Shown one piece after another: positions 1-64,000 of a stretch of 64,000 nt of DNA. The notes under the pieces were generated by a model. That model saw only the letters and a program-made list of their open reading frames with translations. It was not told the origin of the DNA and searched no databases. The DNA comes from Streptomyces sp. NRRL F-5122 (lineage in GTDB: Bacteria; Actinomycetota; Actinomycetes; Streptomycetales; Streptomycetaceae). The stretch lies in assembly GCF_001507435.1 (NCBI RefSeq), contig NZ_LMWH01000172.1:1-64000 (forward strand), in the 5' to 3' direction. Each line of letters opens with the position of its first letter. Positions within the stretch are counted from its first letter, which is position 1. The translations under genes were made by a program, and so were the position numbers.

Positions 1-67
1 CTTCTTGTGGGGGCCTCCCCCCGCCCCGCCCCCACCCCTCCCTCCCCACAAACCCGAGCAGCCCAAG

Positions 68-1429
68 TCACGCCTCCGCGGCGTGCTCCTCCTCGGGCAG
101 GAAGCCCGGCAGCCACTCCTCCAGCTCGTCCCGCAGGCGGACCGTCGCACCGAGCTGGCACAGCACGCCGATCGTGCTCAGCGTCACCCGGTGTATGAGC
201 AGGTACGCCGGGGGCAGGTTCAGCCGTTTGCCCAGCTGATAGGCGGGGGAGCGCGGGTCGGCGATCCGGGCCGCCTGGCTGCGCATCCAGCTTCGGGTGA
301 AGGTGAACTCGTCGACCTGGGCCGGCTCGATGATCGGGAGGAGATAGTCGAGCACCGCGTCGGGATCGAGTTCGATGGACTCCTTCACAAAGCCCTCTTC
401 GCACAGGAGTTCATAGACCGATCGGGCGTCGCCCTCCAGGGTCATGCGCAGGGAGTCGCCGATGGGGGCGGGAAGGCCGCCCGGCAGCCGGTCGACGGTG
501 CCGAAGTCCAGGACACCGAGCCGCCACTGCTCCTTTTGGGTGCTGTCGCCGGACCCCGGCAGCAGGCGGAAGTTGCCCGGGTGCGGATCGGCGTGCAGCA
601 GGCCCGTGCGGGCCGGGCCCGAGAAGAGAAAGCGGGCCAGCAGCTGACCCGCGCGGTCCCGCTGCTCCTGGGTGCCGTCGGAGATCACCTCGGACAGCGG
701 TATTCCCTCGACCCACTCCGTCACCAGGACCTGGTCGCACTGGTGGACCACGGCCGGGACCATCACGTCCGGGTCGCCCGCGAACTCTTCCGCGTGCGCC
801 TGCTGGGCCTGGGCCTCCAGGCCGTAGTCCAGTTCCTCGGAGACCCGGTCGCGCAGCTCCGCGATCAGCGGCTTGATGTCCATGCCGGGGATCAGGGGGC
901 CGAGGAGACGGGCGAAGCGGCTGAGCTGGCTCAGGTCGGAGAGCAGGGCGTCGCCCGCCCCCGGGTACTGCACCTTGACCGCGACCTCGCGCCCGTCGTG
1001 CCACACCGCGCGGTGCACCTGGCCGATCGAGGCCGCCGCCGCGGGCTTGTCCTCGAACTCCAGGAACAGCTCGTGCCAGTCGTCGCCGAGGCGCTCCTTC
1101 AGCACGCCGTGCACGGTGCGCGTGGGCATCGGCGGGGCCGCTTCCTGAAGTTTGGTCAGGGCGGCGCGGTAGGGTCCGGCGACCTCCTCGGGGAGCGCCG
1201 ACTCGAAGACGGACAGGGCCTGCCCGAACTTCATCGCGCCGCCCTTCAGCTCGCCGAGCACCTTGAACAGCTGCTCGGCGGTGCGCTGTTGGAGTTCCCG
1301 GCCGACGAGCTCCGCGGATTCGCCCACGATCCGTTTGCCGAGTCCCCAGGTCGCCCGGCCGGCGAAGCCGAGCGGGAGCGCGGCGAGCTTGGCGGTCCGG
1401 GTGACCGCCTTCCGGGGAAGATCAGACAT
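68..1429 (-). CDS. UbiB/ABC1 (ADCK/COQ8) family atypical kinase
   Basis: 453 aa. All hallmarks of the ABC1 kinase-like family are visible: the KFGQ motif at residues 67-70, the alanine-rich nucleotide loop (AAAAS) at 130-134, the beta-3 lysine at 152, the HADPHPGN catalytic loop at 279-286 and DFG at 308-310. The family is known for ATP-dependent support of isoprenoid quinone and lipid metabolism. Streptomyces makes menaquinone rather than ubiquinone, so the substrate here is unknown. The ATG start at 1429 is preceded by GGAGG and overlaps the stop of the upstream ThiF-like gene by 8 nt, so the two are probably translationally coupled. No membrane segment is obvious. The longer in-frame extension to 1684 only covers the upstream gene and was rejected. 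Confidence 0.9.
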   Translation of the reverse strand: MSDLPRKAVTRTAKLAALPLGFAGRATWGLGKRIVGESAELVGRELQQRTAEQLFKVLGELKGGAMKFGQALSVFESALPEEVAGPYRAALTKLQEAAPPMPTRTVHGVLKERLGDDWHELFLEFEDKPAAAASIGQVHRAVWHDGREVAVKVQYPGAGDALLSDLSQLSRFARLLGPLIPGMDIKPLIAELRDRVSEELDYGLEAQAQQAHAEEFAGDPDVMVPAVVHQCDQVLVTEWVEGIPLSEVISDGTQEQRDRAGQLLARFLFSGPARTGLLHADPHPGNFRLLPGSGDSTQKEQWRLGVLDFGTVDRLPGGLPAPIGDSLRMTLEGDARSVYELLCEEGFVKESIELDPDAVLDYLLPIIEPAQVDEFTFTRSWMRSQAARIADPRSPAYQLGKRLNLPPAYLLIHRVTLSTIGVLCQLGATVRLRDELEEWLPGFLPEEEHAAEA

Positions 1430-2646
1430 GCGCCCTCCAAGTCCCAGACAGCCGTGCCGCGTGTGCCTTGCGGGACAGATTTCTCGGCGGCCGTTGCTCC
1501 GCCATTGTCTCGTGCGGCTCCGCGTCCTTTGAGGTGCGTTCCCCTTTACCTCTCTCCGCCGCGCCGCACGGGCATGCGGGGTGGGGCCAGACGGGTCGCG
1601 CATGCCAGTCGAGCTTGGGCACGGAGGCTTCCCAGCGGGCACTCGCGCTGGAGGGCATGTGGCCGTCCAGGAAGGCGAGCGCATGGCAGGCGGCGATGCC
1701 TGCGACGGCGGTGGCCAGCGCGAGATCGCATGGCTGGACCTGCGGCGCGCGTCCGGAGCGCCATTGCGCGACCAGGCGCGGCCAGGTCTCGTCCCGGTCG
1801 GCGCGGCCTTGGTGGAGGCAGCCCGCGCAGCTCGTCTCGCCCGGGAGGACGAACGGGCCGACGACTCCTGTGCCCTCGACGACGCCGGCGTACAGATGAG
1901 GCGTCCCCGAGGTGATGAGCGGTTCGGCGGTGAACGGGTCGGGCGCGTGGATGTCGACGCCGTCGCGCGGGGTGATGATCACGAGGGAGTGGGCCGGGGC
2001 CTGTTCGTCGTGGCGGGAGCGCCGGGAGGGTTTCTGCCGGCGCGGTGGCCGGCCGGGGGCGGCGCCGCGTACCGCGCGGCGGGCCGCGTCCTCCCGTCGC
2101 TCGCCGACGGAGTCGGCCGGCAGTCCGCCCGGTCCCACGTCCCACGGTTCGACGTGGCCGGTGTCGCGGACGTCGACCTCGCCGACGCCCGCGGCTGCGA
2201 GCAGTGCGGCGAGGACGGCTCCGACGCGGCCCGCGCCTCGCACCTGGATCCGCAGACAGCGACGCGCGGCCAGGCGCCGGGCGGCTTCACCCGGTGTGCG
2301 GGTGGTCAGTGACAGGGAGGCCAGATCGGGACGGAGGCGGTCGAGGACTCCGGTCCTGGCACGCAGGTCCTGCGCCTGGGGGCCGCCGCCGGTGGCGTCG
2401 TCGAGCAGTCCCGCGGTGCTGAGGTTGTCGACGAGGGCGTCGACATGGCCCTCGGGCAGGCCCGCGCGCTGGGCCTCCTCGCGCAGCAGCGGCAGTCCGC
2501 GGGTGCCGTCGAGCAGGTCGAGAAAGCTGCCTGTCTGGGTGTCCATGGGGCCGAGGACCATGGCGTGCGCGGGTGCCATCCCGAACTGCACGGGTGTTCA
2601 GATCGCGCCAGCCGCGCCGCAGCGCGGGCTTCACCATCGGATGCAT
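1422..2646 (-). CDS. ThiF/E1-like family protein with an apparent 1-nt frameshift
   Basis: The open frame from a GTG at 2591 encodes a Rossmann-like segment with a GAGRVGAVLAALLAAAGVG glycine-rich loop, a paired-cysteine SCAGC site and a C-terminal CPC site, as in ThiF/E1-like proteins that use bound zinc. That GTG has no good ribosome site. The ATG at 2646 has AAAGGGG upstream and reads MHPMVKPALRRGWRDLNT in another frame. Removing one C from the CCC run at 2592-2594 (minus strand) fuses the two frames smoothly at NTVQFGMAP into about 407 aa. I infer either a sequencing indel or a real frameshift. ThiF proteins adenylate a carrier C-terminus, but the usual catalytic arginine and aspartate pattern is not clear here, so the activity is uncertain. 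Confidence 0.7.
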
Positions 2647-2858
2647 GGGCGGCCCCTTTGTAGTGATGTGTCAGCATTGAGTGGTGGATGTTGCGGTCTG
2701 CCGATGTGGGACAGCATGCCTGGGGAGGGCGGGGGCGTGCGGAAAGTTGTCCACAGGCGGGTGGATTGGTCGTACAAGTCAAGCGCGCAGGTCGCGGATC
2801 GGCAGGGATCCGTACCGGGGGCGGGACTTCCCCGGGGCCGAGCAGGTAACGTCGGGGC

Positions 2859-3455
2859 GTGTCCGCCGACCCACTGCACCGCGCCGGAACGCCACAGCGC
2901 AGCACGACCAGCCTGCCGCCGAGCGGCTCGGGGGCGAGCGCGATCGAGGTACGCAGGAGCGCGCGACGCCGCCGGACGGTGTCCGCGTACCGCGAGGGAG
3001 ATCGCACCGTCGTGCTCATCCCTGCCCGTATGTCCGAGGCGGAGGAGCAGCGCTGGGTGACGGTCATGCTCGCCAAGCTGGCCGCCCAGGAGAGCAAGCG
3101 GGTGATCGGCGACACCGAGCTGGCGTCACGCGCCGAGCGGCTTTCCGAGCAGTACTTCGGCGGGCGGGCGCGACCGGCCTCGGTGCGCTGGGTCACCAAC
3201 CAGAACACACGCTGGGGCTCGTGCACGCCGGCCGAGGGCAGCATCCGTCTGTCGCACCGGCTGCAGGGCATGCCCGAGTACGTCGTCGACTATGTGCTGC
3301 TGCACGAGCTCGCACATCTGCTCGTGCCGGGTCACGGGCCGCGCTTCTGGAGGCTGCTGGAGGCGTATCCGCGCACGGAGCGTGCCCGCGGTTACCTCGA
3401 GGGAGTGGTCGCCGCCGACCGGCTGCCGCACCAGCCCGCCCCCGACGAGGAGTAG
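2859..3455 (+). CDS. YgjP/WLM-type zinc metallopeptidase
   Basis: 198 aa, divergent from the ThiF-like gene. HELAH at 149-153 with a third histidine at 159 (GHGPRFW) is the zinc-binding signature of the YgjP/DUF45 metallopeptidases related to SprT and WLM. The preceding NTRWGSCTPAEGSIRLSHRL stretch is also typical of the family. No signal peptide is visible, so it is probably cytoplasmic. The substrate is unknown; relatives are linked to proteolysis of nucleic-acid-bound or modified proteins. The start is a GTG. Confidence 0.85.
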   Translation: MSADPLHRAGTPQRSTTSLPPSGSGASAIEVRRSARRRRTVSAYREGDRTVVLIPARMSEAEEQRWVTVMLAKLAAQESKRVIGDTELASRAERLSEQYFGGRARPASVRWVTNQNTRWGSCTPAEGSIRLSHRLQGMPEYVVDYVLLHELAHLLVPGHGPRFWRLLEAYPRTERARGYLEGVVAADRLPHQPAPDEE

Positions 3456-3615
3456 TCGGCAACCCGGCGGACGCCGTTCGGAGGTGCCAGTGCCGCCCCG
3501 GTGCCGCCGGGGAAGCGGTTGTGTACCGGGTCTGTACCGGCCGCGTCCGTTCCGGGCGTTTCCGGTTAGCCTGACGCGACGCACTCACATTCGGGATGGG
3601 GGACGGTCGTTACGC

Positions 3616-5277
3616 ATGGCCAGGGAATTCCAACGCGGCCACAAGGCCAGGATCAGTGACCTCACCGCGGGCACGGATCTGTATGTAGGTGTGCAGATCA
3701 CCGGACCCGGACTGAGCTTCGACATCAGCTGCTTCGGTCTGGACGCAGACGAACGGCTCTCGGACGACCGGTACTTCGTCTTCTTCAACCAGCCGAAGAC
3801 GCCGGAGGAGTCCATTCAGCTCCTCGGTGCCCAGGCGGGCGACACGGAGTCCTTCCGGGTGACGCTCGACAGGATCCCGTCGCAGATCCAGAAGTTGTCG
3901 TTCACGGCGACGATCGACGGCGCCGGGCAGATGTCGCAGGTCGCTCCCGGATACCTGCGGATCGTCGCCGGTGGCGAGGAGGTCGCCCGGTACTCCTTCA
4001 ACGGCTCGGAGTTCTCAACCGAACGCGCCGTCATGCTGGGCGACTTCTATCTCAAGGACGTCTGGCGGTTCGCCGCGGTCGGCCAGGGCTTCGACGGCGG
4101 CCTCGACGCGCTGCTGAAGAACTTCGGCGGCGAGGCCCTCGAGGAGGAGACCCCCGCGCCGCCGCAGCAGCCGCAGTCCGGTGCCGCCCCGGGGTTCGCC
4201 CCGCCCGCCCAGGCCGCCGCGCCTCCTGCGTTCGCCGCCCCGTCCGCGCCCGTCCCGCCCCCCGCGCCGGCCCCGCAGCAGCCCGCACCGCAGGGCTTTG
4301 TGCCGCCGCCGGCCCCCGCTCCGGCGCCCTCCGTGCATGCCGCGCCGACCATCATCGCGCCCCTGACCACACCCCCCGGCGGGGCGGTGCCGCCGCCGGG
4401 GCCCGCACCCTACGCCCAGCCGCCGGGGCAGCCCGGCCCGCCGCCCGGTTACGGCGGTCAGCCGTCCGCGCCGCTGCCGCCCGGCTACGGCCAGCAGGCC
4501 CCGTCCGCGCCGCCCGGCTACGGTCAGCAGGCGCCGTACGGACAGGTTCCGGGACAGCACCCCGGTGTGCCGGCGGCACCCTCCGCGTACGGAGTTCCCC
4601 AGCAGGCCCCGCAGGCCGCCGGGGTGGCCGGCGCGTTGCAGGCCTTCAAGGAGACGCCGACCGGGCAGCGGTGGACCCAGCAGAACAAGAAGCTGGTCCG
4701 CGTCGACCTCGGTATCGGCGCTCAGCCCGTGCTGGCGCGGCAGGGCAGCATGGTGCTGTACCAGGGCAAGGTCGGCTTCAGCTACAAGGGCGCGGGCTTC
4801 GCCGGGCGGATCGTGGGCAACGCGACCGGCCAGGAGATGCAGCTCATGCGCTGCACGGGACACGGCCAGGTGTTCCTCGCGGAGAACGCCACCCATCTGC
4901 ACCCGATCGAGCTCCAGGGTGACGCGATCTGCGTCTCCGCGGAGAACGTCCTCGCCTTCGACGAGTCCCTCCAGTACGAGGTCCGGCGTATCGAAGGGCA
5001 CGGCATCCCCGGTGGAGCCCTGTTCACGATGCAGTTCCAGGGCACGGGCACGATCGTGGTGAAGACGCACGGGGCGCCCGTGGTGCTGCCCGTCACCCCG
5101 ACGACGTTCGCCGACTGCAACGCCGTCGTCGCCTGGTCGGCCGCCGCCCAGGTGGTCGTCTCCAGCCAGGTGCGGATGCGCCGCAACGCCTACCCCGGCG
5201 ACACCGGGGAGAGCGTCAACCTCCAGTTCCGGGCGGCGCCCGGCAGCTTCGTCGTCGTCCAGCCCTACGAGGTCTGA
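3616..5277 (+). CDS. TerD domain-AIM24 domain fusion protein
   Basis: 553 aa. Residues 1 to about 175 form a TerD-type beta-sandwich (tellurite-resistance/stress family; DISCFGLDADERL, SFTATIDGAG and RAVMLGDFYLKD segments). A long Pro/Ala/Gln-rich linker follows to about 340, with PPGYGQQAP-like repeats. The last 200 residues are an AIM24 (mitochondrial biogenesis AIM24) domain. TerD domains bind calcium in the Ter stress systems; AIM24 function is poorly known. Two stand-alone AIM24 genes follow at 11 and 17 nt, so this is clearly one operon. The ATG at 3616 has a GGGGGA site upstream; the longer frame to 3292 only overlaps the upstream gene. No membrane segment is seen. Confidence 0.88.
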   Translation: MAREFQRGHKARISDLTAGTDLYVGVQITGPGLSFDISCFGLDADERLSDDRYFVFFNQPKTPEESIQLLGAQAGDTESFRVTLDRIPSQIQKLSFTATIDGAGQMSQVAPGYLRIVAGGEEVARYSFNGSEFSTERAVMLGDFYLKDVWRFAAVGQGFDGGLDALLKNFGGEALEEETPAPPQQPQSGAAPGFAPPAQAAAPPAFAAPSAPVPPPAPAPQQPAPQGFVPPPAPAPAPSVHAAPTIIAPLTTPPGGAVPPPGPAPYAQPPGQPGPPPGYGGQPSAPLPPGYGQQAPSAPPGYGQQAPYGQVPGQHPGVPAAPSAYGVPQQAPQAAGVAGALQAFKETPTGQRWTQQNKKLVRVDLGIGAQPVLARQGSMVLYQGKVGFSYKGAGFAGRIVGNATGQEMQLMRCTGHGQVFLAENATHLHPIELQGDAICVSAENVLAFDESLQYEVRRIEGHGIPGGALFTMQFQGTGTIVVKTHGAPVVLPVTPTTFADCNAVVAWSAAAQVVVSSQVRMRRNAYPGDTGESVNLQFRAAPGSFVVVQPYEV

Positions 5278-5288
5278 GGGAGCCCGTC

Positions 5289-5969
5289 ATGAACCAGCCG
5301 CTCGCGGGCTTCGCTCCCGCACCCGTCAGCGCCCGCATGGAGAACCACGGCAGCCACATGCTGAAGGTCGCCATGCAGACCGGACACGACCTCCTCGCGC
5401 GCGTGGGGTCGGTGATCGCCTACGAAGGGTTCATCCAGTACGAGCCCAACCCGCCCGCGGTACGTCAGATCGCCCGGGACTGGATCACCGGCGAGGGCGC
5501 GCCCCTGATGAAGTGCTCCGGCGACGGACTGCTCTACCTCGCCGACTACGGGGCGAACGTCGTCGTCATCAACCTGGCCGGAGAGGCGATCTCCGTCAAC
5601 GCCACCAATCTGCTCGCCTTCGACGCGAACCTGCAGTGGGGTGTCGAACGCGTCAAGGGGCTCGCCAAGTTCGCCGGGCAGGGCCTGTGGAACACCAAGA
5701 TCTCCGGTCAGGGCTGGGTCGCGCTGACCTCCCGGGGCGAACCGATCGTCGTCGACTGCGGCGGCGGCGAGGACGAGACCTATGTCGACCCGGACGCCCT
5801 CGTGGCCTGGTCGCCGAACCTGAAGGTGAAGGGCAAGCGCAGCTTCAAGGCGCAGTCGCTCATCGGGCGCGGCAGCGGAGAGGCGTACCAGATGGCGTTC
5901 TCCGGGCAGGGCATCGTCGTCGTCCAGCCCAGCGAGGACAGCACCGACCGCCTCCGGTTCCGGGGCTGA
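5289..5969 (+). CDS. AIM24 family protein (first stand-alone copy)
   Basis: 226 aa made almost entirely of an AIM24 beta-fold domain, homologous to the C-terminus of the upstream TerD fusion (shared patterns such as G.G.P/L.KCSG.G..YLA, NLLAFD.NL.W.V and GQGIVVVQPSE). It begins 11 nt after the fusion gene and sits 17 nt before the next paralogue. No catalytic motif, signal peptide or membrane helix is visible. Function is unknown; the tight operon suggests the three proteins form or scaffold one complex. Confidence 0.85.
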   Translation: MNQPLAGFAPAPVSARMENHGSHMLKVAMQTGHDLLARVGSVIAYEGFIQYEPNPPAVRQIARDWITGEGAPLMKCSGDGLLYLADYGANVVVINLAGEAISVNATNLLAFDANLQWGVERVKGLAKFAGQGLWNTKISGQGWVALTSRGEPIVVDCGGGEDETYVDPDALVAWSPNLKVKGKRSFKAQSLIGRGSGEAYQMAFSGQGIVVVQPSEDSTDRLRFRG

Positions 5970-5986
5970 GGGGGAAGTCGCACATC

Positions 5987-6742
5987 ATGCAGAGCACGCT
6001 TTTCGGCTACAACGAGCAGCAGACCCAGGAGCGCTACAGCCTGCAGAACTCGCAGATGCTGCGCGTCCTGCTGGAGGGCCACGACGACGTCCTGGCCCGC
6101 AAGGGCACGATGGTCGCCTACCAGGGGCTCGTCGAGTTCGACGCCGAGTACCAGAGCGGCGGCCAGCACCGTGCCCGGGCGTACACGGGGGAGGGCCTGG
6201 ACCTGATGCGCTGTCACGGGCAGGGCACGGTCTACCTCGCCAATCTCGCCCAGCATGTGCACATCATGGACGTCGAGCAGGACGGGCTGACCGTCGACAG
6301 CAGTTACGTCCTGGCGATGGACTCCTCGCTGCACCACGAGGTCATCGCCGTGGACAGCCAGTACGGCATCTCCGGCTCGGGCAAGTACCAGCTCAACATC
6401 ACCGGCCGTGGCAAGGTCGCGCTGATGACGTCGGGCGCTCCCCTGCTGATGCAGGTCACGCCGGACAAGTACGTCAACTGCGACGCCGACGCGATCGTTG
6501 CCTGGTCGACCGGCCTGCGGGTGCAGATGCAGGCCCAGACGCACTCCTCGGGAGTGTGGCGCCGGCGCGGCAACACCGGTGAGGGCTGGGAGCTCAGCTT
6601 CATGGGCAGCGGCTTCGCGCTCGTCCAGCCCAGCGAACTGCTGCCGCCGCAGAACGCGGTGATCGGGCAGGGGCTGCGCGCCCAGTACGGCATGGGCCAG
6701 CAGGGGGCGCGCGGCCAGAACCAGGGCAACGTCTGGAGCTGA
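5987..6742 (+). CDS. AIM24 family protein (second stand-alone copy)
   Basis: 251 aa. It is a third AIM24 domain in a row, with the same core pattern (ARKGTMVAYQGLVEF, LMRCHGQGTVYLAN, SYVLAMDSSL, GSGFALVQPSE) and a short Gln/Gly-rich tail. The ATG at 5987 follows GAGGGGGAAG at good distance; the in-frame extension back to 5513 overlaps the previous gene and was dropped. The gene ends the operon at a strong hairpin. Function unknown. Confidence 0.85.
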   Translation: MQSTLFGYNEQQTQERYSLQNSQMLRVLLEGHDDVLARKGTMVAYQGLVEFDAEYQSGGQHRARAYTGEGLDLMRCHGQGTVYLANLAQHVHIMDVEQDGLTVDSSYVLAMDSSLHHEVIAVDSQYGISGSGKYQLNITGRGKVALMTSGAPLLMQVTPDKYVNCDADAIVAWSTGLRVQMQAQTHSSGVWRRRGNTGEGWELSFMGSGFALVQPSELLPPQNAVIGQGLRAQYGMGQQGARGQNQGNVWS

Positions 6743-6747
6743 CCGTC

Positions 6748-6795
6748 GAGGACGGGGCGAGGGCGACCGCAGGCGTGGTCGCCCCGTCCGTCCTC
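6748..6795. terminator. Bidirectional hairpin terminator between the AIM24 operon and the Nudix gene
   Basis: A long inverted repeat pairs GAGGACGGGGCG and GCGACC with GGTCGC and CCCGTCCGTCCTC. It lies between convergent genes. Confidence 0.7.
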
Positions 6796-6799
6796 GGGC

Positions 6800-7321
6800 T
6801 CACACGCCGAGCCTCCGCCTGGTCGCCTCCATGAGCAGTACAACCGATTTGTCCGCCACGTCCGCCACCTGACCGTAGGGGAACCAGCGCAGGTCCAGCG
6901 ATTCGTCGCTGATCGCCTCGAGGGCCCCGGCCGGTGCGAGCGCCGCGTACTGCACATCAAGATGCCAGGCACACGGCGTGTGATGGCGATCCAGGCGCAC
7001 CGGGCCGCCGGGCAGCAGGGTCAGCCCCTCGATGCCGGACTCCTCGGTCGCCTCCCGCAGCGCCGCGGAGGCGAGGTCCGGGTCCTCCGGCTCGCAGTGA
7101 CCGCCCATCTGCAGCCACATCCGCAGCTTCCCGTGGAGGGTCAGCAGCACGCGGCCGCCTTCGGGGTCGATCACCATGGCGCTCGCCGTGATGTGCCCGT
7201 CCTCGCAGGCCTTCCACATGCCGTCCGGGTGCGTCCGAAGATGCTCCAGGTAGACGCCGCGCAGATCCTCCTGGTCCTCGTACCCCTTCAGGACGAGGAC
7301 CGCGTCGTCGTGGAGGCTCAC
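6800..7321 (-). CDS. NUDIX hydrolase
   Basis: 173 aa. The Nudix helix is visible as GGHCEPEDPDL followed by REATEESGI, with the REUXEEXGU core intact; the leading Gx5E half is offset, as often in this actinobacterial subgroup. Nudix enzymes cleave nucleoside-diphosphate-linked compounds; the substrate cannot be read from sequence. The GTG start at 7321 overlaps the stop of the upstream zincin-like gene (GTGA), so translation is probably coupled. Confidence 0.9.
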   Translation of the reverse strand: MSLHDDAVLVLKGYEDQEDLRGVYLEHLRTHPDGMWKACEDGHITASAMVIDPEGGRVLLTLHGKLRMWLQMGGHCEPEDPDLASAALREATEESGIEGLTLLPGGPVRLDRHHTPCAWHLDVQYAALAPAGALEAISDESLDLRWFPYGQVADVADKSVVLLMEATRRRLGV

Positions 7322-8760
7322 TCGGCGTCGTCGCCCTTGGCCCCGCCGTCCTCGGCGTCGTCCTTCTTCGTCAGGTCGGGCTTCCCGGCAGAGCCGCCCG
7401 CGGCCTCACCGAGCATCTTGTCCAGCTCGGAGAAGTCCAGCTGCTCCCGGTGCACGAAGCCGTCGGGGTCGTCCAGGTCGGAGGCGGTCGGCAGCATGTC
7501 CGGGTGGGCCCACAGGCCGTCCCGGCCGTCGACGCCGCGCGCGTCCGTGAGCGACGCCCACAGCCGCGAGGCGTCCCGCAGCCGGCGCGGGCGCAGCTCC
7601 AGACCGATCAGCGTCGCGAACGTCTGCTCGGCCGGGCCGCCCGTGGCGCGGCGGCGGCGCAGGGTCTCGCGCAGCGCGTCCGCGGACGACAGGCGGGGCT
7701 TCGCCGCCGCGTGCACCACCGCGTCCACCCAGCCCTCGACGAGCGCGAGCGCCGTCTCCAGACGGGCCAGGGCCACTTTCTGCTCCGGGGTGTCCTCCGG
7801 CTGGAACATGCCCTGCTGGAGTGCCTGCTGCAGCTCTTCGGGGTTCTGCGGGTCGAACTGGCCGACCACGTCCTCCAGCTTCGCCGTGTCCACCTTGATG
7901 CCGCGCGCGTAGCCTTCGACCGCCCCGAACAGATGGGAGCGCAGCCACGGCACGTGCGCGAACAGGCGCTGGTGGGCGGCCTCGCGCAGGGCCAGATACA
8001 GCCGCACCTCGTCCTTGGGGATGCCCAGGTCCTTGCCGAACGCCTCGATGTTCAGCGGCAGCAGCGCGGCCTTGCCGGCCGGCCCGAGCGGCAGGCCGAT
8101 GTCGGTCGAGCCGACGACCTCGCCCGCGAGCACGCCGACGGCCTGCCCGATCTGCGTACCGAACATGGCGCCGCCCATGGAGCGCATCATGCCGATCAGC
8201 GGGCCCGCCATGGCCTGCATCTCCTCCGGCAGGACGTCGCCCATGGCCGCGCCGACGCGCTCGGCGACCGGGTCGACGAGGTCCTTCCAGACGGGAAGGG
8301 TCGCCTCCACCCACTCCGCGCGGCTCCAGGCCACGGCGGAGGCGGCGCCGGAAGGCAGCGACGTCGCGTCGTCGAGCCACAGGTCGGCCAGGCGGACGGC
8401 ATCCTCCACGGAGGAGCGCTCGCCGGGGCTCACACTCGCGTCCTTCGTGCCGTCCTGGGTGCCCTGGGAGACCGTCTGGCGGGCGATCTGCTTGGCCATG
8501 TCCCAGTTCACCGGGCCGCCCTCGTAGGAGAGCATCTGCCCGAGCTGCTGGAAGGCCGCGCCCAGGTCGGTGGGGTTCAGGGATCCGAACATCGCGGCGA
8601 GCGGGTTGTCGGCGCCGGCACCACCGGCTCCGGGCGACCCGAATCCGAACGGGTTGGCCGGACCCTGACCACCACCGCTCTCCTGGTCCTTCTTCTTGCC
8701 CTCGTCGCCGTTCTCCGGCTCCTCCGGCGGAAGGCCGAATCCGAATGGGGTGTCACTCAC
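7318..8760 (-). CDS. Zincin-like (zinc-dependent metalloprotease/DUF2342) protein
   Basis: 480 aa. It matches the large actinobacterial family annotated as zinc-dependent metalloprotease or F420-biosynthesis-associated protein. Features are the Gly/Asn-rich N-terminus, the NPTDLGAAFQQLGQMLSYEGG segment and the LREAAHQRLF...VPWL helix where the zincin motif sits; the usual HExxH is degenerate (REAAH). Activity is therefore uncertain. The C-terminus is acidic. The GTG start at 8760 gives the typical VSDTPFGFG N-terminus; the frame extending to 9033 runs into the divergent promoter region. It is coupled to the downstream Nudix gene by a 4-nt overlap. Confidence 0.8.
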   Translation of the reverse strand: MSDTPFGFGLPPEEPENGDEGKKKDQESGGGQGPANPFGFGSPGAGGAGADNPLAAMFGSLNPTDLGAAFQQLGQMLSYEGGPVNWDMAKQIARQTVSQGTQDGTKDASVSPGERSSVEDAVRLADLWLDDATSLPSGAASAVAWSRAEWVEATLPVWKDLVDPVAERVGAAMGDVLPEEMQAMAGPLIGMMRSMGGAMFGTQIGQAVGVLAGEVVGSTDIGLPLGPAGKAALLPLNIEAFGKDLGIPKDEVRLYLALREAAHQRLFAHVPWLRSHLFGAVEGYARGIKVDTAKLEDVVGQFDPQNPEELQQALQQGMFQPEDTPEQKVALARLETALALVEGWVDAVVHAAAKPRLSSADALRETLRRRRATGGPAEQTFATLIGLELRPRRLRDASRLWASLTDARGVDGRDGLWAHPDMLPTASDLDDPDGFVHREQLDFSELDKMLGEAAGGSAGKPDLTKKDDAEDGGAKGDDAE

Positions 8761-8951
8761 GGGATTCCTCGGCTGGTAAGGCCACCGGTTCCTTCCGGCG
8801 GCTGGCTGCCCGACAACACCACCCAGCGTAGACACCCGGGCCCGATCGGGCCTGGGTGCTTCGCCGACACCTGGCCTGCGGCAGGATGGATGCCAACTGG
8901 TTTGCACGCGTGCTTCGCGTTCGTACTGAAGACAACCGCTGGAGACGCCCG

Positions 8952-10115
8952 GTGAGTTCCCCAGATCCGCAGGTTCGCGCAGCGCGAAACCATTCGACCC
9001 GCACTTCGCCCGGCGACCGTCCGCATGCGGCACCGCAGCGTACCGGCGAGTCCTCCGGAGTCCGCGGCCCCGTCGTCGCCGTCACCGGCGCGGCGTCCGG
9101 CGTGGGCGCGCTGCTCACGGAGCAGCTCGCCGCCTCCGACGAGATCAAGCAGGTCGTGGCCATCGACGAGCGGCGCGGAGAGTGCGCGGCTGCCCAGTGG
9201 CACATCCTGGACGTGAGGGACCCGGCGATCGCGGAGAAGCTGCGGGGCGCCGACGTGGTGGTGCACCTGGCCCTCGACCTCGATCTGGAGACGGACACCG
9301 CGGCGCGCACGGCGTACAACGTCCGGGGGACGCAGACCGTGCTGACGGCCGCCGCTGCGGCCGGGGTGCACCGGGTGGTGCTGTGCACGTCCGCGATGGT
9401 GTACGGGGCGCTGCCGGAGAACGAGCTGCCGCTCGCCGAGGACGCCGAGCTGCGGGCGACCGCGGAGGCGACCGGCGTCGGGGACCTGCTGGAGATCGAG
9501 CGGCTCGCCCGCCGGGCGCCGCGGGCCCATCCCGGGCTCAACGTCACCGTCGTCCGGCCCGCCGTCCTGGTCGGGGGCACCGACACCGCGTTGACCAGGT
9601 ATTTCGAGTCACCCCGGCTGCTGGTGGTGGCGGGATCGAGGCCCGCCTGGCAGTTCTGCCACGTCGAGGACCTGTGCAGCGCCCTCGAGTACGCCGTCCT
9701 GGAGAAGGTGGAGGGGGAACTGGCCGTCGGGTGCGACGGATGGCTGGAGCAGGAGGAGGTCGAGGAGCTCAGCGGGATCCGGCGGATGGAGCTGCCGTCC
9801 GCGGTCGCCCTGGGTGCGGCGGCCCGGCTTCACCGGATCGGCCTCACGCCCTCACCCGCGGGGGACCTGGCGTACACGATGTACCCCTGGGTGGTGAGCG
9901 GGAGCCGGCTGCACGACGCCGGGTGGCGTCCGCAGTGGACGAACGAGGAGGTCCTCGCGGAGCTGCTGGAGGAGGTGTCCGGGCGGCACACCGTGGCGGG
10001 CCGGCGGCTCGGACGCAAGGACGTGACGGCGGCGGGGGCCGCGGGTGCGACGGTCGCGCTGCTCGGCGCGGCCGCGGTGGTGCGGCGGGCACGGAAGGCG
10101 CGGCGGCGCGCCTGA
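8952..10115 (+). CDS. SDR-family NAD-dependent epimerase/dehydratase-like protein
   Basis: 387 aa. An N-terminal Rossmann fold shows VAVTGAASGVGALL (dinucleotide-binding glycine motif), VVVHLALDLD and CTSAMVYGALPENELP, the last resembling the extended-SDR S..VYG active-site region though without a clear YxxxK. The C-terminal 40 residues are Ala/Arg-rich with one hydrophobic stretch (AAGATVALLGAAAVV), a possible membrane anchor. The GTG at 8952 has GGAGACG upstream. The substrate is unknown. Confidence 0.78.
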   Translation: MSSPDPQVRAARNHSTRTSPGDRPHAAPQRTGESSGVRGPVVAVTGAASGVGALLTEQLAASDEIKQVVAIDERRGECAAAQWHILDVRDPAIAEKLRGADVVVHLALDLDLETDTAARTAYNVRGTQTVLTAAAAAGVHRVVLCTSAMVYGALPENELPLAEDAELRATAEATGVGDLLEIERLARRAPRAHPGLNVTVVRPAVLVGGTDTALTRYFESPRLLVVAGSRPAWQFCHVEDLCSALEYAVLEKVEGELAVGCDGWLEQEEVEELSGIRRMELPSAVALGAAARLHRIGLTPSPAGDLAYTMYPWVVSGSRLHDAGWRPQWTNEEVLAELLEEVSGRHTVAGRRLGRKDVTAAGAAGATVALLGAAAVVRRARKARRRA

Positions 10116-10310
10116 GGCCCGCGGGTACGCCGGGGCGGGCTCCGGTGGTGCGACCCGGTGGGCCCTTCGCCGCCCCCTGGTGGCCGGGCCCCGCGGACGC
10201 CGGGCTCCCTCCTCCGGACGCCCGCGGGAGGCTTCGAAGGCCACGCGCGTGTGCCGGGTGAACCGAACCGACCGTTCCTCACCGTCCCCGGTGTACGGCA
10301 CGATGGGGAC

Positions 10311-10772
10311 ATGGCTTCCCACAGCGATCACCCCGGTGAGCAGGCGGCGCACGACCCCATCAAGCTGCTCGCCGTCCGCGACACCCCGCTCTCCCTCGAC
10401 GAGGTCTTCAATGCGGTCGGGGACGACGCGGCCGGAGGGACCGCGCTGTTCGTCGGGACCGTGCGCAACCACGACGGCGGGGCCGATGTGGACAAGCTGG
10501 CGTATTCGTCCCATCCCGGCGCCGAGGCCGAGCTGCGGCGGGTCGCCGAGAAGGTCGTCGCCGAGTTTCCCGTACGGGCGCTCGCGGCCGTGCACCGCGT
10601 GGGGGCTCTGAGCGTCGGAGACCTGGCCGTCGTCGTGGCCGTGGCCTGCCCGCACCGCGGCGAAGCATTCGACGCCTGCCGCAAGCTGATCGACGACCTC
10701 AAGCACGAGGTGCCCATTTGGAAGCACCAGACGTTCTCCGACGGCACCGAGGAGTGGGTCGGCGCCTGCTGA
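10311..10772 (+). CDS. moaE: Molybdopterin synthase catalytic subunit MoaE
   Basis: 153 aa. MoaE converts cyclic pyranopterin monophosphate to molybdopterin using the sulfur carrier MoaD. GTALFVGTVRNHDGG, VACPHRGEAFDACR and the LKHEVPIWKHQTF stretch are characteristic; Lys131 and Lys138 match the two conserved active-site lysines. No MoaD or other molybdenum cofactor gene is nearby. About 195 nt of gene-free DNA precedes it. Confidence 0.92.
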   Translation: MASHSDHPGEQAAHDPIKLLAVRDTPLSLDEVFNAVGDDAAGGTALFVGTVRNHDGGADVDKLAYSSHPGAEAELRRVAEKVVAEFPVRALAAVHRVGALSVGDLAVVVAVACPHRGEAFDACRKLIDDLKHEVPIWKHQTFSDGTEEWVGAC

Positions 10773-10949
10773 CCCCGGCGGCCGACTCCCATGGCTCCAG
10801 TCGGACCACGGCGGTACCACCCATCGGGTCGTGGACCCCGCACCCGGATTCCGGTTGCGTAACCGTACCCCTGGCGTGAGCGTTGACATGGCAGACGATT
10901 AATCTGCTGATCAGTCAGTTGCGGTCGCTCATGGGGATGGGAGGTCGGC

Positions 10950-11114
10950 ATGGCGGCGCTCGCCTGGTTGCTGATTCCGCTTTTGGCCGCTGTCGGTGCC
11001 GGAGTGTGGGGTACCTGGGCCAGTCGCAACGGGAAAGTGTCGGGCGACGGATCCGAACTCGCCGGATACGCACGATTCCGCGAGGCCATGGAGAAGTCCC
11101 ACTCGGGCGGCTGA
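10950..11114 (+). CDS. Small (54 aa) single-span membrane protein
   Basis: A short gene encodes one hydrophobic N-terminal helix (ALAWLLIPLLAAVGAGVW) followed by a basic/polar tail ending in REAMEKSHSGG. GGGATGGGAGG lies just upstream of the ATG, a strong ribosome site, and third codon positions are GC-rich. It sits 69 nt before the PDZ protease gene, on the same strand, so the two may be co-expressed. I recall similar short proteins at this place in other Streptomyces. Function unknown. Confidence 0.72.
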   Translation: MAALAWLLIPLLAAVGAGVWGTWASRNGKVSGDGSELAGYARFREAMEKSHSGG

Positions 11115-11183
11115 CGGCTCCCGGGCCGCCCGGACGGACGGCCCCGACGGTGCGCTTACCGCACCGTCCCGTACTGTCGTTCC

Positions 11184-12281
11184 ATGCCACGCCGCACCGC
11201 GACGATGCTCGCGTCGACCCTGATGCTGATCGCGCTCCTGTGCGCGGGGGTGTTCATCAGAGTGCCGTACTCGGAGATGTCCCCGGGTCCGACGGTGAAC
11301 ACCCTCGACGAGCACGACGGCGAGCCGGTGCTGCAGATCTCCGGGCGCAAGACCTATCCGACGACCGGGCACCTGAACATGACCACGGTCCGGGTCACCA
11401 GCGCCGACTACAACATGAACCTGGTCGAGGCCGTCTACGGATGGCTCGCGCACGACAGCAAGGTCGTTCCGCACGACACGCTCTACCCGGACGGCAAGAC
11501 CGAGGAGCAGTCCACCCAGGAGAACGCCGAGGAGTTCAGCCAGTCCCAGGAGAGCGCGAAGGTCGCCGCTCTGAAGGAGCTCGACGTCCCCGTGAAGTCC
11601 TGGGTGATCGTCGCCACGGTGCTCAAGGGATCGCCCGCCGAGGGCAGGCTGCACGCAGGGGACGTGATCAAGGCCGTCGACGGGTCGGCCGTGAAGGCGC
11701 CCGACGACGTGGCCAAGCTGGTCACCAAGCACAAGCCCGGCGAGAACGTGGTCTTCACGATCGTCCCCGCGAAGGAACAGGCCGCCGCCGAGAAGGCGCA
11801 CACCACGGCCACCAAGACCCAGGATGTGACGATCACCACGGCGAAGTCCCACGACAGCGGCCAGCAGCGGGCCATCGTGGGGATCTCCGCCGGGACCGAT
11901 CACACGTTCCCGTTCACCATCGACATCAAGCTCGCCGACGTCGGCGGACCGAGCGCCGGTCTGATGTTCGCGCTCGGCATCTACGACAAGCTCACCCCGG
12001 GCAGCCTCACCGGCGGCAAGTTCGTGGCCGGCACCGGAACCATCGACGACGCCGGCAAGGTCGGTCCGATCGGCGGCATCGAGATGAAGACGGTCGGCGC
12101 GCGCAGCATGGGCGCCCAGTACTTCCTGACACCCAAGGACAACTGCGCGGCCGCGGCCAAGGACACCCCCGGTGGGCTCACGCTCGTCAAGGTCGACACC
12201 ATCGATGACGCGCTGAACGCCCTCAAGGACATCCGCACCGGCGACACCGCCGCCCTGCCGAAGTGCTCGGCCAAGGGCTGA
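11184..12281 (+). CDS. YlbL/Lon-type membrane-anchored PDZ serine protease
   Basis: 365 aa. Residues 7-27 form an N-terminal membrane anchor, a PDZ domain spans about 143-205, and an S16 (Lon-like) protease domain follows. Ser257 in GGPSAGL and Lys302 in GGIEMKTVGA match the Ser-Lys dyad. The catalytic part is expected outside the membrane. Homologues such as B. subtilis YlbL degrade regulatory or misassembled membrane proteins. It has no ATPase domain. The gene ends at a strong hairpin shared with the convergent gene. Confidence 0.88.
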   Translation: MPRRTATMLASTLMLIALLCAGVFIRVPYSEMSPGPTVNTLDEHDGEPVLQISGRKTYPTTGHLNMTTVRVTSADYNMNLVEAVYGWLAHDSKVVPHDTLYPDGKTEEQSTQENAEEFSQSQESAKVAALKELDVPVKSWVIVATVLKGSPAEGRLHAGDVIKAVDGSAVKAPDDVAKLVTKHKPGENVVFTIVPAKEQAAAEKAHTTATKTQDVTITTAKSHDSGQQRAIVGISAGTDHTFPFTIDIKLADVGGPSAGLMFALGIYDKLTPGSLTGGKFVAGTGTIDDAGKVGPIGGIEMKTVGARSMGAQYFLTPKDNCAAAAKDTPGGLTLVKVDTIDDALNALKDIRTGDTAALPKCSAKG

Positions 12282-12298
12282 CACCTTCCGCCGACGAC

Positions 12299-12341
12299 GT
12301 GACGAGGGGGCGCCCCGGGGCATCGGGGCGCCCCTCGTCAC
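12299..12341. terminator. Bidirectional terminator hairpin
   Basis: An 18-bp stem (GTGACGAGGG... with ...CCCTCGTCAC, one bulged G) and a short GGCAT loop lie between the convergent protease and PPA1309-family genes. Confidence 0.8.
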
Positions 12342-12354
12342 GTCCGGGCAGCGC

Positions 12355-12897
12355 TCACTCCTCGAACGTCGCCGACAACGCATCCGCCAGACCCGGAACC
12401 AGGTCAGGACCCGTCAGCACCTCCGTCGGGGAGTCCTTCTCGCGCAGCCGCAGCGCCGACTCCCGCGTGCCGTCCCGCAGGACGGCCACCGTCATCCGCA
12501 CCTCCTGGCGGTCCGGGTGCCCGGCCACCCACTTCGCCAGTTCCCTCTCGCCCAGGCCGTCGGGGACCGCGTTCTCGGCGGACGGCGGAAGCATCAGCCG
12601 CTCCACGGTGAGCGCGCAGCCGGCCACCGCGTCGGGCCAGGCGATGGTGCCGAGGAACTCGTCCAGGGGACGGTCGGCGGGGATCTCGTCCTGCTCGACC
12701 GGAGTGAGACCGGTGTTCCCGGACTCCTCCTCCAGACCGAGCTGGGCCGCGAGCAGGGGTTCCTGGGCCCGCAGCCGCGTGGTGTCGACGAGGGCGAAGA
12801 GGCGAGCGGGCTGGTCCCAGCCGAGGCCGGCGGCGTACTCGTCGATCTCGAGCACGGCCCGGGTGAGGGGGTTCGCTGCCATGGGAGTGTTGGACAT
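12355..12897 (-). CDS. PPA1309 family protein
   Basis: 180 aa from the ATG at 12897, which has an AGGA site 8 nt upstream; a GTG two codons earlier sits too close to that site. The sequence ([47 protein letters not shown]) fits the small actinobacterial PPA1309 family of unknown function. It is soluble, acidic, with no cofactor motif. It is divergent from the UPF0182 gene across about 150 nt. Confidence 0.82.
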
Positions 12898-13049
12898 GGT
12901 CACAATCCTGCCTCGTTCTCACCCGGATCCGGGAACCGAGTAAAGCGCCAGTAAGTTGCATAGGTGGGGCTCCGCCGTCGTGGAGCCCCGATCATGGTCC
13001 GCGTTCACGGGGGCCTGAGGAATCAACAGCTAACTTCGAGGTGCGCACC

Positions 13050-16010
13050 TTGGCTTTCCAGATGCCGGACCGCGGCGGAGGCCCCACGGGGCCGCGGATC
13101 AGAGTGGGCCGCCCGTCCCGGCGAGCCCGGACCCTGCTCATGACACTGGGGGTCCTCGCCGTCCTCGGCATGGCGTTCGTCATGTTCGCCGGCTTCTGGA
13201 CGCAGTGGCTCTGGTACCGGTCGGTGAACTACTCGTCCGTGTTCACGACCACGCTGTGGACCAAGATCGGGCTCTTCTTCGTCTTCGGTCTGCTGATGGC
13301 GGCCGCGGTCGGCTTCAACATCTGGCTCGCGCACCGGCTTCGTCCGCCGCTGAGCGCCATGTCCATGGAGCAGCAGAGCCTCGACCGCTACCGCATGGGG
13401 ATCGCGCCCTACAAGAAGTGGCTGCTGCTCGGGATCACCGCCCTGGTGGGTCTGATCGCGGGCGCGTCCGCCTCCAGCCAGTGGCGGACCTGGCTGATGT
13501 GGGTCAACGGCGTGCCCTTCCACCAGAAGGACCCCCAGTTCCACCTGGACGTGGCCTTCTACGCCTTCGACCTGCCCTGGTACCGCTTCCTGCTCGGATT
13601 CGGCTTCGCCGCCACCGTGCTGTCGCTGATCGCCGCCGCGCTCACGCACTACCTGTACGGCGGTCTGCGGATCACGTCACCCGGAGCGCGTGCCACGGCC
13701 GCCGCGACCGGTCATCTCTCGGTGCTGCTGGGCGTCTTCGTCGCTTTGAAGGCGGTCGCCTACTGGCTCGACCGCTACGGCCTCGCCGTGAAGTCCAGCG
13801 ACTTCAAGGCGACCGGCAACTGGACGGGCCTGAGGTACGTCGACGCCAACGCCTATCTGCCGGCGAAGACCATCCTGTTCTGCATCGCGGTCATCTGCGC
13901 GCTGCTCTTCTTCGCCACCCTGTGGCGGCGCACCTGGCAGCTGCCCGTCATCGGCTTCGGCCTGATGGTGCTCTCCGCGATCCTGATCGGCGGTCTGTAC
14001 CCGGCGATAGTCCAGAAGTTCCAGGTCCAGCCGAACGAGCAGGCCAAGGAAGCCCCGTACGTCGACAAGAACATCAAGGCGACGCGCGACGCCTACGGCA
14101 TCGACAGCACCCAGGTCACCGAGTACGCGGGCGAGAGCGACACCAAGGACAAGAGCACGCTGCGCGACGACGTGGACACGGCGGCGAGCATCCGCCTGCT
14201 GGACCCGAACATCGTCTCCCCGACGTTCCAGCAGCTTCAGCAGATGAAGAACTACTACGCGTTCCCGACCAACCTCGACGTCGACCGTTACAACAAGGAC
14301 GGCAAGGACCAGGACACGGTCATCGGTCTGCGCGAGCTGAACCTCCGGGGCATCCCGAAGCAGAACTGGATCAACGACCACTTCCGCTACACCCACGGCT
14401 TCGGCGTCGTCGCCGCCAAGGGCACCACCGCCGACTCCAACGGCCAGCCCGTCTTCACCGAGTCCGATCTGCCGTCCAGCGGCGACCTGCCCTCCTACGA
14501 GCAGCGGATCTACTACGGCGAGAAGACCTCCACGTACTCGATCGTCGGCGGTCCCCAGAAGGAGATCGACTACTCCGACGACAGCGGCGAGAAGACCACC
14601 AGTTACCGGGCCAAGAGCGGGGTCAGCCTCTCCAGCCCGATCAACCGGGCCGCCTACGCCGTCGCGTTCAGCGAGCCGCAGATCCTGTACTCGGGCGCCA
14701 TCGGCGACGGCTCGCGCATCCTGTACAACCGCACGCCCAAGGAGCGCGTCGAGGCGGTCGCGCCCTGGTTGACCATCGACGGCGATGCCTACCCGGCGGT
14801 CGTCGACGGCCGCATCCAGTGGATCGTCGACGCGTACACCACGACGAACGGCTATCCGTACGCCTCCCGTACCACCCTCGGCGACACGACGGCGGACTCG
14901 CTGACCGCGGGCAACACCCAGCGCGCGGTGGTGGCCCAGCAGAACCAGGTCAACTACATCCGCAACTCGGTGAAGGCGACCGTCGACGCGTACACCGGCG
15001 AGGTCAAGCTCTACCAGTGGGACACCGAGGACCCGGTCCTGAAGACCTGGATGAAGGCGTTCCCGGGCACCGTGAAGCCGAGGGCCGACATCTCGTCGTC
15101 GCTCATGTCCCATCTGCGGTACCCGCAGGACCTGTTCAAGGTCCAGCGCGAGCTGCTGACCCGCTACCACGTCAAGGACGCCCAGACCTTCCTCAGCGGC
15201 AGCGAGGTCTGGCAGGTGCCCGACGACCCGACCAACAAGTCGGGCAACGCCGTGCCGCCGTACTACCTGAGCATGAAGATGCCCGACCAGCAGTCGCAGG
15301 CGTTCTCCCTGACGACGACCTTCACCCCCAACGGCCGGGACAACCTGAGCGCCTTCATGGCGGTCGACTCCGAGGCGGGCACGAGCGACTACGGCAAGAT
15401 CAGAGTCCTCAAACTGCCGACGAGCAAGACCGTCGGCGGCCCGAAACAGGTGCAGAGCCAGTTCAACTCCAACTCGCAGCAGAACATCGCCGAGTTCGTC
15501 CGGCTCATCAGAGGCGGCGACTCCGAGATCGAGTACGGAAACCTGCTCACCGTTCCGCTCGACGGAGGCCTGCTCTACGTGGAGCCGGTCTACGTACGCG
15601 GTGGCGAACTGAAGTACCCGCTCCTGCGCAAGGTGTTGGTGACCTACGGCGGCAGCACCGCCTTCGAGGACACGCTCGACCAGGCCCTCAACAAGGTCTT
15701 CGGCCCGGAGAGTTCGACTCCCACACCGCCCGAGACCGGCACCACCAAACCACCGCCGTCCGGTAATCCGACCGTCCAACAGGCGCTGGGCGACGCCCAG
15801 AAGGCATTCGACGCGGGGCAGGAGGCCCTGAAGAAGGGTGACTGGAAGGCGTACGGCGATGCCCAGAAGGACCTCCAGGACGCGCTGAAGCGGGCCGAGG
15901 AGGCGCAGTCCAAGGCCGGCGGGACCGGCGGCGGCAAACCGCCCGCCGGTTCGAGCGCCTCGCCGAGCAGTTCGCCGAGCGGCAGTCCGAGCGCTTCCGG
16001 CGGAGGGTGA
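13050..16010 (+). CDS. UPF0182 family large integral membrane protein
   Basis: About 986 aa. Roughly seven hydrophobic helices lie in the first 330 residues (for example [20 protein letters not shown]), followed by a large, probably extracytoplasmic domain and a Pro/Ser/Gly-rich tail preceded by a charged helix ([20 protein letters not shown]). The family is conserved in actinobacteria; function is unknown. I prefer a TTG start at 13050: GAGG at 13038-13041 stands 8 nt before it, whereas the GTG at 13041 and the ATG at 13062 lack a well-placed site. Confidence 0.9.
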
Positions 16011-16051
16011 ACCAGGAGCCCCTCCCGCGTCGTGATACGGTTGCCAGACAA

Positions 16052-16134
16052 CGACGCGGGGTGGAGCAGCTCGGTAGCTCGCTGGGCTCATAACCCAGAG
16101 GTCGCAGGTTCAAATCCTGTCCCCGCTACTGAAG
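16052..16134 (+). repeat. 83-bp direct repeat, copy 1 (covers tRNA-fMet)
   Basis: Identical to 18238-18320. The identity runs only 3 nt before and 6 nt after the tRNA, so it is a tRNA gene duplication rather than a longer segmental one. Confidence 0.95.
16055..16128 (+). tRNA. Initiator tRNA-fMet (CAT), copy 1
   Basis: 74 nt without encoded CCA. The anticodon is CAT. Three GC pairs in the anticodon stem (CTGGG/CCCAG) and an unpaired first acceptor position (C1 opposite T72) are the initiator hallmarks. It is identical to the copy at 18241. A 14-bp terminator hairpin follows. Confidence 0.95.
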
Positions 16135-16136
16135 TC

Positions 16137-16171
16137 GAGGGCCCGGATCCTGATCAAGGATCCGGGCCCTC
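16137..16171 (+). terminator. Terminator after tRNA-fMet copy 1
   Basis: Perfect 14-bp stem GAGGGCCCGGATCC with its complement and a TGATCAA loop, 8 nt after the tRNA end. Confidence 0.85.
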
Positions 16172-16356
16172 CACGTGCGCGCGACACGACGTGGAGTACG
16201 GCGTGACCTGCCGACTCTCGTGAAGTGCGACCGCTTACGGGGGGAGTTGGCCATTCTGTGTTTGACTTGTCTCTCTGTGGGCATGTCGACAAAACGCTGA
16301 AGTGACCTCACTGGCTGCGGTATACCAGGTGTACCCGGGTTGCAGGTGGTGCGACG

Positions 16357-18162
16357 ATGGACGTTATGGGGGAGAAGGCGGCTCTGTTCGGGACGGGGCG
16401 AAATGCGCAGTCCGCCGGTCAGGACGAGACCGGCGAGGCCGCCGAGGAGGCGCGCCAACGGCTCGCCGCCGAGGCCGGCGACGTCGAGGCGATGAGCGTT
16501 CTCGGGGCAATGCTGCTGCGGCGCGGCGATCTCGACGGAGCCGAGCCCCATCTGCGTGCCGCCACCGCCGCGGGTGACCGTGCCGCCGCCAACAACCTGG
16601 GTGTTCTTCTGCACCAGCGCGGCTACGCCGACGAGGCGGCCGGCTGGTGGCGGATCGCCGCCGTCGCCGGGTCCTCCGCGGCCGCACACGCGCTCGGCCG
16701 CCACCACCGCGAGCGCGGTGACGAGCCGGCCGCCGAGTACTGGCTGCGCCAGTCCGCCGAACAGGGCCACACCCTCGGTGCCTACGCGCTCGCCGACCTC
16801 CTCGAGCACCGCGGTGACGACGGTGCCGGGCACTGGATGCGCGCCGCCGCCGAGCGCGGGCACCGCGAGGCCGCCTACCGGCTGGCGCGCGCACTGGACC
16901 GCACGGCCCTGCAGGAGCAGGAAGCCGGCGCCGACAACGGTGTCGAGCCGTCCGCACCCGAGGAGGCCGAGCAGTGGTACCGGCAGGCCGCGGCGCGCGG
17001 GCACCGGCGCGCCGCGCTGCACCTGGGCGCGATCCTGGAGAAGCGGGGCGAGCTGAAGGAGGCCGGGCGCTGGTACCTGACGAGCGCCAAGGACGGGGAG
17101 GCCAGGGCGGCCTGCGCGCTCGGCTTCCTGCTGCGGGACGCGGGCGACACCGAGAGCGCCGCCGTGTGGTGGCTGCGCGCCGCGCAGGAGGGCGACGGCA
17201 ACGCGGCGAACGCCCTGGGCGCGCTGCACGCCGAGCGCGGCGAGACGCAGACGGCCGAGCGGTGGTACCGGGCGGCGCTGGACGCCGGTGACGTCAACGG
17301 CGCCTACAACCTCGGACTGCTCTGCGCCGAGCAGGGTCGTACCGCGCAGGCCGACCAGTGGTACCGGCGAGCGGCGTACGCGGGCCACCGCGAGGCCGCC
17401 AACGCGCTCGCGATCCTGCTGCTCCAGGGCGGGGACGCGGCGGGCGCCGAACCGTGGTTCTCCAAGGCCGCGGAGGCGGGCAGCGTCGACGCCGCCTTCA
17501 ACCTCGGGATCCTGTTCGCGGGGCGCGGCGACGAGGAGACCGCGCTCGGATGGTACGAGCGGGCGGCGGCCGCCGGTCACACCGAGGCCGCACTCCAGGT
17601 CGGCATGGCCCGGCTGCGTGAGGGGGACGAGCAGGCGGCCGAGCGGCACCTGCGGTGCGCCGCGGGCGGCGGCAGCGCGGAGGCGGCCTACCGGCTGGCG
17701 ACCGTGCTGGACGCCCGCCGGCCGCCCGCGCCCGCCCACGAGCTGGGCGAGCCGTCGCACGGCAAGACCGAGTGCGAGGAGTGGTACGAGCGGGCGGCGA
17801 CGCAGGGGCACCGGCGGGCCCAGGTGCGGGTCGGGATGCTGGCGGCCGCGCGTGGCGACGTCGTGGAGGCGGCCCGCTGGTACCGGGAGGCGGCGGAGGG
17901 CGGCTCCCGCAACGGCGCGTTCAATCTGGGGCTGCTGCTGGCGCGCGAGGGAAGCGAGCCGGAGGCCGCGCTGTGGTGGACCCGGGCGGCGAACGCGGGG
18001 CACGGCCGGGCGGCTCTGCGGCTCGCCCTCGTCTACGCGCGTCAGGGCGAGCTGGCCGAGGGGCAGCGCTGGGCGGACCGCGCGGTGTCCCTCGGGCCGG
18101 ACGAGGTGTCCGAGCGTGCGGCACGGTTGCGGGATGCGCTGCGCCAGGAGCTCACGGCGTGA
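16357..18162 (+). CDS. Sel1-like/TPR repeat protein
   Basis: 601 aa built of about 14 Sel1-like repeats of 36 aa, each close to G(D)...A..WYR.AA..G...AA..LG.L. It has no signal peptide, membrane helix or enzymatic domain, so a protein-protein interaction scaffold is the natural reading. The repeats are interrupted near residues 185-200 (acidic insert) and 450-465 (PPAPAHELGEPSHGK). A second in-frame ATG lies at 16366. The gene sits alone between the two identical initiator tRNA genes. Confidence 0.88.
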   Translation: MDVMGEKAALFGTGRNAQSAGQDETGEAAEEARQRLAAEAGDVEAMSVLGAMLLRRGDLDGAEPHLRAATAAGDRAAANNLGVLLHQRGYADEAAGWWRIAAVAGSSAAAHALGRHHRERGDEPAAEYWLRQSAEQGHTLGAYALADLLEHRGDDGAGHWMRAAAERGHREAAYRLARALDRTALQEQEAGADNGVEPSAPEEAEQWYRQAAARGHRRAALHLGAILEKRGELKEAGRWYLTSAKDGEARAACALGFLLRDAGDTESAAVWWLRAAQEGDGNAANALGALHAERGETQTAERWYRAALDAGDVNGAYNLGLLCAEQGRTAQADQWYRRAAYAGHREAANALAILLLQGGDAAGAEPWFSKAAEAGSVDAAFNLGILFAGRGDEETALGWYERAAAAGHTEAALQVGMARLREGDEQAAERHLRCAAGGGSAEAAYRLATVLDARRPPAPAHELGEPSHGKTECEEWYERAATQGHRRAQVRVGMLAAARGDVVEAARWYREAAEGGSRNGAFNLGLLLAREGSEPEAALWWTRAANAGHGRAALRLALVYARQGELAEGQRWADRAVSLGPDEVSERAARLRDALRQELTA

Positions 18163-18237
18163 TCAGCGCCGCGCGCCCGGCGCACCCGAGTAAGTGATTT
18201 GCCTCTGTGCGCGTCCTTGACGTAATGTTCCATTCAC

Positions 18238-18320
18238 CGACGCGGGGTGGAGCAGCTCGGTAGCTCGCTGGGCTCATAACCCAGAGGTCGCAGGTTCAAA
18301 TCCTGTCCCCGCTACTGAAG
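18238..18320 (+). repeat. 83-bp direct repeat, copy 2 (covers tRNA-fMet)
   Basis: Identical to 16052-16134, in the same orientation and 2186 bp apart; recombination between the copies would delete the Sel1-repeat gene and one tRNA. Confidence 0.95.
18241..18314 (+). tRNA. Initiator tRNA-fMet (CAT), copy 2
   Basis: Identical in all 74 positions to the gene at 16055, with the same initiator features and no encoded CCA. An 18-bp terminator hairpin follows. Confidence 0.95.
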
Positions 18321-18360
18321 ATCCAGGGCCGGAACCCATCAAGGGTTCCGGCCCTGGATC
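18320..18360 (+). terminator. Terminator after tRNA-fMet copy 2
   Basis: Perfect 18-bp stem starting GATCCAGGGCC, with ATCAA loop. Confidence 0.85.
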
Positions 18361-18418
18361 GTTTGTGGACGGTCCGCGGAGCAGGTCGCCGCGTGATCCC
18401 CGGAAAGCCCCGGTACGA

Positions 18419-18458
18419 CGAAGGGCCCCGGCACCTCGATCGGTGCCGGGGCCCTTCG
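18419..18458 (-). terminator. Terminator of the Fur-family gene
   Basis: Perfect 17-bp stem (CGAAGGGCCCCGGCACC and its complement) with a TCGATC loop just past the Fur-family stop codon. Confidence 0.8.
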
Positions 18459-18469
18459 AAGAGCCTTGC

Positions 18470-18886
18470 CTACGCCGCCGCGCAGTCCGGGCACAGGCCG
18501 CGGTACGTCACCTCGACGTTCGAGACCATGAAGCCGAAGCGCTCCGACTCGGGGAGGTCGGCGAGCGGGTTGCCGGTCGGATGGACGTCGCGGATCGAGC
18601 CGCAGCGGGCGCACACCAGGTGGTGGTGCGGCCGGTGCGCGTTCGGGTCGTACCGCTTCGCACGCTGGTCCGTGGCGACCTCGAGCACCTCGCCGAGCGT
18701 GACCAGCTCACCCAGCGTGTTGTACACGGTCGCGCGGGAGATCTCGGGCAGCCTGGCAACCGCCCGGGCGTGCACCTCGTCGGCCGTCAGATGGACGTGC
18801 TCGCCGTCGAGGACCTCGGCCACGACACGACGCTGCGCGGTCATCCGCCATCCGCGGCCACGCAGCCGTTCCAACAGGTCACTCAT
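18470..18886 (-). CDS. catR: Fur/PerR-family repressor, CatR-like
   Basis: 138 aa. An N-terminal winged helix (RMTAQRRVVAEVL, ISRATVYNTLGEL) is followed by the HHHLVCARCGSIRDV metal-site region and a second CPDC pair. The two CxxC sites are the structural zinc ligands of the family. It is divergent from a monofunctional catalase with 144 nt between them. In S. coelicolor CatR represses the major catalase catA and itself and is released by H2O2-driven thiol oxidation; the arrangement here supports the same role. The ATG at 18886 gives a standard-length protein. Confidence 0.85.
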   Translation of the reverse strand: MSDLLERLRGRGWRMTAQRRVVAEVLDGEHVHLTADEVHARAVARLPEISRATVYNTLGELVTLGEVLEVATDQRAKRYDPNAHRPHHHLVCARCGSIRDVHPTGNPLADLPESERFGFMVSNVEVTYRGLCPDCAAA

Positions 18887-18946
18887 GACAACCAGCCTAA
18901 CAGCTAGAGGCCCAGATTCCGAACAGGTGTGACTTTGGAGGGCCGC

Positions 18947-18974
18947 TTGACTTAGACATTGTCCATTGTAGGAT
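18947..18974 (+). promoter_or_regulatory. Catalase promoter with ATTGT repeats
   Basis: TTGACT and TAGGAT are separated by 16 nt. The spacer carries two ATTGT direct repeats (CATTGTCCATTGT), a plausible contact site for the divergent Fur-family repressor. The start codon is 57 nt downstream. Confidence 0.6.
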
Positions 18975-19030
18975 CGAGAACGGCTTTGGCCAAGGGACAG
19001 AACTTGCACGGAAAGACGCAGGAGGCGTAC

Positions 19031-20485
19031 GTGACGCAGGGACCGCTCACGACGGAGGCCGGTGCCCCGGTCGCCGACAACCAGAACAGCGAGACCGCGG
19101 GCGTAGGCGGCCCGGTTCTCGTTCAGGACCAGCTCCTCCTGGAGAAGCTCGCGCACTTCAACCGCGAGCGCATTCCGGAGCGTGTGGTGCACGCCCGGGG
19201 CGCGGGCGCCTACGGCACCTTCACCGTCACCGCCGACGTCACCCGGTACACGCGCGCCAAGTTCCTCTCCGAGGTCGGCAAGCAGACCGAGACGTTCCTG
19301 CGCTTCTCCACCGTGGCCGGCAACCTCGGTGCCGCGGACGCCGTCCGCGACCCCCGCGGCTGGGCGCTGAAGTTCTACACCGACGAGGGCAACTACGACC
19401 TCGTCGGCAACAACACCCCGGTGTTCTTCATCAAGGACGCCATCAAGTTCCCCGACTTCATCCACACCCAGAAGCGCGACCCGTACACCGGCTCGCAGGA
19501 GGCGGACAACGTCTGGGACTTCTGGGGTCTGTCGCCCGAGTCCACGCACCAGGTGACCTGGCTGTTCGGCGATCGCGGCATCCCCGCCTCGTACCGCCAC
19601 ATGAACGGCTACGGCTCGCACACCTACCAGTGGAACAACGAGGCCGGCGAGGTCTTCTGGGTCAAGTACCACTTCAAGACCGACCAGGGGATCAAGAACC
19701 TCACCCAGGACGAGGCCAACAGGATCGCCGGTGAGGACCCCGACTCCCACCAGCGCGACCTGCGCGAGGCCATCGAGCGCGGCGAGTACCCGAGCTGGAC
19801 CGTGCAGGTCCAGATCATGCCCGCGGCCGACGCGGCGACCTACCGCTTCAACCCGTTCGACCTCACCAAGGTGTGGCCGCACGAGGACTACCCGCCGATC
19901 GAGATCGGCAAGCTGGAGCTCAACCGCAACCCGGAGAACATCTTCGCCGAGGTCGAGCAGTCGATCTTCAGCCCCGCCCACTTCGTGCCCGGCATCGGGC
20001 CGTCGCCGGACAAGATGCTCCAGGGCCGCCTCTTCGCCTACGGCGACGCCCACCGCTACCGCGTCGGCATCAACGCCGACCACCTGCCGGTGAACCGCCC
20101 GCACGCCACCGAGGCGCGCACCCACTCCCGTGACGGTCACCTGTACGACGGCCGCCACAAGGGCGCGAAGAACTACGAGCCGAACAGCTTCGGCGGCCCC
20201 TTCCAGACGGACCGTCCGCTGTGGCAGTCGTTCGACGGCTTCACGGCCGGCACCGGCGACCACGAGGCCCCGGTGCACGCCGAGGACAACGACTTCGTGC
20301 AGGCGGGCAATCTCTACCGCCTGATGTCGCAGGACGAGAAGGACCGCCTGATCGGCAACCTGGCGGGCTTCATCGCCAAGGTCTCGCGCGACGACATCGC
20401 CGAGCGCGCGATCGAGAACTTCCGTCGGGCCGACGGAGACTTCGGCAAGCGCCTGGAGGCCGCTGTCCAGGCCCTGCGCGGCTGA
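19031..20485 (+). CDS. catA: Monofunctional heme catalase
   Basis: 484 aa, the size of small-subunit (clade 3) catalases, which dismutate H2O2. The distal His54 ([12 protein letters not shown]), the active-site Asn127 (VGNNTPVFF) and the proximal heme ligand Tyr337 ([10 protein letters not shown]) are all present. I chose the GTG at 19031 because GGAGG lies 5 nt upstream and translation then begins [11 protein letters not shown]; the frame is open back to 18959 but that would include the promoter. Likely repressed by the divergent Fur-family protein. A 15-bp terminator follows. Confidence 0.95.
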
Positions 20486-20512
20486 CCCGGGTTGGATCGC
20501 TTGTCGTAGGGG

Positions 20513-20546
20513 GCGGGCCGGAATCCCTGTGGGGATTCCGGCCCGC
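20513..20546 (+). terminator. Terminator after the catalase gene
   Basis: Perfect 15-bp stem GCGGGCCGGAATCCC with TGTG loop. Confidence 0.85.
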
Positions 20547-20560
20547 TCGCGTGTGCGGGG

Positions 20561-20962
20561 CTACGAGGCGGCGGCGCCGACCCGCTCCCGCGTCGGTGCC
20601 CAGCAGCGGATGATGTCGCGGACGGAGACGACACCGACCGGTTCGCCGCTCTCGAGGACGACCAGATGCCGGAAGCCGCCGTGAGTCATCGCGCTCGCGG
20701 CGTCCTCGAGGGTCCAGGACGGCGTTGCGAACACGACGTCCGTCGTGGTGTGGGCGTGCACCCGCTCGGCGTCCGGGCTCTGGCCCGTGCCGACGGAGTT
20801 GAGGATGTCACGCTCGGTGATGATGCCGATGCCGCCGGCGTCCGGGTCGAGGACCACGGCAGCGCCGACGCGGCGGGCGGACATCAGGGACGCTGCCTGG
20901 CGGAGGGTGTGTGCGGGGCCGACGGTGAGGACCACCGTGCTCATGGCGTCGCGGACGAGCAT
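20561..20962 (-). CDS. Two-CBS-domain protein
   Basis: 133 aa. Two CBS repeats are visible: MLVRDAMSTVVLTVGPAHTL...VGAAVVLD.DAGGIGIITERDIL and TTDVVFATPSWTLEDAASAM...GEPVGVVSVRDII. CBS pairs bind adenosine nucleotides and often act as energy or redox sensors. AGGAGGTGG stands upstream of the ATG at 20962, deciding the start against the longer frame to 21061. It is convergent with the catalase. Partner unknown. Confidence 0.88.
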   Translation of the reverse strand: MLVRDAMSTVVLTVGPAHTLRQAASLMSARRVGAAVVLDPDAGGIGIITERDILNSVGTGQSPDAERVHAHTTTDVVFATPSWTLEDAASAMTHGGFRHLVVLESGEPVGVVSVRDIIRCWAPTRERVGAAAS

Positions 20963-21143
20963 GGGGCGGAGCCACCTCCTTGGAACGCGGGGGAAACACT
21001 CGGGCGCACGGTTCCGGAGCCGTCGGGTTCGGTCCGCCGGGGAACCTGTGCAAAGTTTCACAAATTCACAAGTGGGGGGACTCTCAGAGTCGCAGGCAAA
21101 GGGCGGGTCAACAAGAGGGCGCGCGACGTGAGTTCAGGGGCGC

Positions 21144-21166
21144 CTGCGGTGCACGGGGCACCGCAG
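21144..21166 (-). terminator. Terminator of hisN
   Basis: Perfect 9-bp stem CTGCGGTGC/GCACCGCAG with ACGGG loop, immediately after the hisN stop codon. Confidence 0.65.
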
Positions 21167-21170
21167 ACCA

Positions 21171-21971
21171 TCAGTACCGGCCGCTCAGATAGTCGAGCAG
21201 ATTGTCGTGGAGGATGCCGTTGGACGCCGCCGCGTTGCCGCTGTGCGGTCCGGGGCGGCCGTCCAGACCCGTGAAGGAGCCGCCCGCCTCCGTGACGACG
21301 ATCGCGTTCGCCGCCATGTCCCACAGGGACAGCTCGGGCTCGGCGCAGATGTCGATCGAGCCCTCGGCGACCATCATGTACGGCCAGAAGTCCCCGTATC
21401 CGCGAGTGCGCCACACTGCGCGCGTCAGGTCCAGGAAGCCGTTCAGCCGGCCCTGCTCCTCCCACCCGGACAGCGAGGAATAGGCGAAGGAGGCGTCCGA
21501 CAGCCGGGAGACCTGGGAGACGCGCAGCCGGGACGCCGAGGACAGGCTGCGGCCGGTGAACGCGCCGTACCCCTTCGCGGCCCACCAGCGGCGGCCCAGC
21601 GCGGGCGCGGAGACAAGGCCGACGACGGGCTGGAAGCCGCCCTCGCCCGCCTCCATGAGAGAGATCAACGTGGCCCACACGGGCACGCCGCGCACGTAGT
21701 TCTTGGTGCCGTCGATCGGATCGACGACCCAGCGGCGCGGGCCGGTGCCCTCGATGCCGTACTCCTCGCCGAGGACCGCGTCACGCGGCCGGGCGCGCTG
21801 GAGCTGCCCCCGGATCAGCTCCTCGGCGGCCTTGTCGGCCTCGCTCACCGGCGTCATGTCCGGCTTGGTCTCGACCTTGAGGTCGAGGGCCTTGAACCGG
21901 TCCATGGTCGCCGCGTCCGCGGCGTCCGCGAGGACATGGGCGAGCCGCAGGTCATCGAGATAGTCGGGCAT
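21171..21971 (-). CDS. hisN: Histidinol-phosphate phosphatase (inositol monophosphatase family)
   Basis: 266 aa. IMPase-fold metal sites are visible: GEEYG, then [18 protein letters not shown] (the DPxDGTxN signature) and [19 protein letters not shown]. In S. coelicolor the protein from this genomic position was shown to be the histidinol-phosphate phosphatase of histidine biosynthesis, so I apply that name. It lies alone, away from any his operon. The ATG at 21971 gives the standard [16 protein letters not shown] start. Confidence 0.88.
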
Positions 21972-22193
21972 GACCGAACGGTATCTGCCCAGTGCGCCGG
22001 GCGGCCACACGCCCCGAGCGGATCTTCCGGTGTGTCCGGCGTTCCGTCACGGCGGTGCGCACGGCGACCGGGTGATCAGGGAGCGCGAGGGCCGGTGCAC
22101 GCCCCCCGTCGCCCACGCGAACCCTTGACAGTGCGTGAGTGCGCGTCAAACCTGTCCGTCAGAGCCGCCGCGCCGGCCCCGAGGGAGGCGAAG

Positions 22194-22799
22194 ATGCCTG
22201 CAGCGCGGGAATCCCTGTTGGACGCCGCCTATCTGGCGCTCCGGCGCCGCTCCTGGTCGGCCGTGCGCATGGTGGACGTCGCCGCCGTGGCCGGTGTCTC
22301 CCGCCAGACGCTGTACAACGAATTCGGCAGCAAGGACGGGCTCGCCCGGGCGCTGGTGCGCCGGGAGGCCGACGGTTACCTGGCCGGTGTCGAGCGTGTG
22401 CTCGCAGCCCCGGCCGATCCCCGTGAACGGCTGCTCGCGCTCGCCGAGTGGACCGCGTCGGCCGCCCGTGGCAATCCTCTCGTGCGCGCCATGCTCACCG
22501 GCTGCTGGAGCGAGCGGCTGCCCTCGCCGACGCTGTCCGCGGTGCCGTCGACTTCCGCGGTGCCCGCACAGCGGCGGGCCGACGGTCCGCTGCCGTCGCC
22601 GTCGGACTTCGTGGCGCTGGTCCGCGACCGGGCCGTCGCGGTGATCGCCGGTCCCGGGGCGGTCAAGGGGGACGTCGGGGAGCTCACCCGGTCCTGTGAG
22701 CTGGCCGTCCGGCTCTCAATGTCGTGCGTGACCGCTCCGCCCGCGGAGGGCGGGGTGGCGGAGCTGATGCGGTTCACCTGGCCGCGGCAGGTGCGGTAG
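22194..22799 (+). CDS. TetR family regulator
   Basis: 201 aa. The N-terminal helix-turn-helix reads VRMVDVAAVAGVSRQTLYNEFGSKDGLARALV. The C-terminal ligand domain is short and not diagnostic. The ATG at 22194 has GAGGGAGGCG upstream. It converges on a SugE-type exporter gene whose promoter carries a palindrome; regulation of that exporter is the simplest inference. Confidence 0.88.
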   Translation: MPAARESLLDAAYLALRRRSWSAVRMVDVAAVAGVSRQTLYNEFGSKDGLARALVRREADGYLAGVERVLAAPADPRERLLALAEWTASAARGNPLVRAMLTGCWSERLPSPTLSAVPSTSAVPAQRRADGPLPSPSDFVALVRDRAVAVIAGPGAVKGDVGELTRSCELAVRLSMSCVTAPPAEGGVAELMRFTWPRQVR

Positions 22800-22911
22800 G
22801 AGCGTGCCCGAGGGGGTGCGGGGCCGGCGCTGACCGATTGCGCCCGAGCGCACAGGGGCGGTACGACGGCGTGCACGGGCGCCCGCCGAGGCGCAGCCGG
22901 CGAAGCGCCCC

Positions 22912-23235
22912 TCAGTGCGCCGACCCGGACAGCTGCAGGCCGATCACTCCGACGATCACCAGGGTGATCGAGACGATCTTCAGGGTCGAGACGAGGTCAC
23001 CCAGAAAGATCATGCCGTAGATCGCCGTGCCTGCCGCGCCGATGCCGGTCCACACCGCGTATGCCGGGCCCACGTCCAGCTTCTTCAGGGACATGGTGAG
23101 CAGGCCGAAGCTGCCGAGCGCGAAGGCGCAGAAGGCGACGGTCGGCCAGAGCCGGGTGAAGCCGTGCGAGAGCTTGAGACAGACGGCGAAACCGGTCTCG
23201 AGAAGCCCCGCCACGATGACCAGCAGCCACGCCAT
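22912..23235 (-). CDS. SMR-family exporter, SugE/Gdx-like
   Basis: 107 aa, four hydrophobic helices. Glu13 (GLLETGF) is the conserved proton/substrate-coupling residue. KLSHGFTRLWPT and GPAYAVWTGIGAAG closely resemble SugE, whose bacterial members export guanidinium or quaternary cations. It is thus an inner-membrane proton antiporter. GGGAGGACAGG precedes the ATG. Probably controlled by the neighbouring TetR protein through the palindrome at 23297-23312. Confidence 0.87.
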   Translation of the reverse strand: MAWLLVIVAGLLETGFAVCLKLSHGFTRLWPTVAFCAFALGSFGLLTMSLKKLDVGPAYAVWTGIGAAGTAIYGMIFLGDLVSTLKIVSITLVIVGVIGLQLSGSAH

Positions 23236-23296
23236 TGTCCTGTCCTCCCGCATCCCCACGTCGACTGCCCCGTCCGGTCGCAGCAGGCCCGGCGCG

Positions 23297-23312
23297 AGGT
23301 AAGCATTTACCT
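23297..23312 (-). promoter_or_regulatory. Palindromic operator upstream of the SMR gene
   Basis: AGGTAA GCAT TTACCT is a perfect 6-bp inverted repeat with a 4-nt centre, 62 nt before the SMR start codon, the typical form of a TetR-family operator. Confidence 0.65.
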
Positions 23313-23341
23313 GCCCGCGACGCACCCAAACACCGCGGAGG

Positions 23342-24388
23342 TCAGTCCCCTTCCTTCCGCTCACGCGTGGCGAGCAGTCTGCGCAGCGAGTACAGCCGCG
23401 CCGGGTCCGCGTGCCCCTCCGCCACCCAGGCGTCGAGCGCGCAGTCCGGTTCGTCGTGGCTGCACGCCCGGGGGCAGCCCTCGGTCCCCGGCTCGAGGTC
23501 CGGGAAGGCGTGGATCACGCGGGAGGGGTCGATGTGCGCGAGGCCGAAGGACCGTACGCCCGGGGTGTCGACGACCCAGCCCTCCCCGCCCCCGTCCGGC
23601 TCGGGCAGCGAGGAGTCCGCGGTCACCTCCAGCGGCAGCGCGAGGGCCGACGTCGTGGTGTGCCGACCGCGCCCGGTCACCGCGTTGACATGACCGGTCG
23701 TGCGCCGCCGATCCTCCGGCACCAGGGCGTTGACCAGCGTCGTCTTGCCCACCCCGGAATGGCCGACGAAGGCCGTGGTCTTGCCGGCCAGGTGTGCGCG
23801 CACCCGGTCCGCGGCGTCGCCGTTCTCCAGTTCCTCGCGGCTGGTGACGACATAGGGGATGTCCAGCGCCCCGTAGAGCTCCAGCAGCTTGTCGGGCGGG
23901 GCGAGGTCCGACTTCGTCATCACGAGCAGGGGTTCCAGGCCACCGTCGTACGCGGCCACCAGGCAGCGGTCGATCAGACGTGGGCGCGGCTCGGGATCGG
24001 CGAGCGCGGTGACGATGGCCAGCTGGTCGGCGTTGGCGACGACCACGCGCTCGTAGGGATCGTCGTCGTCGGCGGTCCGGCGCAGGACGGATACGCGCTC
24101 CTCGATCCGGACGACACGGGCGAGGGTGTCCTTGGTGCCGGACAGATCGCCGACGAGGGCGACGCGGTCACCCACCACCGCGGCCTTGCGGCCCAGCTCA
24201 CGGGCCTTCATCGCCATGATCGCACGGCCGTCGACGAGGCAGGTGAGCCGGCCCCGGTCGACGGTGAGCACCATGCCCTCGGCCGCGTCCTCGTGCTTGG
24301 GCCGGATGTTGGTGCGTGGCCGGTTGCCCTTGCGGTTCGGACGGGTGCGGATGTCGTCCTCGTCGGTGTGCTTGCCGTAGCGCCGCAT
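23342..24388 (-). CDS. rsgA: Ribosome small subunit-dependent GTPase RsgA
   Basis: 348 aa. It is a circularly permuted GTPase (G4-G1-G3): TKSDL for the base-recognition motif, GHSGVGKTTLVNAL for the P-loop and DTPG for G3. An N-terminal OB fold and a C-terminal zinc site (EGCPRACSHDEPDCAL) complete the RsgA/YjeQ layout. It helps the late maturation of the 30S subunit. It starts 17 nt after aroA and is probably in its operon. Confidence 0.93.
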   Translation of the reverse strand: MRRYGKHTDEDDIRTRPNRKGNRPRTNIRPKHEDAAEGMVLTVDRGRLTCLVDGRAIMAMKARELGRKAAVVGDRVALVGDLSGTKDTLARVVRIEERVSVLRRTADDDDPYERVVVANADQLAIVTALADPEPRPRLIDRCLVAAYDGGLEPLLVMTKSDLAPPDKLLELYGALDIPYVVTSREELENGDAADRVRAHLAGKTTAFVGHSGVGKTTLVNALVPEDRRRTTGHVNAVTGRGRHTTTSALALPLEVTADSSLPEPDGGGEGWVVDTPGVRSFGLAHIDPSRVIHAFPDLEPGTEGCPRACSHDEPDCALDAWVAEGHADPARLYSLRRLLATRERKEGD

Positions 24389-24405
24389 GATCTCAGGTCC
24401 GCCCG

Positions 24406-25722
24406 TCAGTCACCGAGCATCCCGGTCCACAGGTCGGGGAAGTCCGGCAGCGTCTTGGCCGTCGTCGCCACGTTCTCGATCCGCACCCCTTCGACGGCGA
24501 GTCCGATGATCGCGCCCGCCGTGGCCATGCGGTGGTCGTCGTAGGTGTGGAAGACCCCGCCGTGCAGGGGGCGCGGGCGAATGTGCAGACCGTCGGCGGT
24601 CTCGGTGACGTCGCCGCCGAGCTCGTTGATCTCCTTGGTGAGCGCGGCCAGCCGGTCCGTCTCGTGCAGACGCAGATGGGCCACGCCGCGCAGGGTCGAC
24701 GGCGAGTCCGCGAGGGCCGCGACCGCCGCGATGCCGGGTGTCAGCTCGCCTACCTCACCGAGGTCCACGTCGATGCCGTGGACGGCACCCGATCCGGTGA
24801 ACTCCAGGCCGCGCTCGGTCAGGGTGCAGGCGCCGCCCATCTCGGTGAAGATCTGGCGCAGCCGGTCCCCGGGCTGGGTCGTGCGGGCCGGCCAGTCCGG
24901 GACGACCACCTTGCCGCCGGTCACCAGCGCGGCCGCGAGGAACGGCTGGGCGTTGGACAGGTCCGGCTCGACGGTCAGGTCCCGGCCGAGCAGGGCGCCC
25001 GGCGTGACCCGCCAGACGTCGGGTTCGCCACCGGACTCCGGGGTGTCCACCTGGGCACCGACCGCGCGCAGCATGTCGACGGTCATACGGATGTGCGGCA
25101 TGGAGGGCAGGGCCGAGCCGGTGTGGCGGACCTCGACGCCCTGGTTGAAGCGCGGCGCGGACAGCAGCAGGGCGCTGACGAACTGGGAGGACGAGGAGGC
25201 GTCGATCGACACCGGGCCGCCGTCCAGCGCGCCGCCGCCGTGCACGGTCAGCGGCAGCGCCCCGCGGCCGTCGTCGTCGATCCGGGCGCCGAGGATCCGC
25301 AGCGCGTCGATCACGCCGTTCAGCGGGCGCTCGTAGGAACGCGGATCCCCGTCGAAGCGGATGGGGCCGTCGGCGAGGGCGGCCACCGGGGGCAGGAAGC
25401 GCATCACGGTGCCGGCGTTGCCGACGTCGACCGTGGCCGGGCCGTGCAGCGCGGCGGGGATCACCCGCCAGGTCTCGCCCGAGCCGTCGGGGCCGACCCC
25501 TTCCTCGATGCCCACACCCATCGCGCGCAGCGCCGACGCCATCAGCAGGGTGTCGCGGGAGCGCAGGGGCCGGCGCAGCCAGCCCGGCTCGGAGGCGAGG
25601 GCTGCGAGGACCAGGGCGCGGTTGGTGACCGACTTGGACCCGGGCACATGGACCGTCGCGTCGACGGCTCCGCTCGCGTGCGGGGCGGTCCAAGGGGCGG
25701 TCTGCGCGGGATTCACGGTCAT
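24406..25722 (-). CDS. aroA: 3-phosphoshikimate 1-carboxyvinyltransferase (EPSP synthase)
   Basis: 438 aa. It joins PEP to shikimate 3-phosphate in the shikimate pathway. [34 protein letters not shown] and [11 protein letters not shown] plus DDHRMAT are the conserved substrate-binding segments. The NAGT loop is the glutamate/PEP-site motif of the family. I prefer the ATG at 25722; a GTG three codons earlier has no ribosome site. It heads a two-gene unit with rsgA. Confidence 0.94.
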
Positions 25723-25830
25723 GGGCCCCACTGTAGTGGCTGGTTCAGTCCGTAGATCTTGATCAAAAGCGGCGAAATCTGAGCGAAACCGTTGTCTGAT
25801 ATGTCGGGCCGGATCTGCTGTGCATATATG

Positions 25831-25862
25831 CGCCGGCGGTCACGGCTCTGTGACCGCCGGCG
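25831..25862 (-). terminator. Terminator of the M50-like gene
   Basis: Perfect 13-bp stem CGCCGGCGGTCAC/GTGACCGCCGGCG with GGCTCT loop. Confidence 0.8.
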
Positions 25863-25874
25863 CGCCGGGCCCGG

Positions 25875-26606
25875 TCAGAGCCGCAGCAGCCAACGGCCTC
25901 CGCCCATCAGCGAGCACAGCGACACCACATGGAAGAAGAAGAGCCACAGCCCCGCCGGGACGTGGGTGAGCCGGGAGAGCTGGTCCGCGTCGGAGTCCCC
26001 GGCCCCTCCACGTGACCGCTTCGCCTGGAGTTCGAAGGCCGGCCGCACGCCGCCGACCAGCAGGAACCACACCACCGCGTACGCGAAGGCCGCCTGCACC
26101 TGCGGACCGGCCAGCCACGACACCAGCAGGAACGTGCCTCCGGTGAGGAACACGGTCAGCACGCCGTAGGCGTTGCGGATCATCACCAGCATCACCAGGA
26201 GCAGTGCCGTGGCCAGCCACAGCAGCAGCGTGATGTGGCCGGCGGCGAGCAGCGCCGCCCCGCCCAGTCCGAGGAGCGGGGGAGCGGTGTAGCCGGCCGC
26301 CGCCGTGAGGATCATGCCGAGGCCGTACGGCTTGCCGCGGCTGACGGTGAGGCCACTGGTGTCGGAGTGGAGCCGGATTCCGGTCAGCGTCCGCCCGGTG
26401 AGCAGCGCGACCAGCCCGTGGCCGCCCTCGTGCGCGATGGTGATGGTGTTGCGCGATATCCGCCATACGCCGTGGGGGACGACCACGGTGAGCGCGGCGA
26501 CGAGGGTGGCGATCACCACCCACAGATCGGGATCGGGCTGGCTTCCGAAGATCCGGTCCCAGAGGTCGGGCAGCGCACTCAGCGTTGTCGAGGCGAGGGT
26601 GTCCAT
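25875..26606 (-). CDS. M50-like integral membrane metalloprotease family protein
   Basis: 243 aa with about six membrane helices. ITIAHEGGHGLVALLTG carries an HExxH zinc motif (HEGGH) inside a helix, as in site-2-protease-related M50B proteins, and a central GMILTAAAGYTAPP segment matches the family. Whether it cleaves a substrate is not known. It is divergent from the SRAP gene, with only 49 nt between their start codons. Confidence 0.82.
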   Translation of the reverse strand: MDTLASTTLSALPDLWDRIFGSQPDPDLWVVIATLVAALTVVVPHGVWRISRNTITIAHEGGHGLVALLTGRTLTGIRLHSDTSGLTVSRGKPYGLGMILTAAAGYTAPPLLGLGGAALLAAGHITLLLWLATALLLVMLVMIRNAYGVLTVFLTGGTFLLVSWLAGPQVQAAFAYAVVWFLLVGGVRPAFELQAKRSRGGAGDSDADQLSRLTHVPAGLWLFFFHVVSLCSLMGGGRWLLRL

Positions 26607-26655
26607 GGGGGGTGGTGGCTCCTGGGCTCTCGTCGGATCTGGCAGTGTTGCACGT

Positions 26656-27471
26656 ATGTGCGGACGGTATTCAGCGAGTCGCAGGCCCGAGGATCTCGCA
26701 GGAATCTTCGAGATCGAGAAGTGGGAGCCGGAGGAGACCCTGGCCCCCGACTTCAACGTGGCCCCGACCAAGGAGGTCTACGCGGTCCTGGACCGTCCTG
26801 TGAAGGACGCCGACGACCAGCGGCCGGTTCGCCAGCTGCGCAGGCTCAAGTGGGGTCTCGTCCCGTCCTGGGCGAAGTCGCCCGAGGGCGGCGCACGGAT
26901 GATCAACGCGCGCGCCGAGACGGTGCACGAGAAGCCCTCGTACCGCCGTGCCTTCGCGACCCGACGGTGCATCCTGCCCGCCGACGGCTACTACGAATGG
27001 GTCACCGGCAAGGACGAGCGCGACCTGGAGGTGGAGGGCAGGAAGAAGAGGCCGCGCAAGCAGCCCTACTTCGTGCTGCCCGCCGACGGGTCGGTCTTCG
27101 CCATGGCCGGCCTGTACGAGTTCTGGCGGGACCGGACCCTGCCCGACGACCATCCCCAGGCCTGGTGGACGACCTGTTCGGTGATCACCACGGAGGCGGA
27201 GACGACGCCGCTGGCCGTGGCCCCGGCCGAGGGTCCCTACGCCCTGTCCGAGATCCACCCGCGCATGCCGGTGATGCTCACCCCGGACCGCTGGGACGCC
27301 TGGCTCGACCCCTCCCGCACCGACCCCGACGACCTGCGGCCCCTGCTGGATGCGCCGCCGCCCGGACTGATGCGCGCCTACCCGGTCTCCACCGCGGTCA
27401 GCAACGTGCGCAACAACGGCCCGGAGCTGATGAAGGAGCTCGCCGGTCCGGAAGAGGGCACACTCTTCTGA
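26656..27471 (+). CDS. SRAP-domain protein (YedK/HMCES family)
   Basis: 271 aa. MCGRYS puts the catalytic Cys at position 2, where family members form a stable crosslink with abasic sites in single-stranded DNA. NARAET and the later IHPRMPVML segment are the other conserved sites (DNA binding and catalytic His). RCILPADGYYEW is also characteristic. No LexA-type operator was recognised in the short divergent promoter region. Confidence 0.92.
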   Translation: MCGRYSASRRPEDLAGIFEIEKWEPEETLAPDFNVAPTKEVYAVLDRPVKDADDQRPVRQLRRLKWGLVPSWAKSPEGGARMINARAETVHEKPSYRRAFATRRCILPADGYYEWVTGKDERDLEVEGRKKRPRKQPYFVLPADGSVFAMAGLYEFWRDRTLPDDHPQAWWTTCSVITTEAETTPLAVAPAEGPYALSEIHPRMPVMLTPDRWDAWLDPSRTDPDDLRPLLDAPPPGLMRAYPVSTAVSNVRNNGPELMKELAGPEEGTLF

Positions 27472-27472
27472 C

Positions 27473-28108
27473 GTGACGGATGTGACAGAGAGCGTCGCGA
27501 CCGACGCCGGTACGGCCCGCATCACCTGGTACCGGGCGACGCGGCCGCGGCTCGTGCTCGCGCTGAGCCACGGTGCCGGCGGCGGCATCGAGGCGCCCGA
27601 CCTGCAGGTCCTGGCCCGGGCGCTGCCCGCACACGCCGTGAGCGTCGCCCTGGTGGAGCAGCCCTGGCGCGTCGCCGGGAAGAAGGTGGCACCGGCACCG
27701 AAGACGCTGGACGTGGGCTGGCGCGGGGTGTGGCCCGTCCTGGAGGGAACCGGGCTGCCCGTGGTCGCGGGTGGCCGCAGCGCGGGGGCCCGGGTCGCCT
27801 GCCGCACGGCGGGCGAGCTCGGCGCCGCGGCCGTGCTCGTACTGAGCTTCCCCCTGCACCCGCCCGGCAGGCCGGAGAAGTCCCGGGCCGGCGAACTGCT
27901 CGGCGCGGGCGTGCCCACCCTTGTCGTCCAGGGCGGCAACGATCCGTTCGGAAAGCCGGAGGAGTTTCCGAAGGGTGCGTACGACCTCGTCGAGGTGCCG
28001 TACGGCGATCACGGCTTCGCGGTCCCCAAGCGCGCCGGCGTCACCCGGGAAGAGGCGCTGGAGACCGTCGCCGACGCCGTGGTGAAGTGGGCCGCGTCAC
28101 TCGTGTGA
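27473..28108 (+). CDS. Small alpha/beta hydrolase (KANL3/Tex30-like)
   Basis: 211 aa. LALSHGAGGGIEAPD is the oxyanion-side loop, VVAGGRSAGARVACR contains the GxSxG nucleophile elbow (GRSAG), and PYGDHGF supplies the histidine. This fits the TEX30/KANL3-type dienelactone-hydrolase-like family; the substrate is unknown. The GTG start is one nucleotide after the SRAP stop codon, so the two are coupled. It ends just before the SigR promoter. Confidence 0.85.
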   Translation: MTDVTESVATDAGTARITWYRATRPRLVLALSHGAGGGIEAPDLQVLARALPAHAVSVALVEQPWRVAGKKVAPAPKTLDVGWRGVWPVLEGTGLPVVAGGRSAGARVACRTAGELGAAAVLVLSFPLHPPGRPEKSRAGELLGAGVPTLVVQGGNDPFGKPEEFPKGAYDLVEVPYGDHGFAVPKRAGVTREEALETVADAVVKWAASLV

Positions 28109-28113
28109 CGCCC

Positions 28114-28143
28114 GGGAATGCCGGGAAGCGGACCACTGTTGTG
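28114..28143 (+). promoter_or_regulatory. SigR-type autoregulatory promoter (sigRp2)
   Basis: GGGAAT and GTTGTG are separated by exactly 18 nt, the consensus recognised by SigR in Streptomyces. It lies 57 nt before the start codon of the long (SigR') form. Confidence 0.9.
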
Positions 28144-28364
28144 CGGATCAGACGGCACACGAAGGTGCTGCACCGTAGGTACGAGAGGGAGTCCGCCGCA
28201 TGGGTTCGACCATCTGCCCGAGCCGCCGCAGCAGCGCTGACCTGGACTGGACGGTGCTGCACTCGGCGAAGGCCACGCCTGTTCGGGCGGCGGCGGGTAA
28301 GGATGTTCGTCTATCCTCCGATTCCAGTGGGACCGGTTTCGGTCCTGCCACACTGCTGGAGGAG

Positions 28365-29048
28365 GTGGGTCCGGTACCTGGGACCGACGCAGGGACCGAA
28401 CACGGCCAGGCGGAGCAGCCCGAGGGCCGGGGCGCGGGCGCGGAGTCGTCCGGCGAGCGCAGCGCGCGCTTCGAGCGGGACGCGCTCGAATTCCTCGATC
28501 AGATGTACTCGGCCGCGCTGCGGATGACGCGCAACCCGGCCGACGCCGAGGACCTGGTCCAGGAGACGTACGCGAAGGCGTACGCGTCCTTCCACCAGTT
28601 CCGTGAGGGAACAAACCTCAAGGCCTGGCTGTACCGGATCCTCACGAACACCTTCATCAACTCGTACCGCAAGAAGCAGCGCGAGCCCCAGCGCAGCGCG
28701 GCCGAGGAGATCGAGGACTGGCAGCTCGCCCGTGCCGAGTCGCACATGTCGACCGGTCTGCGCTCCGCGGAGTCGCAGGCGCTCGACCACCTGCCCGACT
28801 CGGACGTGAAGGAAGCGCTGCAGGCGATTCCCGAGGAATTCCGTATCGCCGTGTATCTCGCGGACGTAGAGGGCTTTGCGTACAAGGAGATCGCGGACAT
28901 CATGGGGACACCCATCGGCACGGTGATGTCCCGGCTGCACCGGGGCCGCCGTCAACTGCGCGGCATGCTCGAGGACTACGCCCGAGAGCGCGGGCTCGTC
29001 CCGGCCGGCGCCGGAGAGTCGGACCAAGCGAAAGGCTCGGGCTCATGA
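28365..29048 (+). CDS. sigR: ECF sigma factor SigR (thiol-oxidative stress)
   Basis: 227 aa, the same length as S. coelicolor SigR. Regions 2 ([22 protein letters not shown]) and 4 ([19 protein letters not shown]) are intact. The GTG at 28365 follows GGAGGAG. The frame stays open to an ATG at 28200, adding exactly 55 residues; that matches the unstable, oxidatively induced SigR' form made from the second promoter in S. coelicolor. SigR directs thioredoxin, mycothiol and proteolysis genes after disulfide stress and is held by RsrA, whose gene overlaps its stop codon. Confidence 0.95.
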
Positions 29049-29347
29049 GCTGCGGAGAGCCGCACGAGACGGACTGCAGTGAGGTCCTCGACCATCTCTA
29101 CGAGTTCCTCGACAGTGAGATGCCGGACGTCGACCGCTCCAAGTTCCAGCAGCACTTCGAGGAGTGCTCGCCGTGCCTGGAGAAGTACGGGCTCGAGGAG
29201 GCCGTGAAGAAGCTGGTCAAGCGCTGCTGCGGGCACGACGACGTACCGAGCGATCTCCGGGCGAAGGTCATGGGCCGTCTCGACCTGATCCGTTCGGGGC
29301 AGACGGTGCCCGAGCACGACGCGGCCGCGACGCCACAGGAATCCTGA
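29045..29347 (+). CDS. rsrA: Zinc redox anti-sigma factor RsrA
   Basis: 100 aa. His37, Cys41 and Cys44 form the HX3CX2C ZAS signature, with Cys11 as the further ligand; Cys3, Cys61 and Cys62 are also present. In S. coelicolor the reduced, zinc-bound protein binds SigR and a C11-C44 disulfide releases it; all residues needed are conserved. The ATG overlaps the sigR stop (ATGA), so they are translationally coupled. Confidence 0.95.
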
Positions 29348-29401
29348 ACGCCGGTTCGAGGATGCGCGTCAACCCTCGGTGAACCGTCACCCGAATGTGC
29401 T

Positions 29402-29428
29402 AATCCGCGGGTCTTCGACCCGCGGATT
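29402..29428 (+). terminator. Terminator after sigR-rsrA
   Basis: Perfect 12-bp stem AATCCGCGGGTC/GACCCGCGGATT closed by a TTC loop. Confidence 0.8.
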
Positions 29429-29538
29429 CCCTCAATGTGGCCCACTCGGACTGCCTCGCCTCTAGGCTCCGGAGCCTGAAAGGGGCACGACCGGGCCCGC
29501 CCGGTGCGGACGGGTGCGGGCTACGGGGGAGGTGCGTC

Positions 29539-30924
29539 ATGGGGCCGGTTCGGCCGTGGGCACGTGTGTACGTTGGATGTGCCGTCCTCACCGCCCTGCT
29601 GTGTGCGGCTCCCGCTCTCGACCTCGCGGCACCCCCCCTGTGGGCGGTCGTCCTGCTCGCCGCGCTCTACGCCGGGAGCGAGGGGATTCCGTTGCCCCGG
29701 GTGCTCGGCCGCGCCCGGGCGGGGGAGCGCCTTGCCGGCCCCGGGGCCGGCGAGGGCAGCGGCACCTTCTTCCCCGTACTTCTGGCCGGCGCCTTTCTGC
29801 TGCCTCCCGAGGCCGCCGTGCTCGTACCGCTGCCCGGGGCACTGCTCGTCCCGGGCGCCGGACGGCCGCCGTGGCTGCGCCGCAGCTGGCGGGCGGCCCA
29901 GCTGGCCCTCGCCGTGTGGGCGGCCTCCCATGTGCATGCGGCGCTCGGCGGCCGGGAAGCGGTGGCCGGCCCCCACTTCCCGTACGCGCTCCTCACCGCC
30001 GGGGGCGCCGTACTGGCGTTCTGTCTGACGCTGACCGCGCTCGACGCCGGAATCCTGGCACTGGCCGAGGGGGTGCCGGCGCGCACCTCCTGGAGCGGAC
30101 TCTTCCTGCGCTCCCTCGCACCGGTCGCCGTGCACGGGCTCGCCGGGCTGATGATGGCGGTGCTGTGGCTCAGCCCGTACGGACCGGTCGCCGCCCTGCT
30201 CGTGCTGCTGCCCATGTACGTGTCCTGCTGGGTCTTCGCCCAGTACCACCGGGAGCGGGCGGCCCACCAGGCGACGATCCGTGCGCTCGTGCAGGCGGTC
30301 GACATCAAGGACGGGTACACCCGCGGGCACAGCGAGCGGGTCGGGCAGGCCTCGATGATGATCGCGCGTGAACTCGGCATGGACGACGAGCGCGCCGAGG
30401 TGCTCCGGTTCGCCGGCATCCTGCACGACGTGGGCAAACTCGGCGTCCCCACCCGGCTGTTGCGCAAGGACGGGCCGTTGACCCCCGAGGAGCGGCGGAT
30501 CATCGAGCTGCACCCCGAGTACGGCCACGAGATGGTGCGCGGGATCGGGTTCCTCGGCGAGGCGCGGTCCGCGATCCTGCACCACCACGAGCGGCTCGAC
30601 GGCAGCGGCTACCCCTACGGGCTCGTGGGCACCCAGATCCCGGAGTTCGCCCGGGTCGTGGCGGTCGCCGACGCCTTCGACGCGATGACCTCGACCCGCT
30701 CCTACCGGCGTGCCCGCCCCGTCCCGGCCGCGCTGGAGGAACTCCAGCGGTGCGCGGGGGCGCAGTTCGACCCGGCGATGGTGCGGGCGCTGGTCCACGC
30801 GCTGGACCGGCACGGATGGCATCCGGCGGTGACGGCGGACGAGGAGCACGGCACCGTGCCGGCACCGGCCCCGCCCGTCGCCGGTGAACCGGCGGTGCAG
30901 CGCCGCGGCGGGGGCGGCGCGTGA
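29539..30924 (+). CDS. Membrane-bound HD-GYP phosphodiesterase
   Basis: 461 aa. The N-terminal half has about seven hydrophobic helices; the C-terminal half is a complete HD-GYP domain: HSERVGQAS, LHDVGKLGVP, HPEYGHEMV, HHHERLDGSGYPYGL and VVAVADAFDAMTS. HD-GYP proteins hydrolyse c-di-GMP, which in Streptomyces controls development through BldD. The ATG at 29539 follows GGGGGAGGTG. Its stop overlaps the next gene, a degenerate paralogue, by 4 nt. Confidence 0.9.
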   Translation: MGPVRPWARVYVGCAVLTALLCAAPALDLAAPPLWAVVLLAALYAGSEGIPLPRVLGRARAGERLAGPGAGEGSGTFFPVLLAGAFLLPPEAAVLVPLPGALLVPGAGRPPWLRRSWRAAQLALAVWAASHVHAALGGREAVAGPHFPYALLTAGGAVLAFCLTLTALDAGILALAEGVPARTSWSGLFLRSLAPVAVHGLAGLMMAVLWLSPYGPVAALLVLLPMYVSCWVFAQYHRERAAHQATIRALVQAVDIKDGYTRGHSERVGQASMMIARELGMDDERAEVLRFAGILHDVGKLGVPTRLLRKDGPLTPEERRIIELHPEYGHEMVRGIGFLGEARSAILHHHERLDGSGYPYGLVGTQIPEFARVVAVADAFDAMTSTRSYRRARPVPAALEELQRCAGAQFDPAMVRALVHALDRHGWHPAVTADEEHGTVPAPAPPVAGEPAVQRRGGGGA

Positions 30925-32165
30925 GCGCGGGCCGTATCACTCTCGTCCTCGCCCGTACGGCGGCCGCGATCCTGGCCGCCGGTTCCCTCGTCCTCATCCT
31001 CTGGCGCGGCCTCGACCACCCCGCCGTCGCCCTGGCCTTCGGGATGCTCGTCACCGTGGGGGAGCTCGCCCGGTGGAGCGACGGCGGTGAGCGGGAGCCC
31101 GCTCCCCTCGGCGCGGCCGGTGCGCTCTCCTACGCGCTGCTCGGGCAGAACGCCGGGCAGCCCGACCACCACGGGGTGCAGGAGGTCGTCACCGTCGTGC
31201 TCGCGGCCACCCTGGCGGGCTGCGTCCCGCATGCCGCCCGTGGCCGCGGATCGACCGCCGACCATCTCACCCGGAGGCTGCTCACCGTCGCCTTCGCCGC
31301 CGTCTGCTTCCAACCCATCTACGAACACGGAAGGTTGCACGGCTGGGGCGGCTCCACATATGCCCTGCTCGTCGTCGCGCTGCTCGTGCTCACCACGCTG
31401 TGCGACGCCGTACTCGCCGCCGCCCTGGCGCACTCCCGGACCCGCTGGCCCTTCGGGCCGCTGCTGCGCGACGAACTGCGGGCCACGCTCGGCATCGGCT
31501 CGGCCGTCTGCGCCACCGGCGCCGTCATGTCGCTGGCGGTCGCGGTCGTGGGTCTGTGGGCGCTGCCCGTGTTCTCCCTGCCCCTGCTGCTGACCCAGCT
31601 CTCCTACCGGCGGTACGCGGCCGTGCGGACCACCTACCGGCAGACGATCACCTCGCTCGCGCGCGCCACCGAGATCGCCGGGTACACGCCCGCCGGGCAC
31701 GCCCGCCGCGTCGCCGCCCTCAGCAGGGCCGTCGGCCGCGAGCTCGGGCTGTCCGGGCCGGAGCTGACCGTCCTGGAGTACGCGGCCCTCATGCACGACA
31801 TCGGGCAGCTCAGCCTGGTCGATCCCGTGCCCGCCGGAGCCACCGCCTCGCTGCCCGCCGAGGAGCAGCGGCGCATCGCGCTCCTGGGCGGGGCCGTTGT
31901 CCGCCAGACCGGAGTGCACGCGGAGGTCGCGGTCGTGGTGGAACGGCAGGCGGACCCCTATCGGGAGCAACCGGTCAGCGCGAGAATCGTCCGGACGGTG
32001 AACGCCTACGAGGAGATGGCGCGGGAGGGGACCGGTCCCGGAGGACCGCTCAGCGCGCTGGAGCGACTGCGGCTCGCCTGCGCCCGCGACTACCAGCCGG
32101 AGATCGTGGAGTCACTCGCCAGGGTGTTGCAGAGGGACGGTCTGACCTTGGCCGTGACGGGGTAA
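30921..32165 (+). CDS. Degenerate HD-domain membrane paralogue
   Basis: 414 aa, with the same architecture as the upstream gene: about seven membrane helices and then an HD-type domain. The domain keeps HARRVAALSRAVGRELG and MHDIGQL, but the HHHERxDGxGYP block is replaced by VVVERQADPYREQ, so the GYP motif and several metal ligands are lost. I infer a catalytically dead partner or sensor. GTG start with 4-nt overlap (GTGA). Confidence 0.85.
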   Translation: MSAGRITLVLARTAAAILAAGSLVLILWRGLDHPAVALAFGMLVTVGELARWSDGGEREPAPLGAAGALSYALLGQNAGQPDHHGVQEVVTVVLAATLAGCVPHAARGRGSTADHLTRRLLTVAFAAVCFQPIYEHGRLHGWGGSTYALLVVALLVLTTLCDAVLAAALAHSRTRWPFGPLLRDELRATLGIGSAVCATGAVMSLAVAVVGLWALPVFSLPLLLTQLSYRRYAAVRTTYRQTITSLARATEIAGYTPAGHARRVAALSRAVGRELGLSGPELTVLEYAALMHDIGQLSLVDPVPAGATASLPAEEQRRIALLGGAVVRQTGVHAEVAVVVERQADPYREQPVSARIVRTVNAYEEMAREGTGPGGPLSALERLRLACARDYQPEIVESLARVLQRDGLTLAVTG

Positions 32166-32268
32166 CCCATGGGTAATGAGCGCCCGTCCGGCGGTACGTG
32201 GTTGGATGCGAGGAGAGGGTGTTCGGGGGCACAGCTCGGCCGGTGGCCCCCGCAGACGTCAAGGAACC

Positions 32269-32307
32269 GGCAGGCGGGAATCGCAAGGGACTGGCAGGCG
32301 GGAATCG
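32269..32307 (+). repeat. 15-bp direct repeat, 24-bp period
   Basis: GGCAGGCGGGAATCG occurs at 32269-32283 and again at 32293-32307, ending on the start codon of the TPR gene. Confidence 0.7.
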
Positions 32308-33287
32308 TGAGGATCTTCGGGAAGGGACGGCACCGGCCCTCCGCCTCCTGGCGGCAGGCCACCGACCGCGCGTTCACGCTGATCGGCGACGGCCGGTACG
32401 AGGACGCGGGAGCGTTGCTGACCCGAGCCGCCGACCTGGAGCCCTGGCTGTCGGAGTCCTGGTTCAATCTCGCCCTCCTGCACAAGTTCCGTCACGACTG
32501 GGAGCAGGCCCGCACCGCGGGGCTGCGCGCCGTGGCCCTGCTCGAGAAGGAGAGCGGGGCGCCCGACTGGTGGAACGTGGGCATCGCGGCCACCGCCCTG
32601 CAGGACTGGCCGCTGGCCCGTCGCGCCTGGCAGGCGTACGGCCTGAAGGTGCCGGGAGGTGCCGCCGTCCCCGACGAGCCCGCCGAGATGGACCTGGGCA
32701 GCGCCGCCGTGCGGCTGTCCCCGGAGGGCGAGGCCGAGGTCGTCTGGGGGCGCAGGCTGGATCCCGCGCGCATCGAGGTGCTGTCCATCCCGCTGCCGTC
32801 CTCGGGGCGCCGCTGGGGCGAGGTCGTCCTGCACGACGGCGTACCGCACGGTGAGCGCACGACGGCCGCCGGGCACACCTATCCGGTCTTCGACGAGATC
32901 GAGCTGTGGGCGCCCTCGCCGGTGCCCACCTGGGTCGTCCTGCTGGAGGCCGCGACCGAGGACGACCGGGACGCGCTGGAACAGCTCGCCGCCGACGCCG
33001 GTTTCGCCGCCGAGGACTGGTCGTCGTCCGTGCGGCTGCTGTGCCGGATGTGCTCCGAGTCACGGATGCCGGCCGACGAGGGCGACGGCGAGCATCTCGA
33101 CCCGCACGACCACAGCGAGCCGGGGCACCCGGGGCCGCTCGGGCACCGTACGGACGGGCAGCTGTGGGTGCCCGAGCGCGAGTGCGGCATCGCGGCGCCC
33201 GCCTCGCTGGTGCGCGGGCTGCTCGACGGCTGGGTCGCGGACAGTCCGGACTCCCGGGACTGGCGGGACCTCGAAGAGGTCTGCTGA
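32307..33287 (+). CDS. TPR-repeat protein
   Basis: 326 aa. TPR-like helices span about residues 18-110 (AFTLIGDGRYEDAGALLTRAADLEPWLSESW would span one and a half repeats). A C-terminal region follows with a CRMC pair and a His/Asp-rich acidic loop. Domain function is unknown. The GTG at 32307 gives a start VRIFGKGRHRPSAS; the frame is open upstream to 32169 but that part is repeat-bearing promoter sequence. Confidence 0.8.
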   Translation: MRIFGKGRHRPSASWRQATDRAFTLIGDGRYEDAGALLTRAADLEPWLSESWFNLALLHKFRHDWEQARTAGLRAVALLEKESGAPDWWNVGIAATALQDWPLARRAWQAYGLKVPGGAAVPDEPAEMDLGSAAVRLSPEGEAEVVWGRRLDPARIEVLSIPLPSSGRRWGEVVLHDGVPHGERTTAAGHTYPVFDEIELWAPSPVPTWVVLLEAATEDDRDALEQLAADAGFAAEDWSSSVRLLCRMCSESRMPADEGDGEHLDPHDHSEPGHPGPLGHRTDGQLWVPERECGIAAPASLVRGLLDGWVADSPDSRDWRDLEEVC

Positions 33288-33390
33288 GGCGGACTCCGGG
33301 CCCGCGGATCACGGGGAGAGCGGCAGTGAGCGCCCCGTAGGCTTGTAGGCGCAGGATTTTTCACAGGTTGCAGGAAGGCGTACGTCGGTC

Positions 33391-34041
33391 ATGGCGCAGC
33401 AGGACACCGATCAGCAGCACGCGGGCGTGCTCCCCGTGGACGACGAGGGCTTCGTCATCGACACAGAGGACGTGGAGGAGCGCGAGACCGCCTGGCGCGA
33501 GCGGGGCACCTCACAGCCCATCACCGTCGTCGGGAACCCGGTGCTGCACAAGGAGTGCAAGGACGTCACCGAGTTCGGCGAGGAACTCCAGCAACTGGTC
33601 GCGGACATGTTCGCCAGCCAGCGCACCGCAGAGGGAGTGGGTCTGGCCGCCAACCAGATCGGCGTCGACCTGAAGGTCTTCGTCTACGACTGCCCGGACG
33701 ACGACGGAGTGCGGCACGTCGGGGTGGTCTGCAACCCGAAGCTGGTGGACCTGCCGGCGGACAGGCGCCGTCTGGACGACAGCAACGAGGGCTGCCTGTC
33801 CGTGCCGACCGCGTACGCTCCGCTCGCCCGCCCCGACTACGCGGAAGTCACCGGTCAGGACGAGAAGGGCAACCCGATCAAGGTCCGCGGCACCGGCTAC
33901 TTCGCTCGCTGTTTGCAGCACGAGACGGACCATCTGTACGGGTACCTCTACATCGACCGGCTCTCCAAGCGCGAGCGCAAGGACGCCCTGCGGCAGATGG
34001 CCGAGAACGAGCCCCGCTACCCCGTGGTGGCCAACGACTGA
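33391..34041 (+). CDS. def: Peptide deformylase
   Basis: 216 aa. All three active-site blocks are present: GVGLAANQI (82-90), EGCLS (133-137) and HETDH (177-181), giving the Cys and two His metal ligands and the catalytic Glu. It removes the formyl group from nascent N-terminal methionine. A 40-residue N-terminal extension is typical of one actinobacterial deformylase type. A strong terminator follows. Confidence 0.94.
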
Positions 34042-34052
34042 CGACTCGTGCG

Positions 34053-34091
34053 ACGGCGCCCGGTCGGGGACCCCTCCCGACCGGGCGCCGT
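34053..34091 (+). terminator. Terminator after the deformylase gene
   Basis: Perfect 16-bp stem beginning ACGGCGCCCGGTCGGG, loop GACCCCT. Confidence 0.85.
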
Positions 34092-34311
34092 TCATGTGTG
34101 CGTCGCACATTCGATCCCTTGCACACCTGAACCGATCCATATTCAGTCACGAGGGGGAGATTCTCGGCACTGTGGGGTGGTGAGTGGAGCAAATCCGTTC
34201 CCAGAACGGTCAGTTGTAGTGCTCAATGGAAAGCGCGGGGATACGCAACGGCGCGCGCCCGGCACGGCGGGAGGGGCGTGCTGCCAACCGGCGGCTGAGA
34301 GGGGTTTGTTC

Positions 34312-35397
34312 GTGCCAGCTTTCCCACACAGCACTTCATCGACGGTGATCGTGGCCGCGGTTCCACCGGCGCTCTCCTTACCGGTGGTCGAGGCCGAGTT
34401 TCCACGTCGACTCCACCCGTATTGGCCCAGCCTGCAGGAGAAGACGCGTTCCTGGCTGCTGGAAAAGCGGCTGATGCCGGCGGACAAGGTCGAAGAGTAC
34501 GCCGACGGGCTGTGCTACACCGACCTCATGGCGGGCTACTACATCGGCGCCCCCGACGAGGTCCTGCAGGCGATCGCCGACTACAGCGCGTGGTTCTTCG
34601 TCTGGGACGACCGCCACGACCGCGACATCGTCCACCGACGGCCCGCCGCCTGGCGGCGCCTGAGGCTCCAACTGCACGAGGCCCTGGACTCTCCCGGGGA
34701 CCATCTGCACCACCCGGACCCGCTGGTCGCGGGGTTCGCCGACAGCATGGTGCGGCTGTACTCGTTCCTGAGCGAGAAGTGGAACGCGCGCTTCGCCCGG
34801 CACTTCCACACGGTGATCGAGGCGTACGACCGGGAGTTCCACAACCGCACCTCCGGAATCGTCCCGACGGTCGACGCGTATCTCGAACTCCGCCGGCTCA
34901 CCTTCGCGCACTGGATCTGGACCGATCTGCTGGAGCCGAGCGCGCGCACGGAACTGCCGGACGCCGTACGGAAACACCTCGGATACCGGCGGGCGGCGCT
35001 GCTGAGCCAGGAATTCGCGGCCTGGTACAACGACCTGTGCTCACTCCCCAAGGAAATTGCGGGAGATGAGGTCCACAATCTCGGAATCAGTCTCATCCAT
35101 CATGAGGGGTTGACGCTCGAAGAGGCCATAAAGGAAGTACGCCGGCGGGTCGAGGAATGCGTTTCGGAATTCCTTGTCGCCGAGAAGGAGGCGTTGCGAT
35201 TCGCCGATTCCCTTACGGACGGTACCGTGCGCGGCCGGGAATTGAGCGTCGCTGTGAAGGCGATCGTCGCGAATATGCGGAACTGGTTCAGCACCGTGTA
35301 CTGGTTCCATCACGAGTCCGGCCGGTACATGGTCGACAGCTGGGACGACCGCTCGACACCCCCGTACGTCAACAACGAAGCGGTAGGTGAGAAATGA
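34312..35397 (+). CDS. cyc1: epi-Isozizaene synthase (sesquiterpene cyclase)
   Basis: 361 aa, the same length as the S. coelicolor enzyme. It cyclises farnesyl diphosphate to (+)-epi-isozizaene, the albaflavenone precursor. The aspartate-rich DDRHD is at 99-103 and the NSE/DTE magnesium triad reads NDLCSLPKE at 240-248. Aromatic residues of the pocket (WFFVW at 94-98) are kept. I chose the GTG at 34312 from length and from the GAGAGGGG site. Its stop overlaps the CYP170 start, so enzyme and oxidase are coupled. The low-GC3 stretch near 35090-35300 is a local oddity. Confidence 0.95.
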
Positions 35398-36788
35398 CCC
35401 TGGAATCGTCCCCCGACCTCTCGGCCGCGCCCGAGAAGGGGGCACCTTCGAGGTCGGCTGAGCCTCGCGTCCCGCCGGTCGCGGCGGGCGGTGTGCCCGG
35501 CCTCGGTCATGGGTGGAAGCTGGCCCGCGACCCGCTGGGCTTCCTGTCCGGGCTGCGGGACGACGGGGAGGTCGTTCGGCTGAAGCTCGGGCCGAAGACG
35601 GTGTACGCCATCACCAGCCCGGCCCTCACCGGCGCCCTCGCCCTCAGCACCGACTTCAAGATCGGCGGTCCGCTGTGGGAGTCGCTCGAGAGCCTGCTCG
35701 GCAAGCAGGGGGTGGCCACCACCAACGGGCCGCTGCACCAGCGTCAGCGGCGGGCGATCCAGCCCGCCTTCCGGCTCGACGCCATCCCCGCCTACGGGCC
35801 GATCATGGCGCAGGAGGCGCACGACCTCGTGGAGCGCTGGCGGTCCGGCGCGACCGTCGACGTGATGGAGGAGTCGTTCCGGGTGGCCGTCCGGGTCGCC
35901 GCCCGCTGCCTCATGCGCGGCAGCTACATGGACGAGCGGTCCGAGCGGATATGCGCGGCGCTCGCCACGCTGTTCAGCGGCATGTACCAGCGCATGGTGA
36001 TACCGCTCGGACCGCTGTATCGACTGCCGATCCCGGCCAACCGCGAATTCAACCGTGCATTGGCCGATTTGCATCTCCTGGTCGACGAGATCATCGCCGC
36101 CCGCCGCGCATCCAGTCAAAAGCCGGACGATTTGCTGTCGGCTTTGCTGAAGGCGAAGGACGAGAATGGCGAGCCCATTGGGGAGCAGGAGATCCATGAT
36201 CAGGTCGTCGCCATAGTCACGGCCGGCAGCGAAACGGTCGGCTCCATGGTCATGTCGCTGCTCCAGGTCCTCGCGGATCATCCGGAGCAGACGGACAAGA
36301 TCCACGAAGAGGTGAAAACGGTCGTGGGTGAGCGGCCGGTCTCTTTCGGTGATGTCCGAAAGCTGCCGCACACCGCGAATGTCATCGTCGAGACAATGCG
36401 TTTGCGTCCCGCCGTATGGATATTGACGCGGCGGGCGGTGACCGACACCGTGCTCGGCGAGTATCGCATTCCGGCCGGGGCCGACGTCGTCTACAGCCCG
36501 TACGCCATACAGCGCGACCCCCGGTCGTACGCGGAGCACAACGAGTTCGACCCCGATCGCTGGCTTCCGGAACGGGCCAAGGACGTTCCCAAGTACGCGA
36601 TGACCCCGTTCGGGGTGGGCAACCGGAAGTGCCCGGGCGATCACTTCTCGATGGCCGAGCTCACGCTGATCACGGCGGCCATCGCGTTCGCCTACCGCTT
36701 CGAGCAGGCACCCGGGTCCGACGACAGGCCTCGCATCGGCATCACGCTGCGCCCGCGCAGGCTGTTGCTGAAGGCCCTGCCGAGGTGA
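35394..36788 (+). CDS. cyp170A: Cytochrome P450 CYP170 (albaflavenone synthase)
   Basis: 464 aa. Heme loop [10 protein letters not shown] with Cys413, ETMR for ExxR, and an I-helix motif AGSETV. In S. coelicolor CYP170A1 oxidises epi-isozizaene through albaflavenols to albaflavenone and has a second, moonlighting farnesene synthase activity. The I-helix carries Val where most P450s have Thr/Ser. The ATG overlaps the cyclase stop (ATGA). The gene ends 16 nt from the convergent regulator gene. Confidence 0.94.
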
Positions 36789-36804
36789 CCCCGCCGACGC
36801 ACGT

Positions 36805-37770
36805 TCAGGCGGCCTGCGGGCCCCTGAACGTGCGCCGGTAGGCGTTCGGCGTGGTGCCGAGGGCGCGGACGAACTGATGGCGCAGTGCCGCCGCGGTGCC
36901 GAAGCCGGCGCGGTCGGCGATCGTGTCCATCGTCTCGTCGGTCCCCTCCAGCAACTCCTGTGCCAGCAGCACTCGTTGGCGCAGAATCCAGCGGTACGGG
37001 GTGGTTCCGGTCTCCTGGTGGAAGCGGCGGGCGAAGGTCCGCGGTGACATATGGGCGCGAACGGCCAACTGCTCCACGGTCACCTCCTTGTCGAGGTTGC
37101 GTCCCATCCACGCCAGCACCCCGCCGACCGTGTCGCACTGCGACCGGGGCAGCGGCCTCTCGATGTACTGGGCCTGGCCGCCGTCGCGGTGCGGCGGGAC
37201 CACCATGCGCCGGGCGATCTTGTTGGCGACCTCGGGACCCTGCTCCTTGCGCACGATGTGCAGACAGGCGTCGATCCCGGCGGCCGTACCGGCGGAGGTG
37301 ATCACCGGGTCCTCGTCGACATAGAGGACGTCCGGTTCGATGATCGCCCGCGGAAAACGCACGGCCAACTCCCGGGCCTGCCGCCAGTGCACGCTGCACC
37401 GCCGCCCGTCCAGCAGCCCCGCGGCGCCCAGCGCGAAAACCCCCGAGCACACGCTCAGCACGCGTGCGCCCCGCTCGACCGCCCGGACGAGGGAGTCGAG
37501 CAACCGGGGCGGATAGTCGCGCGTGACGTACTCGCTGCCGGCCGGCACCGCGATCAGATCGGCCTCCTCCAGCCGGTCGAGTCCGTACGGCGTCGAGACC
37601 GTGAGACCGCCCACGTGGGTGCCGAGCGACGGGCCCTCCGCCGAGACCACGGCGAAGTCGTACACCGGGAGCCCCTCGTCGCTGCGGTCGATGCCGAACA
37701 CCTCGCACACGACGCCCAGTTCGAAGGGGTGCACGCCGTCGAGCAGGACGGCGGCCACGTTCTTCAGCAT
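36805..37770 (-). CDS. nrdS: AraC-family regulator with DJ-1/PfpI domain (NrdS-like)
   Basis: 321 aa. Residues 1 to about 170 form a DJ-1/PfpI-like domain (SVCSGVFALG with the nucleophile-elbow Cys); the C-terminus has two AraC helix-turn-helices (MSPRTFARRFHQETG, FGTAAALRHQFVRALG). It lies downstream of nrdA-nrdB on the same strand. In S. coelicolor the corresponding operon is nrdABS, with nrdS an AraC-type gene of unclear role. The gap to nrdB here is 257 nt and holds a possible antisense small gene. Confidence 0.85.
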   Translation of the reverse strand: MLKNVAAVLLDGVHPFELGVVCEVFGIDRSDEGLPVYDFAVVSAEGPSLGTHVGGLTVSTPYGLDRLEEADLIAVPAGSEYVTRDYPPRLLDSLVRAVERGARVLSVCSGVFALGAAGLLDGRRCSVHWRQARELAVRFPRAIIEPDVLYVDEDPVITSAGTAAGIDACLHIVRKEQGPEVANKIARRMVVPPHRDGGQAQYIERPLPRSQCDTVGGVLAWMGRNLDKEVTVEQLAVRAHMSPRTFARRFHQETGTTPYRWILRQRVLLAQELLEGTDETMDTIADRAGFGTAAALRHQFVRALGTTPNAYRRTFRGPQAA

Positions 37771-37863
37771 GCGACCAGTGTGCCTCGTAAGTGGCAGCAA
37801 TTCGAGGGTGTACGGCAGGCCTGCCACTGACGGTAAGCACCGTTCGGCGGGACAGTGTTGTAC

Positions 37864-38115
37864 ATGAACACGAACCAGACGGAAGAACTGATCGGCATGG
37901 TCGTCGTCCTCGCAGCGCTGGTCCTCCTGGTCCTCCCCTCACTGATCGGCGCCGCGCACGACCGGCGCGTCGACCGGCAGATCAGGGAGGCCCAGGAGGC
38001 CGGGGAGCGACAGGAGAGGGAGCGGACTCAGAAGTCCTCGTCGAGGTCGACGGTGCCCTCGACCGCCACCTGGTACGCAGAGGGACGCCGCTCGAAGAAG
38101 TTGGTCAGCTCCTGA
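37864..38115 (+). CDS. Possible small membrane protein, antisense to the nrdB 3' end
   Basis: 83 aa. It starts MNTNQTEELIGM, then a clear hydrophobic helix (VVVLAALVLLVLPSLIG) and a charged tail. Codons before 38028 have the high third-position GC of real genes. The last 88 nt overlap the 3' end of nrdB on the opposite strand, where the composition is dictated by nrdB. No strong ribosome site is seen. It could be a real single-span protein or chance. Confidence 0.42.
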   Translation: MNTNQTEELIGMVVVLAALVLLVLPSLIGAAHDRRVDRQIREAQEAGERQERERTQKSSSRSTVPSTATWYAEGRRSKKLVSS

Positions 38116-39041
38116 ATCCCCTGGAGCTCCATGAAGGAGAAGGGGTTCTCGGAGCCGTACACGGGGGCGAAGCCGAGGCGTGTGAGGCGCTGATCGGCGA
38201 CACACTCCAGGTACTGCCGCATCGAGTCGGTGTTCATGCCGGGGAGGCCGTCACCGCACAGGTCGCGCGCGAACTGCAGCTCGGCCTCGACGGCCTCCCT
38301 CAGCATGTCGGTGACCTGCTGCTCGAGCTCGCCGTCGAAAAGGTCCGGCTCCTCCTTGCGGACGGTGTCCACGACGTCGAAGGCGAAGGACATGTGCATC
38401 GTCTCGTCCCGGAACACCCAGTTGGTGCCCGTGGCCAGGCCGTGCAGCAGGCCGCGGCTGCGGAACCAGTAGACGTAGGCGAAGGCGCCGTAGAAGAACA
38501 GCCCCTCGATGCACGCGGCGAAGCAGATCAGGTTGAGCAGGAAGCGCCGGCGGTCCGCCTTGGTCTCCAGCCGGTCGATCTGCTCGACCGAGTCCATCCA
38601 CTTGAAGCAGAACCCGGCCTTCTCGCGGATGGAGGGGATGTTCTCCACCGCCGCGAACGCCGCAGTCCGGTCCTCCGGATCGGGCAGGTAGGTGTCCAGC
38701 AGCGTCAGATAGAACTGGACGTGCACCGCCTCCTCGAAGAGCTGCCTGCTCAGATACAGGCGTGCCTCGGGGGAGTTGATGTGCTTGTAGAGCGTCAGCA
38801 CCAGGTTGTTCGCCACGATCGAGTCGCCCGTGGCGAAGAAGGCGACCAGACGGCCGATCAGGTGCTGCTCGCCCGGCGTGAGCTTGGCGAGGTCGGCGAC
38901 GTCCGAGTGGAGGTCGACCTCCTCCACGGTCCAGGTGTTCTTGATGGCGTCGCGGTACCGCTCGTAGAAGTCGGGGTAGCGCATCGGGCGCAGAGTCAGC
39001 TCGAAGCCGGGATCGAGCAGGTTCTGGGATCGGGTCGGCAT
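38028..39041 (-). CDS. nrdB: Class Ia ribonucleotide reductase small subunit
   Basis: 337 aa. Diiron ligands are visible in GDSIVANN (Asp), FEEAVHVQFY (Glu, His), CIEGLFFYG (Glu) and RDETMHMSF (Glu, His). The Tyr four residues after the first ligand His (EAVHVQFY) is placed like the radical Tyr122 of E. coli. It pairs with NrdA to make deoxyribonucleotides aerobically. The ATG overlaps the nrdA stop (TAATG). Expression should follow the B12 riboswitch upstream of nrdA. Confidence 0.94.
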   Translation of the reverse strand: MPTRSQNLLDPGFELTLRPMRYPDFYERYRDAIKNTWTVEEVDLHSDVADLAKLTPGEQHLIGRLVAFFATGDSIVANNLVLTLYKHINSPEARLYLSRQLFEEAVHVQFYLTLLDTYLPDPEDRTAAFAAVENIPSIREKAGFCFKWMDSVEQIDRLETKADRRRFLLNLICFAACIEGLFFYGAFAYVYWFRSRGLLHGLATGTNWVFRDETMHMSFAFDVVDTVRKEEPDLFDGELEQQVTDMLREAVEAELQFARDLCGDGLPGMNTDSMRQYLECVADQRLTRLGFAPVYGSENPFSFMELQGIQELTNFFERRPSAYQVAVEGTVDLDEDF

Positions 39042-41425
39042 TACTGGCAGGCCTCGCAGGACTCGGGGTTTTCGAGGGAGCAGGCGACGGCGTCGAGGTC
39101 GGCGACCTGCTGGACGGGGATGGTCGGGCGCGCCTGGGCGGCGCGGGCGATACGGGTCGCGGGACGCGAGCGCAGGTAGTACGTCGTCTTCAGGCCCTGC
39201 TTCCACGCGTACGCGTACATCGAGGAGAGCTTGCCGATGGTCGGCGTCTCCATGAAGAGGTTCAGGGACTGGGCCTGGTCGAGGAACGGGGTCCGGGCGG
39301 CGGCCATGTCGATCAGGCCGCGCTGCGGGATCTCCCACGCCGTGCGGTACAGCCCGCGCACGTCCTCGGGGATCCAGGCGAAGTCCTGTACCGAGCCGTT
39401 GGAGTCGCGCAGGGCCTCACGGGTGCGGGCGTCCCAGACGCCCAGCTCCTTGAGGTCCCTCACCAGGTACGAGTTGACCTGAAGGAACTCGCCGGACAGC
39501 GTCTCGCGCTTGAAGAGGTTGGAGACCTGCGGCTCGATGCACTCGTACACGCCCGCGATGGAGGCGATGGTGGCGGTCGGCGCGACCGCCAGAAGCAGGG
39601 AGTTGCGCATGCCGACGGCGGCGATGCGCTCCCGCAGGGCCGCCCAGCGCTCCGGCCAGGTCGGCTCGACGCCGAAGTGGTCGGGGTGCAGCACGCCACG
39701 GGCGGTGCGGGTCTTCTCCCACGCGGGCAGCGGGCCGTTGCGCTCGGCGAGATCGGCGGAGGCCTCGTAGGCGGCGAGCATGATGCGCTCGGCGATCCGG
39801 GTGGAGAGGGTCTTGGCCTCCGGGGAGTCGAAGGGCAGGCGCAGCTGGAAGAAGACGTCCTGCAGACCCATGACACCGAGGCCGACGGGGCGCCACTTGG
39901 CGTTGGAGCGGCCGGCCTGCTCGGTCGGGTAGAAGTTGATGTCGACGACCCGGTCGAGGAAGGTGACGGCGGTGCGGACGGTGGCGTCCAGCCGCTCCCA
40001 GTCCAGATCGCCGTTCGCCCGGTCGACGAAGGCGCCGAGGTTGACGGAGCCCAGGTTGCAGACCGCCGTCTCCCCGTCGTCCGTGACCTCCAGGATCTCC
40101 GTGCAGAGGTTGGAGGAGTGGATGACGTGGCCCGGCTCGGCCGTCTGGTTGGCGGTGCGGTTGGCGGCGTCCTTGAAGGTCATCCAGCCGTTGCCGGTCT
40201 GCGCGAGGGTGCGCATCATGCGGCCGTACAGGTCCCGCGCGGGCATGGTCTTCTTCGCCAGGCCGGCGGCCTCGGCCCTGCGGTAGGCGGCGTCGAACTC
40301 CGTGCCCCACAGGTCCACCAGCTCCGGCACGTCCGACGGGGAGAACAGCGACCACTGCCCGTCGGCGTCGACCCGGCGCATGAACTCGTCCGGGACCCAG
40401 TGCGCGAGGTTGAGGTTGTGCGTGCGACGGGCGTCCTCGCCGGTGTTGTCGCGCAGCTCCAGGAACTCCTCGATGTCGGAGTGCCAGGTCTCCAGGTAGA
40501 CGGCGGCTGCGCCCTTGCGACGGCCACCCTGGTTCACGGCGGCGACGGAGGCGTCGAGGGTCTTCAGGAACGGGACGATGCCGTTGGAGTGCCCGTTGGT
40601 GCCCCGGATGAGGGAGCCGCGGGAGCGGATGCGCGAGTACGACAGACCGATGCCGCCGGCGTGCTTCGACAGACGGGCGACCTGGTGGTAGCGGTCGTAG
40701 AGGGAGTCCAGCTCGTCCTTCGGCGAGTCGAGGAGGTAGCAGGACGACATCTGCGGGTGCCGCGTACCGGAGTTGAAGAGCGTGGGGGAGGAGGGCAGGT
40801 AGTCGAGGCGGCTCATGAGCCCGTAGAGCGCGGCGACCTCGTCCACCGAGCGGGTCGTGGCGTCCTCGGCGAGACCGGAGGCGACACGGAGCATGAAGTG
40901 CTGGGGGGTCTCGACGACCTTGCGGGTGATCGGGTGCCGCAGGAGGTAGCGGCTGTGCAGGGTGCGCAGGCCGAAGTAGCCGAAGCGGTCGTCGGCGCCC
41001 TGGTCGACGAGGGCGTCGAGGCGTTCGGCGTGCAGCAGCACGAACTCGGCGGTGCGGTCGGCGACGAGCCCCTCCCGGTGCCCCACCGCGATGGACTCGG
41101 TGAAGGACGTGACGCCCTGGGACGCGGCCTCGGCACGGATGCCGATCGTCAGCAGCCGGGCGGCCAGCCTGGAGTATGCGGGATCCTCGGAGATCAGGCC
41201 GGCGGCCGCCTCCGTGGCCAACTCGCGCAGCTCCGCGACGATCTCGGCGTCCTTGCGGGCGGACCGGCCGCGCAGCGCGGCGGCGGCCACCCGTCCGGGG
41301 TCGGCGTCGGGGAGGTCGGCGGTCAGCTCGGTCAGGGTCCGCAGCAGCGCGGCACCGGGACCGTCGGTCACCACCGGGGGTGTGGACGGTGTCGCTGAAG
41401 CCGGATCGGCTGGCGCGATGGTCAC
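39041..41425 (-). CDS. nrdA: Class Ia ribonucleotide reductase large subunit
   Basis: 794 aa. SSCYLLDSP carries the first redox Cys, HSSNLCTEILEV the NxCxE catalytic Cys/Glu, AVCNLGSVNL the partner Cys, and the C-terminal CEACQ the thioredoxin-facing pair. The N-terminus lacks an obvious ATP-cone and starts with an Ala/Pro-rich segment. The GTG at 41425 has GGGAGAG upstream; the extension to 41518 runs into the riboswitch leader. In Streptomyces this enzyme is made when B12 is scarce. Confidence 0.94.
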   Translation of the reverse strand: MTIAPADPASATPSTPPVVTDGPGAALLRTLTELTADLPDADPGRVAAAALRGRSARKDAEIVAELRELATEAAAGLISEDPAYSRLAARLLTIGIRAEAASQGVTSFTESIAVGHREGLVADRTAEFVLLHAERLDALVDQGADDRFGYFGLRTLHSRYLLRHPITRKVVETPQHFMLRVASGLAEDATTRSVDEVAALYGLMSRLDYLPSSPTLFNSGTRHPQMSSCYLLDSPKDELDSLYDRYHQVARLSKHAGGIGLSYSRIRSRGSLIRGTNGHSNGIVPFLKTLDASVAAVNQGGRRKGAAAVYLETWHSDIEEFLELRDNTGEDARRTHNLNLAHWVPDEFMRRVDADGQWSLFSPSDVPELVDLWGTEFDAAYRRAEAAGLAKKTMPARDLYGRMMRTLAQTGNGWMTFKDAANRTANQTAEPGHVIHSSNLCTEILEVTDDGETAVCNLGSVNLGAFVDRANGDLDWERLDATVRTAVTFLDRVVDINFYPTEQAGRSNAKWRPVGLGVMGLQDVFFQLRLPFDSPEAKTLSTRIAERIMLAAYEASADLAERNGPLPAWEKTRTARGVLHPDHFGVEPTWPERWAALRERIAAVGMRNSLLLAVAPTATIASIAGVYECIEPQVSNLFKRETLSGEFLQVNSYLVRDLKELGVWDARTREALRDSNGSVQDFAWIPEDVRGLYRTAWEIPQRGLIDMAAARTPFLDQAQSLNLFMETPTIGKLSSMYAYAWKQGLKTTYYLRSRPATRIARAAQARPTIPVQQVADLDAVACSLENPESCEACQ

Positions 41426-41520
41426 GTGGGGCTCTCCCTCGCTCGGCACAGGGGCCTGGAGGAGGGCAGGGGGCAGCTCACGAGCGCACGCGGCGTCGCG
41501 TCCACCGGCCCATTCCACGA

Positions 41521-41545
41521 GGCCCGGACGTCAGGCGCCCGGGCC
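41521..41545 (-). promoter_or_regulatory. Hairpin of the riboswitch expression platform
   Basis: GCCCGG and CCGGGC (with flanking G/C) pair across an 11-nt loop, between the cobalamin aptamer and the nrdA start. It is placed as a terminator or anti-terminator stem would be. Confidence 0.5.
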
Positions 41546-41559
41546 GGATCGGTCGGGCG

Positions 41560-41678
41560 CACTGTCGGCAGGTCCTCGGACTGACGCTTGTACGCACCCG
41601 TCGGGAGGACGGACACGCACAAGTACACCGTTGCGGGACAGTTCCGGATTCGCACCGGATTCCCCTGCGGCGACAGCG
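41560..41678 (-). promoter_or_regulatory. Cobalamin (B12) riboswitch of the nrdABS operon
   Basis: Read on the minus strand the leader contains GGGGAATCCGGTGCGAATCC, then GGAACTGTCCCGCAACGG (the B12-box) and GTCCGAGGACCTGCC. CTGTCG near the 5' end pairs with CGACAG at the 3' end to close P1. This is the canonical cobalamin aptamer order. S. coelicolor nrdABS is known to be switched off by coenzyme B12 through such an element. Confidence 0.93.
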
Positions 41679-41741
41679 AGCATGAGCATACATCTTGTGC
41701 CGGACGGGGGCGTCACCCCCAGATGTTGTGTCGCGCTCGTT

Positions 41742-42248
41742 TCAGAGCGTCAACTCGTAGGTGAGGAGAGTGATGTCGTCGAGGTGGGGGAAGGGATTCC
41801 AGTCCCGCATGGGCGTGCGAACGAAGCCCAGGCGTTCGTAGATGCGGTGGGCGGCGTGCATCACGTGCTGGGTGGACAGCACGATCCGGGCGCAGCCCTC
41901 CGCGGCGCGGGCACGGTCGACGCACGCGCGGACCAGGGACTCGCCGGCGCCGAGCCCGCGCGCCGCGTGGGCGACCGCGAGCATCCGTATCTCGGCCTCC
42001 CCGGGCCGGGAGATGTCGGCCATGGCGCCGCCGGCCGGCACGAAGGTGACCCCGCCCAGCACCTTCCCGTCCGCCACGGCCACCAGCACCTCGGCGGCGG
42101 CCGCCCGCTTGGCGACGTCCCTGAGCTCCCCGAGGTAGGCGTCGCTCTCGCCGAAGTCGAGGGGGCCGTCCTGGAGATAGGCATCGGCGGTGATCTCGCC
42201 GAGGAGGTCGTACTCGTCGGGGGTGGCCTGCCGGATCAGGATGTCCAT
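41742..42248 (-). CDS. GNAT family N-acetyltransferase
   Basis: 168 aa. The acetyl-CoA site reads EIRMLAVAHAARGLGAGESLV (motif A with RGLGAG), followed by LSTQHVMHAAHRIYERLGF. The substrate is unknown. The ATG at 42248 (MDILIRQATPDEY) is the usual family start; the frame extends to 42290 without a ribosome site. It ends about 63 nt before the riboswitch region. Confidence 0.87.
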   Translation of the reverse strand: MDILIRQATPDEYDLLGEITADAYLQDGPLDFGESDAYLGELRDVAKRAAAAEVLVAVADGKVLGGVTFVPAGGAMADISRPGEAEIRMLAVAHAARGLGAGESLVRACVDRARAAEGCARIVLSTQHVMHAAHRIYERLGFVRTPMRDWNPFPHLDDITLLTYELTL

Positions 42249-42274
42249 GGGCCGAGTGTGCCCGACGGGTACGA

Positions 42275-42312
42275 CGACGGGCCGCCGCAATTGCGCTGTC
42301 GGCGGCCCGTCG
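42275..42312 (-). terminator. Terminator of the symporter operon
   Basis: Perfect 13-bp stem CGACGGGCCGCCG/CGGCGGCCCGTCG with a 12-nt loop, downstream of the symporter stop. Confidence 0.7.
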
Positions 42313-42396
42313 CGGGTCGTACGTGTCCGGAGGTGCCTCAGGGGCGGAACCGCACGGGGCCATGGCCCCGCCCCCGGGAGGTCTCCCGTGTGTCGG

Positions 42397-44025
42397 TCAG
42401 TGGCTCGTCCCCGCCGTCGCGGGCGGCAGCTCCGCCTCGACGCCCGCGTCGCCCGCGTCCGCCGTGTAGTCCCCCGGCACGGTCTCGTCGGTGCCCTCGG
42501 GGGCCTTGACCGCCTTCAGGACGAAGGTCAGCACCACCGTGACGACGACGTTCAGCACGAACGCCGTCATGCCGATGTAGCCGATCTCGCCGATGCCGGG
42601 GATCTCCTTGGCCGAGCCGCCGAAGTGCTTCTGGGTGGGCGAGGCGACGCCGTAGGCCGCGACCGTGCCGTAGATCATGCCGACGGCCCAGCCCGCGATC
42701 AGCGCCCAGCGGTGGAACCAGCGGGTGAACAGACCGCCGACCAGGGCCGGGAAGGTCTGCAGGATCCAGATTCCGCCGAGCAGCTGGAAGTTGATCGCCA
42801 CCGTCTTGTCCATGGTGAGGACGAAGACCAGGGCGCCGACCTTCACCAGCAGCGACACGATCTTGGAGACCCGGGTCTCCTCGGCCGGCGTGGCGTCGGG
42901 CTTGATGAAGTCCTTGTAGATGTTGCGCGTGAACAGGTTCGCGGCCGCAATGGACATGATGGCCGCCGGGACCAGCGCGCCGATGGCGATCGCCGCGAAG
43001 GCCACGCCGGCGAACCAGTCGGGGAACATGTTCTCGAAGAGCTGCGGAATCGCCAGTTGCCCGTTCTGGACCTTCACGCCGGCCGCGATCGCCATGAAGC
43101 CGAGCAGCGCCAGCAGGCCCAGCATCAGCGAGTACAGCGGCAGGATCGCCGTGTTGCGCCGGATCACCTCGCGGTTGCGCGAGGAAAGCGTCGCCGTGAT
43201 CGAGTGCGGGTACATGAACAGGGCGAGCGCCGAGCCCAGGGCGAGCGTCGCGTAGGTCCACTGGCCCGCCTCGGGCGGTGCGAGGGCGCCGCGCGGCTTG
43301 CCGGTCGCCGGGTTGACCTGGCTGAACGCCTGGCCCGCCTTCGCGAAGATGTCGTCGAAGCCGCCCAGCTTGATCGGGATGTAGATGATCGCCACCGCGA
43401 TGACGATGTAGATCAGCGTGTCCTTCACGAACGCGATCAGCGCGGGCGCCCGCAGACCCGACGAGTACGTGTACGCCGCCAGGACGCCGAAGGCGATGAG
43501 CAGCGGCAGGTCCTTCACGAACCAGTTCGTGTTCTCGCCGCCGCCGACGCCCATCACGTCCAGCACGGCCTGTATGCCGACCAGCTGGAGCGCGATGTAG
43601 GGCATCGTCGCCAGGATGCCGGTGACCGCCACCGCCAGCGACAGGCCCTTGGACCCGAAGCGGCCGCGTACGAAGTCCGAGGTCGTCACGTATCCGTGCC
43701 GGTGTGACACCGACCACAGCCGGGGCAGGAACGTGAAGATCAGCGGGTAGACGATGATCGTGTAGGGCACCGCGAAGAAGCCCGCCGCGCCCGCCGCGTA
43801 GATCGCCGCCGGCACCGCCACGAAGGTGTACGCGGTGTACAGGTCGCCGCCGAGCAGGAACCAGGTGATCCAGGTGCCGAACGAGCGGCCGCCGAGGCCC
43901 CACTCGTCGAGGCTGTGCTCGTTCTCGGCCCTGCGCCACCGCGCCGCCAGGAAGCCCATGACGGTGACCGCCAGGAAGAAGAAGATGCAGACGCCGAGCG
44001 CGACGCCGTTCACGCCGTCCTTCAT
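42397..44025 (-). CDS. Sodium:solute symporter (MctP-like monocarboxylate permease)
   Basis: 542 aa with about 13 membrane helices, SSF family. DLYTAYTFVAVPAAIYAAGAAG, SITATLSSRNREVIRRNTAILPLYSL and AAIMSIAAANLFTRNIYKDF match the monocarboxylate-transporting MctP group. The small DUF3311 partner lies directly upstream with a 4-nt overlap, the standard pairing. GGGAGGTG precedes the ATG. The C-terminal tail is acidic and soluble. Confidence 0.88.
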   Translation of the reverse strand: MKDGVNGVALGVCIFFFLAVTVMGFLAARWRRAENEHSLDEWGLGGRSFGTWITWFLLGGDLYTAYTFVAVPAAIYAAGAAGFFAVPYTIIVYPLIFTFLPRLWSVSHRHGYVTTSDFVRGRFGSKGLSLAVAVTGILATMPYIALQLVGIQAVLDVMGVGGGENTNWFVKDLPLLIAFGVLAAYTYSSGLRAPALIAFVKDTLIYIVIAVAIIYIPIKLGGFDDIFAKAGQAFSQVNPATGKPRGALAPPEAGQWTYATLALGSALALFMYPHSITATLSSRNREVIRRNTAILPLYSLMLGLLALLGFMAIAAGVKVQNGQLAIPQLFENMFPDWFAGVAFAAIAIGALVPAAIMSIAAANLFTRNIYKDFIKPDATPAEETRVSKIVSLLVKVGALVFVLTMDKTVAINFQLLGGIWILQTFPALVGGLFTRWFHRWALIAGWAVGMIYGTVAAYGVASPTQKHFGGSAKEIPGIGEIGYIGMTAFVLNVVVTVVLTFVLKAVKAPEGTDETVPGDYTADAGDAGVEAELPPATAGTSH

Positions 44026-44288
44026 TCCGCCGCACCTCCCTTGTGGTCGGCACGGGCGCGCTGGTCACGCTGCCACAGCTTGTAGGCGATCATCGTGAGC
44101 GCCGTGGAGATCAGCACCCAGAGCATCTGGTACCAGTAGAAGAACGGGATACCGATGAAGGTGGGGTCGATCTTCGCGTAGGAGCCGACCCAGAGCATGG
44201 CCACGAAGGGTGCGACGAGGCAGAGGGCGATGACGACGCGCATGGGCGTCACCACCGGTGCTCTGCTCGTATTTGGCTGATTCGACAT
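44022..44288 (-). CDS. DUF3311 small membrane protein, symporter partner
   Basis: 88 aa, two membrane helices (VVIALCLVAPFVAMLWVG and FYWYQMLWVLISTALTMIAY), then a charged C-terminus. DUF3311 proteins are almost always encoded just before MctP-type symporters and are presumed to help them. The ATG at 44288 is chosen; a GTG at 44309 is possible. The stop overlaps the symporter start. Confidence 0.82.
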   Translation of the reverse strand: MSNQPNTSRAPVVTPMRVVIALCLVAPFVAMLWVGSYAKIDPTFIGIPFFYWYQMLWVLISTALTMIAYKLWQRDQRARADHKGGAAE

Positions 44289-44605
44289 CGAGCGGTTCCG
44301 TCCCCTCACTGATCACCGATGTAACGCGCAGGCAATGTAGGTGACGTGTAAGGAAAGCGGAAGCCCCCGTCCGTATATCGGTTTCCAACAGCAATGGAAA
44401 CTCCGCGGCGAGGGCGTGCCGATCTTCGTGAAAAGGGAGCAGCAGGTCAGGGTCGGGGCGCGCGTGCACGGGCGTCCGGGCACGCCGGAGCGCGCCCGGG
44501 GGACGGACCCGGGAGTGGCCCGGTGCGGCGACCGATCGCGGCCCGGTGCGGCTTCGAGCGGCCGAGGAGCGGATCTGTCACTCTCCGTAACGGGCCGAGG
44601 GTGGC
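44289..44605. other. Gene-free interval between the symporter operon and dasR
   Basis: 317 nt without a credible gene. It should hold the promoter of the DUF3311-symporter pair. The one ordered element seen is the inverted repeat at 44381-44401; the frames across this stretch have no ribosome site. Confidence 0.6.
44381..44401. promoter_or_regulatory. Inverted repeat upstream of the symporter operon
   Basis: GTTTCCA ACAGCAA TGGAAAC: a perfect 7-bp inverted repeat with 7-nt spacer, 93 nt before the DUF3311 start. A plausible operator for an unidentified regulator. Confidence 0.5.
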
Positions 44606-45688
<1,083 letters not shown>

Positions 45689-45690
45689 CT

Positions 45691-45706
45691 ATTGGTCTGG
45701 GCCAAG
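45691..45706. promoter_or_regulatory. DasR box (dre), dasA promoter, distal
   Basis: ATTGGTCTGGGCCAAG, a near palindrome of the dre type, overlapping the spacer of the presumed dasA promoter. Confidence 0.75.
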
Positions 45707-45714
45707 CTTCCCGC

Positions 45715-45730
45715 ACTGGTCTACACCATT
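45715..45730. promoter_or_regulatory. DasR box (dre), dasA promoter, proximal
   Basis: ACTGGTCTACACCATT, a close match to the 16-bp dre consensus, 24 nt from the previous box and followed by another TGGTCCA half site. Confidence 0.82.
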
Positions 45731-45816
45731 GGTCCAGTTCCCGGCCCCACGGGCGGTACTCGTCGTCAGTCGCCGCGGGGACAAGGGGGGTTGGTGGCAT
45801 CCCTGAGGAGGATGGC

Positions 45817-47103
45817 GTGAAGCGCAAGCTGATAGCGGCGATCGGAATCGCGGGCATGATGGTCTCCATCGCGGCGTGCGGGGACAGTGACAGCAAGTCC
45901 GGGGGGTCGGACAAGGGAACGGACGCCAAGCAACTCACCGTCTGGCTGACGGTCGACGCGCAGAACAACTGGCCCGCGCTGGTGAAGGCCGCCGACGACG
46001 CCGTGGCGAAGAAGCACCCCGGACTCAAGATCAAGCACGAGTACTACGGCTGGCCGGACAAGAACACGAAGCTCGACGCGGTCCTCGCCACCGACAAGGC
46101 GCCCGACGTGGTCGAGATGGGCAACACCGAGATGCTCGGCTACATGGTCAAGGGCGCCTTCGCCCCCGTCGACCCGTCCACGTTCGACAACTCCGGGCAG
46201 TGGCTGGACGGCCTCAAGGCCTCGGTGACGTACGAGGACAAGACGTACGGCGTCCCCTACTACGCCGGCGGCCGCGTCGCCAACTGGCGTAAGGACGTCG
46301 CTGCTTCCGTCGGTATCAAGACACCGCCGAAGACGTACCAGGAGCTGACCGCCGACCTGGACAAGATCCAGAAGAAGGAGGGTGCCAAGTTCAACGCCTG
46401 GTACCAGCCGACGCGTGACTGGTACGCGGCGATGTCCTTCGTCTACGACGCGGGCGGCTCGATCGCCAAGGAGGAGGGCGGCCAGTGGAAGGCCAACCTC
46501 TCCTCGCCGGAGTCCCTCAAGGGGCTGAACGACTTCAAGTCGATCCTTGACAAATACATGCACGGGGACAAGACCAAGGACGAGTCGGACCGGTACATCG
46601 TCTACGGCCAGGGCAAGTCCGCCATGATCTTCGGCGCCGCGTGGGAGGGCGCGACCTCGGCCGACCCGAAGAACGACAAGACCGGCAAGCTCAAGGACAA
46701 CCTCGAGAACTTCGTGATGCCCGGCCCGTCCGGCAAGAACATCCCGGTGTTCCTCGGTGGTTCGGACCTCGCGATCCCGGTGAAGTCCAAGGCGCAGGGG
46801 CTGGCCGCCGAATGGATCAACGCGTTCACCGGTTCCGAGGGCCAGAAGGGCCTGATGGCCAAGGGCAACCTGCCCAACAACAAGACCGACCTCGCCACGC
46901 TGAAGAACGACCCGGCGACGGTGGTTCCGGCCACGGCGGCCGAGTCCAACTGGTTCGTCCCGATGGCACCGGGCTGGGGCCAGGTCGAGAAGGCGCAGAT
47001 CCTGCAGACCATGCTGCAGAACATCGGCACCGGCAAGAAGTCGGTCGAAGCCGCCGCGAAGGACGCGGACGCCGCGATCGACAAGGTCATCAACACCAAG
47101 TGA
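45817..47103 (+). CDS. dasA: Chitobiose-binding lipoprotein DasA
   Basis: 428 aa extracellular solute-binding protein (family 1). The signal peptide is MKRKLIAAIGIAGMMVSIAA with lipobox Cys21 (IAAC). DasA binds chitobiose/chitooligosaccharides for the DasABC importer and is the gene after which DasR is named. The GTG start has GAGGAGGATG upstream; the open frame upstream of it is just the dre-rich leader. A stem-loop follows before dasB. Confidence 0.95.
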   Translation: MKRKLIAAIGIAGMMVSIAACGDSDSKSGGSDKGTDAKQLTVWLTVDAQNNWPALVKAADDAVAKKHPGLKIKHEYYGWPDKNTKLDAVLATDKAPDVVEMGNTEMLGYMVKGAFAPVDPSTFDNSGQWLDGLKASVTYEDKTYGVPYYAGGRVANWRKDVAASVGIKTPPKTYQELTADLDKIQKKEGAKFNAWYQPTRDWYAAMSFVYDAGGSIAKEEGGQWKANLSSPESLKGLNDFKSILDKYMHGDKTKDESDRYIVYGQGKSAMIFGAAWEGATSADPKNDKTGKLKDNLENFVMPGPSGKNIPVFLGGSDLAIPVKSKAQGLAAEWINAFTGSEGQKGLMAKGNLPNNKTDLATLKNDPATVVPATAAESNWFVPMAPGWGQVEKAQILQTMLQNIGTGKKSVEAAAKDADAAIDKVINTK

Positions 47104-47110
47104 CCTGAGC

Positions 47111-47152
47111 GCAGGGCCCCGTGACCCCGGGGGATCCGGGGCGGGGCCCTGC
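47111..47152 (+). promoter_or_regulatory. Intercistronic stem-loop between dasA and dasB
   Basis: GCAGGGCCCCG pairs with CGGGGCCCTGC around an inner GC-rich loop. Such a structure commonly keeps the binding-protein mRNA more abundant than the permease mRNA. Confidence 0.6.
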
Positions 47153-47261
47153 CTCCCGTACGGCCGCGCGGGGATCCCGTGCGCCGTACGGGGTTCCGCC
47201 TTCGTACGACCGTGCGGGGCTTCGCCCTTGTACGACCTGAGGGACTCCTGAGGAGCGCGCG

Positions 47262-48248
47262 ATGAGTGCCGCAGACACGACCACCCCCGCCAAGGTGCCG
47301 CCTCCGCGGCCGGCGCCACAACGGGCCCTCCCGGACGGGCCACGCAGAGGCCGCACGGCGAACGGGGCCCCGGTCCCATGGCTGCTGCTCGCGCCCTGCC
47401 TGCTGATCCTCGTCCTGGTCATGGGCTATCCGCTGGTCCGCCTGGTCACCCTGTCCTTCCAGAAGTTCGGGCAGTCGCAGCTCTGGGGGTTCCAGCCGGC
47501 CGAGTCGGTCGGGTTCGACAACTTCTCGACGGTGCTGGGCGACGGTGAGTTCTGGGCCGTCGTGCTGCGTACGATCGTCTTCGCCGCCGGCTGCGTGATC
47601 TTCACCATGGTCGTCGGCATGCTGATCGCGCTGCTGCTCCAGCGGGTCTCCGGCTGGCTGAAAACACTGATCAACATCGTGTTGGTGGCCAGCTGGGGCA
47701 TGCCGGTCATCGTGGCCACCACCGTCTTCAAGTGGCTCTTCGACTCGGACTACGGCATCCTCAACGCGCTGCTCAGCAAGCTGCCCGGAGTGGAGCTGAT
47801 CGGGCACAACTGGTTCGCGAGCGGACCCCAGGGCCTCGCCGTGATCATGCTTCTCGTGGTGTGGGGCGCGGTGCCGTTCGTCGTCATCACGCTCTCCGCC
47901 GGGCTGACCCAGGTGCCCCAGGAGCTGGAGGAAGCGGCCCGCCTGGACGGTGCGAACGGGTGGGGCGTCTTCCGGCACGTCACCCTGCCGATCCTCAAGC
48001 CGATCATCGTGATGCTCACGACCCTCTCGGTGATCTGGGACATGGGCGTCTTCCCGCAGGTCTTCGTGATGCGCAACGGCCATCCGGAGCAGGAGTTCCA
48101 GTTGCTCCAGACCTATTCCTACGACCGCGCGTTCGTCGTCAACGACTACGCGCAGGGTTCGGCGATCGCCCTGCTGACCGTGCTGTTGCTGCTCGGTGTG
48201 GTCGCCGTGTACATGCGTCAGATGCTGAAGATCGGAGAGGTCGAATGA
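47262..48248 (+). CDS. dasB: Chitobiose ABC transporter permease DasB
   Basis: 328 aa with six membrane helices after a Pro-rich cytoplasmic start. The EAA loop that contacts the ATPase reads ELEEAARLDGANGWGVFRHV. It belongs to the MalF-type permeases. No ATPase gene lies nearby; in Streptomyces the shared MsiK ATPase energises this importer. GGAG upstream of the ATG; the stop overlaps dasC (ATGA). Confidence 0.93.
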   Translation: MSAADTTTPAKVPPPRPAPQRALPDGPRRGRTANGAPVPWLLLAPCLLILVLVMGYPLVRLVTLSFQKFGQSQLWGFQPAESVGFDNFSTVLGDGEFWAVVLRTIVFAAGCVIFTMVVGMLIALLLQRVSGWLKTLINIVLVASWGMPVIVATTVFKWLFDSDYGILNALLSKLPGVELIGHNWFASGPQGLAVIMLLVVWGAVPFVVITLSAGLTQVPQELEEAARLDGANGWGVFRHVTLPILKPIIVMLTTLSVIWDMGVFPQVFVMRNGHPEQEFQLLQTYSYDRAFVVNDYAQGSAIALLTVLLLLGVVAVYMRQMLKIGEVE

Positions 48249-49093
48249 GCGCCATCGCCACCGGGGGGCGCCGCCGCGGAACGTCCCGGCTCGGCTGGAA
48301 CCTTCTCGGCCTGCTCGTCTTCGTCACCGCGGGCTTCCCCGTCTACTGGATGGTCGACACGGCCTTCAAGCCGGCCAAGGACGCCATCGATCCCGACCCG
48401 AGCCTGCTGCCGACGGGCCTCACCCTGGACAACTTCCACCGCGCGCTGGACATCGCCGACTTCTGGGGACCGGTCGGGCGCAGCCTGATCGTGTCGCTGT
48501 CGGTCGTCGCCATCGGCATCGTCGTCGGCCTGCTGGCCGCGCTCGCCATCTCCCGCTTCGCCTTCCGCGGCCGGAAGATCGTGATCGTGGGCATTCTGGC
48601 GGTCCAGATGGTCCCCGCGGTCTCCATGATCATCCCGGTCTTCCTGCTCCTCAACGACCTCGGCCAGTACGACAAGTTGACCGGCCTGATCATCACCTAC
48701 CTCACCTTCATCCTCCCGTTCACGGTGTGGACGCTGCGCGGGTTCGTGGTCAACATCCCGCGCGAACTGGAGGAGGCCGCGATGGTCGACGGCTGCTCGC
48801 GCACCGGCGCGTTCCTGAGGGTCGTCTTCCCCCTGCTCGCCCCGGGGCTGGTGGCCACCTCGGTCTACGGCTTCATCCAGGCGTGGAACGAGTATCTGTA
48901 CGCCCTGATGCTGATGAGCCAGGAGAACCAGACAGCGACCGTCTGGCTCGGCAACTTCACCACCAAGCACGGCACCGAGTACGCCCCGATGATGGCGGGC
49001 TCCACGATGATGGCGGTGCCGATCGTCGTTCTCTTCCTCCTCGTCCAGCGCAAGATGGCCGCGGGCCTCACCGCGGGCGCCGTGAAGGGATAA
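48245..49093 (+). CDS. dasC: Chitobiose ABC transporter permease DasC
   Basis: 282 aa, six membrane helices, MalG-type. EAA loop: ELEEAAMVDGCSRTGAFLRV. It pairs with DasB as the membrane channel. The ATG overlaps the dasB stop, and the next gene, a glycosidase, starts 10 nt after its end, so the transport and hydrolysis genes form one transcription unit. Confidence 0.93.
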   Translation: MSAIATGGRRRGTSRLGWNLLGLLVFVTAGFPVYWMVDTAFKPAKDAIDPDPSLLPTGLTLDNFHRALDIADFWGPVGRSLIVSLSVVAIGIVVGLLAALAISRFAFRGRKIVIVGILAVQMVPAVSMIIPVFLLLNDLGQYDKLTGLIITYLTFILPFTVWTLRGFVVNIPRELEEAAMVDGCSRTGAFLRVVFPLLAPGLVATSVYGFIQAWNEYLYALMLMSQENQTATVWLGNFTTKHGTEYAPMMAGSTMMAVPIVVLFLLVQRKMAAGLTAGAVKG

Positions 49094-49103
49094 CCCCGAC
49101 CCG

Positions 49104-50597
49104 ATGACGACATTCGCCAGCGGCACCGACACCCTCACGCGCGACGCGCTGACGGTCCTCCAGCCCGGCTTCACCGGCACCACCGCCCCCGAGTGGCTGC
49201 TGCGGCGCCTCGGTGAGGGCCTGGCGTCGGTGGGGCTGTTCGGCCGCAACATCGCCTCGCGGGAGCAGCTCGCCGCTCTGACCGCCCAGTTGCGCACCGA
49301 ACGCGACGACGTGCTCGTCGCCGTCGACGAGGAGGGTGGCGACGTCACCCGCCTGGAGGTGAGAGCGGGATCCTCCTTCCCCGGCAACCACGCCCTGGGC
49401 GCGGTGGACGACGTGGACCTGACCCGCCGGGTGGCACACGAACTCGGGCGCCGGCTCGCCGAGTGCGGGGTCAACCTCGACTGGGCCCCGTCGGCCGACG
49501 TGAACTCCAACCCGGCGAACCCGGTCATCGGGGTGCGCTCCTTCGGCGCGGACACGGAGCTGGTGGCCAGGCACACCGCCGCCTACGTCACCGGCCTGCA
49601 GGCGGCCGGTGTGGCGGCCTGCACCAAGCACTTCCCCGGTCACGGCGACACCGCGGTCGACTCCCATCACGCGCTGCCGCGTATCGACGCGGGTCCCTCC
49701 GTGCTCCAGGAGCGCGAACTCGCGCCGTTCCGCGCGGCCATCGCCGCCGGCACGCGGGCAGTGATGAGCGCGCACATCCTGGTCCCGGCCCTGGACCCGG
49801 ACCGCCCGGCCACGCTGTCCCGGCGTGTCCTGACCGAACTGCTGCGCGGCGAACTCGGCTACGACGGCCTGATCGTCACCGACGGTATGGAGATGCAGGC
49901 CATCGCCGCGACCTACGGCATCGAGCGCGGCAGCGTCCTCGCCATCGCTGCCGGGGCGGACGCCATCTGCGTCGGCGGTGGCCTCGCGGACGACGAGACG
50001 GTACGCCGTCTGCGGGACGCGCTGGTCACGGCCGTGCGCGAGGGCGAGCTGGCCGAGGAACGGCTCGCCGAGGCGGCCGAACGGGTCCGGGACCTGGCGC
50101 GGTGGACGGCGTCGGCGGCGGCCGCGGACGCCTCGGCGGGGGCGGCCGGCGACGACGGCATCGGCCTGGTCGCGGCCCGGCGCGCACTCAGGGTCACCGG
50201 CGCGGAGGCCTTCACCCCGCTCGGTGAGCCGCCCTTCGTCGCCGCCCTCACCCCGGTTGCGAACATCGCGGTGGGCACGGAGACACCGTGGGGGGTGGCG
50301 GCGGAACTGTCCCGGCTGCTCCCGGGCACGGAGACCGGCAGCTTCGCGGGGGAGGAAGCCGGGCGGGCCGCGCTGGAGGCCGCAGGGGCGCGGCGGATCG
50401 TGGCCGTGGTCCGGGACGAGCACCGGCACCCGTGGATGGCCGGTGCCCTCGACACGCTGCTCTCGCAGCGCCCCGGGACGATCGTGGTCGAGATGGGTGT
50501 TCCCCAGGCCGCGCCACGCGGCGCCCTGCACATCGCCACGTACGGCGCGGCGCGGGTGTGCGGCCGGGCGGCGGCGGAGGTCATCGCGGGGGTCTAG
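49104..50597 (+). CDS. Family 3 glycoside hydrolase (beta-N-acetylhexosaminidase type)
   Basis: 497 aa without a signal peptide, hence cytoplasmic. KHFPGHGDTAVDSHHALPRI is the NagZ-type signature (catalytic His/Asp loop) and IVTDGMEMQAI carries the nucleophile Asp. The position behind dasABC suggests that it splits imported chitobiose into N-acetylglucosamine. The C-terminal ~150 residues form a second domain absent from short NagZ. A strong terminator follows. Confidence 0.9.
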   Translation: MTTFASGTDTLTRDALTVLQPGFTGTTAPEWLLRRLGEGLASVGLFGRNIASREQLAALTAQLRTERDDVLVAVDEEGGDVTRLEVRAGSSFPGNHALGAVDDVDLTRRVAHELGRRLAECGVNLDWAPSADVNSNPANPVIGVRSFGADTELVARHTAAYVTGLQAAGVAACTKHFPGHGDTAVDSHHALPRIDAGPSVLQERELAPFRAAIAAGTRAVMSAHILVPALDPDRPATLSRRVLTELLRGELGYDGLIVTDGMEMQAIAATYGIERGSVLAIAAGADAICVGGGLADDETVRRLRDALVTAVREGELAEERLAEAAERVRDLARWTASAAAADASAGAAGDDGIGLVAARRALRVTGAEAFTPLGEPPFVAALTPVANIAVGTETPWGVAAELSRLLPGTETGSFAGEEAGRAALEAAGARRIVAVVRDEHRHPWMAGALDTLLSQRPGTIVVEMGVPQAAPRGALHIATYGAARVCGRAAAEVIAGV

Positions 50598-50606
50598 CCG
50601 GAACGA

Positions 50607-50647
50607 CGCAGGCGCCGGCCGTCCCCGAGGGGCGGCCGGCGCCTGCG
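50607..50647. terminator. Terminator shared by the das operon and nagB
   Basis: CGCAGGCGCCGGCCG and its complement form a very strong stem with one bulge and a short GAG loop, between convergent genes. Confidence 0.82.
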
Positions 50648-50665
50648 TGCAATCCCTGTGCGGCC

Positions 50666-51451
50666 CTAGATGCCCTGCCACTGGGGCTTGTTGGCGTAGG
50701 TGTGCCGGAAGTAGCCGGCGAGCTTCAGCTTGGAGGCGGCTGCCTCGTCCACGACGACCGTGGCGTGGCGGTGGAGCTGGAGCGCGGAGGCCGGGCAGAT
50801 CGCCGCGACCGGGCCCTCGACCGTGGCGGCGACCGCGTCGGCCTTGCCCTCTCCGGTGGCGAGGAGCACGAGGTGCCGGGCCTCCAGGATGGTGCCGATG
50901 CCCTGGGTGATGACGTGGTGCGGCACCTGGTCGATGTCGCCGTCGAAGAAGCGTGCGTTGTCGATCCGGGTCTGCTCGGTCAGCGTCTTGATCCGCGTGC
51001 GCGACGCGAGCGAGGAGCACGGTTCGTTGAACCCGATGTGACCGTCGGTCCCGATGCCGAGCAGCTGCACGTCCACACCGCCGGCCGTGGCCAGCGCGCG
51101 GTCGTACGCCTCGCAGGCCGCCTGCACGTCCTCGGCGGTGCCGTCCGGCCCCATGAACGCGTCCATGCCGATCCCGAGCGGCTCCAGCACCTCGCGTCGC
51201 AGCACCGAGCGGTACGACTCGGGGTGCTCGGCCGGCAGTCCCACATATTCGTCGAGCTGGGCGATCCGGGCCCGCGACGTGTCCACCCCGCCGGTGGCCA
51301 CCTTGGCGGCCAGCGCCTCGTAGACGGGCAGCGGGGTGGAGCCGGTCGCCACCCCGAGCAGGGCGTCGGGCTTGCGCCGGAGCAGCTGCGCCATGGCCTC
51401 GGCGATGAGCTCGCCACCCGCCTTGGCGTCCGGGACGATGACAACTTCCAC
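50666..51451 (-). CDS. nagB: Glucosamine-6-phosphate deaminase NagB
   Basis: 261 aa. GVATGSTPLPVYEAL, AQLDEYVGL (catalytic Asp) and GIGTDGHIGFNEP are the classic NagB blocks. It converts glucosamine-6-P to fructose-6-P and ammonia, and so consumes the DasR effector. The GTG at 51451 gives the known length; the frame continues to 51574 across the promoter. Its promoter holds a dre at 51501-51516. Confidence 0.95.
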   Translation of the reverse strand: MEVVIVPDAKAGGELIAEAMAQLLRRKPDALLGVATGSTPLPVYEALAAKVATGGVDTSRARIAQLDEYVGLPAEHPESYRSVLRREVLEPLGIGMDAFMGPDGTAEDVQAACEAYDRALATAGGVDVQLLGIGTDGHIGFNEPCSSLASRTRIKTLTEQTRIDNARFFDGDIDQVPHHVITQGIGTILEARHLVLLATGEGKADAVAATVEGPVAAICPASALQLHRHATVVVDEAAASKLKLAGYFRHTYANKPQWQGI

Positions 51452-51500
51452 GCTGGGCCTGCCGATCTTCAGAGGGCTCGCCGGGAACCGAAGGAGCAAA

Positions 51501-51516
51501 TGTGGTATAGACCAAT
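51501..51516. promoter_or_regulatory. DasR box (dre) between nagB and the SIS gene
   Basis: TGTGGTATAGACCAAT contains the palindromic core TGGTATAGACCA. It lies 50 nt upstream of nagB and may also act on the divergent SIS gene. Confidence 0.85.
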
Positions 51517-51672
51517 CTAGCAGACGCCCGCTCCGGGGAGCGGCCCGCGCCGGCGGGGTTCCCGTGCCCGTCATGTCCGGTTCGCTCCCCGGATGCGCGG
51601 GACGCGGGGCGGGGGAGTGGAATGGAGTCGGCCGGCGCCACGCCGTACCGGTGAACCACCAGAGGAGGCCCC

Positions 51673-52746
51673 ATGACCGCTCCCGCCGTGAACCCGCGCA
51701 GCGACGATCCGCCCGGGCGGATCATGGCCCGGGAGATGGCCGAGCAGCCCGCCGTGCTGCGCCGGATCCTGGACACGGGCGCACCGCGCATCCAGGAGGT
51801 GGCACGGGAGATCGCCGCGCGCAGGCCCCGGTTCGTGTTGCTCACCGCCCGCGGCACCTCCGACAACGCCGCGCTCTACGCCAAGTACCTGCTGGAGATC
51901 CGCCTCGGCCTGCCCTGTGGTCTCACCTCGATGTCGACGACCACCGCGTACGGCGCCCGCCCCGATCTCACCGATGTCCTCGTCGTCACCGTCAGCCAGT
52001 CCGGTGGCTCCCCGGACCTGGTCGCCTCGACGAAGGCCGCCCGTGAGGCCGGCGCCCTCACGCTCGCCGTGACCAACAACCCCGGCTCACCGCTGGCCGC
52101 CGTGTCCGAGTACCACATCGACATCATGGCCGGACCGGAGAAGGCCCTCCCGGCGACCAAGACCTACACCGCCTCCCTGCTCGCCCTGTACCTCTTCGTC
52201 GAGGGGCTGCGCGGCGGTGACGGGGCCGCCTCGAAGGCCCTGCCCGACCTCGCCGAGCAACTGCTCGCGCGCCAGGACGAGGTCCGCGCCCTCGCCTCCC
52301 GTTACCGCTTCGCCGAGCGCATGGTCATCACCTCGCGCGGCTACGGCTATCCGACCGCCAAGGAAGCCGCTCTGAAGCTGATGGAGACCAGCTACATCCC
52401 CGCCCTGTCCTACTCCGGCGCCGACCTGCTGCACGGTCCGCTCGCCATGGTCGACAACGTCTCGCCGGTCATCGCCGTGGTGACGGACGGCAAGGGCGGC
52501 GCCGCACTCCGGCCGGTGCTCGACCGGCTGCGCGGCCGCGGTGCCGACCTCGTCGTCATCGGGCCCGCCGGTGCGGTCGAGCGGGCCTCGGCGGGCTTCG
52601 TCCTGCCGACCGGCGGAGTGGCCGAGGAGGTCCAGCCGATCCTGGAGATCATTCCGCTCCAGCTCCTGGCGTACGAGGTCACCATCGCGCGCGGCCAGGA
52701 CCCGGACGCCCCGCGCGCCCTGGCCAAGGTGACGGAGACACACTGA
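51673..52746 (+). CDS. SIS-domain sugar-phosphate isomerase/deaminase (GlmS isomerase-domain-like)
   Basis: 357 aa made of two SIS domains (LTARGTSDNAALYAKYLLE, TVSQSGGSPDLV, ITSRGYGYPTAKEAALKLME, SGADLLHGPLAMV). It resembles the isomerase half of GlmS or AgaS/FrlB without a glutaminase domain. The divergent nagB and the dre between them point to amino-sugar phosphate metabolism. AGAGGAGG precedes the ATG. Confidence 0.87.
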   Translation: MTAPAVNPRSDDPPGRIMAREMAEQPAVLRRILDTGAPRIQEVAREIAARRPRFVLLTARGTSDNAALYAKYLLEIRLGLPCGLTSMSTTTAYGARPDLTDVLVVTVSQSGGSPDLVASTKAAREAGALTLAVTNNPGSPLAAVSEYHIDIMAGPEKALPATKTYTASLLALYLFVEGLRGGDGAASKALPDLAEQLLARQDEVRALASRYRFAERMVITSRGYGYPTAKEAALKLMETSYIPALSYSGADLLHGPLAMVDNVSPVIAVVTDGKGGAALRPVLDRLRGRGADLVVIGPAGAVERASAGFVLPTGGVAEEVQPILEIIPLQLLAYEVTIARGQDPDAPRALAKVTETH

Positions 52747-52887
52747 GGCGACGCGAGGGGCCGGCGGACGCCGTCGCGGCCCCCGGCCTCGAGGATTCAC
52801 CGGGCCGCGGTCTCCGGGGGCCGCGGCCCGGCCGTGGTGGGCGGCACGATGCCGTGCCTTGGTCCCCGTAGCGAGGGTTCTTTTCTC

Positions 52888-52899
52888 TAGCACCCGCTA
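52888..52899. promoter_or_regulatory. Short inverted repeat in front of the TetR gene
   Basis: TAGC ACCC GCTA directly abuts a TATAAA hexamer (52898-52903) 11 nt before the start codon; possible autoregulatory operator. Confidence 0.4.
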
Positions 52900-52913
52900 T
52901 AAAATCCGCGTTC

Positions 52914-53621
52914 ATGGGGAACAGCCGGGAGAAGGAACTGCGGTCCGGGCCCGCTCCCGCCGCCGGTCAGGGACGCTCCGTCGGGCGGCCGCGCGGCCGC
53001 CCCCGCTCCTTCGACCGGGAAGCCGCGCTCGAGAAGGCCGTGCTCGCGTTCTGGGAGCGCGGTTACGAGGCCACCTCCGTGGCCGACCTCACGCAGGTCA
53101 TGGGGATCGGCGCACCGAGTCTGTACGCCGCGTTCGGCGACAAGCGTTCGCTGTTCGAGGAGGCGGTCGGCGTCTACTGCGACCGGTACGGCTCCTTCGT
53201 GGAGCGCGCCCTCGCCGAGGAGCCGACGGTCCGCGGGGCTTTCCGGCGCATCCTCGGCGAGGCGGCCGATCTCTACACGGCCGCCGGGCACCCGCACGGC
53301 TGCCTCGTCATCCACGCCGCCACCAACTGCACGACCCGCGAGGTCGAGGAACTGCTCCGGGTGCGGCGGAACGAGGACGTCGCCGCCTTCGAGAGCCGGG
53401 TGAGGGCCGGTGTCGCCGCCGGTGAACTGGACTCCGGCGCCGATGCCCGCGCGCTCGCCCGGTACGCCCACGCGATCATCCAGGGCATGTCCCAGCAGGC
53501 GCGCGACGGCGCGAGCCGGGGGGAACTGGAAGCACTCGCCGACATGGCCATGGCGAACTGGCCCCGGGTGCGGGCCGAAGACGGCTACTCTGCCGGTGAG
53601 TCGTCGGGGGATGTCCGATAA
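52914..53621 (+). CDS. TetR family regulator
   Basis: 235 aa. A Gly/Arg-rich start (GRPRGRPRSFD) precedes a TetR helix-turn-helix (VADLTQVMGIGAPSLYAAFGDKRSLFEEAV), the AcrR/YxaF-like type with the GRPR arm. A Cys pair (HGCLVIHAATNCTT) lies in the ligand domain. Only about 11 nt separate the TATAAA-like hexamer from the ATG, so the mRNA may be nearly leaderless. The target is unknown. Confidence 0.88.
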   Translation: MGNSREKELRSGPAPAAGQGRSVGRPRGRPRSFDREAALEKAVLAFWERGYEATSVADLTQVMGIGAPSLYAAFGDKRSLFEEAVGVYCDRYGSFVERALAEEPTVRGAFRRILGEAADLYTAAGHPHGCLVIHAATNCTTREVEELLRVRRNEDVAAFESRVRAGVAAGELDSGADARALARYAHAIIQGMSQQARDGASRGELEALADMAMANWPRVRAEDGYSAGESSGDVR

Positions 53622-54020
53622 AGAGACAACAACAAACATCCGCCAACTCATGGACACACGCCCTCCGAGACAGCACCATGGTCCTGGACGTGGTCTAGTC
53701 CACCAGGTCCAGACACGGTGAGTCCCTCGTCGCGCGGGCGAGCGGACGAGACACACAGACCTCCGTCTTCCCCGCACAGGAAGGCGGACCGAGGATCCGG
53801 GCTCTCTGCCCTGACTGCTCCGGGTCCTCGACCTTCGGCCGACCGGGACCGCACACCCCACGGCCGTTGCTGCTCCGGGCTGCGGTGCCGGGAGGGTTGA
53901 GGGTCCCTCCCAGGCGCCGCGGCCCGCGGGTGTTTCCGGGGCGTTCTCGGGCCTCTGCCCACCGACCGTCCGTTCGGCCGGTTTCGATCGCCGCCCGGCG
54001 CCCCAGGTACCCTCGCTCAC
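53622..54020. other. Gene-free interval holding an isolated dre
   Basis: 399 nt. The small frames here lack ribosome sites and natural protein composition. The one clear element is the DasR box at 53689-53704. Confidence 0.65.
53689..53704. promoter_or_regulatory. Isolated DasR box (dre) upstream of the histidine kinase
   Basis: CGTGGTCTAGTCCACC, with TGGTCTAGTCCACCAGG identical over 17 nt to the dre near dasR at 45524. It lies 332 nt upstream of the kinase start and 68 nt past the TetR stop. Confidence 0.78.
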
Positions 54021-55496
54021 GTGCCCTCCATGAACGAGCTGGTCCGCCAGCACACCGCCCTCAGCGCCTCCGACCTGGAGTGGCTGCACCTGCTGGTGTC
54101 GGAGTGGCAGCTGCTTTCCGATCTCTCCTTCGCCGATCTGGTCCTGTGGGTGCCCACCCGCGACGGCACGCGGTACGTCTCGGTCGCCCAGATGCGTCCC
54201 AACACCGGCCCCACCTCGTACCAGGACGACATGGTCGGCCATCTCGTCCCGCGCGGCCGCCGCCCCATGCTGGACGCGGCCCTGGACGAGGGCCGGATCG
54301 TGCGCGAGGGGGATCCCGAGTGGCGCGAGGAGGTCCCGGTCCGGGTCGAGTCCATCCCCGTGCGGCGCGAGGGCCGGGTCCTCGGCGTCATCGCGCGCAA
54401 CACCAATCTGCTGACCGTGCGGACCCCGAGCCGCCTGGAGCTGACCTACCTCCAGAGCGCCTCCGACCTCGCCCAGATGATCGCGGCGGGCTCCTTCCCC
54501 TTCCCGGACCAGCAGGTCGACATGGACGCCTCACCCCGTGTCGGCGACGGGCTGATCCGGCTGGACGCCGACGGAATCGTCCAGTACGCATCCCCGAACG
54601 CGCTGTCGGCCTACCACCGCATGGGCCTCGCGTCGGACCTCGTCGGCCATCACCTCGGGAAGACCACCGCGGAACTCGCCCCGACCCGGGGTCCCGTGGA
54701 CGAGGCGCTCGTCAAGGTGGCCAGCGGCTGGGCGCCGCGTGAGTTCGAGATCGAGGCGCACGACGGGGTGATCCAGTTCCGCGCGATCCCGCTCAAGCCC
54801 AAGGGCACGCGTATAGGTTCGCTGGTCCTGCTCCGGGACGTCACCGAACTGCGGCGCCGTGAACGCGAGTTGATGACCAAGGACGCGACCATCCGGGAGA
54901 TTCACCACCGGGTGAAGAACAACCTCCAGACGGTTGCCGCCCTGCTCCGTCTCCAGGCCCGCCGCATCGAGTCCGCGCGGGGGCGCGAGGCGCTCGAGGA
55001 GGCCGTCAGGCGTGTGGGCTCCATCGCGATCGTGCATGAGACGCTGTCCCAGAACCTGGACGAGCGGGTGGAGTTCGACGAGATCGCCGACCGGGTGCTC
55101 GCGATGGTCGCCGAGATCTCGCCCGGCTCGGTGACCGGCCGGCGCAGCGGACGTTTCGGGATCCTGGACGCGGAGGTCGCGACCCCGCTCTCCATGGTGC
55201 TGACCGAGGTCTTGCAGAACGCCCTCGAACACGGCTTCCGGCAGGGCGACACCGGCACCGTCGAGGTCTCGGCGGTCCGCGGTGGCACGACGAAGGAGGC
55301 CCGTCTGCTGGTCACCGTCCAGGACGACGGGGTCGGCCTGCCCGAGGGCTTCGACCCGCACACGGCGGGCAACCTCGGCCTGCAGATCGTACGGACGCTG
55401 GTGGAAGGCGAGTTGGGCGGCACCTTCGACATGGTCCCGGCCCCGGAGCGCGGGACCCGGGTGATCCTGGACATCCCGGTCCGCTCGCAGAAGTGA
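54021..55496 (+). CDS. PdtaS-like sensor histidine kinase (HisKA_2)
   Basis: 491 aa, no membrane helix. Order: GAF-like sensor (about 1-145), PAS-like domain (about 170-280), HisKA_2 (REIHHRVKNNLQTVAALLRLQ with the phospho-His) and HATPase_c (LTEVLQNALEHGF, DDGVGLPEGF). This is the architecture of mycobacterial PdtaS, which signals to the ANTAR-type RNA-binding regulator PdtaR; no regulator gene is adjacent. GTG at 54021 or ATG at 54030 are both possible. A dre stands upstream. Confidence 0.9.
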   Translation: MPSMNELVRQHTALSASDLEWLHLLVSEWQLLSDLSFADLVLWVPTRDGTRYVSVAQMRPNTGPTSYQDDMVGHLVPRGRRPMLDAALDEGRIVREGDPEWREEVPVRVESIPVRREGRVLGVIARNTNLLTVRTPSRLELTYLQSASDLAQMIAAGSFPFPDQQVDMDASPRVGDGLIRLDADGIVQYASPNALSAYHRMGLASDLVGHHLGKTTAELAPTRGPVDEALVKVASGWAPREFEIEAHDGVIQFRAIPLKPKGTRIGSLVLLRDVTELRRRERELMTKDATIREIHHRVKNNLQTVAALLRLQARRIESARGREALEEAVRRVGSIAIVHETLSQNLDERVEFDEIADRVLAMVAEISPGSVTGRRSGRFGILDAEVATPLSMVLTEVLQNALEHGFRQGDTGTVEVSAVRGGTTKEARLLVTVQDDGVGLPEGFDPHTAGNLGLQIVRTLVEGELGGTFDMVPAPERGTRVILDIPVRSQK

Positions 55497-55530
55497 GGGC
55501 GGCGCGGCTGAACCGCACCGGACAGCAATG

Positions 55531-55558
55531 AGCCCCGGACCACAAGTGGCCCGGGGCT
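55531..55558. terminator. Terminator between the kinase gene and wblE
   Basis: AGCCCCGG/CCGGGGCT stem with additional inner CCAC/GTGG pairing, between convergent genes. Confidence 0.7.
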
Positions 55559-55677
55559 AAAGCTCAGTTGTCAGCTATTTGCTGCGCATCGTGGGTACTG
55601 CGCGCTGCGGCTCGGGGGCGGGAGATACGTACTCGCTGTACGCGCCGCCAAGCCCAGGCTCGTACGGGGCGGGTGCG

Positions 55678-55935
55678 TCAGGCGGAGGCCTGACGGGCCC
55701 GGTTGCGGGCGGCGCGGCGCTTCATGGCGCGGCGCTCGTCCTCGCTGAGACCACCCCAGACGCCGGAGTCCTGACCGGACTCGAGCGCCCACTGCAGGCA
55801 CTGCTCCATAACCGGGCAGCGACGGCAGACGGCCTTGGCTTCCTCGATCTGCAGCAGCGCAGGACCGGTGTTGCCGATGGGGAAGAAGAGCTCGGGGTCT
55901 TCCTCGCGGCAAACGGCGTTGTGACGCCAGTCCAT
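55678..55935 (-). CDS. wblE: WhiB-family iron-sulfur protein WblE
   Basis: 85 aa. Cys9, Cys37, Cys40 and Cys46 bind the [4Fe-4S] cluster; GVWGG and the basic C-terminus (RRAMKRRAARNRAR would be the DNA-contact arm) complete the WhiB pattern. The sequence MDWRHNAVCREEDPELFFP is that of WblE, the orthologue of mycobacterial WhiB1, an essential redox/NO-sensitive regulator that binds the primary sigma factor. GGAGAGG precedes the ATG. Confidence 0.94.
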   Translation of the reverse strand: MDWRHNAVCREEDPELFFPIGNTGPALLQIEEAKAVCRRCPVMEQCLQWALESGQDSGVWGGLSEDERRAMKRRAARNRARQASA

Positions 55936-56253
55936 GGCTGCTACCTCTCCGTGGTATTACGTGCAGATTGCTTGTGAATGTGAACGCTTTCACGAATCCC
56001 TCAACAAGTGAAGGGCCGACCGTCAGACTCACTGACGTGGTCCTGTGGATTGAGGAGGGGTTCGGGCTCTCTGTGGGGCCGATGAAGCGGGCCGTCCCGA
56101 GCGCCACGTAGAGACTCGCAAACCTCAGCGGCGGATACAACCCCTTCCGGAAAGTTTTTTTTGATTCCTTGGTGTCGACTCGGTCACAGCCGTACTTCCA
56201 AGGGGTGGATCCTGGCCTAAACGTTCGAGTGAAAGGACTTTAGCCCCTTCTGC
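55936..56253. other. wblE promoter region
   Basis: 318 nt without a gene. On the minus strand a TAATAC hexamer (55955-55960) lies 20 nt upstream of the start codon. An inverted repeat GTGAA CGCT TTCAC (55980-55993) sits just behind the likely -35 region. The distal part also contains the 3' side of the lipid kinase gene. Confidence 0.6.
55980..55993. promoter_or_regulatory. Inverted repeat in the wblE promoter
   Basis: GTGAA CGCT TTCAC, a 5-4-5 palindrome next to the putative wblE promoter; possible regulator site. Confidence 0.45.
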
Positions 56254-57222
56254 TCACACAATCACACGCAGTGCACGGCGTACGCCTGTGAACGTCACGC
56301 TCGTACGCAGTCCTAGGTGGTCGCCGTCCATCTGAAGGGGCAGGGGGACCTTCGAATGCAAGGTGAAGTCACTCAGGTCGTGGAGTGAGACCACATGCTT
56401 GCCGCGGGGCCCCTGTTCGGGGGACGAAGTGAGCAACTGGGTCGCATATCGGGCAACCGACACCGTGGACACACGGCTGAGGCCGAGCACGTCGAGCCCG
56501 GTATCGAACGAGGCCTTAGGCGACGCGTACACCGGACGATTGCCGAGAAACGTCCAGGGCGCCGTGTTGCAGATTATGGACAGGACGAGATCGGTGACCG
56601 GCTCCTCCCCGTCCCGCTCCAGAGTGATCGTTCCGTGCCTGCGGTTCGGTTCGTCCAGAAACTGACGCACCATCTGGCGTAGATACAGCGCATGGGTCGA
56701 ACGCTTGCCCCGCTCCCGCTGCTGCTCGACCCGGCCGACCACGCCCGCGTCGAAGCCGAGGCCGGCGTTGAAGGTGAACCAGCGGGAGGGCACCGCCTCG
56801 TCCGCAGTGCCCGGCGTGCCGGCGGCGAGGCCGAGGCCGACCGTGCGCTCACGCTTCTCGCGCAGGGCGTCGAGGATGGCGCCGGTGGCCTCCACCGCGT
56901 CGTTGGGCAGACCCAGGGCGCGGGCGAAGACATTGGTCGAGCCGCCGGGGACCACGGCGAGGAGCGGAAGCCGGTCGGGGTCGGGCCCGTGGTGCAGCAG
57001 CCCGTTCACGACCTCGTTGACCGTGCCGTCGCCGCCGAGCGCGACCACGAGCTCGATGTCCTCGCTCTCCGCGGCCAGGCGGCCGAGGTCGCGCCCGTGT
57101 CCGCGGTACTCCGTGGTGACCGCCTCGAGCTTCATCTCACTCGCCAGCGCGTGGATCAGAACGTCACGAGTGCGCGCACTTGTGGTGGTAGCTGCCGGAT
57201 TGACCACGAGAAGTGCACGCAT
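56254..57222 (-). CDS. Diacylglycerol kinase-like (YegS/DgkB) lipid kinase
   Basis: 322 aa. GGDGT at 63-67 followed by VNEVVNG and the PGGSTN at 92-97 are the nucleotide-binding motifs of the DAGK catalytic domain. The enzyme phosphorylates a diacylglycerol or related lipid at the membrane surface. The ATG at 57222 gives MRALLVVNPAA, the usual family start. Confidence 0.9.
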   Translation of the reverse strand: MRALLVVNPAATTTSARTRDVLIHALASEMKLEAVTTEYRGHGRDLGRLAAESEDIELVVALGGDGTVNEVVNGLLHHGPDPDRLPLLAVVPGGSTNVFARALGLPNDAVEATGAILDALREKRERTVGLGLAAGTPGTADEAVPSRWFTFNAGLGFDAGVVGRVEQQRERGKRSTHALYLRQMVRQFLDEPNRRHGTITLERDGEEPVTDLVLSIICNTAPWTFLGNRPVYASPKASFDTGLDVLGLSRVSTVSVARYATQLLTSSPEQGPRGKHVVSLHDLSDFTLHSKVPLPLQMDGDHLGLRTSVTFTGVRRALRVIV

Positions 57223-57359
57223 GGATTGCAGGGTACCTACTGGGCGGTACTCGGCCCAGACCGAGGTAGGGATCCGGTAAGAGGGAGGGCCGTGGCCTTG
57301 GGCACAGTCGGGGCGAAGGGGCCGGCGGCGGGCGTCCGCCCGGCCGATACCCTTCAGGG

Positions 57360-57809
57360 GTGAGCGCTGAGCAGAACCCCACCCGTGAGACCCCCGAAGC
57401 CGAGCCCCGGGCCGGGCGGCTGATCGCCGCGGCGGCGCTGGCGGGACTGGAGGGGCTCGCCCTGGTCGTCGCCGGGGCCTGGATTCTCGTGCTGGGCCTG
57501 ACGGGCTCGCCGGACGACCGTGAGCAGGCCGTCACCGGCGGCGTCACCCTGATCGTGCTCGCGCTGCTGCCCCTGCTGGCCGCGCGCGGTCTGCTGTTGC
57601 GGCGCAGCTGGAGCCGGGGACCCGCCGTCATCACGCAGATCATGGCGCTGCCCGTGGCCTACAACCTGCTCCAGGCCGACAGCATGGCGATCCCGGGCGG
57701 CATCGCGCTCGCGGTCGTCGCTGTCGCGGCACTGGTACTCCTCGTGAACCCGGCGACGACGCGGGCGCTGGGCATCCGGGGACCCGGGAACGCGGAGAAC
57801 CCGAAGTAG
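57360..57809 (+). CDS. Small integral membrane protein
   Basis: 149 aa with four predicted helices (LIAAAALAGLEGLALVVAGA, VTGGVTLIVLALLPLLAA, AVITQIMALPVAYNLL, GIALAVVAVAALVLLV). It begins at a GTG. No functional motif is visible; it resembles conserved actinobacterial membrane proteins of unknown role. A 15-bp hairpin separates it from the convergent sigH. Confidence 0.82.
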   Translation: MSAEQNPTRETPEAEPRAGRLIAAAALAGLEGLALVVAGAWILVLGLTGSPDDREQAVTGGVTLIVLALLPLLAARGLLLRRSWSRGPAVITQIMALPVAYNLLQADSMAIPGGIALAVVAVAALVLLVNPATTRALGIRGPGNAENPK

Positions 57810-57835
57810 CCGGCCGGGCTCCGGCCGGTTCGGGC

Positions 57836-57868
57836 ACGTGGGGCGACCGGAATCCGGTCGCCCCACGT
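57836..57868. terminator. Bidirectional terminator at the sigH 3' end
   Basis: Perfect 15-bp stem ACGTGGGGCGACCGG with AAT loop; it touches the sigH stop codon. Confidence 0.82.
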
Positions 57869-59043
57869 CACTCCTCGACCAGCAACTTCTCCCGCAGCTG
57901 CGCCAGCGTCCGGGCCAGCAGACGTGAGACATGCATCTGCGAGATGCCGACCTCCTGCGCGATCTGCGACTGCGTCATGTTCCCGAAGAAGCGGAGCAGC
58001 AGGATGCGCTTCTCCCGCGGCGGAAGATCCTCGAGCAGCGGCTTCAGCGACTCCCGGTACTCGACACCCTCCAGTGCCTCGTCCTCCGCGCCGAGTGTGT
58101 CCGCGACTGCGGGGGACTCGTCGTCCGTGTCCGGGACGTCCAGAGACAGCGTCGAGTACGCGTTGGCGGACTCGAGGCCCTCCAGGACCTCCTCCTCCGA
58201 GATGGCCAGCTTCTGGGCCAGTTCGTGCACGGTGGGGGAGCGGCCGTGCTGCTGGGAGAGCTCGGCCGTGGCCGTCGTCAGGGCCAGGCGCAGTTCCTGC
58301 AGGCGCCTCGGGACCCGCACCGCCCATCCCTTGTCACGGAAGTGGCGCTTGATCTCGCCGACGACCGTCGGGGTGGCGTAGGTGGAGAACTCGACTCCGC
58401 GGTCCGGGTCGAAGCGGTCGACCGACTTGATCAGCCCGATCGTCGCGACCTGCGTGAGGTCGTCCAGGGGCTCGCCCCGGTTGCGGAAGCGGCGTGCGAG
58501 GTGCTCGACGAGCGGCAGATGCATCCGGACGAGCTGGTTGCGCAGCTCCGCGTACTCGGCGCTGCCCTCCTTCAGCTTGCGCAGCTCGACGAACATGGCC
58601 CGCGCTCCGGTGCGGTCCTGTGGGTCGTGCTGGGCGCCACCCGGCACACTCTGCTCGGCGTTTCGCTCGTGCTCGCTCATCGTCCCGCCCGTCACCCTTC
58701 CCCAGGCCGTCGGCTCCTCCCCCGGTCCCGACTCGGCTCGAGCGGAGGGGCCTTCATGAGCAGGGGAGGCCCCGCTCACTCCGGACGACGTGCTCCGCGT
58801 GGCACCGCCGCTCCCCCGTCGGCCGCCGCCCCGGACGGGGAAGGCCTCGTCCGCCGCGGCCGAACCCGCCGGGGGCGCCGCGAGCGCCGAAGCCTCGTCC
58901 TCCGGGTGCGGACGGGCCTGCTCGGGGATGCCGTCCACGCCTTCCGCCATACGCCGCGACCCGCTCGGGCCGCCGTCGTTCCCGGCGGAGAGCTCTTGTG
59001 TGCCGCGCTCTTCGTCCCGCACCGGCCCGTCCCCGTTCGTCAC
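57868..59043 (-). CDS. sigH: Stress-response sigma factor SigH (SigB/SigF type)
   Basis: 391 aa from a GTG that overlaps the prsH stop (GTGA). In-frame ATGs at 58950 (360 aa) and 58680 (270 aa, MSEHERNAEQS) give shorter forms. S. coelicolor SigH is known to exist as several N-terminally different products, so all three may be real. The sigma core is complete: region 2 (DLTQVATIGLIKSVDRFDPDRG, STYATPTVVGEIKRHFRDKGW), region 3 and region 4 (TQSQIAQEVGISQMHVSRLLART). The N-terminal ~120 residues are disordered and Gly/Ser/Pro-rich. Confidence 0.92.
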   Translation of the reverse strand: MTNGDGPVRDEERGTQELSAGNDGGPSGSRRMAEGVDGIPEQARPHPEDEASALAAPPAGSAAADEAFPVRGGGRRGSGGATRSTSSGVSGASPAHEGPSARAESGPGEEPTAWGRVTGGTMSEHERNAEQSVPGGAQHDPQDRTGARAMFVELRKLKEGSAEYAELRNQLVRMHLPLVEHLARRFRNRGEPLDDLTQVATIGLIKSVDRFDPDRGVEFSTYATPTVVGEIKRHFRDKGWAVRVPRRLQELRLALTTATAELSQQHGRSPTVHELAQKLAISEEEVLEGLESANAYSTLSLDVPDTDDESPAVADTLGAEDEALEGVEYRESLKPLLEDLPPREKRILLLRFFGNMTQSQIAQEVGISQMHVSRLLARTLAQLREKLLVEE

Positions 59044-59453
59044 GCCGGCCCGGGTCCCGCGCCGCGCTGTTTGTAGAGGCTGATGGACACGGTCTTGTCC
59101 TCGGCGACCGCGGAGGAGACCTTGCCGGCCAGGGCCGACAGAACGGTCCAGGCGAAGGTGTCCCGCGAGGGGGCGTGACCGTCCGTCGTGGGAGCCGAGA
59201 CGGTCACCTCGAGCGAGTCGTCGATGAGCCGGAAGACGCAGCTGAGCACCGAGCCCGGCACGGCCTGCTGCAGCAGGATCGCGCAGGCCTCGTCGACGGC
59301 GATGCGCAGGTCCTCGATCTCGTCGAGGGTGAAGTCCAAACGGGCCGCGAGACCGGCCGTGGCCGTGCGCAGCACCGACAGGTAGGCACCCGCTGCCGGA
59401 AGCCGGACTTCCACGAAGTCCTGGGTCGCGGGGTCGCCTGCGATCTGGGACAC
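59040..59453 (-). CDS. prsH: Anti-sigma factor of SigH (PrsH/UshX, RsbW-like)
   Basis: 137 aa, a GHKL-type RsbW-like kinase fold: IEDLRIAVDEACAILLQQA (N-box region, with Asp-Glu-Ala replacing the usual Asn-rich motif) and TVSAPTTDGHAP. It holds SigH inactive until an anti-antagonist releases it. The GTG at 59453 has GGAGGTGAGG upstream. The frame stays open to 59612 but lacks a ribosome site there. Confidence 0.9.
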   Translation of the reverse strand: MSQIAGDPATQDFVEVRLPAAGAYLSVLRTATAGLAARLDFTLDEIEDLRIAVDEACAILLQQAVPGSVLSCVFRLIDDSLEVTVSAPTTDGHAPSRDTFAWTVLSALAGKVSSAVAEDKTVSISLYKQRGAGPGPA

Positions 59454-59663
59454 CCTCACCTCCAAGGTGGTACAAGCATTTTCGGGGGCCGAGGGTCGCC
59501 CCTCGGGGTAACGCCCTATGTGGTTCAGCGGTGACGCTATCGCGCCGGCGGCTTTCCTGTCCCCGGGACCCCGACCCCTGCTGTCACTCATAGTAAACAC
59601 ATGAATACGCACAGTGGCTAGAGGTCTGCGGGCCCAATTGGGATGAGCGTGCGCCGGTTTGAC

Positions 59664-59689
59664 GTACCCAGACGTCAGACCGCCGAACC
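59664..59689 (-). promoter_or_regulatory. SigB/SigH-type promoter upstream of prsH-sigH
   Basis: On the minus strand GGTT and GGGTAC are separated by 16 nt, matching the Streptomyces SigB-family consensus (GNNT, 14-16 nt, GGGTAC/T). It lies about 210 nt upstream of prsH. Confidence 0.65.
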
Positions 59690-59726
59690 GTCCTGATCCA
59701 GAGTCACACGAGCAGGGATCCTCCGG

Positions 59727-59987
59727 TCAGACGAGTACATGGTCGACGAAGCACCAGCGCCACTCCTCGCCCGGCTCGAAGGTGCGCATCACGGGGTGGC
59801 CGCTCTCGTTGTGGTGCGACGTCGCATGTCGCAGGGGCGAGGAGTCGCAGCAGCCGACGTGCCCGCACTCGAGGCACAGCCGCAGCTGCACCGGGTGAGT
59901 ACCGGCGGCGAGGCACTCCAGGCATGTCGCGCTCCGGGGCTCGGGCTCGGGGTGCGGCAGCGCGTTGGCGTGCGTGCACTGTTTCAT
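59727..59987 (-). CDS. UBP-type (ZnF-UBP) zinc finger protein
   Basis: 86 aa. Cys4, His6, Cys22, Cys25, Cys38, Cys41, His43, Cys46, Cys47, His54, His58 and His64 follow the pattern of the three-zinc ubiquitin-hydrolase zinc finger (CLECLAAGTH...LCLECGHVGCCDSS...HHNESGHPV). In eukaryotes this domain binds the C-terminus of free ubiquitin; in bacteria the ligand is unknown. It stands alone, divergent from a Na+/H+ antiporter. Confidence 0.87.
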   Translation of the reverse strand: MKQCTHANALPHPEPEPRSATCLECLAAGTHPVQLRLCLECGHVGCCDSSPLRHATSHHNESGHPVMRTFEPGEEWRWCFVDHVLV

Positions 59988-60082
59988 GATGGCCAGGTTA
60001 CGACGGGTCCGCGCGAAGCCGCGCGGAGATCCGGGCAGGCAGGGCCGGGAAACCGTGGGGACGACGAGGGCGGGCGAGGACG

Positions 60083-61678
60083 ATGAACGTGTTGCCGTTG
60101 CTGTTGCTGGTGGCGGGGAGCGCCACCGTGGCCGGACTGGCGCGGCGCACCCCGGTGCCCGCGCCGCTGTTGCTCGTCGCGGCGGGTCTCGCGGTCTCGT
60201 ACCTGCCGGGCGTGCCCGGTTACACCCTCGACCCCGAGGTCGTGCTGCCTCTGGTGCTTCCCCCGCTGCTGTACACGGCGGCCACCGACAGCTCGTACCT
60301 GGACCTGAGGGCGCAGATGCGGCCCGTGGCGCTGCTGTCCGTCGGCTACGTGCTGTTCGCGACGCTCGCGGTGGGCTGGGCGGTGTACCTGATCGTGCCG
60401 GGCATGCCGCTGACCGCCGCACTGGTGCTGGGCGCCGTGATCGCGCCGCCGGACGCGGTCGCGGCGACGGCGGTCGCGCGGCGGGTGGGGCTGCCGTCGC
60501 GGATCACCACGATCCTGCAGGGCGAGTCGCTGGTGAACGACGCCACCGCGATCACCGCGTACAAGGTGGCCCTCGCTGCCGCGGTCGGCGAGGGCGCGAC
60601 CTGGGCGGACGGGACGCGGGAGTTCCTGGTGGCGGCGTTCGGCGGTGTGGCGGTCGGTCTCCTGCTGATGATGCCGATCCACTGGCTGCGCACCCACCTG
60701 AAGGAGGCGCTGCTGCAGAACACCCTCTCCCTGCTGATCCCGTTCGTCGCCTACGGCGCCGCGGAGTGGGTCCATGCGTCCGGGGTGCTCGCCGTGGTCG
60801 TCGTCGCCCTCTACCTCGGCTACCACAACTGGCAGGTCGACTTCGCGACCCGGCTCCAGGAGGAGGCGGTGTGGAAGATGGTCGCGTTCGTCCTGGAGTC
60901 GGCGGTGTTCGCGCTCATCGGACTGCAACTGCCGGTCGTCCTGAGAGGACTCGGCGCGTACGAGGGCCTGCGCGCGGCCTGGTACGCGTTGGCCGTGTTC
61001 CTGGTGGTCGTCCTGTCGCGGTTCGTGTGGGTGTACCCGGTGACCCATGTGCCGCGCGCACTGTTCAGACGTATCCGGGAGCGCGAGGAGGGCCAGACGT
61101 GGAAGGGGTCGTTCGTCATCGGCTGGGCCGGGATGCGGGGCGTGGTCTCGCTCGCCATCGCCTTCTCGATCCCCCGGACGATGCACGACGGCAGCGCCTT
61201 CCCCTTCCGCAATCTGATCCTCTTCCTGACCTTCACCACGGTGATCGGCACGCTGGTGGCGCAAGGGCTGAGCCTGCCCCCGCTGATCCGGTTGCTGCGG
61301 CTGCCGGGGCGTGACGCGCAGGCGGAGACCCTCGCGGAGGCCAATGCCCAGGCGCAGGCTTCCCGGGCGGCGGAGACCCACCTCGAGGCGCTTCTCGACG
61401 ACGAGCGCAACGCCCTGCCGCCGCCGCTCGCGGACCGGCTGCGCATGGTCCTGGAACGCCGGCGCAACGCGGTCTGGGAGCGGCTCGGTTCGGTGAACCC
61501 GGTCACCGGCGAGACACACGACGACACCTATCGCCGGCTGTCCCGTCAGATGATCGGGGCGGAGCGGGAGGTCTTCGTGCGGCTCCGCAACCACCGCTAC
61601 ATCGACGACGAGATGCTCCGCACGCTGCTGCGACGGCTTGACCTGGAGGAGGCGGCGGCCTACCGGGAGACCACGTGA
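60083..61678 (+). CDS. CPA1-family Na+/H+ antiporter
   Basis: 531 aa with about 12 membrane helices and a 120-residue cytoplasmic tail. The antiport core shows PPDAVAATAV and GESLVNDATAI (the ND ion-binding pair), and the WAGMRGVVSLAIA segment carries the conserved Arg. Expected role: Na+ or K+ extrusion in exchange for protons. The tail (DDERNALPPPLADRLRMVLE) is helical and charged, as in NhaP/YjcE types. Confidence 0.9.
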   Translation: MNVLPLLLLVAGSATVAGLARRTPVPAPLLLVAAGLAVSYLPGVPGYTLDPEVVLPLVLPPLLYTAATDSSYLDLRAQMRPVALLSVGYVLFATLAVGWAVYLIVPGMPLTAALVLGAVIAPPDAVAATAVARRVGLPSRITTILQGESLVNDATAITAYKVALAAAVGEGATWADGTREFLVAAFGGVAVGLLLMMPIHWLRTHLKEALLQNTLSLLIPFVAYGAAEWVHASGVLAVVVVALYLGYHNWQVDFATRLQEEAVWKMVAFVLESAVFALIGLQLPVVLRGLGAYEGLRAAWYALAVFLVVVLSRFVWVYPVTHVPRALFRRIREREEGQTWKGSFVIGWAGMRGVVSLAIAFSIPRTMHDGSAFPFRNLILFLTFTTVIGTLVAQGLSLPPLIRLLRLPGRDAQAETLAEANAQAQASRAAETHLEALLDDERNALPPPLADRLRMVLERRRNAVWERLGSVNPVTGETHDDTYRRLSRQMIGAEREVFVRLRNHRYIDDEMLRTLLRRLDLEEAAAYRETT

Positions 61679-61776
61679 GCCGGTGCGCCGGCCACCGCGT
61701 CCAGGGGCTGTCGTTCGGATCAGGTCGGCCGGGGGAGACCGCGCCGCTCGGGTCGGCATGATCCAAACGACGGGCC

Positions 61777-62718
61777 CTACGGGAGGGGCCTGCCCGTGAT
61801 CACGGCGGCCAGCGTCGTCCCGCGCGCGAACGCGCCCCGCTCGGTCAGGGCGGCAAGTCCGTACAGCAGCTTGGCGACATAGAGACGTTCCACCGGCAGG
61901 CCGTGGCGGGCCCCGAAGTCGTCGGCGAAGGCCTCGAGTTCACCGGGCACGCGGGCGTACCCGCCGAAATGGAAGCGGGTGTCCAGGGTCCAGGTGCCGC
62001 GGCGGGCGCCGAAGGCGCTCCTCTGCAGAGCCTCCACGTCCGTGGCCAGGAAGTCGCCCTTGAGCACCGGTATCCCCAGGGCCCGCTGGCCGGGGGCGAG
62101 ACCCGCGGCCAGACCGGCCAGTGTGCCGCCGGTGCCGCAGGCGACCGCGACCACGTCGGCCCGGCCACGCAGTTCCTCGCCGAGGACCGCGCAGCCGTGG
62201 ACGGCGAGGGAATTGCTGCCGCCCTCCGGCACCACGTAGGCGTCCTGCGCACCCGTCTCCCGCAGGATGTGCGCCAGGACCTCCGGCTCCGCCTTGCGCC
62301 GGTACGTCGATCTGTCGACGAAGTGCAGCCGCATGCCGTCGGCGGCGCACCGGGCGAGGGAGGGATTCAATGGACGGTCGGCCAGTTCCTGGCCGCGGAC
62401 CACCCCGATGGTGCCCGTCCCCAGCAGTCGGCCCGCGGCGGCCGTCGCCCGCAGATGGTTGGAGTAGGCGCCGCCGAAGGTGAGCAGGTTCCGGCCGGTC
62501 GCCGCCCTGAGGTTCGGAGCGAGTTTGCGCCACTTGTTGCCCACGAGGTCCGGGTGGATCAGGTCGTCCCGCTTGAGCAGCAGGCGGACACCGTGCCGCG
62601 CGAAGCGCTCGTCCTCGACCTCCTGCAGGGGCGACGGCAGCGACGGGCGCAGCCCCGCCGCCTCGAGCGCTTCGGGATGCGGCACATCGGGGCTGGTCAC
62701 CCGGCCATTGTCGGACAC
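61777..62718 (-). CDS. PLP-dependent D-cysteine desulfhydrase/ACC deaminase family protein
   Basis: 313 aa. Lys62 in LVGNKWRKLAPNL binds pyridoxal phosphate; GAYSNHLRATAAAGRLLG and the CGTGGTLAGLAAG phosphate-cradle loop match the D-cysteine desulfhydrase/ACC deaminase fold. True ACC deaminases need specific Tyr/Glu residues that I cannot confirm, so the broader name is used. The GTG at 62718 is poorly supported; 62700 is an alternative. Confidence 0.85.
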   Translation of the reverse strand: MSDNGRVTSPDVPHPEALEAAGLRPSLPSPLQEVEDERFARHGVRLLLKRDDLIHPDLVGNKWRKLAPNLRAATGRNLLTFGGAYSNHLRATAAAGRLLGTGTIGVVRGQELADRPLNPSLARCAADGMRLHFVDRSTYRRKAEPEVLAHILRETGAQDAYVVPEGGSNSLAVHGCAVLGEELRGRADVVAVACGTGGTLAGLAAGLAPGQRALGIPVLKGDFLATDVEALQRSAFGARRGTWTLDTRFHFGGYARVPGELEAFADDFGARHGLPVERLYVAKLLYGLAALTERGAFARGTTLAAVITGRPLP

Positions 62719-62757
62719 CGGAAGCAGACGGCGCCGCCCGGTGTGCGCCGGCCCGGG

Positions 62758-63348
62758 TCATTTCAGGCGGTCGCGGATCCGGTCCCTGAGCCATGTCATC
62801 GAAAAGCCCCTCGGATCGACCTTGCCCGGCTGCCACTCCAGATGGCCGATCACCGAGCGCTCCGACCAGCCGTGGTGGCGGCAGATCGCCGCGGCCGCCT
62901 TCTCGATCGCGTCGAGCTGCGCCGTGGGCCAGGGGTCCTTGCCGTCGCCGAGGTTCTCGCACTCGAAGCCGTAGAAGTGACGGTTGCCGTCGGTGTTCGC
63001 CTCGTTCACCCGGGGCAGCACCTTCTCGGCGACGACCGCGCGCAGCACGTCGTCGTCGCCGAGCCCGGCGTGGTTGGCGCGGCCGTGGCCCACCAGGTGC
63101 ACCGCACCGTCCTTGGTGATCACACCGTGGCACAGCGGTCCCGGCAGCCCCGCCCTTCCGTCGCGGCAGACCGACACGGCCCGTTCGGCGCCCGGGATCG
63201 CGGTGTGGTGGATCACGACACCGTGGACCGGGCCCCAAGGGCCTTGGTGATTGCGGTTGTGGTGCTCCCAGTCGCCGACCTCGACGACGGTGAGGCCCGC
63301 CGCCCTGAGCCGGTCGAGGAGCGTGCCCGCGGTCATGGGTGGGGCCAC
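62758..63348 (-). CDS. N-acetylmuramoyl-L-alanine amidase (Amidase_2/PGRP)
   Basis: 196 aa. VVIHHTAIPG supplies the first zinc His and VIGHLEWQPGKVDPRG the second His, the catalytic Lys and the Asp ligand. The fold resembles T7 lysozyme and AmpD; the Asp replaces the Cys of T7 lysozyme. It cleaves the amide between muramic acid and the peptide. No signal peptide is seen, so either it works on recycled muropeptides in the cytoplasm or is exported another way. AAGGAGG precedes the GTG at 63348. Confidence 0.88.
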   Translation of the reverse strand: MAPPMTAGTLLDRLRAAGLTVVEVGDWEHHNRNHQGPWGPVHGVVIHHTAIPGAERAVSVCRDGRAGLPGPLCHGVITKDGAVHLVGHGRANHAGLGDDDVLRAVVAEKVLPRVNEANTDGNRHFYGFECENLGDGKDPWPTAQLDAIEKAAAAICRHHGWSERSVIGHLEWQPGKVDPRGFSMTWLRDRIRDRLK

Positions 63349-63671
63349 GGCCGCCTCCTTCGCGCTGCGTGACGGGCGCCGGTCGCGTCCGCCTCGTGGA
63401 GCCGCTTGTACCGGCGGCGGCCCTGCTCGCGCCAGCCGTTCGCACGGTGTGCGAGCCGATCCGGTCAGCACCCGGAATGACGGGGACTGGGCCGCCCGAC
63501 CAGGGAGTTCACGCCCGGTCCCGCACCGGCGCGGCCCTGCCGGGCAGCGGCTCGCCCGTGTGCCCAGGCCGATGATGATCCATTCCCGCTCTTTTGGGTA
63601 ATGGCACGGACACGCTCCGTACTGAAGGCTTGTTCCCGCAGATCACAGCATGATCGGGAGGGGCATTCTCT
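63349..63671. other. Gene-free interval before the encapsulin-like gene
   Basis: 323 nt. It should hold divergent promoters for the amidase and the EshB-type gene. GGGTAA at 63596-63601 resembles a SigB-type -10 element but a matching -35 is not convincing. No gene is seen. Confidence 0.55.
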
Positions 63672-64000
63672 ATGTCGGTAGGCGAAGAGGTCCGCGCTGA
63701 GGGCAACAAGCCGCAGCAGAGTCTCGGCACCACGGCCGCGCGGAACCTGGCCACCACCACCAAGTCCGCACCACAGATGCAGGAGATCAGCTCACGGTGG
63801 CTGCTGCGCATGCTGCCGTGGGTGGACGTACAGGGTGGTGCGTACCGTGTGAACCGCCGTCTGGCCTACTCGGTGGGCGACGGCCGCGTGACGTTCGTGA
63901 AGACCGGCGACCAGGTCACGGTCATCCCGGCCGAGCTGGGCGAACTGCCCGCGCTGCGCGAGTACGAGGACCTGGAGGTGCTCGGCGAACTCGCCCGGCG
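63672..64000 (+). CDS. eshB: EshA/EshB-type protein: family 2B encapsulin shell, N-terminal part
   Basis: The first 109 codons of a gene cut by the window edge. It begins [20 protein letters not shown], then [20 protein letters not shown] and [16 protein letters not shown], which I recognise as the N-terminus of the EshA-family (long annotated as cyclic-nucleotide-binding proteins). These are now classed as family 2B encapsulins: an HK97-fold shell with an inserted cNMP-binding domain, often paired with terpene cyclases or polyprenyl transferases as cargo. S. griseus EshA forms large round multimers. GGGAGGGG precedes the ATG. The HK97 and cNMP parts lie outside the window. Confidence 0.85.

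Follow-up and report, generated by a model that had tools for sequence, protein, structure and literature searches.

The stretch of DNA analysed here (the window, 64,000 bases long) ends inside an open reading frame. The question raised by this locus is what the truncated gene encodes and which protein, if any, its product would enclose. The window covers bases 1–64000 of a 161,862-base contig, in a genome of 10.16 Mb that is 99.99% complete. An ATG at 63672 opens the frame on the forward strand, and no stop follows up to the window end at 64000. The original prediction was that these first 109 residues begin the shell protein of a family 2B encapsulin. In the same contig the frame runs on to a stop that ends at 65078, which gives a forward-strand gene of 468 residues (63672–65078, window numbering continued) with no internal stop. 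The start seen at 63672–64000 is not a chance frame, and the guess made at the window edge is settled: the shell gene is genuine and full-length, and a probable cargo gene adjoins it. Judged from its sequence, GGGAGGGG (63656–63663, forward strand), 8 bases ahead of the ATG, is probably the ribosome-binding site. A scan for promoters and terminators across the operon of shell and prenyltransferase genes found none.

Searching the complete protein with profiles for the shell and for a cNMP-binding domain gave matches to both. The family 2B shell model NF041163 scored 770.3 bits (curated cut-off 400), with residues 17–466 aligned to the entire model (1–450 of 450). The family 2A model gave 359.3 bits, under its cut-off of 380. 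The SrpI-like domain PF19307 was found at residues 216–466 (455 bits, E 6.7e-137), and the cNMP-binding domain PF00027 at residues 114–201 (65.7 bits, cut-off 27.5, E 3.8e-18), between the N-terminal part and PF19307. Both the family assignment and the inserted domain had been predicted, and both stand. The best solved match was the S. griseus family 2B shell, PDB 9BHU, which aligned nearly full length (residues 14–467, 669.5 bits, E 2.3e-200) and has the same domain order. By analogy with the solved relatives, the cNMP-type domain would be inserted in the E-loop. A structure model of the shell, built from the window protein and 11 close relatives, reached only pLDDT 32, so the HK97 fold is assigned by sequence homology only. 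Counting residues column by column in 120 shell sequences, most of them from close relatives, placed a conserved N-arm at residues 17–45 (63720–63806, forward strand), which is preceded by a variable N-extension.

Some family 2B systems contain two shell proteins. Sl-Enc1 (9BJE) and Sl-Enc2 (9BIX) of S. lydicus are family 2B shells like that of the window, and they scored 615 and 616 bits against it. According to PMC12407261, Sl-Enc2 self-assembles, Sl-Enc1 cannot form shells alone, and the two are discussed as a xylulose kinase system. The first diagnostic motif of the window shell is RRRG, which aligns with RRRK of Sl-Enc2 and not with TVWK of Sl-Enc1. In contrast to the two shell genes of S. 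lydicus, this genome has one. Only a single protein in the whole genome exceeded the NF041163 cut-off, and apart from the shell itself the genome gave one match to the shell protein, to its cNMP part. Profile and protein comparisons, both run genome-wide, thus found no second shell gene, within 10 kb (the distance used for two-component systems) or elsewhere.

The original prediction placed the true cargo to the right of the shell gene and expected a disordered N-terminus on it. The first gene after the shell, 144 bases downstream on the same strand, encodes a polyprenyl transferase of 374 residues (65223–66347). It matched NF041169, the model for family 2 encapsulin cargo polyprenyl transferases, with 486.7 bits against a cut-off of 450. 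Proteins 97% identical to it, among the matches listed, carry the NCBI name of a family 2 encapsulin cargo. Both of its Asp motifs, DDVMD (130–134) and DDVIG (262–266), are intact, and they were invariant in an alignment of the window protein with 24 homologues picked from the 120 listed. Its AlphaFold model had a mean pLDDT of 83.6, with residues 1–36 and also 137–139 under 50. The first 36 residues are therefore modelled as a disordered extension, which is the kind of cargo expected. Beyond the N-terminus the model has a standard polyprenyl synthetase fold, and the best match was S. coelicolor 3NF2 (TM 0.84/0.93). A Pfam search identified the next gene (66579–67175) as a GNAT acetyltransferase. 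The genome contains three polyprenyl synthases, that is, two besides the one adjoining the shell, so the supply of GGPP need not depend on the latter.

Gene context suggests that the shell is probably the EshB-type paralogue and not the EshA type linked to 2-MIB, since the next gene is a prenyltransferase and since an epi-isozizaene synthase gene upstream of the shell fits the S. coelicolor layout. There, the epi-isozizaene synthase gene (which we take to be SCO5222) lies similarly far upstream of eshB (SCO5249); orthology of the window shell to EshB is read from this context. The S. griseus shell 9BHU is linked to a 2-MIB-synthase system, in contrast to the prenyltransferase beside the window shell. 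In PMC3610822, SCO5249 appears in a table of transcript changes.

The pairing of shell and prenyltransferase was followed in other genomes. At E <= 1e-60 the shell was matched in 294 of 297 family genomes, a count that includes any related shell and therefore paralogues. In a draw of 296 genomes from the whole phylum, NF041163 exceeded its cut-off in only 14, of which 9 belong to the genus of the window. The shell is therefore widespread within the family and scattered outside it. Of 121 genomes of the genus, 91 had a match to NF041169 over its cut-off. We then compared 80 named relatives, which were chosen by closeness of the shell and are all records of Streptomyces, Kitasatospora or "Actinobacteria bacterium". 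A prenyltransferase match followed the shell in 78 of the 80, and its presence could be judged in 79. In one of the two exceptions (L025) the contig ends too soon. In the other (L012, a Streptomyces metagenome bin; 3361–3702) the acetyltransferase gene comes after the shell and the interval holds no prenyltransferase match, possibly an assembly artefact. Four loci among the 78 are irregular. In L038 (S. brasiliensis; 8520–8966) the shell gene is intact and the prenyltransferase lacks its catalytic middle and both Asp motifs but keeps its N-terminal region. The match is split into two pieces in different frames in L075 and is cut by contig ends in L031 and L071. Because of L012, L038 and L075, the pairing is not absolute. 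The GNAT gene was matched in 38 of the 80 loci.

We conclude, with a probability of roughly 90%, that the locus is a one-component EshB-type family 2B operon whose compartment would house an isoprenyl diphosphate synthase. As in its solved relatives, the shell protein would self-assemble into a closed HK97-fold shell of 60 subunits (T=1), roughly 28 nm across, and would carry its cNMP-type domains externally, over the two-fold pores. The disordered N-terminus of about 36 residues would carry the isoprenyl diphosphate synthase into the shell, where chain elongation by this GGPP-synthase-like enzyme would take place, presumably with GGPP as the product. A published family 2B shell is described as a 28 nm T=1 particle in PMC12407261. 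Loading of the prenyltransferase through its disordered N-terminus is suggested, not demonstrated, in PMC8346489. That survey catalogues 900 family 2B prenyltransferase operons, 888 of them in Actinobacteria, each a shell with a polyprenyl transferase that has a disordered N-terminus; the window operon shows no essential difference from them and is a member of this group. The system is thus of an already catalogued, ordinary kind, with relatives that have been solved structurally and close relatives that are already annotated.

Three other explanations were weighed against the housing of the synthase. The shell had been predicted to be nucleotide-responsive, so that cAMP or a similar ligand on the inserted domain would open or close the two-fold pores over the cargo. 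Such gating would agree with the PF00027 score, well over its cut-off, and with solved structures that put the inserted domains above the two-fold pores (PMC12407261). However, the phosphate-binding Arg and the following Ser/Thr of a functional cyclic-nucleotide-binding domain were looked for in the shell and not found. The canonical Arg position was set by alignment to E. coli CRP. Of 120 distinct shells, 119 carry Trp there, and 113 have Glu as the next residue. These shells come mostly from close relatives (identity to the window shell 55–91%, median 87%, with 11 of 119 below 75%). PMC12407261 also states that cyclic nucleotides are not bound by the inserted domains of family 2B and proposes a ligand of another kind. 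Because of these residues and this statement, "nucleotide-responsive" is not the best reading of the domain, and a gate worked by cyclic nucleotides is very unlikely; some other ligand may control these pores.

The older view of EshA and EshB gives the protein, as shell or as regulator, a task in development that has nothing to do with the enzyme, and makes the prenyltransferase a mere neighbour. This agrees with the up-regulation of eshB during S. coelicolor development (PMC3878966), with the naming of SCO5249 as a possible AtrA target (PMC13170358) and with the report that eshA is dispensable for 2-MIB formation (PMC6428758). It also agrees with L012 and L038, where a shell persists with no intact prenyltransferase to accompany it. 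The prenyltransferase match that adjoins the shell in 78 of the 80 relatives, the existence of a dedicated cargo family (NF041169) and a disordered N-terminus as in known family 2 cargos all argue against a mere neighbour, and we regard the developmental explanation as unlikely, if less so than cyclic-nucleotide gating. Finally, the functional partner of the compartment might be the terpene cyclase and P450 pair on the same contig, about 28 kb off (34048–36788 of the window; the P450-like gene follows the cyclase gene and was read by eye). The cyclase matched the epi-isozizaene synthase 3KB9 with E 3.8e-211, in an alignment that starts at chain residue 21 and reaches the chain's end. It had been set aside as no obvious cargo in the original prediction, and its identity as epi-isozizaene synthase bears this out. 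With its P450-like neighbour it forms what we take to be a pair of the albaflavenone type, which is a terpene pathway already known from Streptomyces. Nothing found in this analysis ties the pair to the encapsulin, and a genome search with f2_encap_cargo2, presumably the terpene-cyclase cargo model, gave no match over its cut-off. The genome has the single-domain terpene synthase in the window and a two-domain one on another contig. The nearby cyclase belongs to another pathway, and its partnership with the shell is extremely improbable. The housing of the isoprenyl diphosphate synthase is the preferred explanation.

If the prenyltransferase enters the shell by its N-terminus, a docking peptide might be conserved there. 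The 2021 survey found no conserved motif in prenyltransferase cargos (PMC8346489). In our literature search, no title or start of an abstract announced a targeting motif for these prenyltransferases; preprints and most subscription papers lay outside its scope. A candidate is a short peptide of about M-[GA]-E-F-M-T-E-T at the N-terminus of the cargo, before a hypervariable linker, although its role in docking the enzyme to the shell is doubtful. The 79 N-regions (the window's and those of 78 relatives) reduce to 72 on dereplication; 37 of these carry a loose pattern for the peptide, where shuffled sequences gave 0.4 on average. A stricter pattern at the DNA level was found in 35 of 81 loci, counting the window and all 80 relatives. 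The 46 loci that miss the DNA pattern include L012 and L025, in which no prenyltransferase is seen, and some, L033 for example, whose protein nonetheless looks tagged. In these counts the start codons were picked by script, the sequences are related, and the DNA pattern itself fixes some of the conserved letters. At codons 3–7, conservation is roughly equal at third positions and at the first two, and the pattern may reflect ancestry or a translation-start sequence. A subset of the N-regions has a second element, ERR in 21 of 72 (3.5 in shuffles) and IGT in 9 of 72 (0.8 in shuffles). In L018 and L036 the N-terminal linker is much lengthened, as read by script, and the catalytic part still matches well. 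The lengthening in L018 consists of repeats of a PAPRPETPPLHG-like unit.

For encapsulin terpene cyclases, the 2021 survey gives the motif GPTGLGTSAAR (PMC8346489). The shell N-arm (residues 16–24) resembles this motif. We scored mimicry of the N-arm as an ungapped 9-residue match against 200 shuffles. Of 78 prenyltransferase N-regions, 66 passed the length filter. One of the 66 scored at 10 shuffles or fewer, which is chance level, and the window's own N-region scored at 105 of 200. Mimicry of the shell N-arm by the prenyltransferase cargo was thus ruled out. Terpene-cyclase N-regions were taken from 30 loci, one of which was too short. Four of the 29 (L154, L155, L157 and L165) matched through LGTSAAR or IGTSAAR at 4 shuffles or fewer. 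At 10 shuffles or fewer there were 10 of 29, six of them through other stretches. N-arm mimicry in terpene cyclases is a weak lead, and it could hint that terpene-cyclase cargo and the shell N-arm share a docking groove. The survey motif is reported for encapsulin-linked cyclases of the geosmin type, and a stretch similar to it, LSGIGTSAA, was also seen between the domains of this genome's own two-domain terpene synthase (L152, contig C227), an 805-residue frame that we take to be geosmin-synthase-like. This synthase lies on a different contig from the shell gene.
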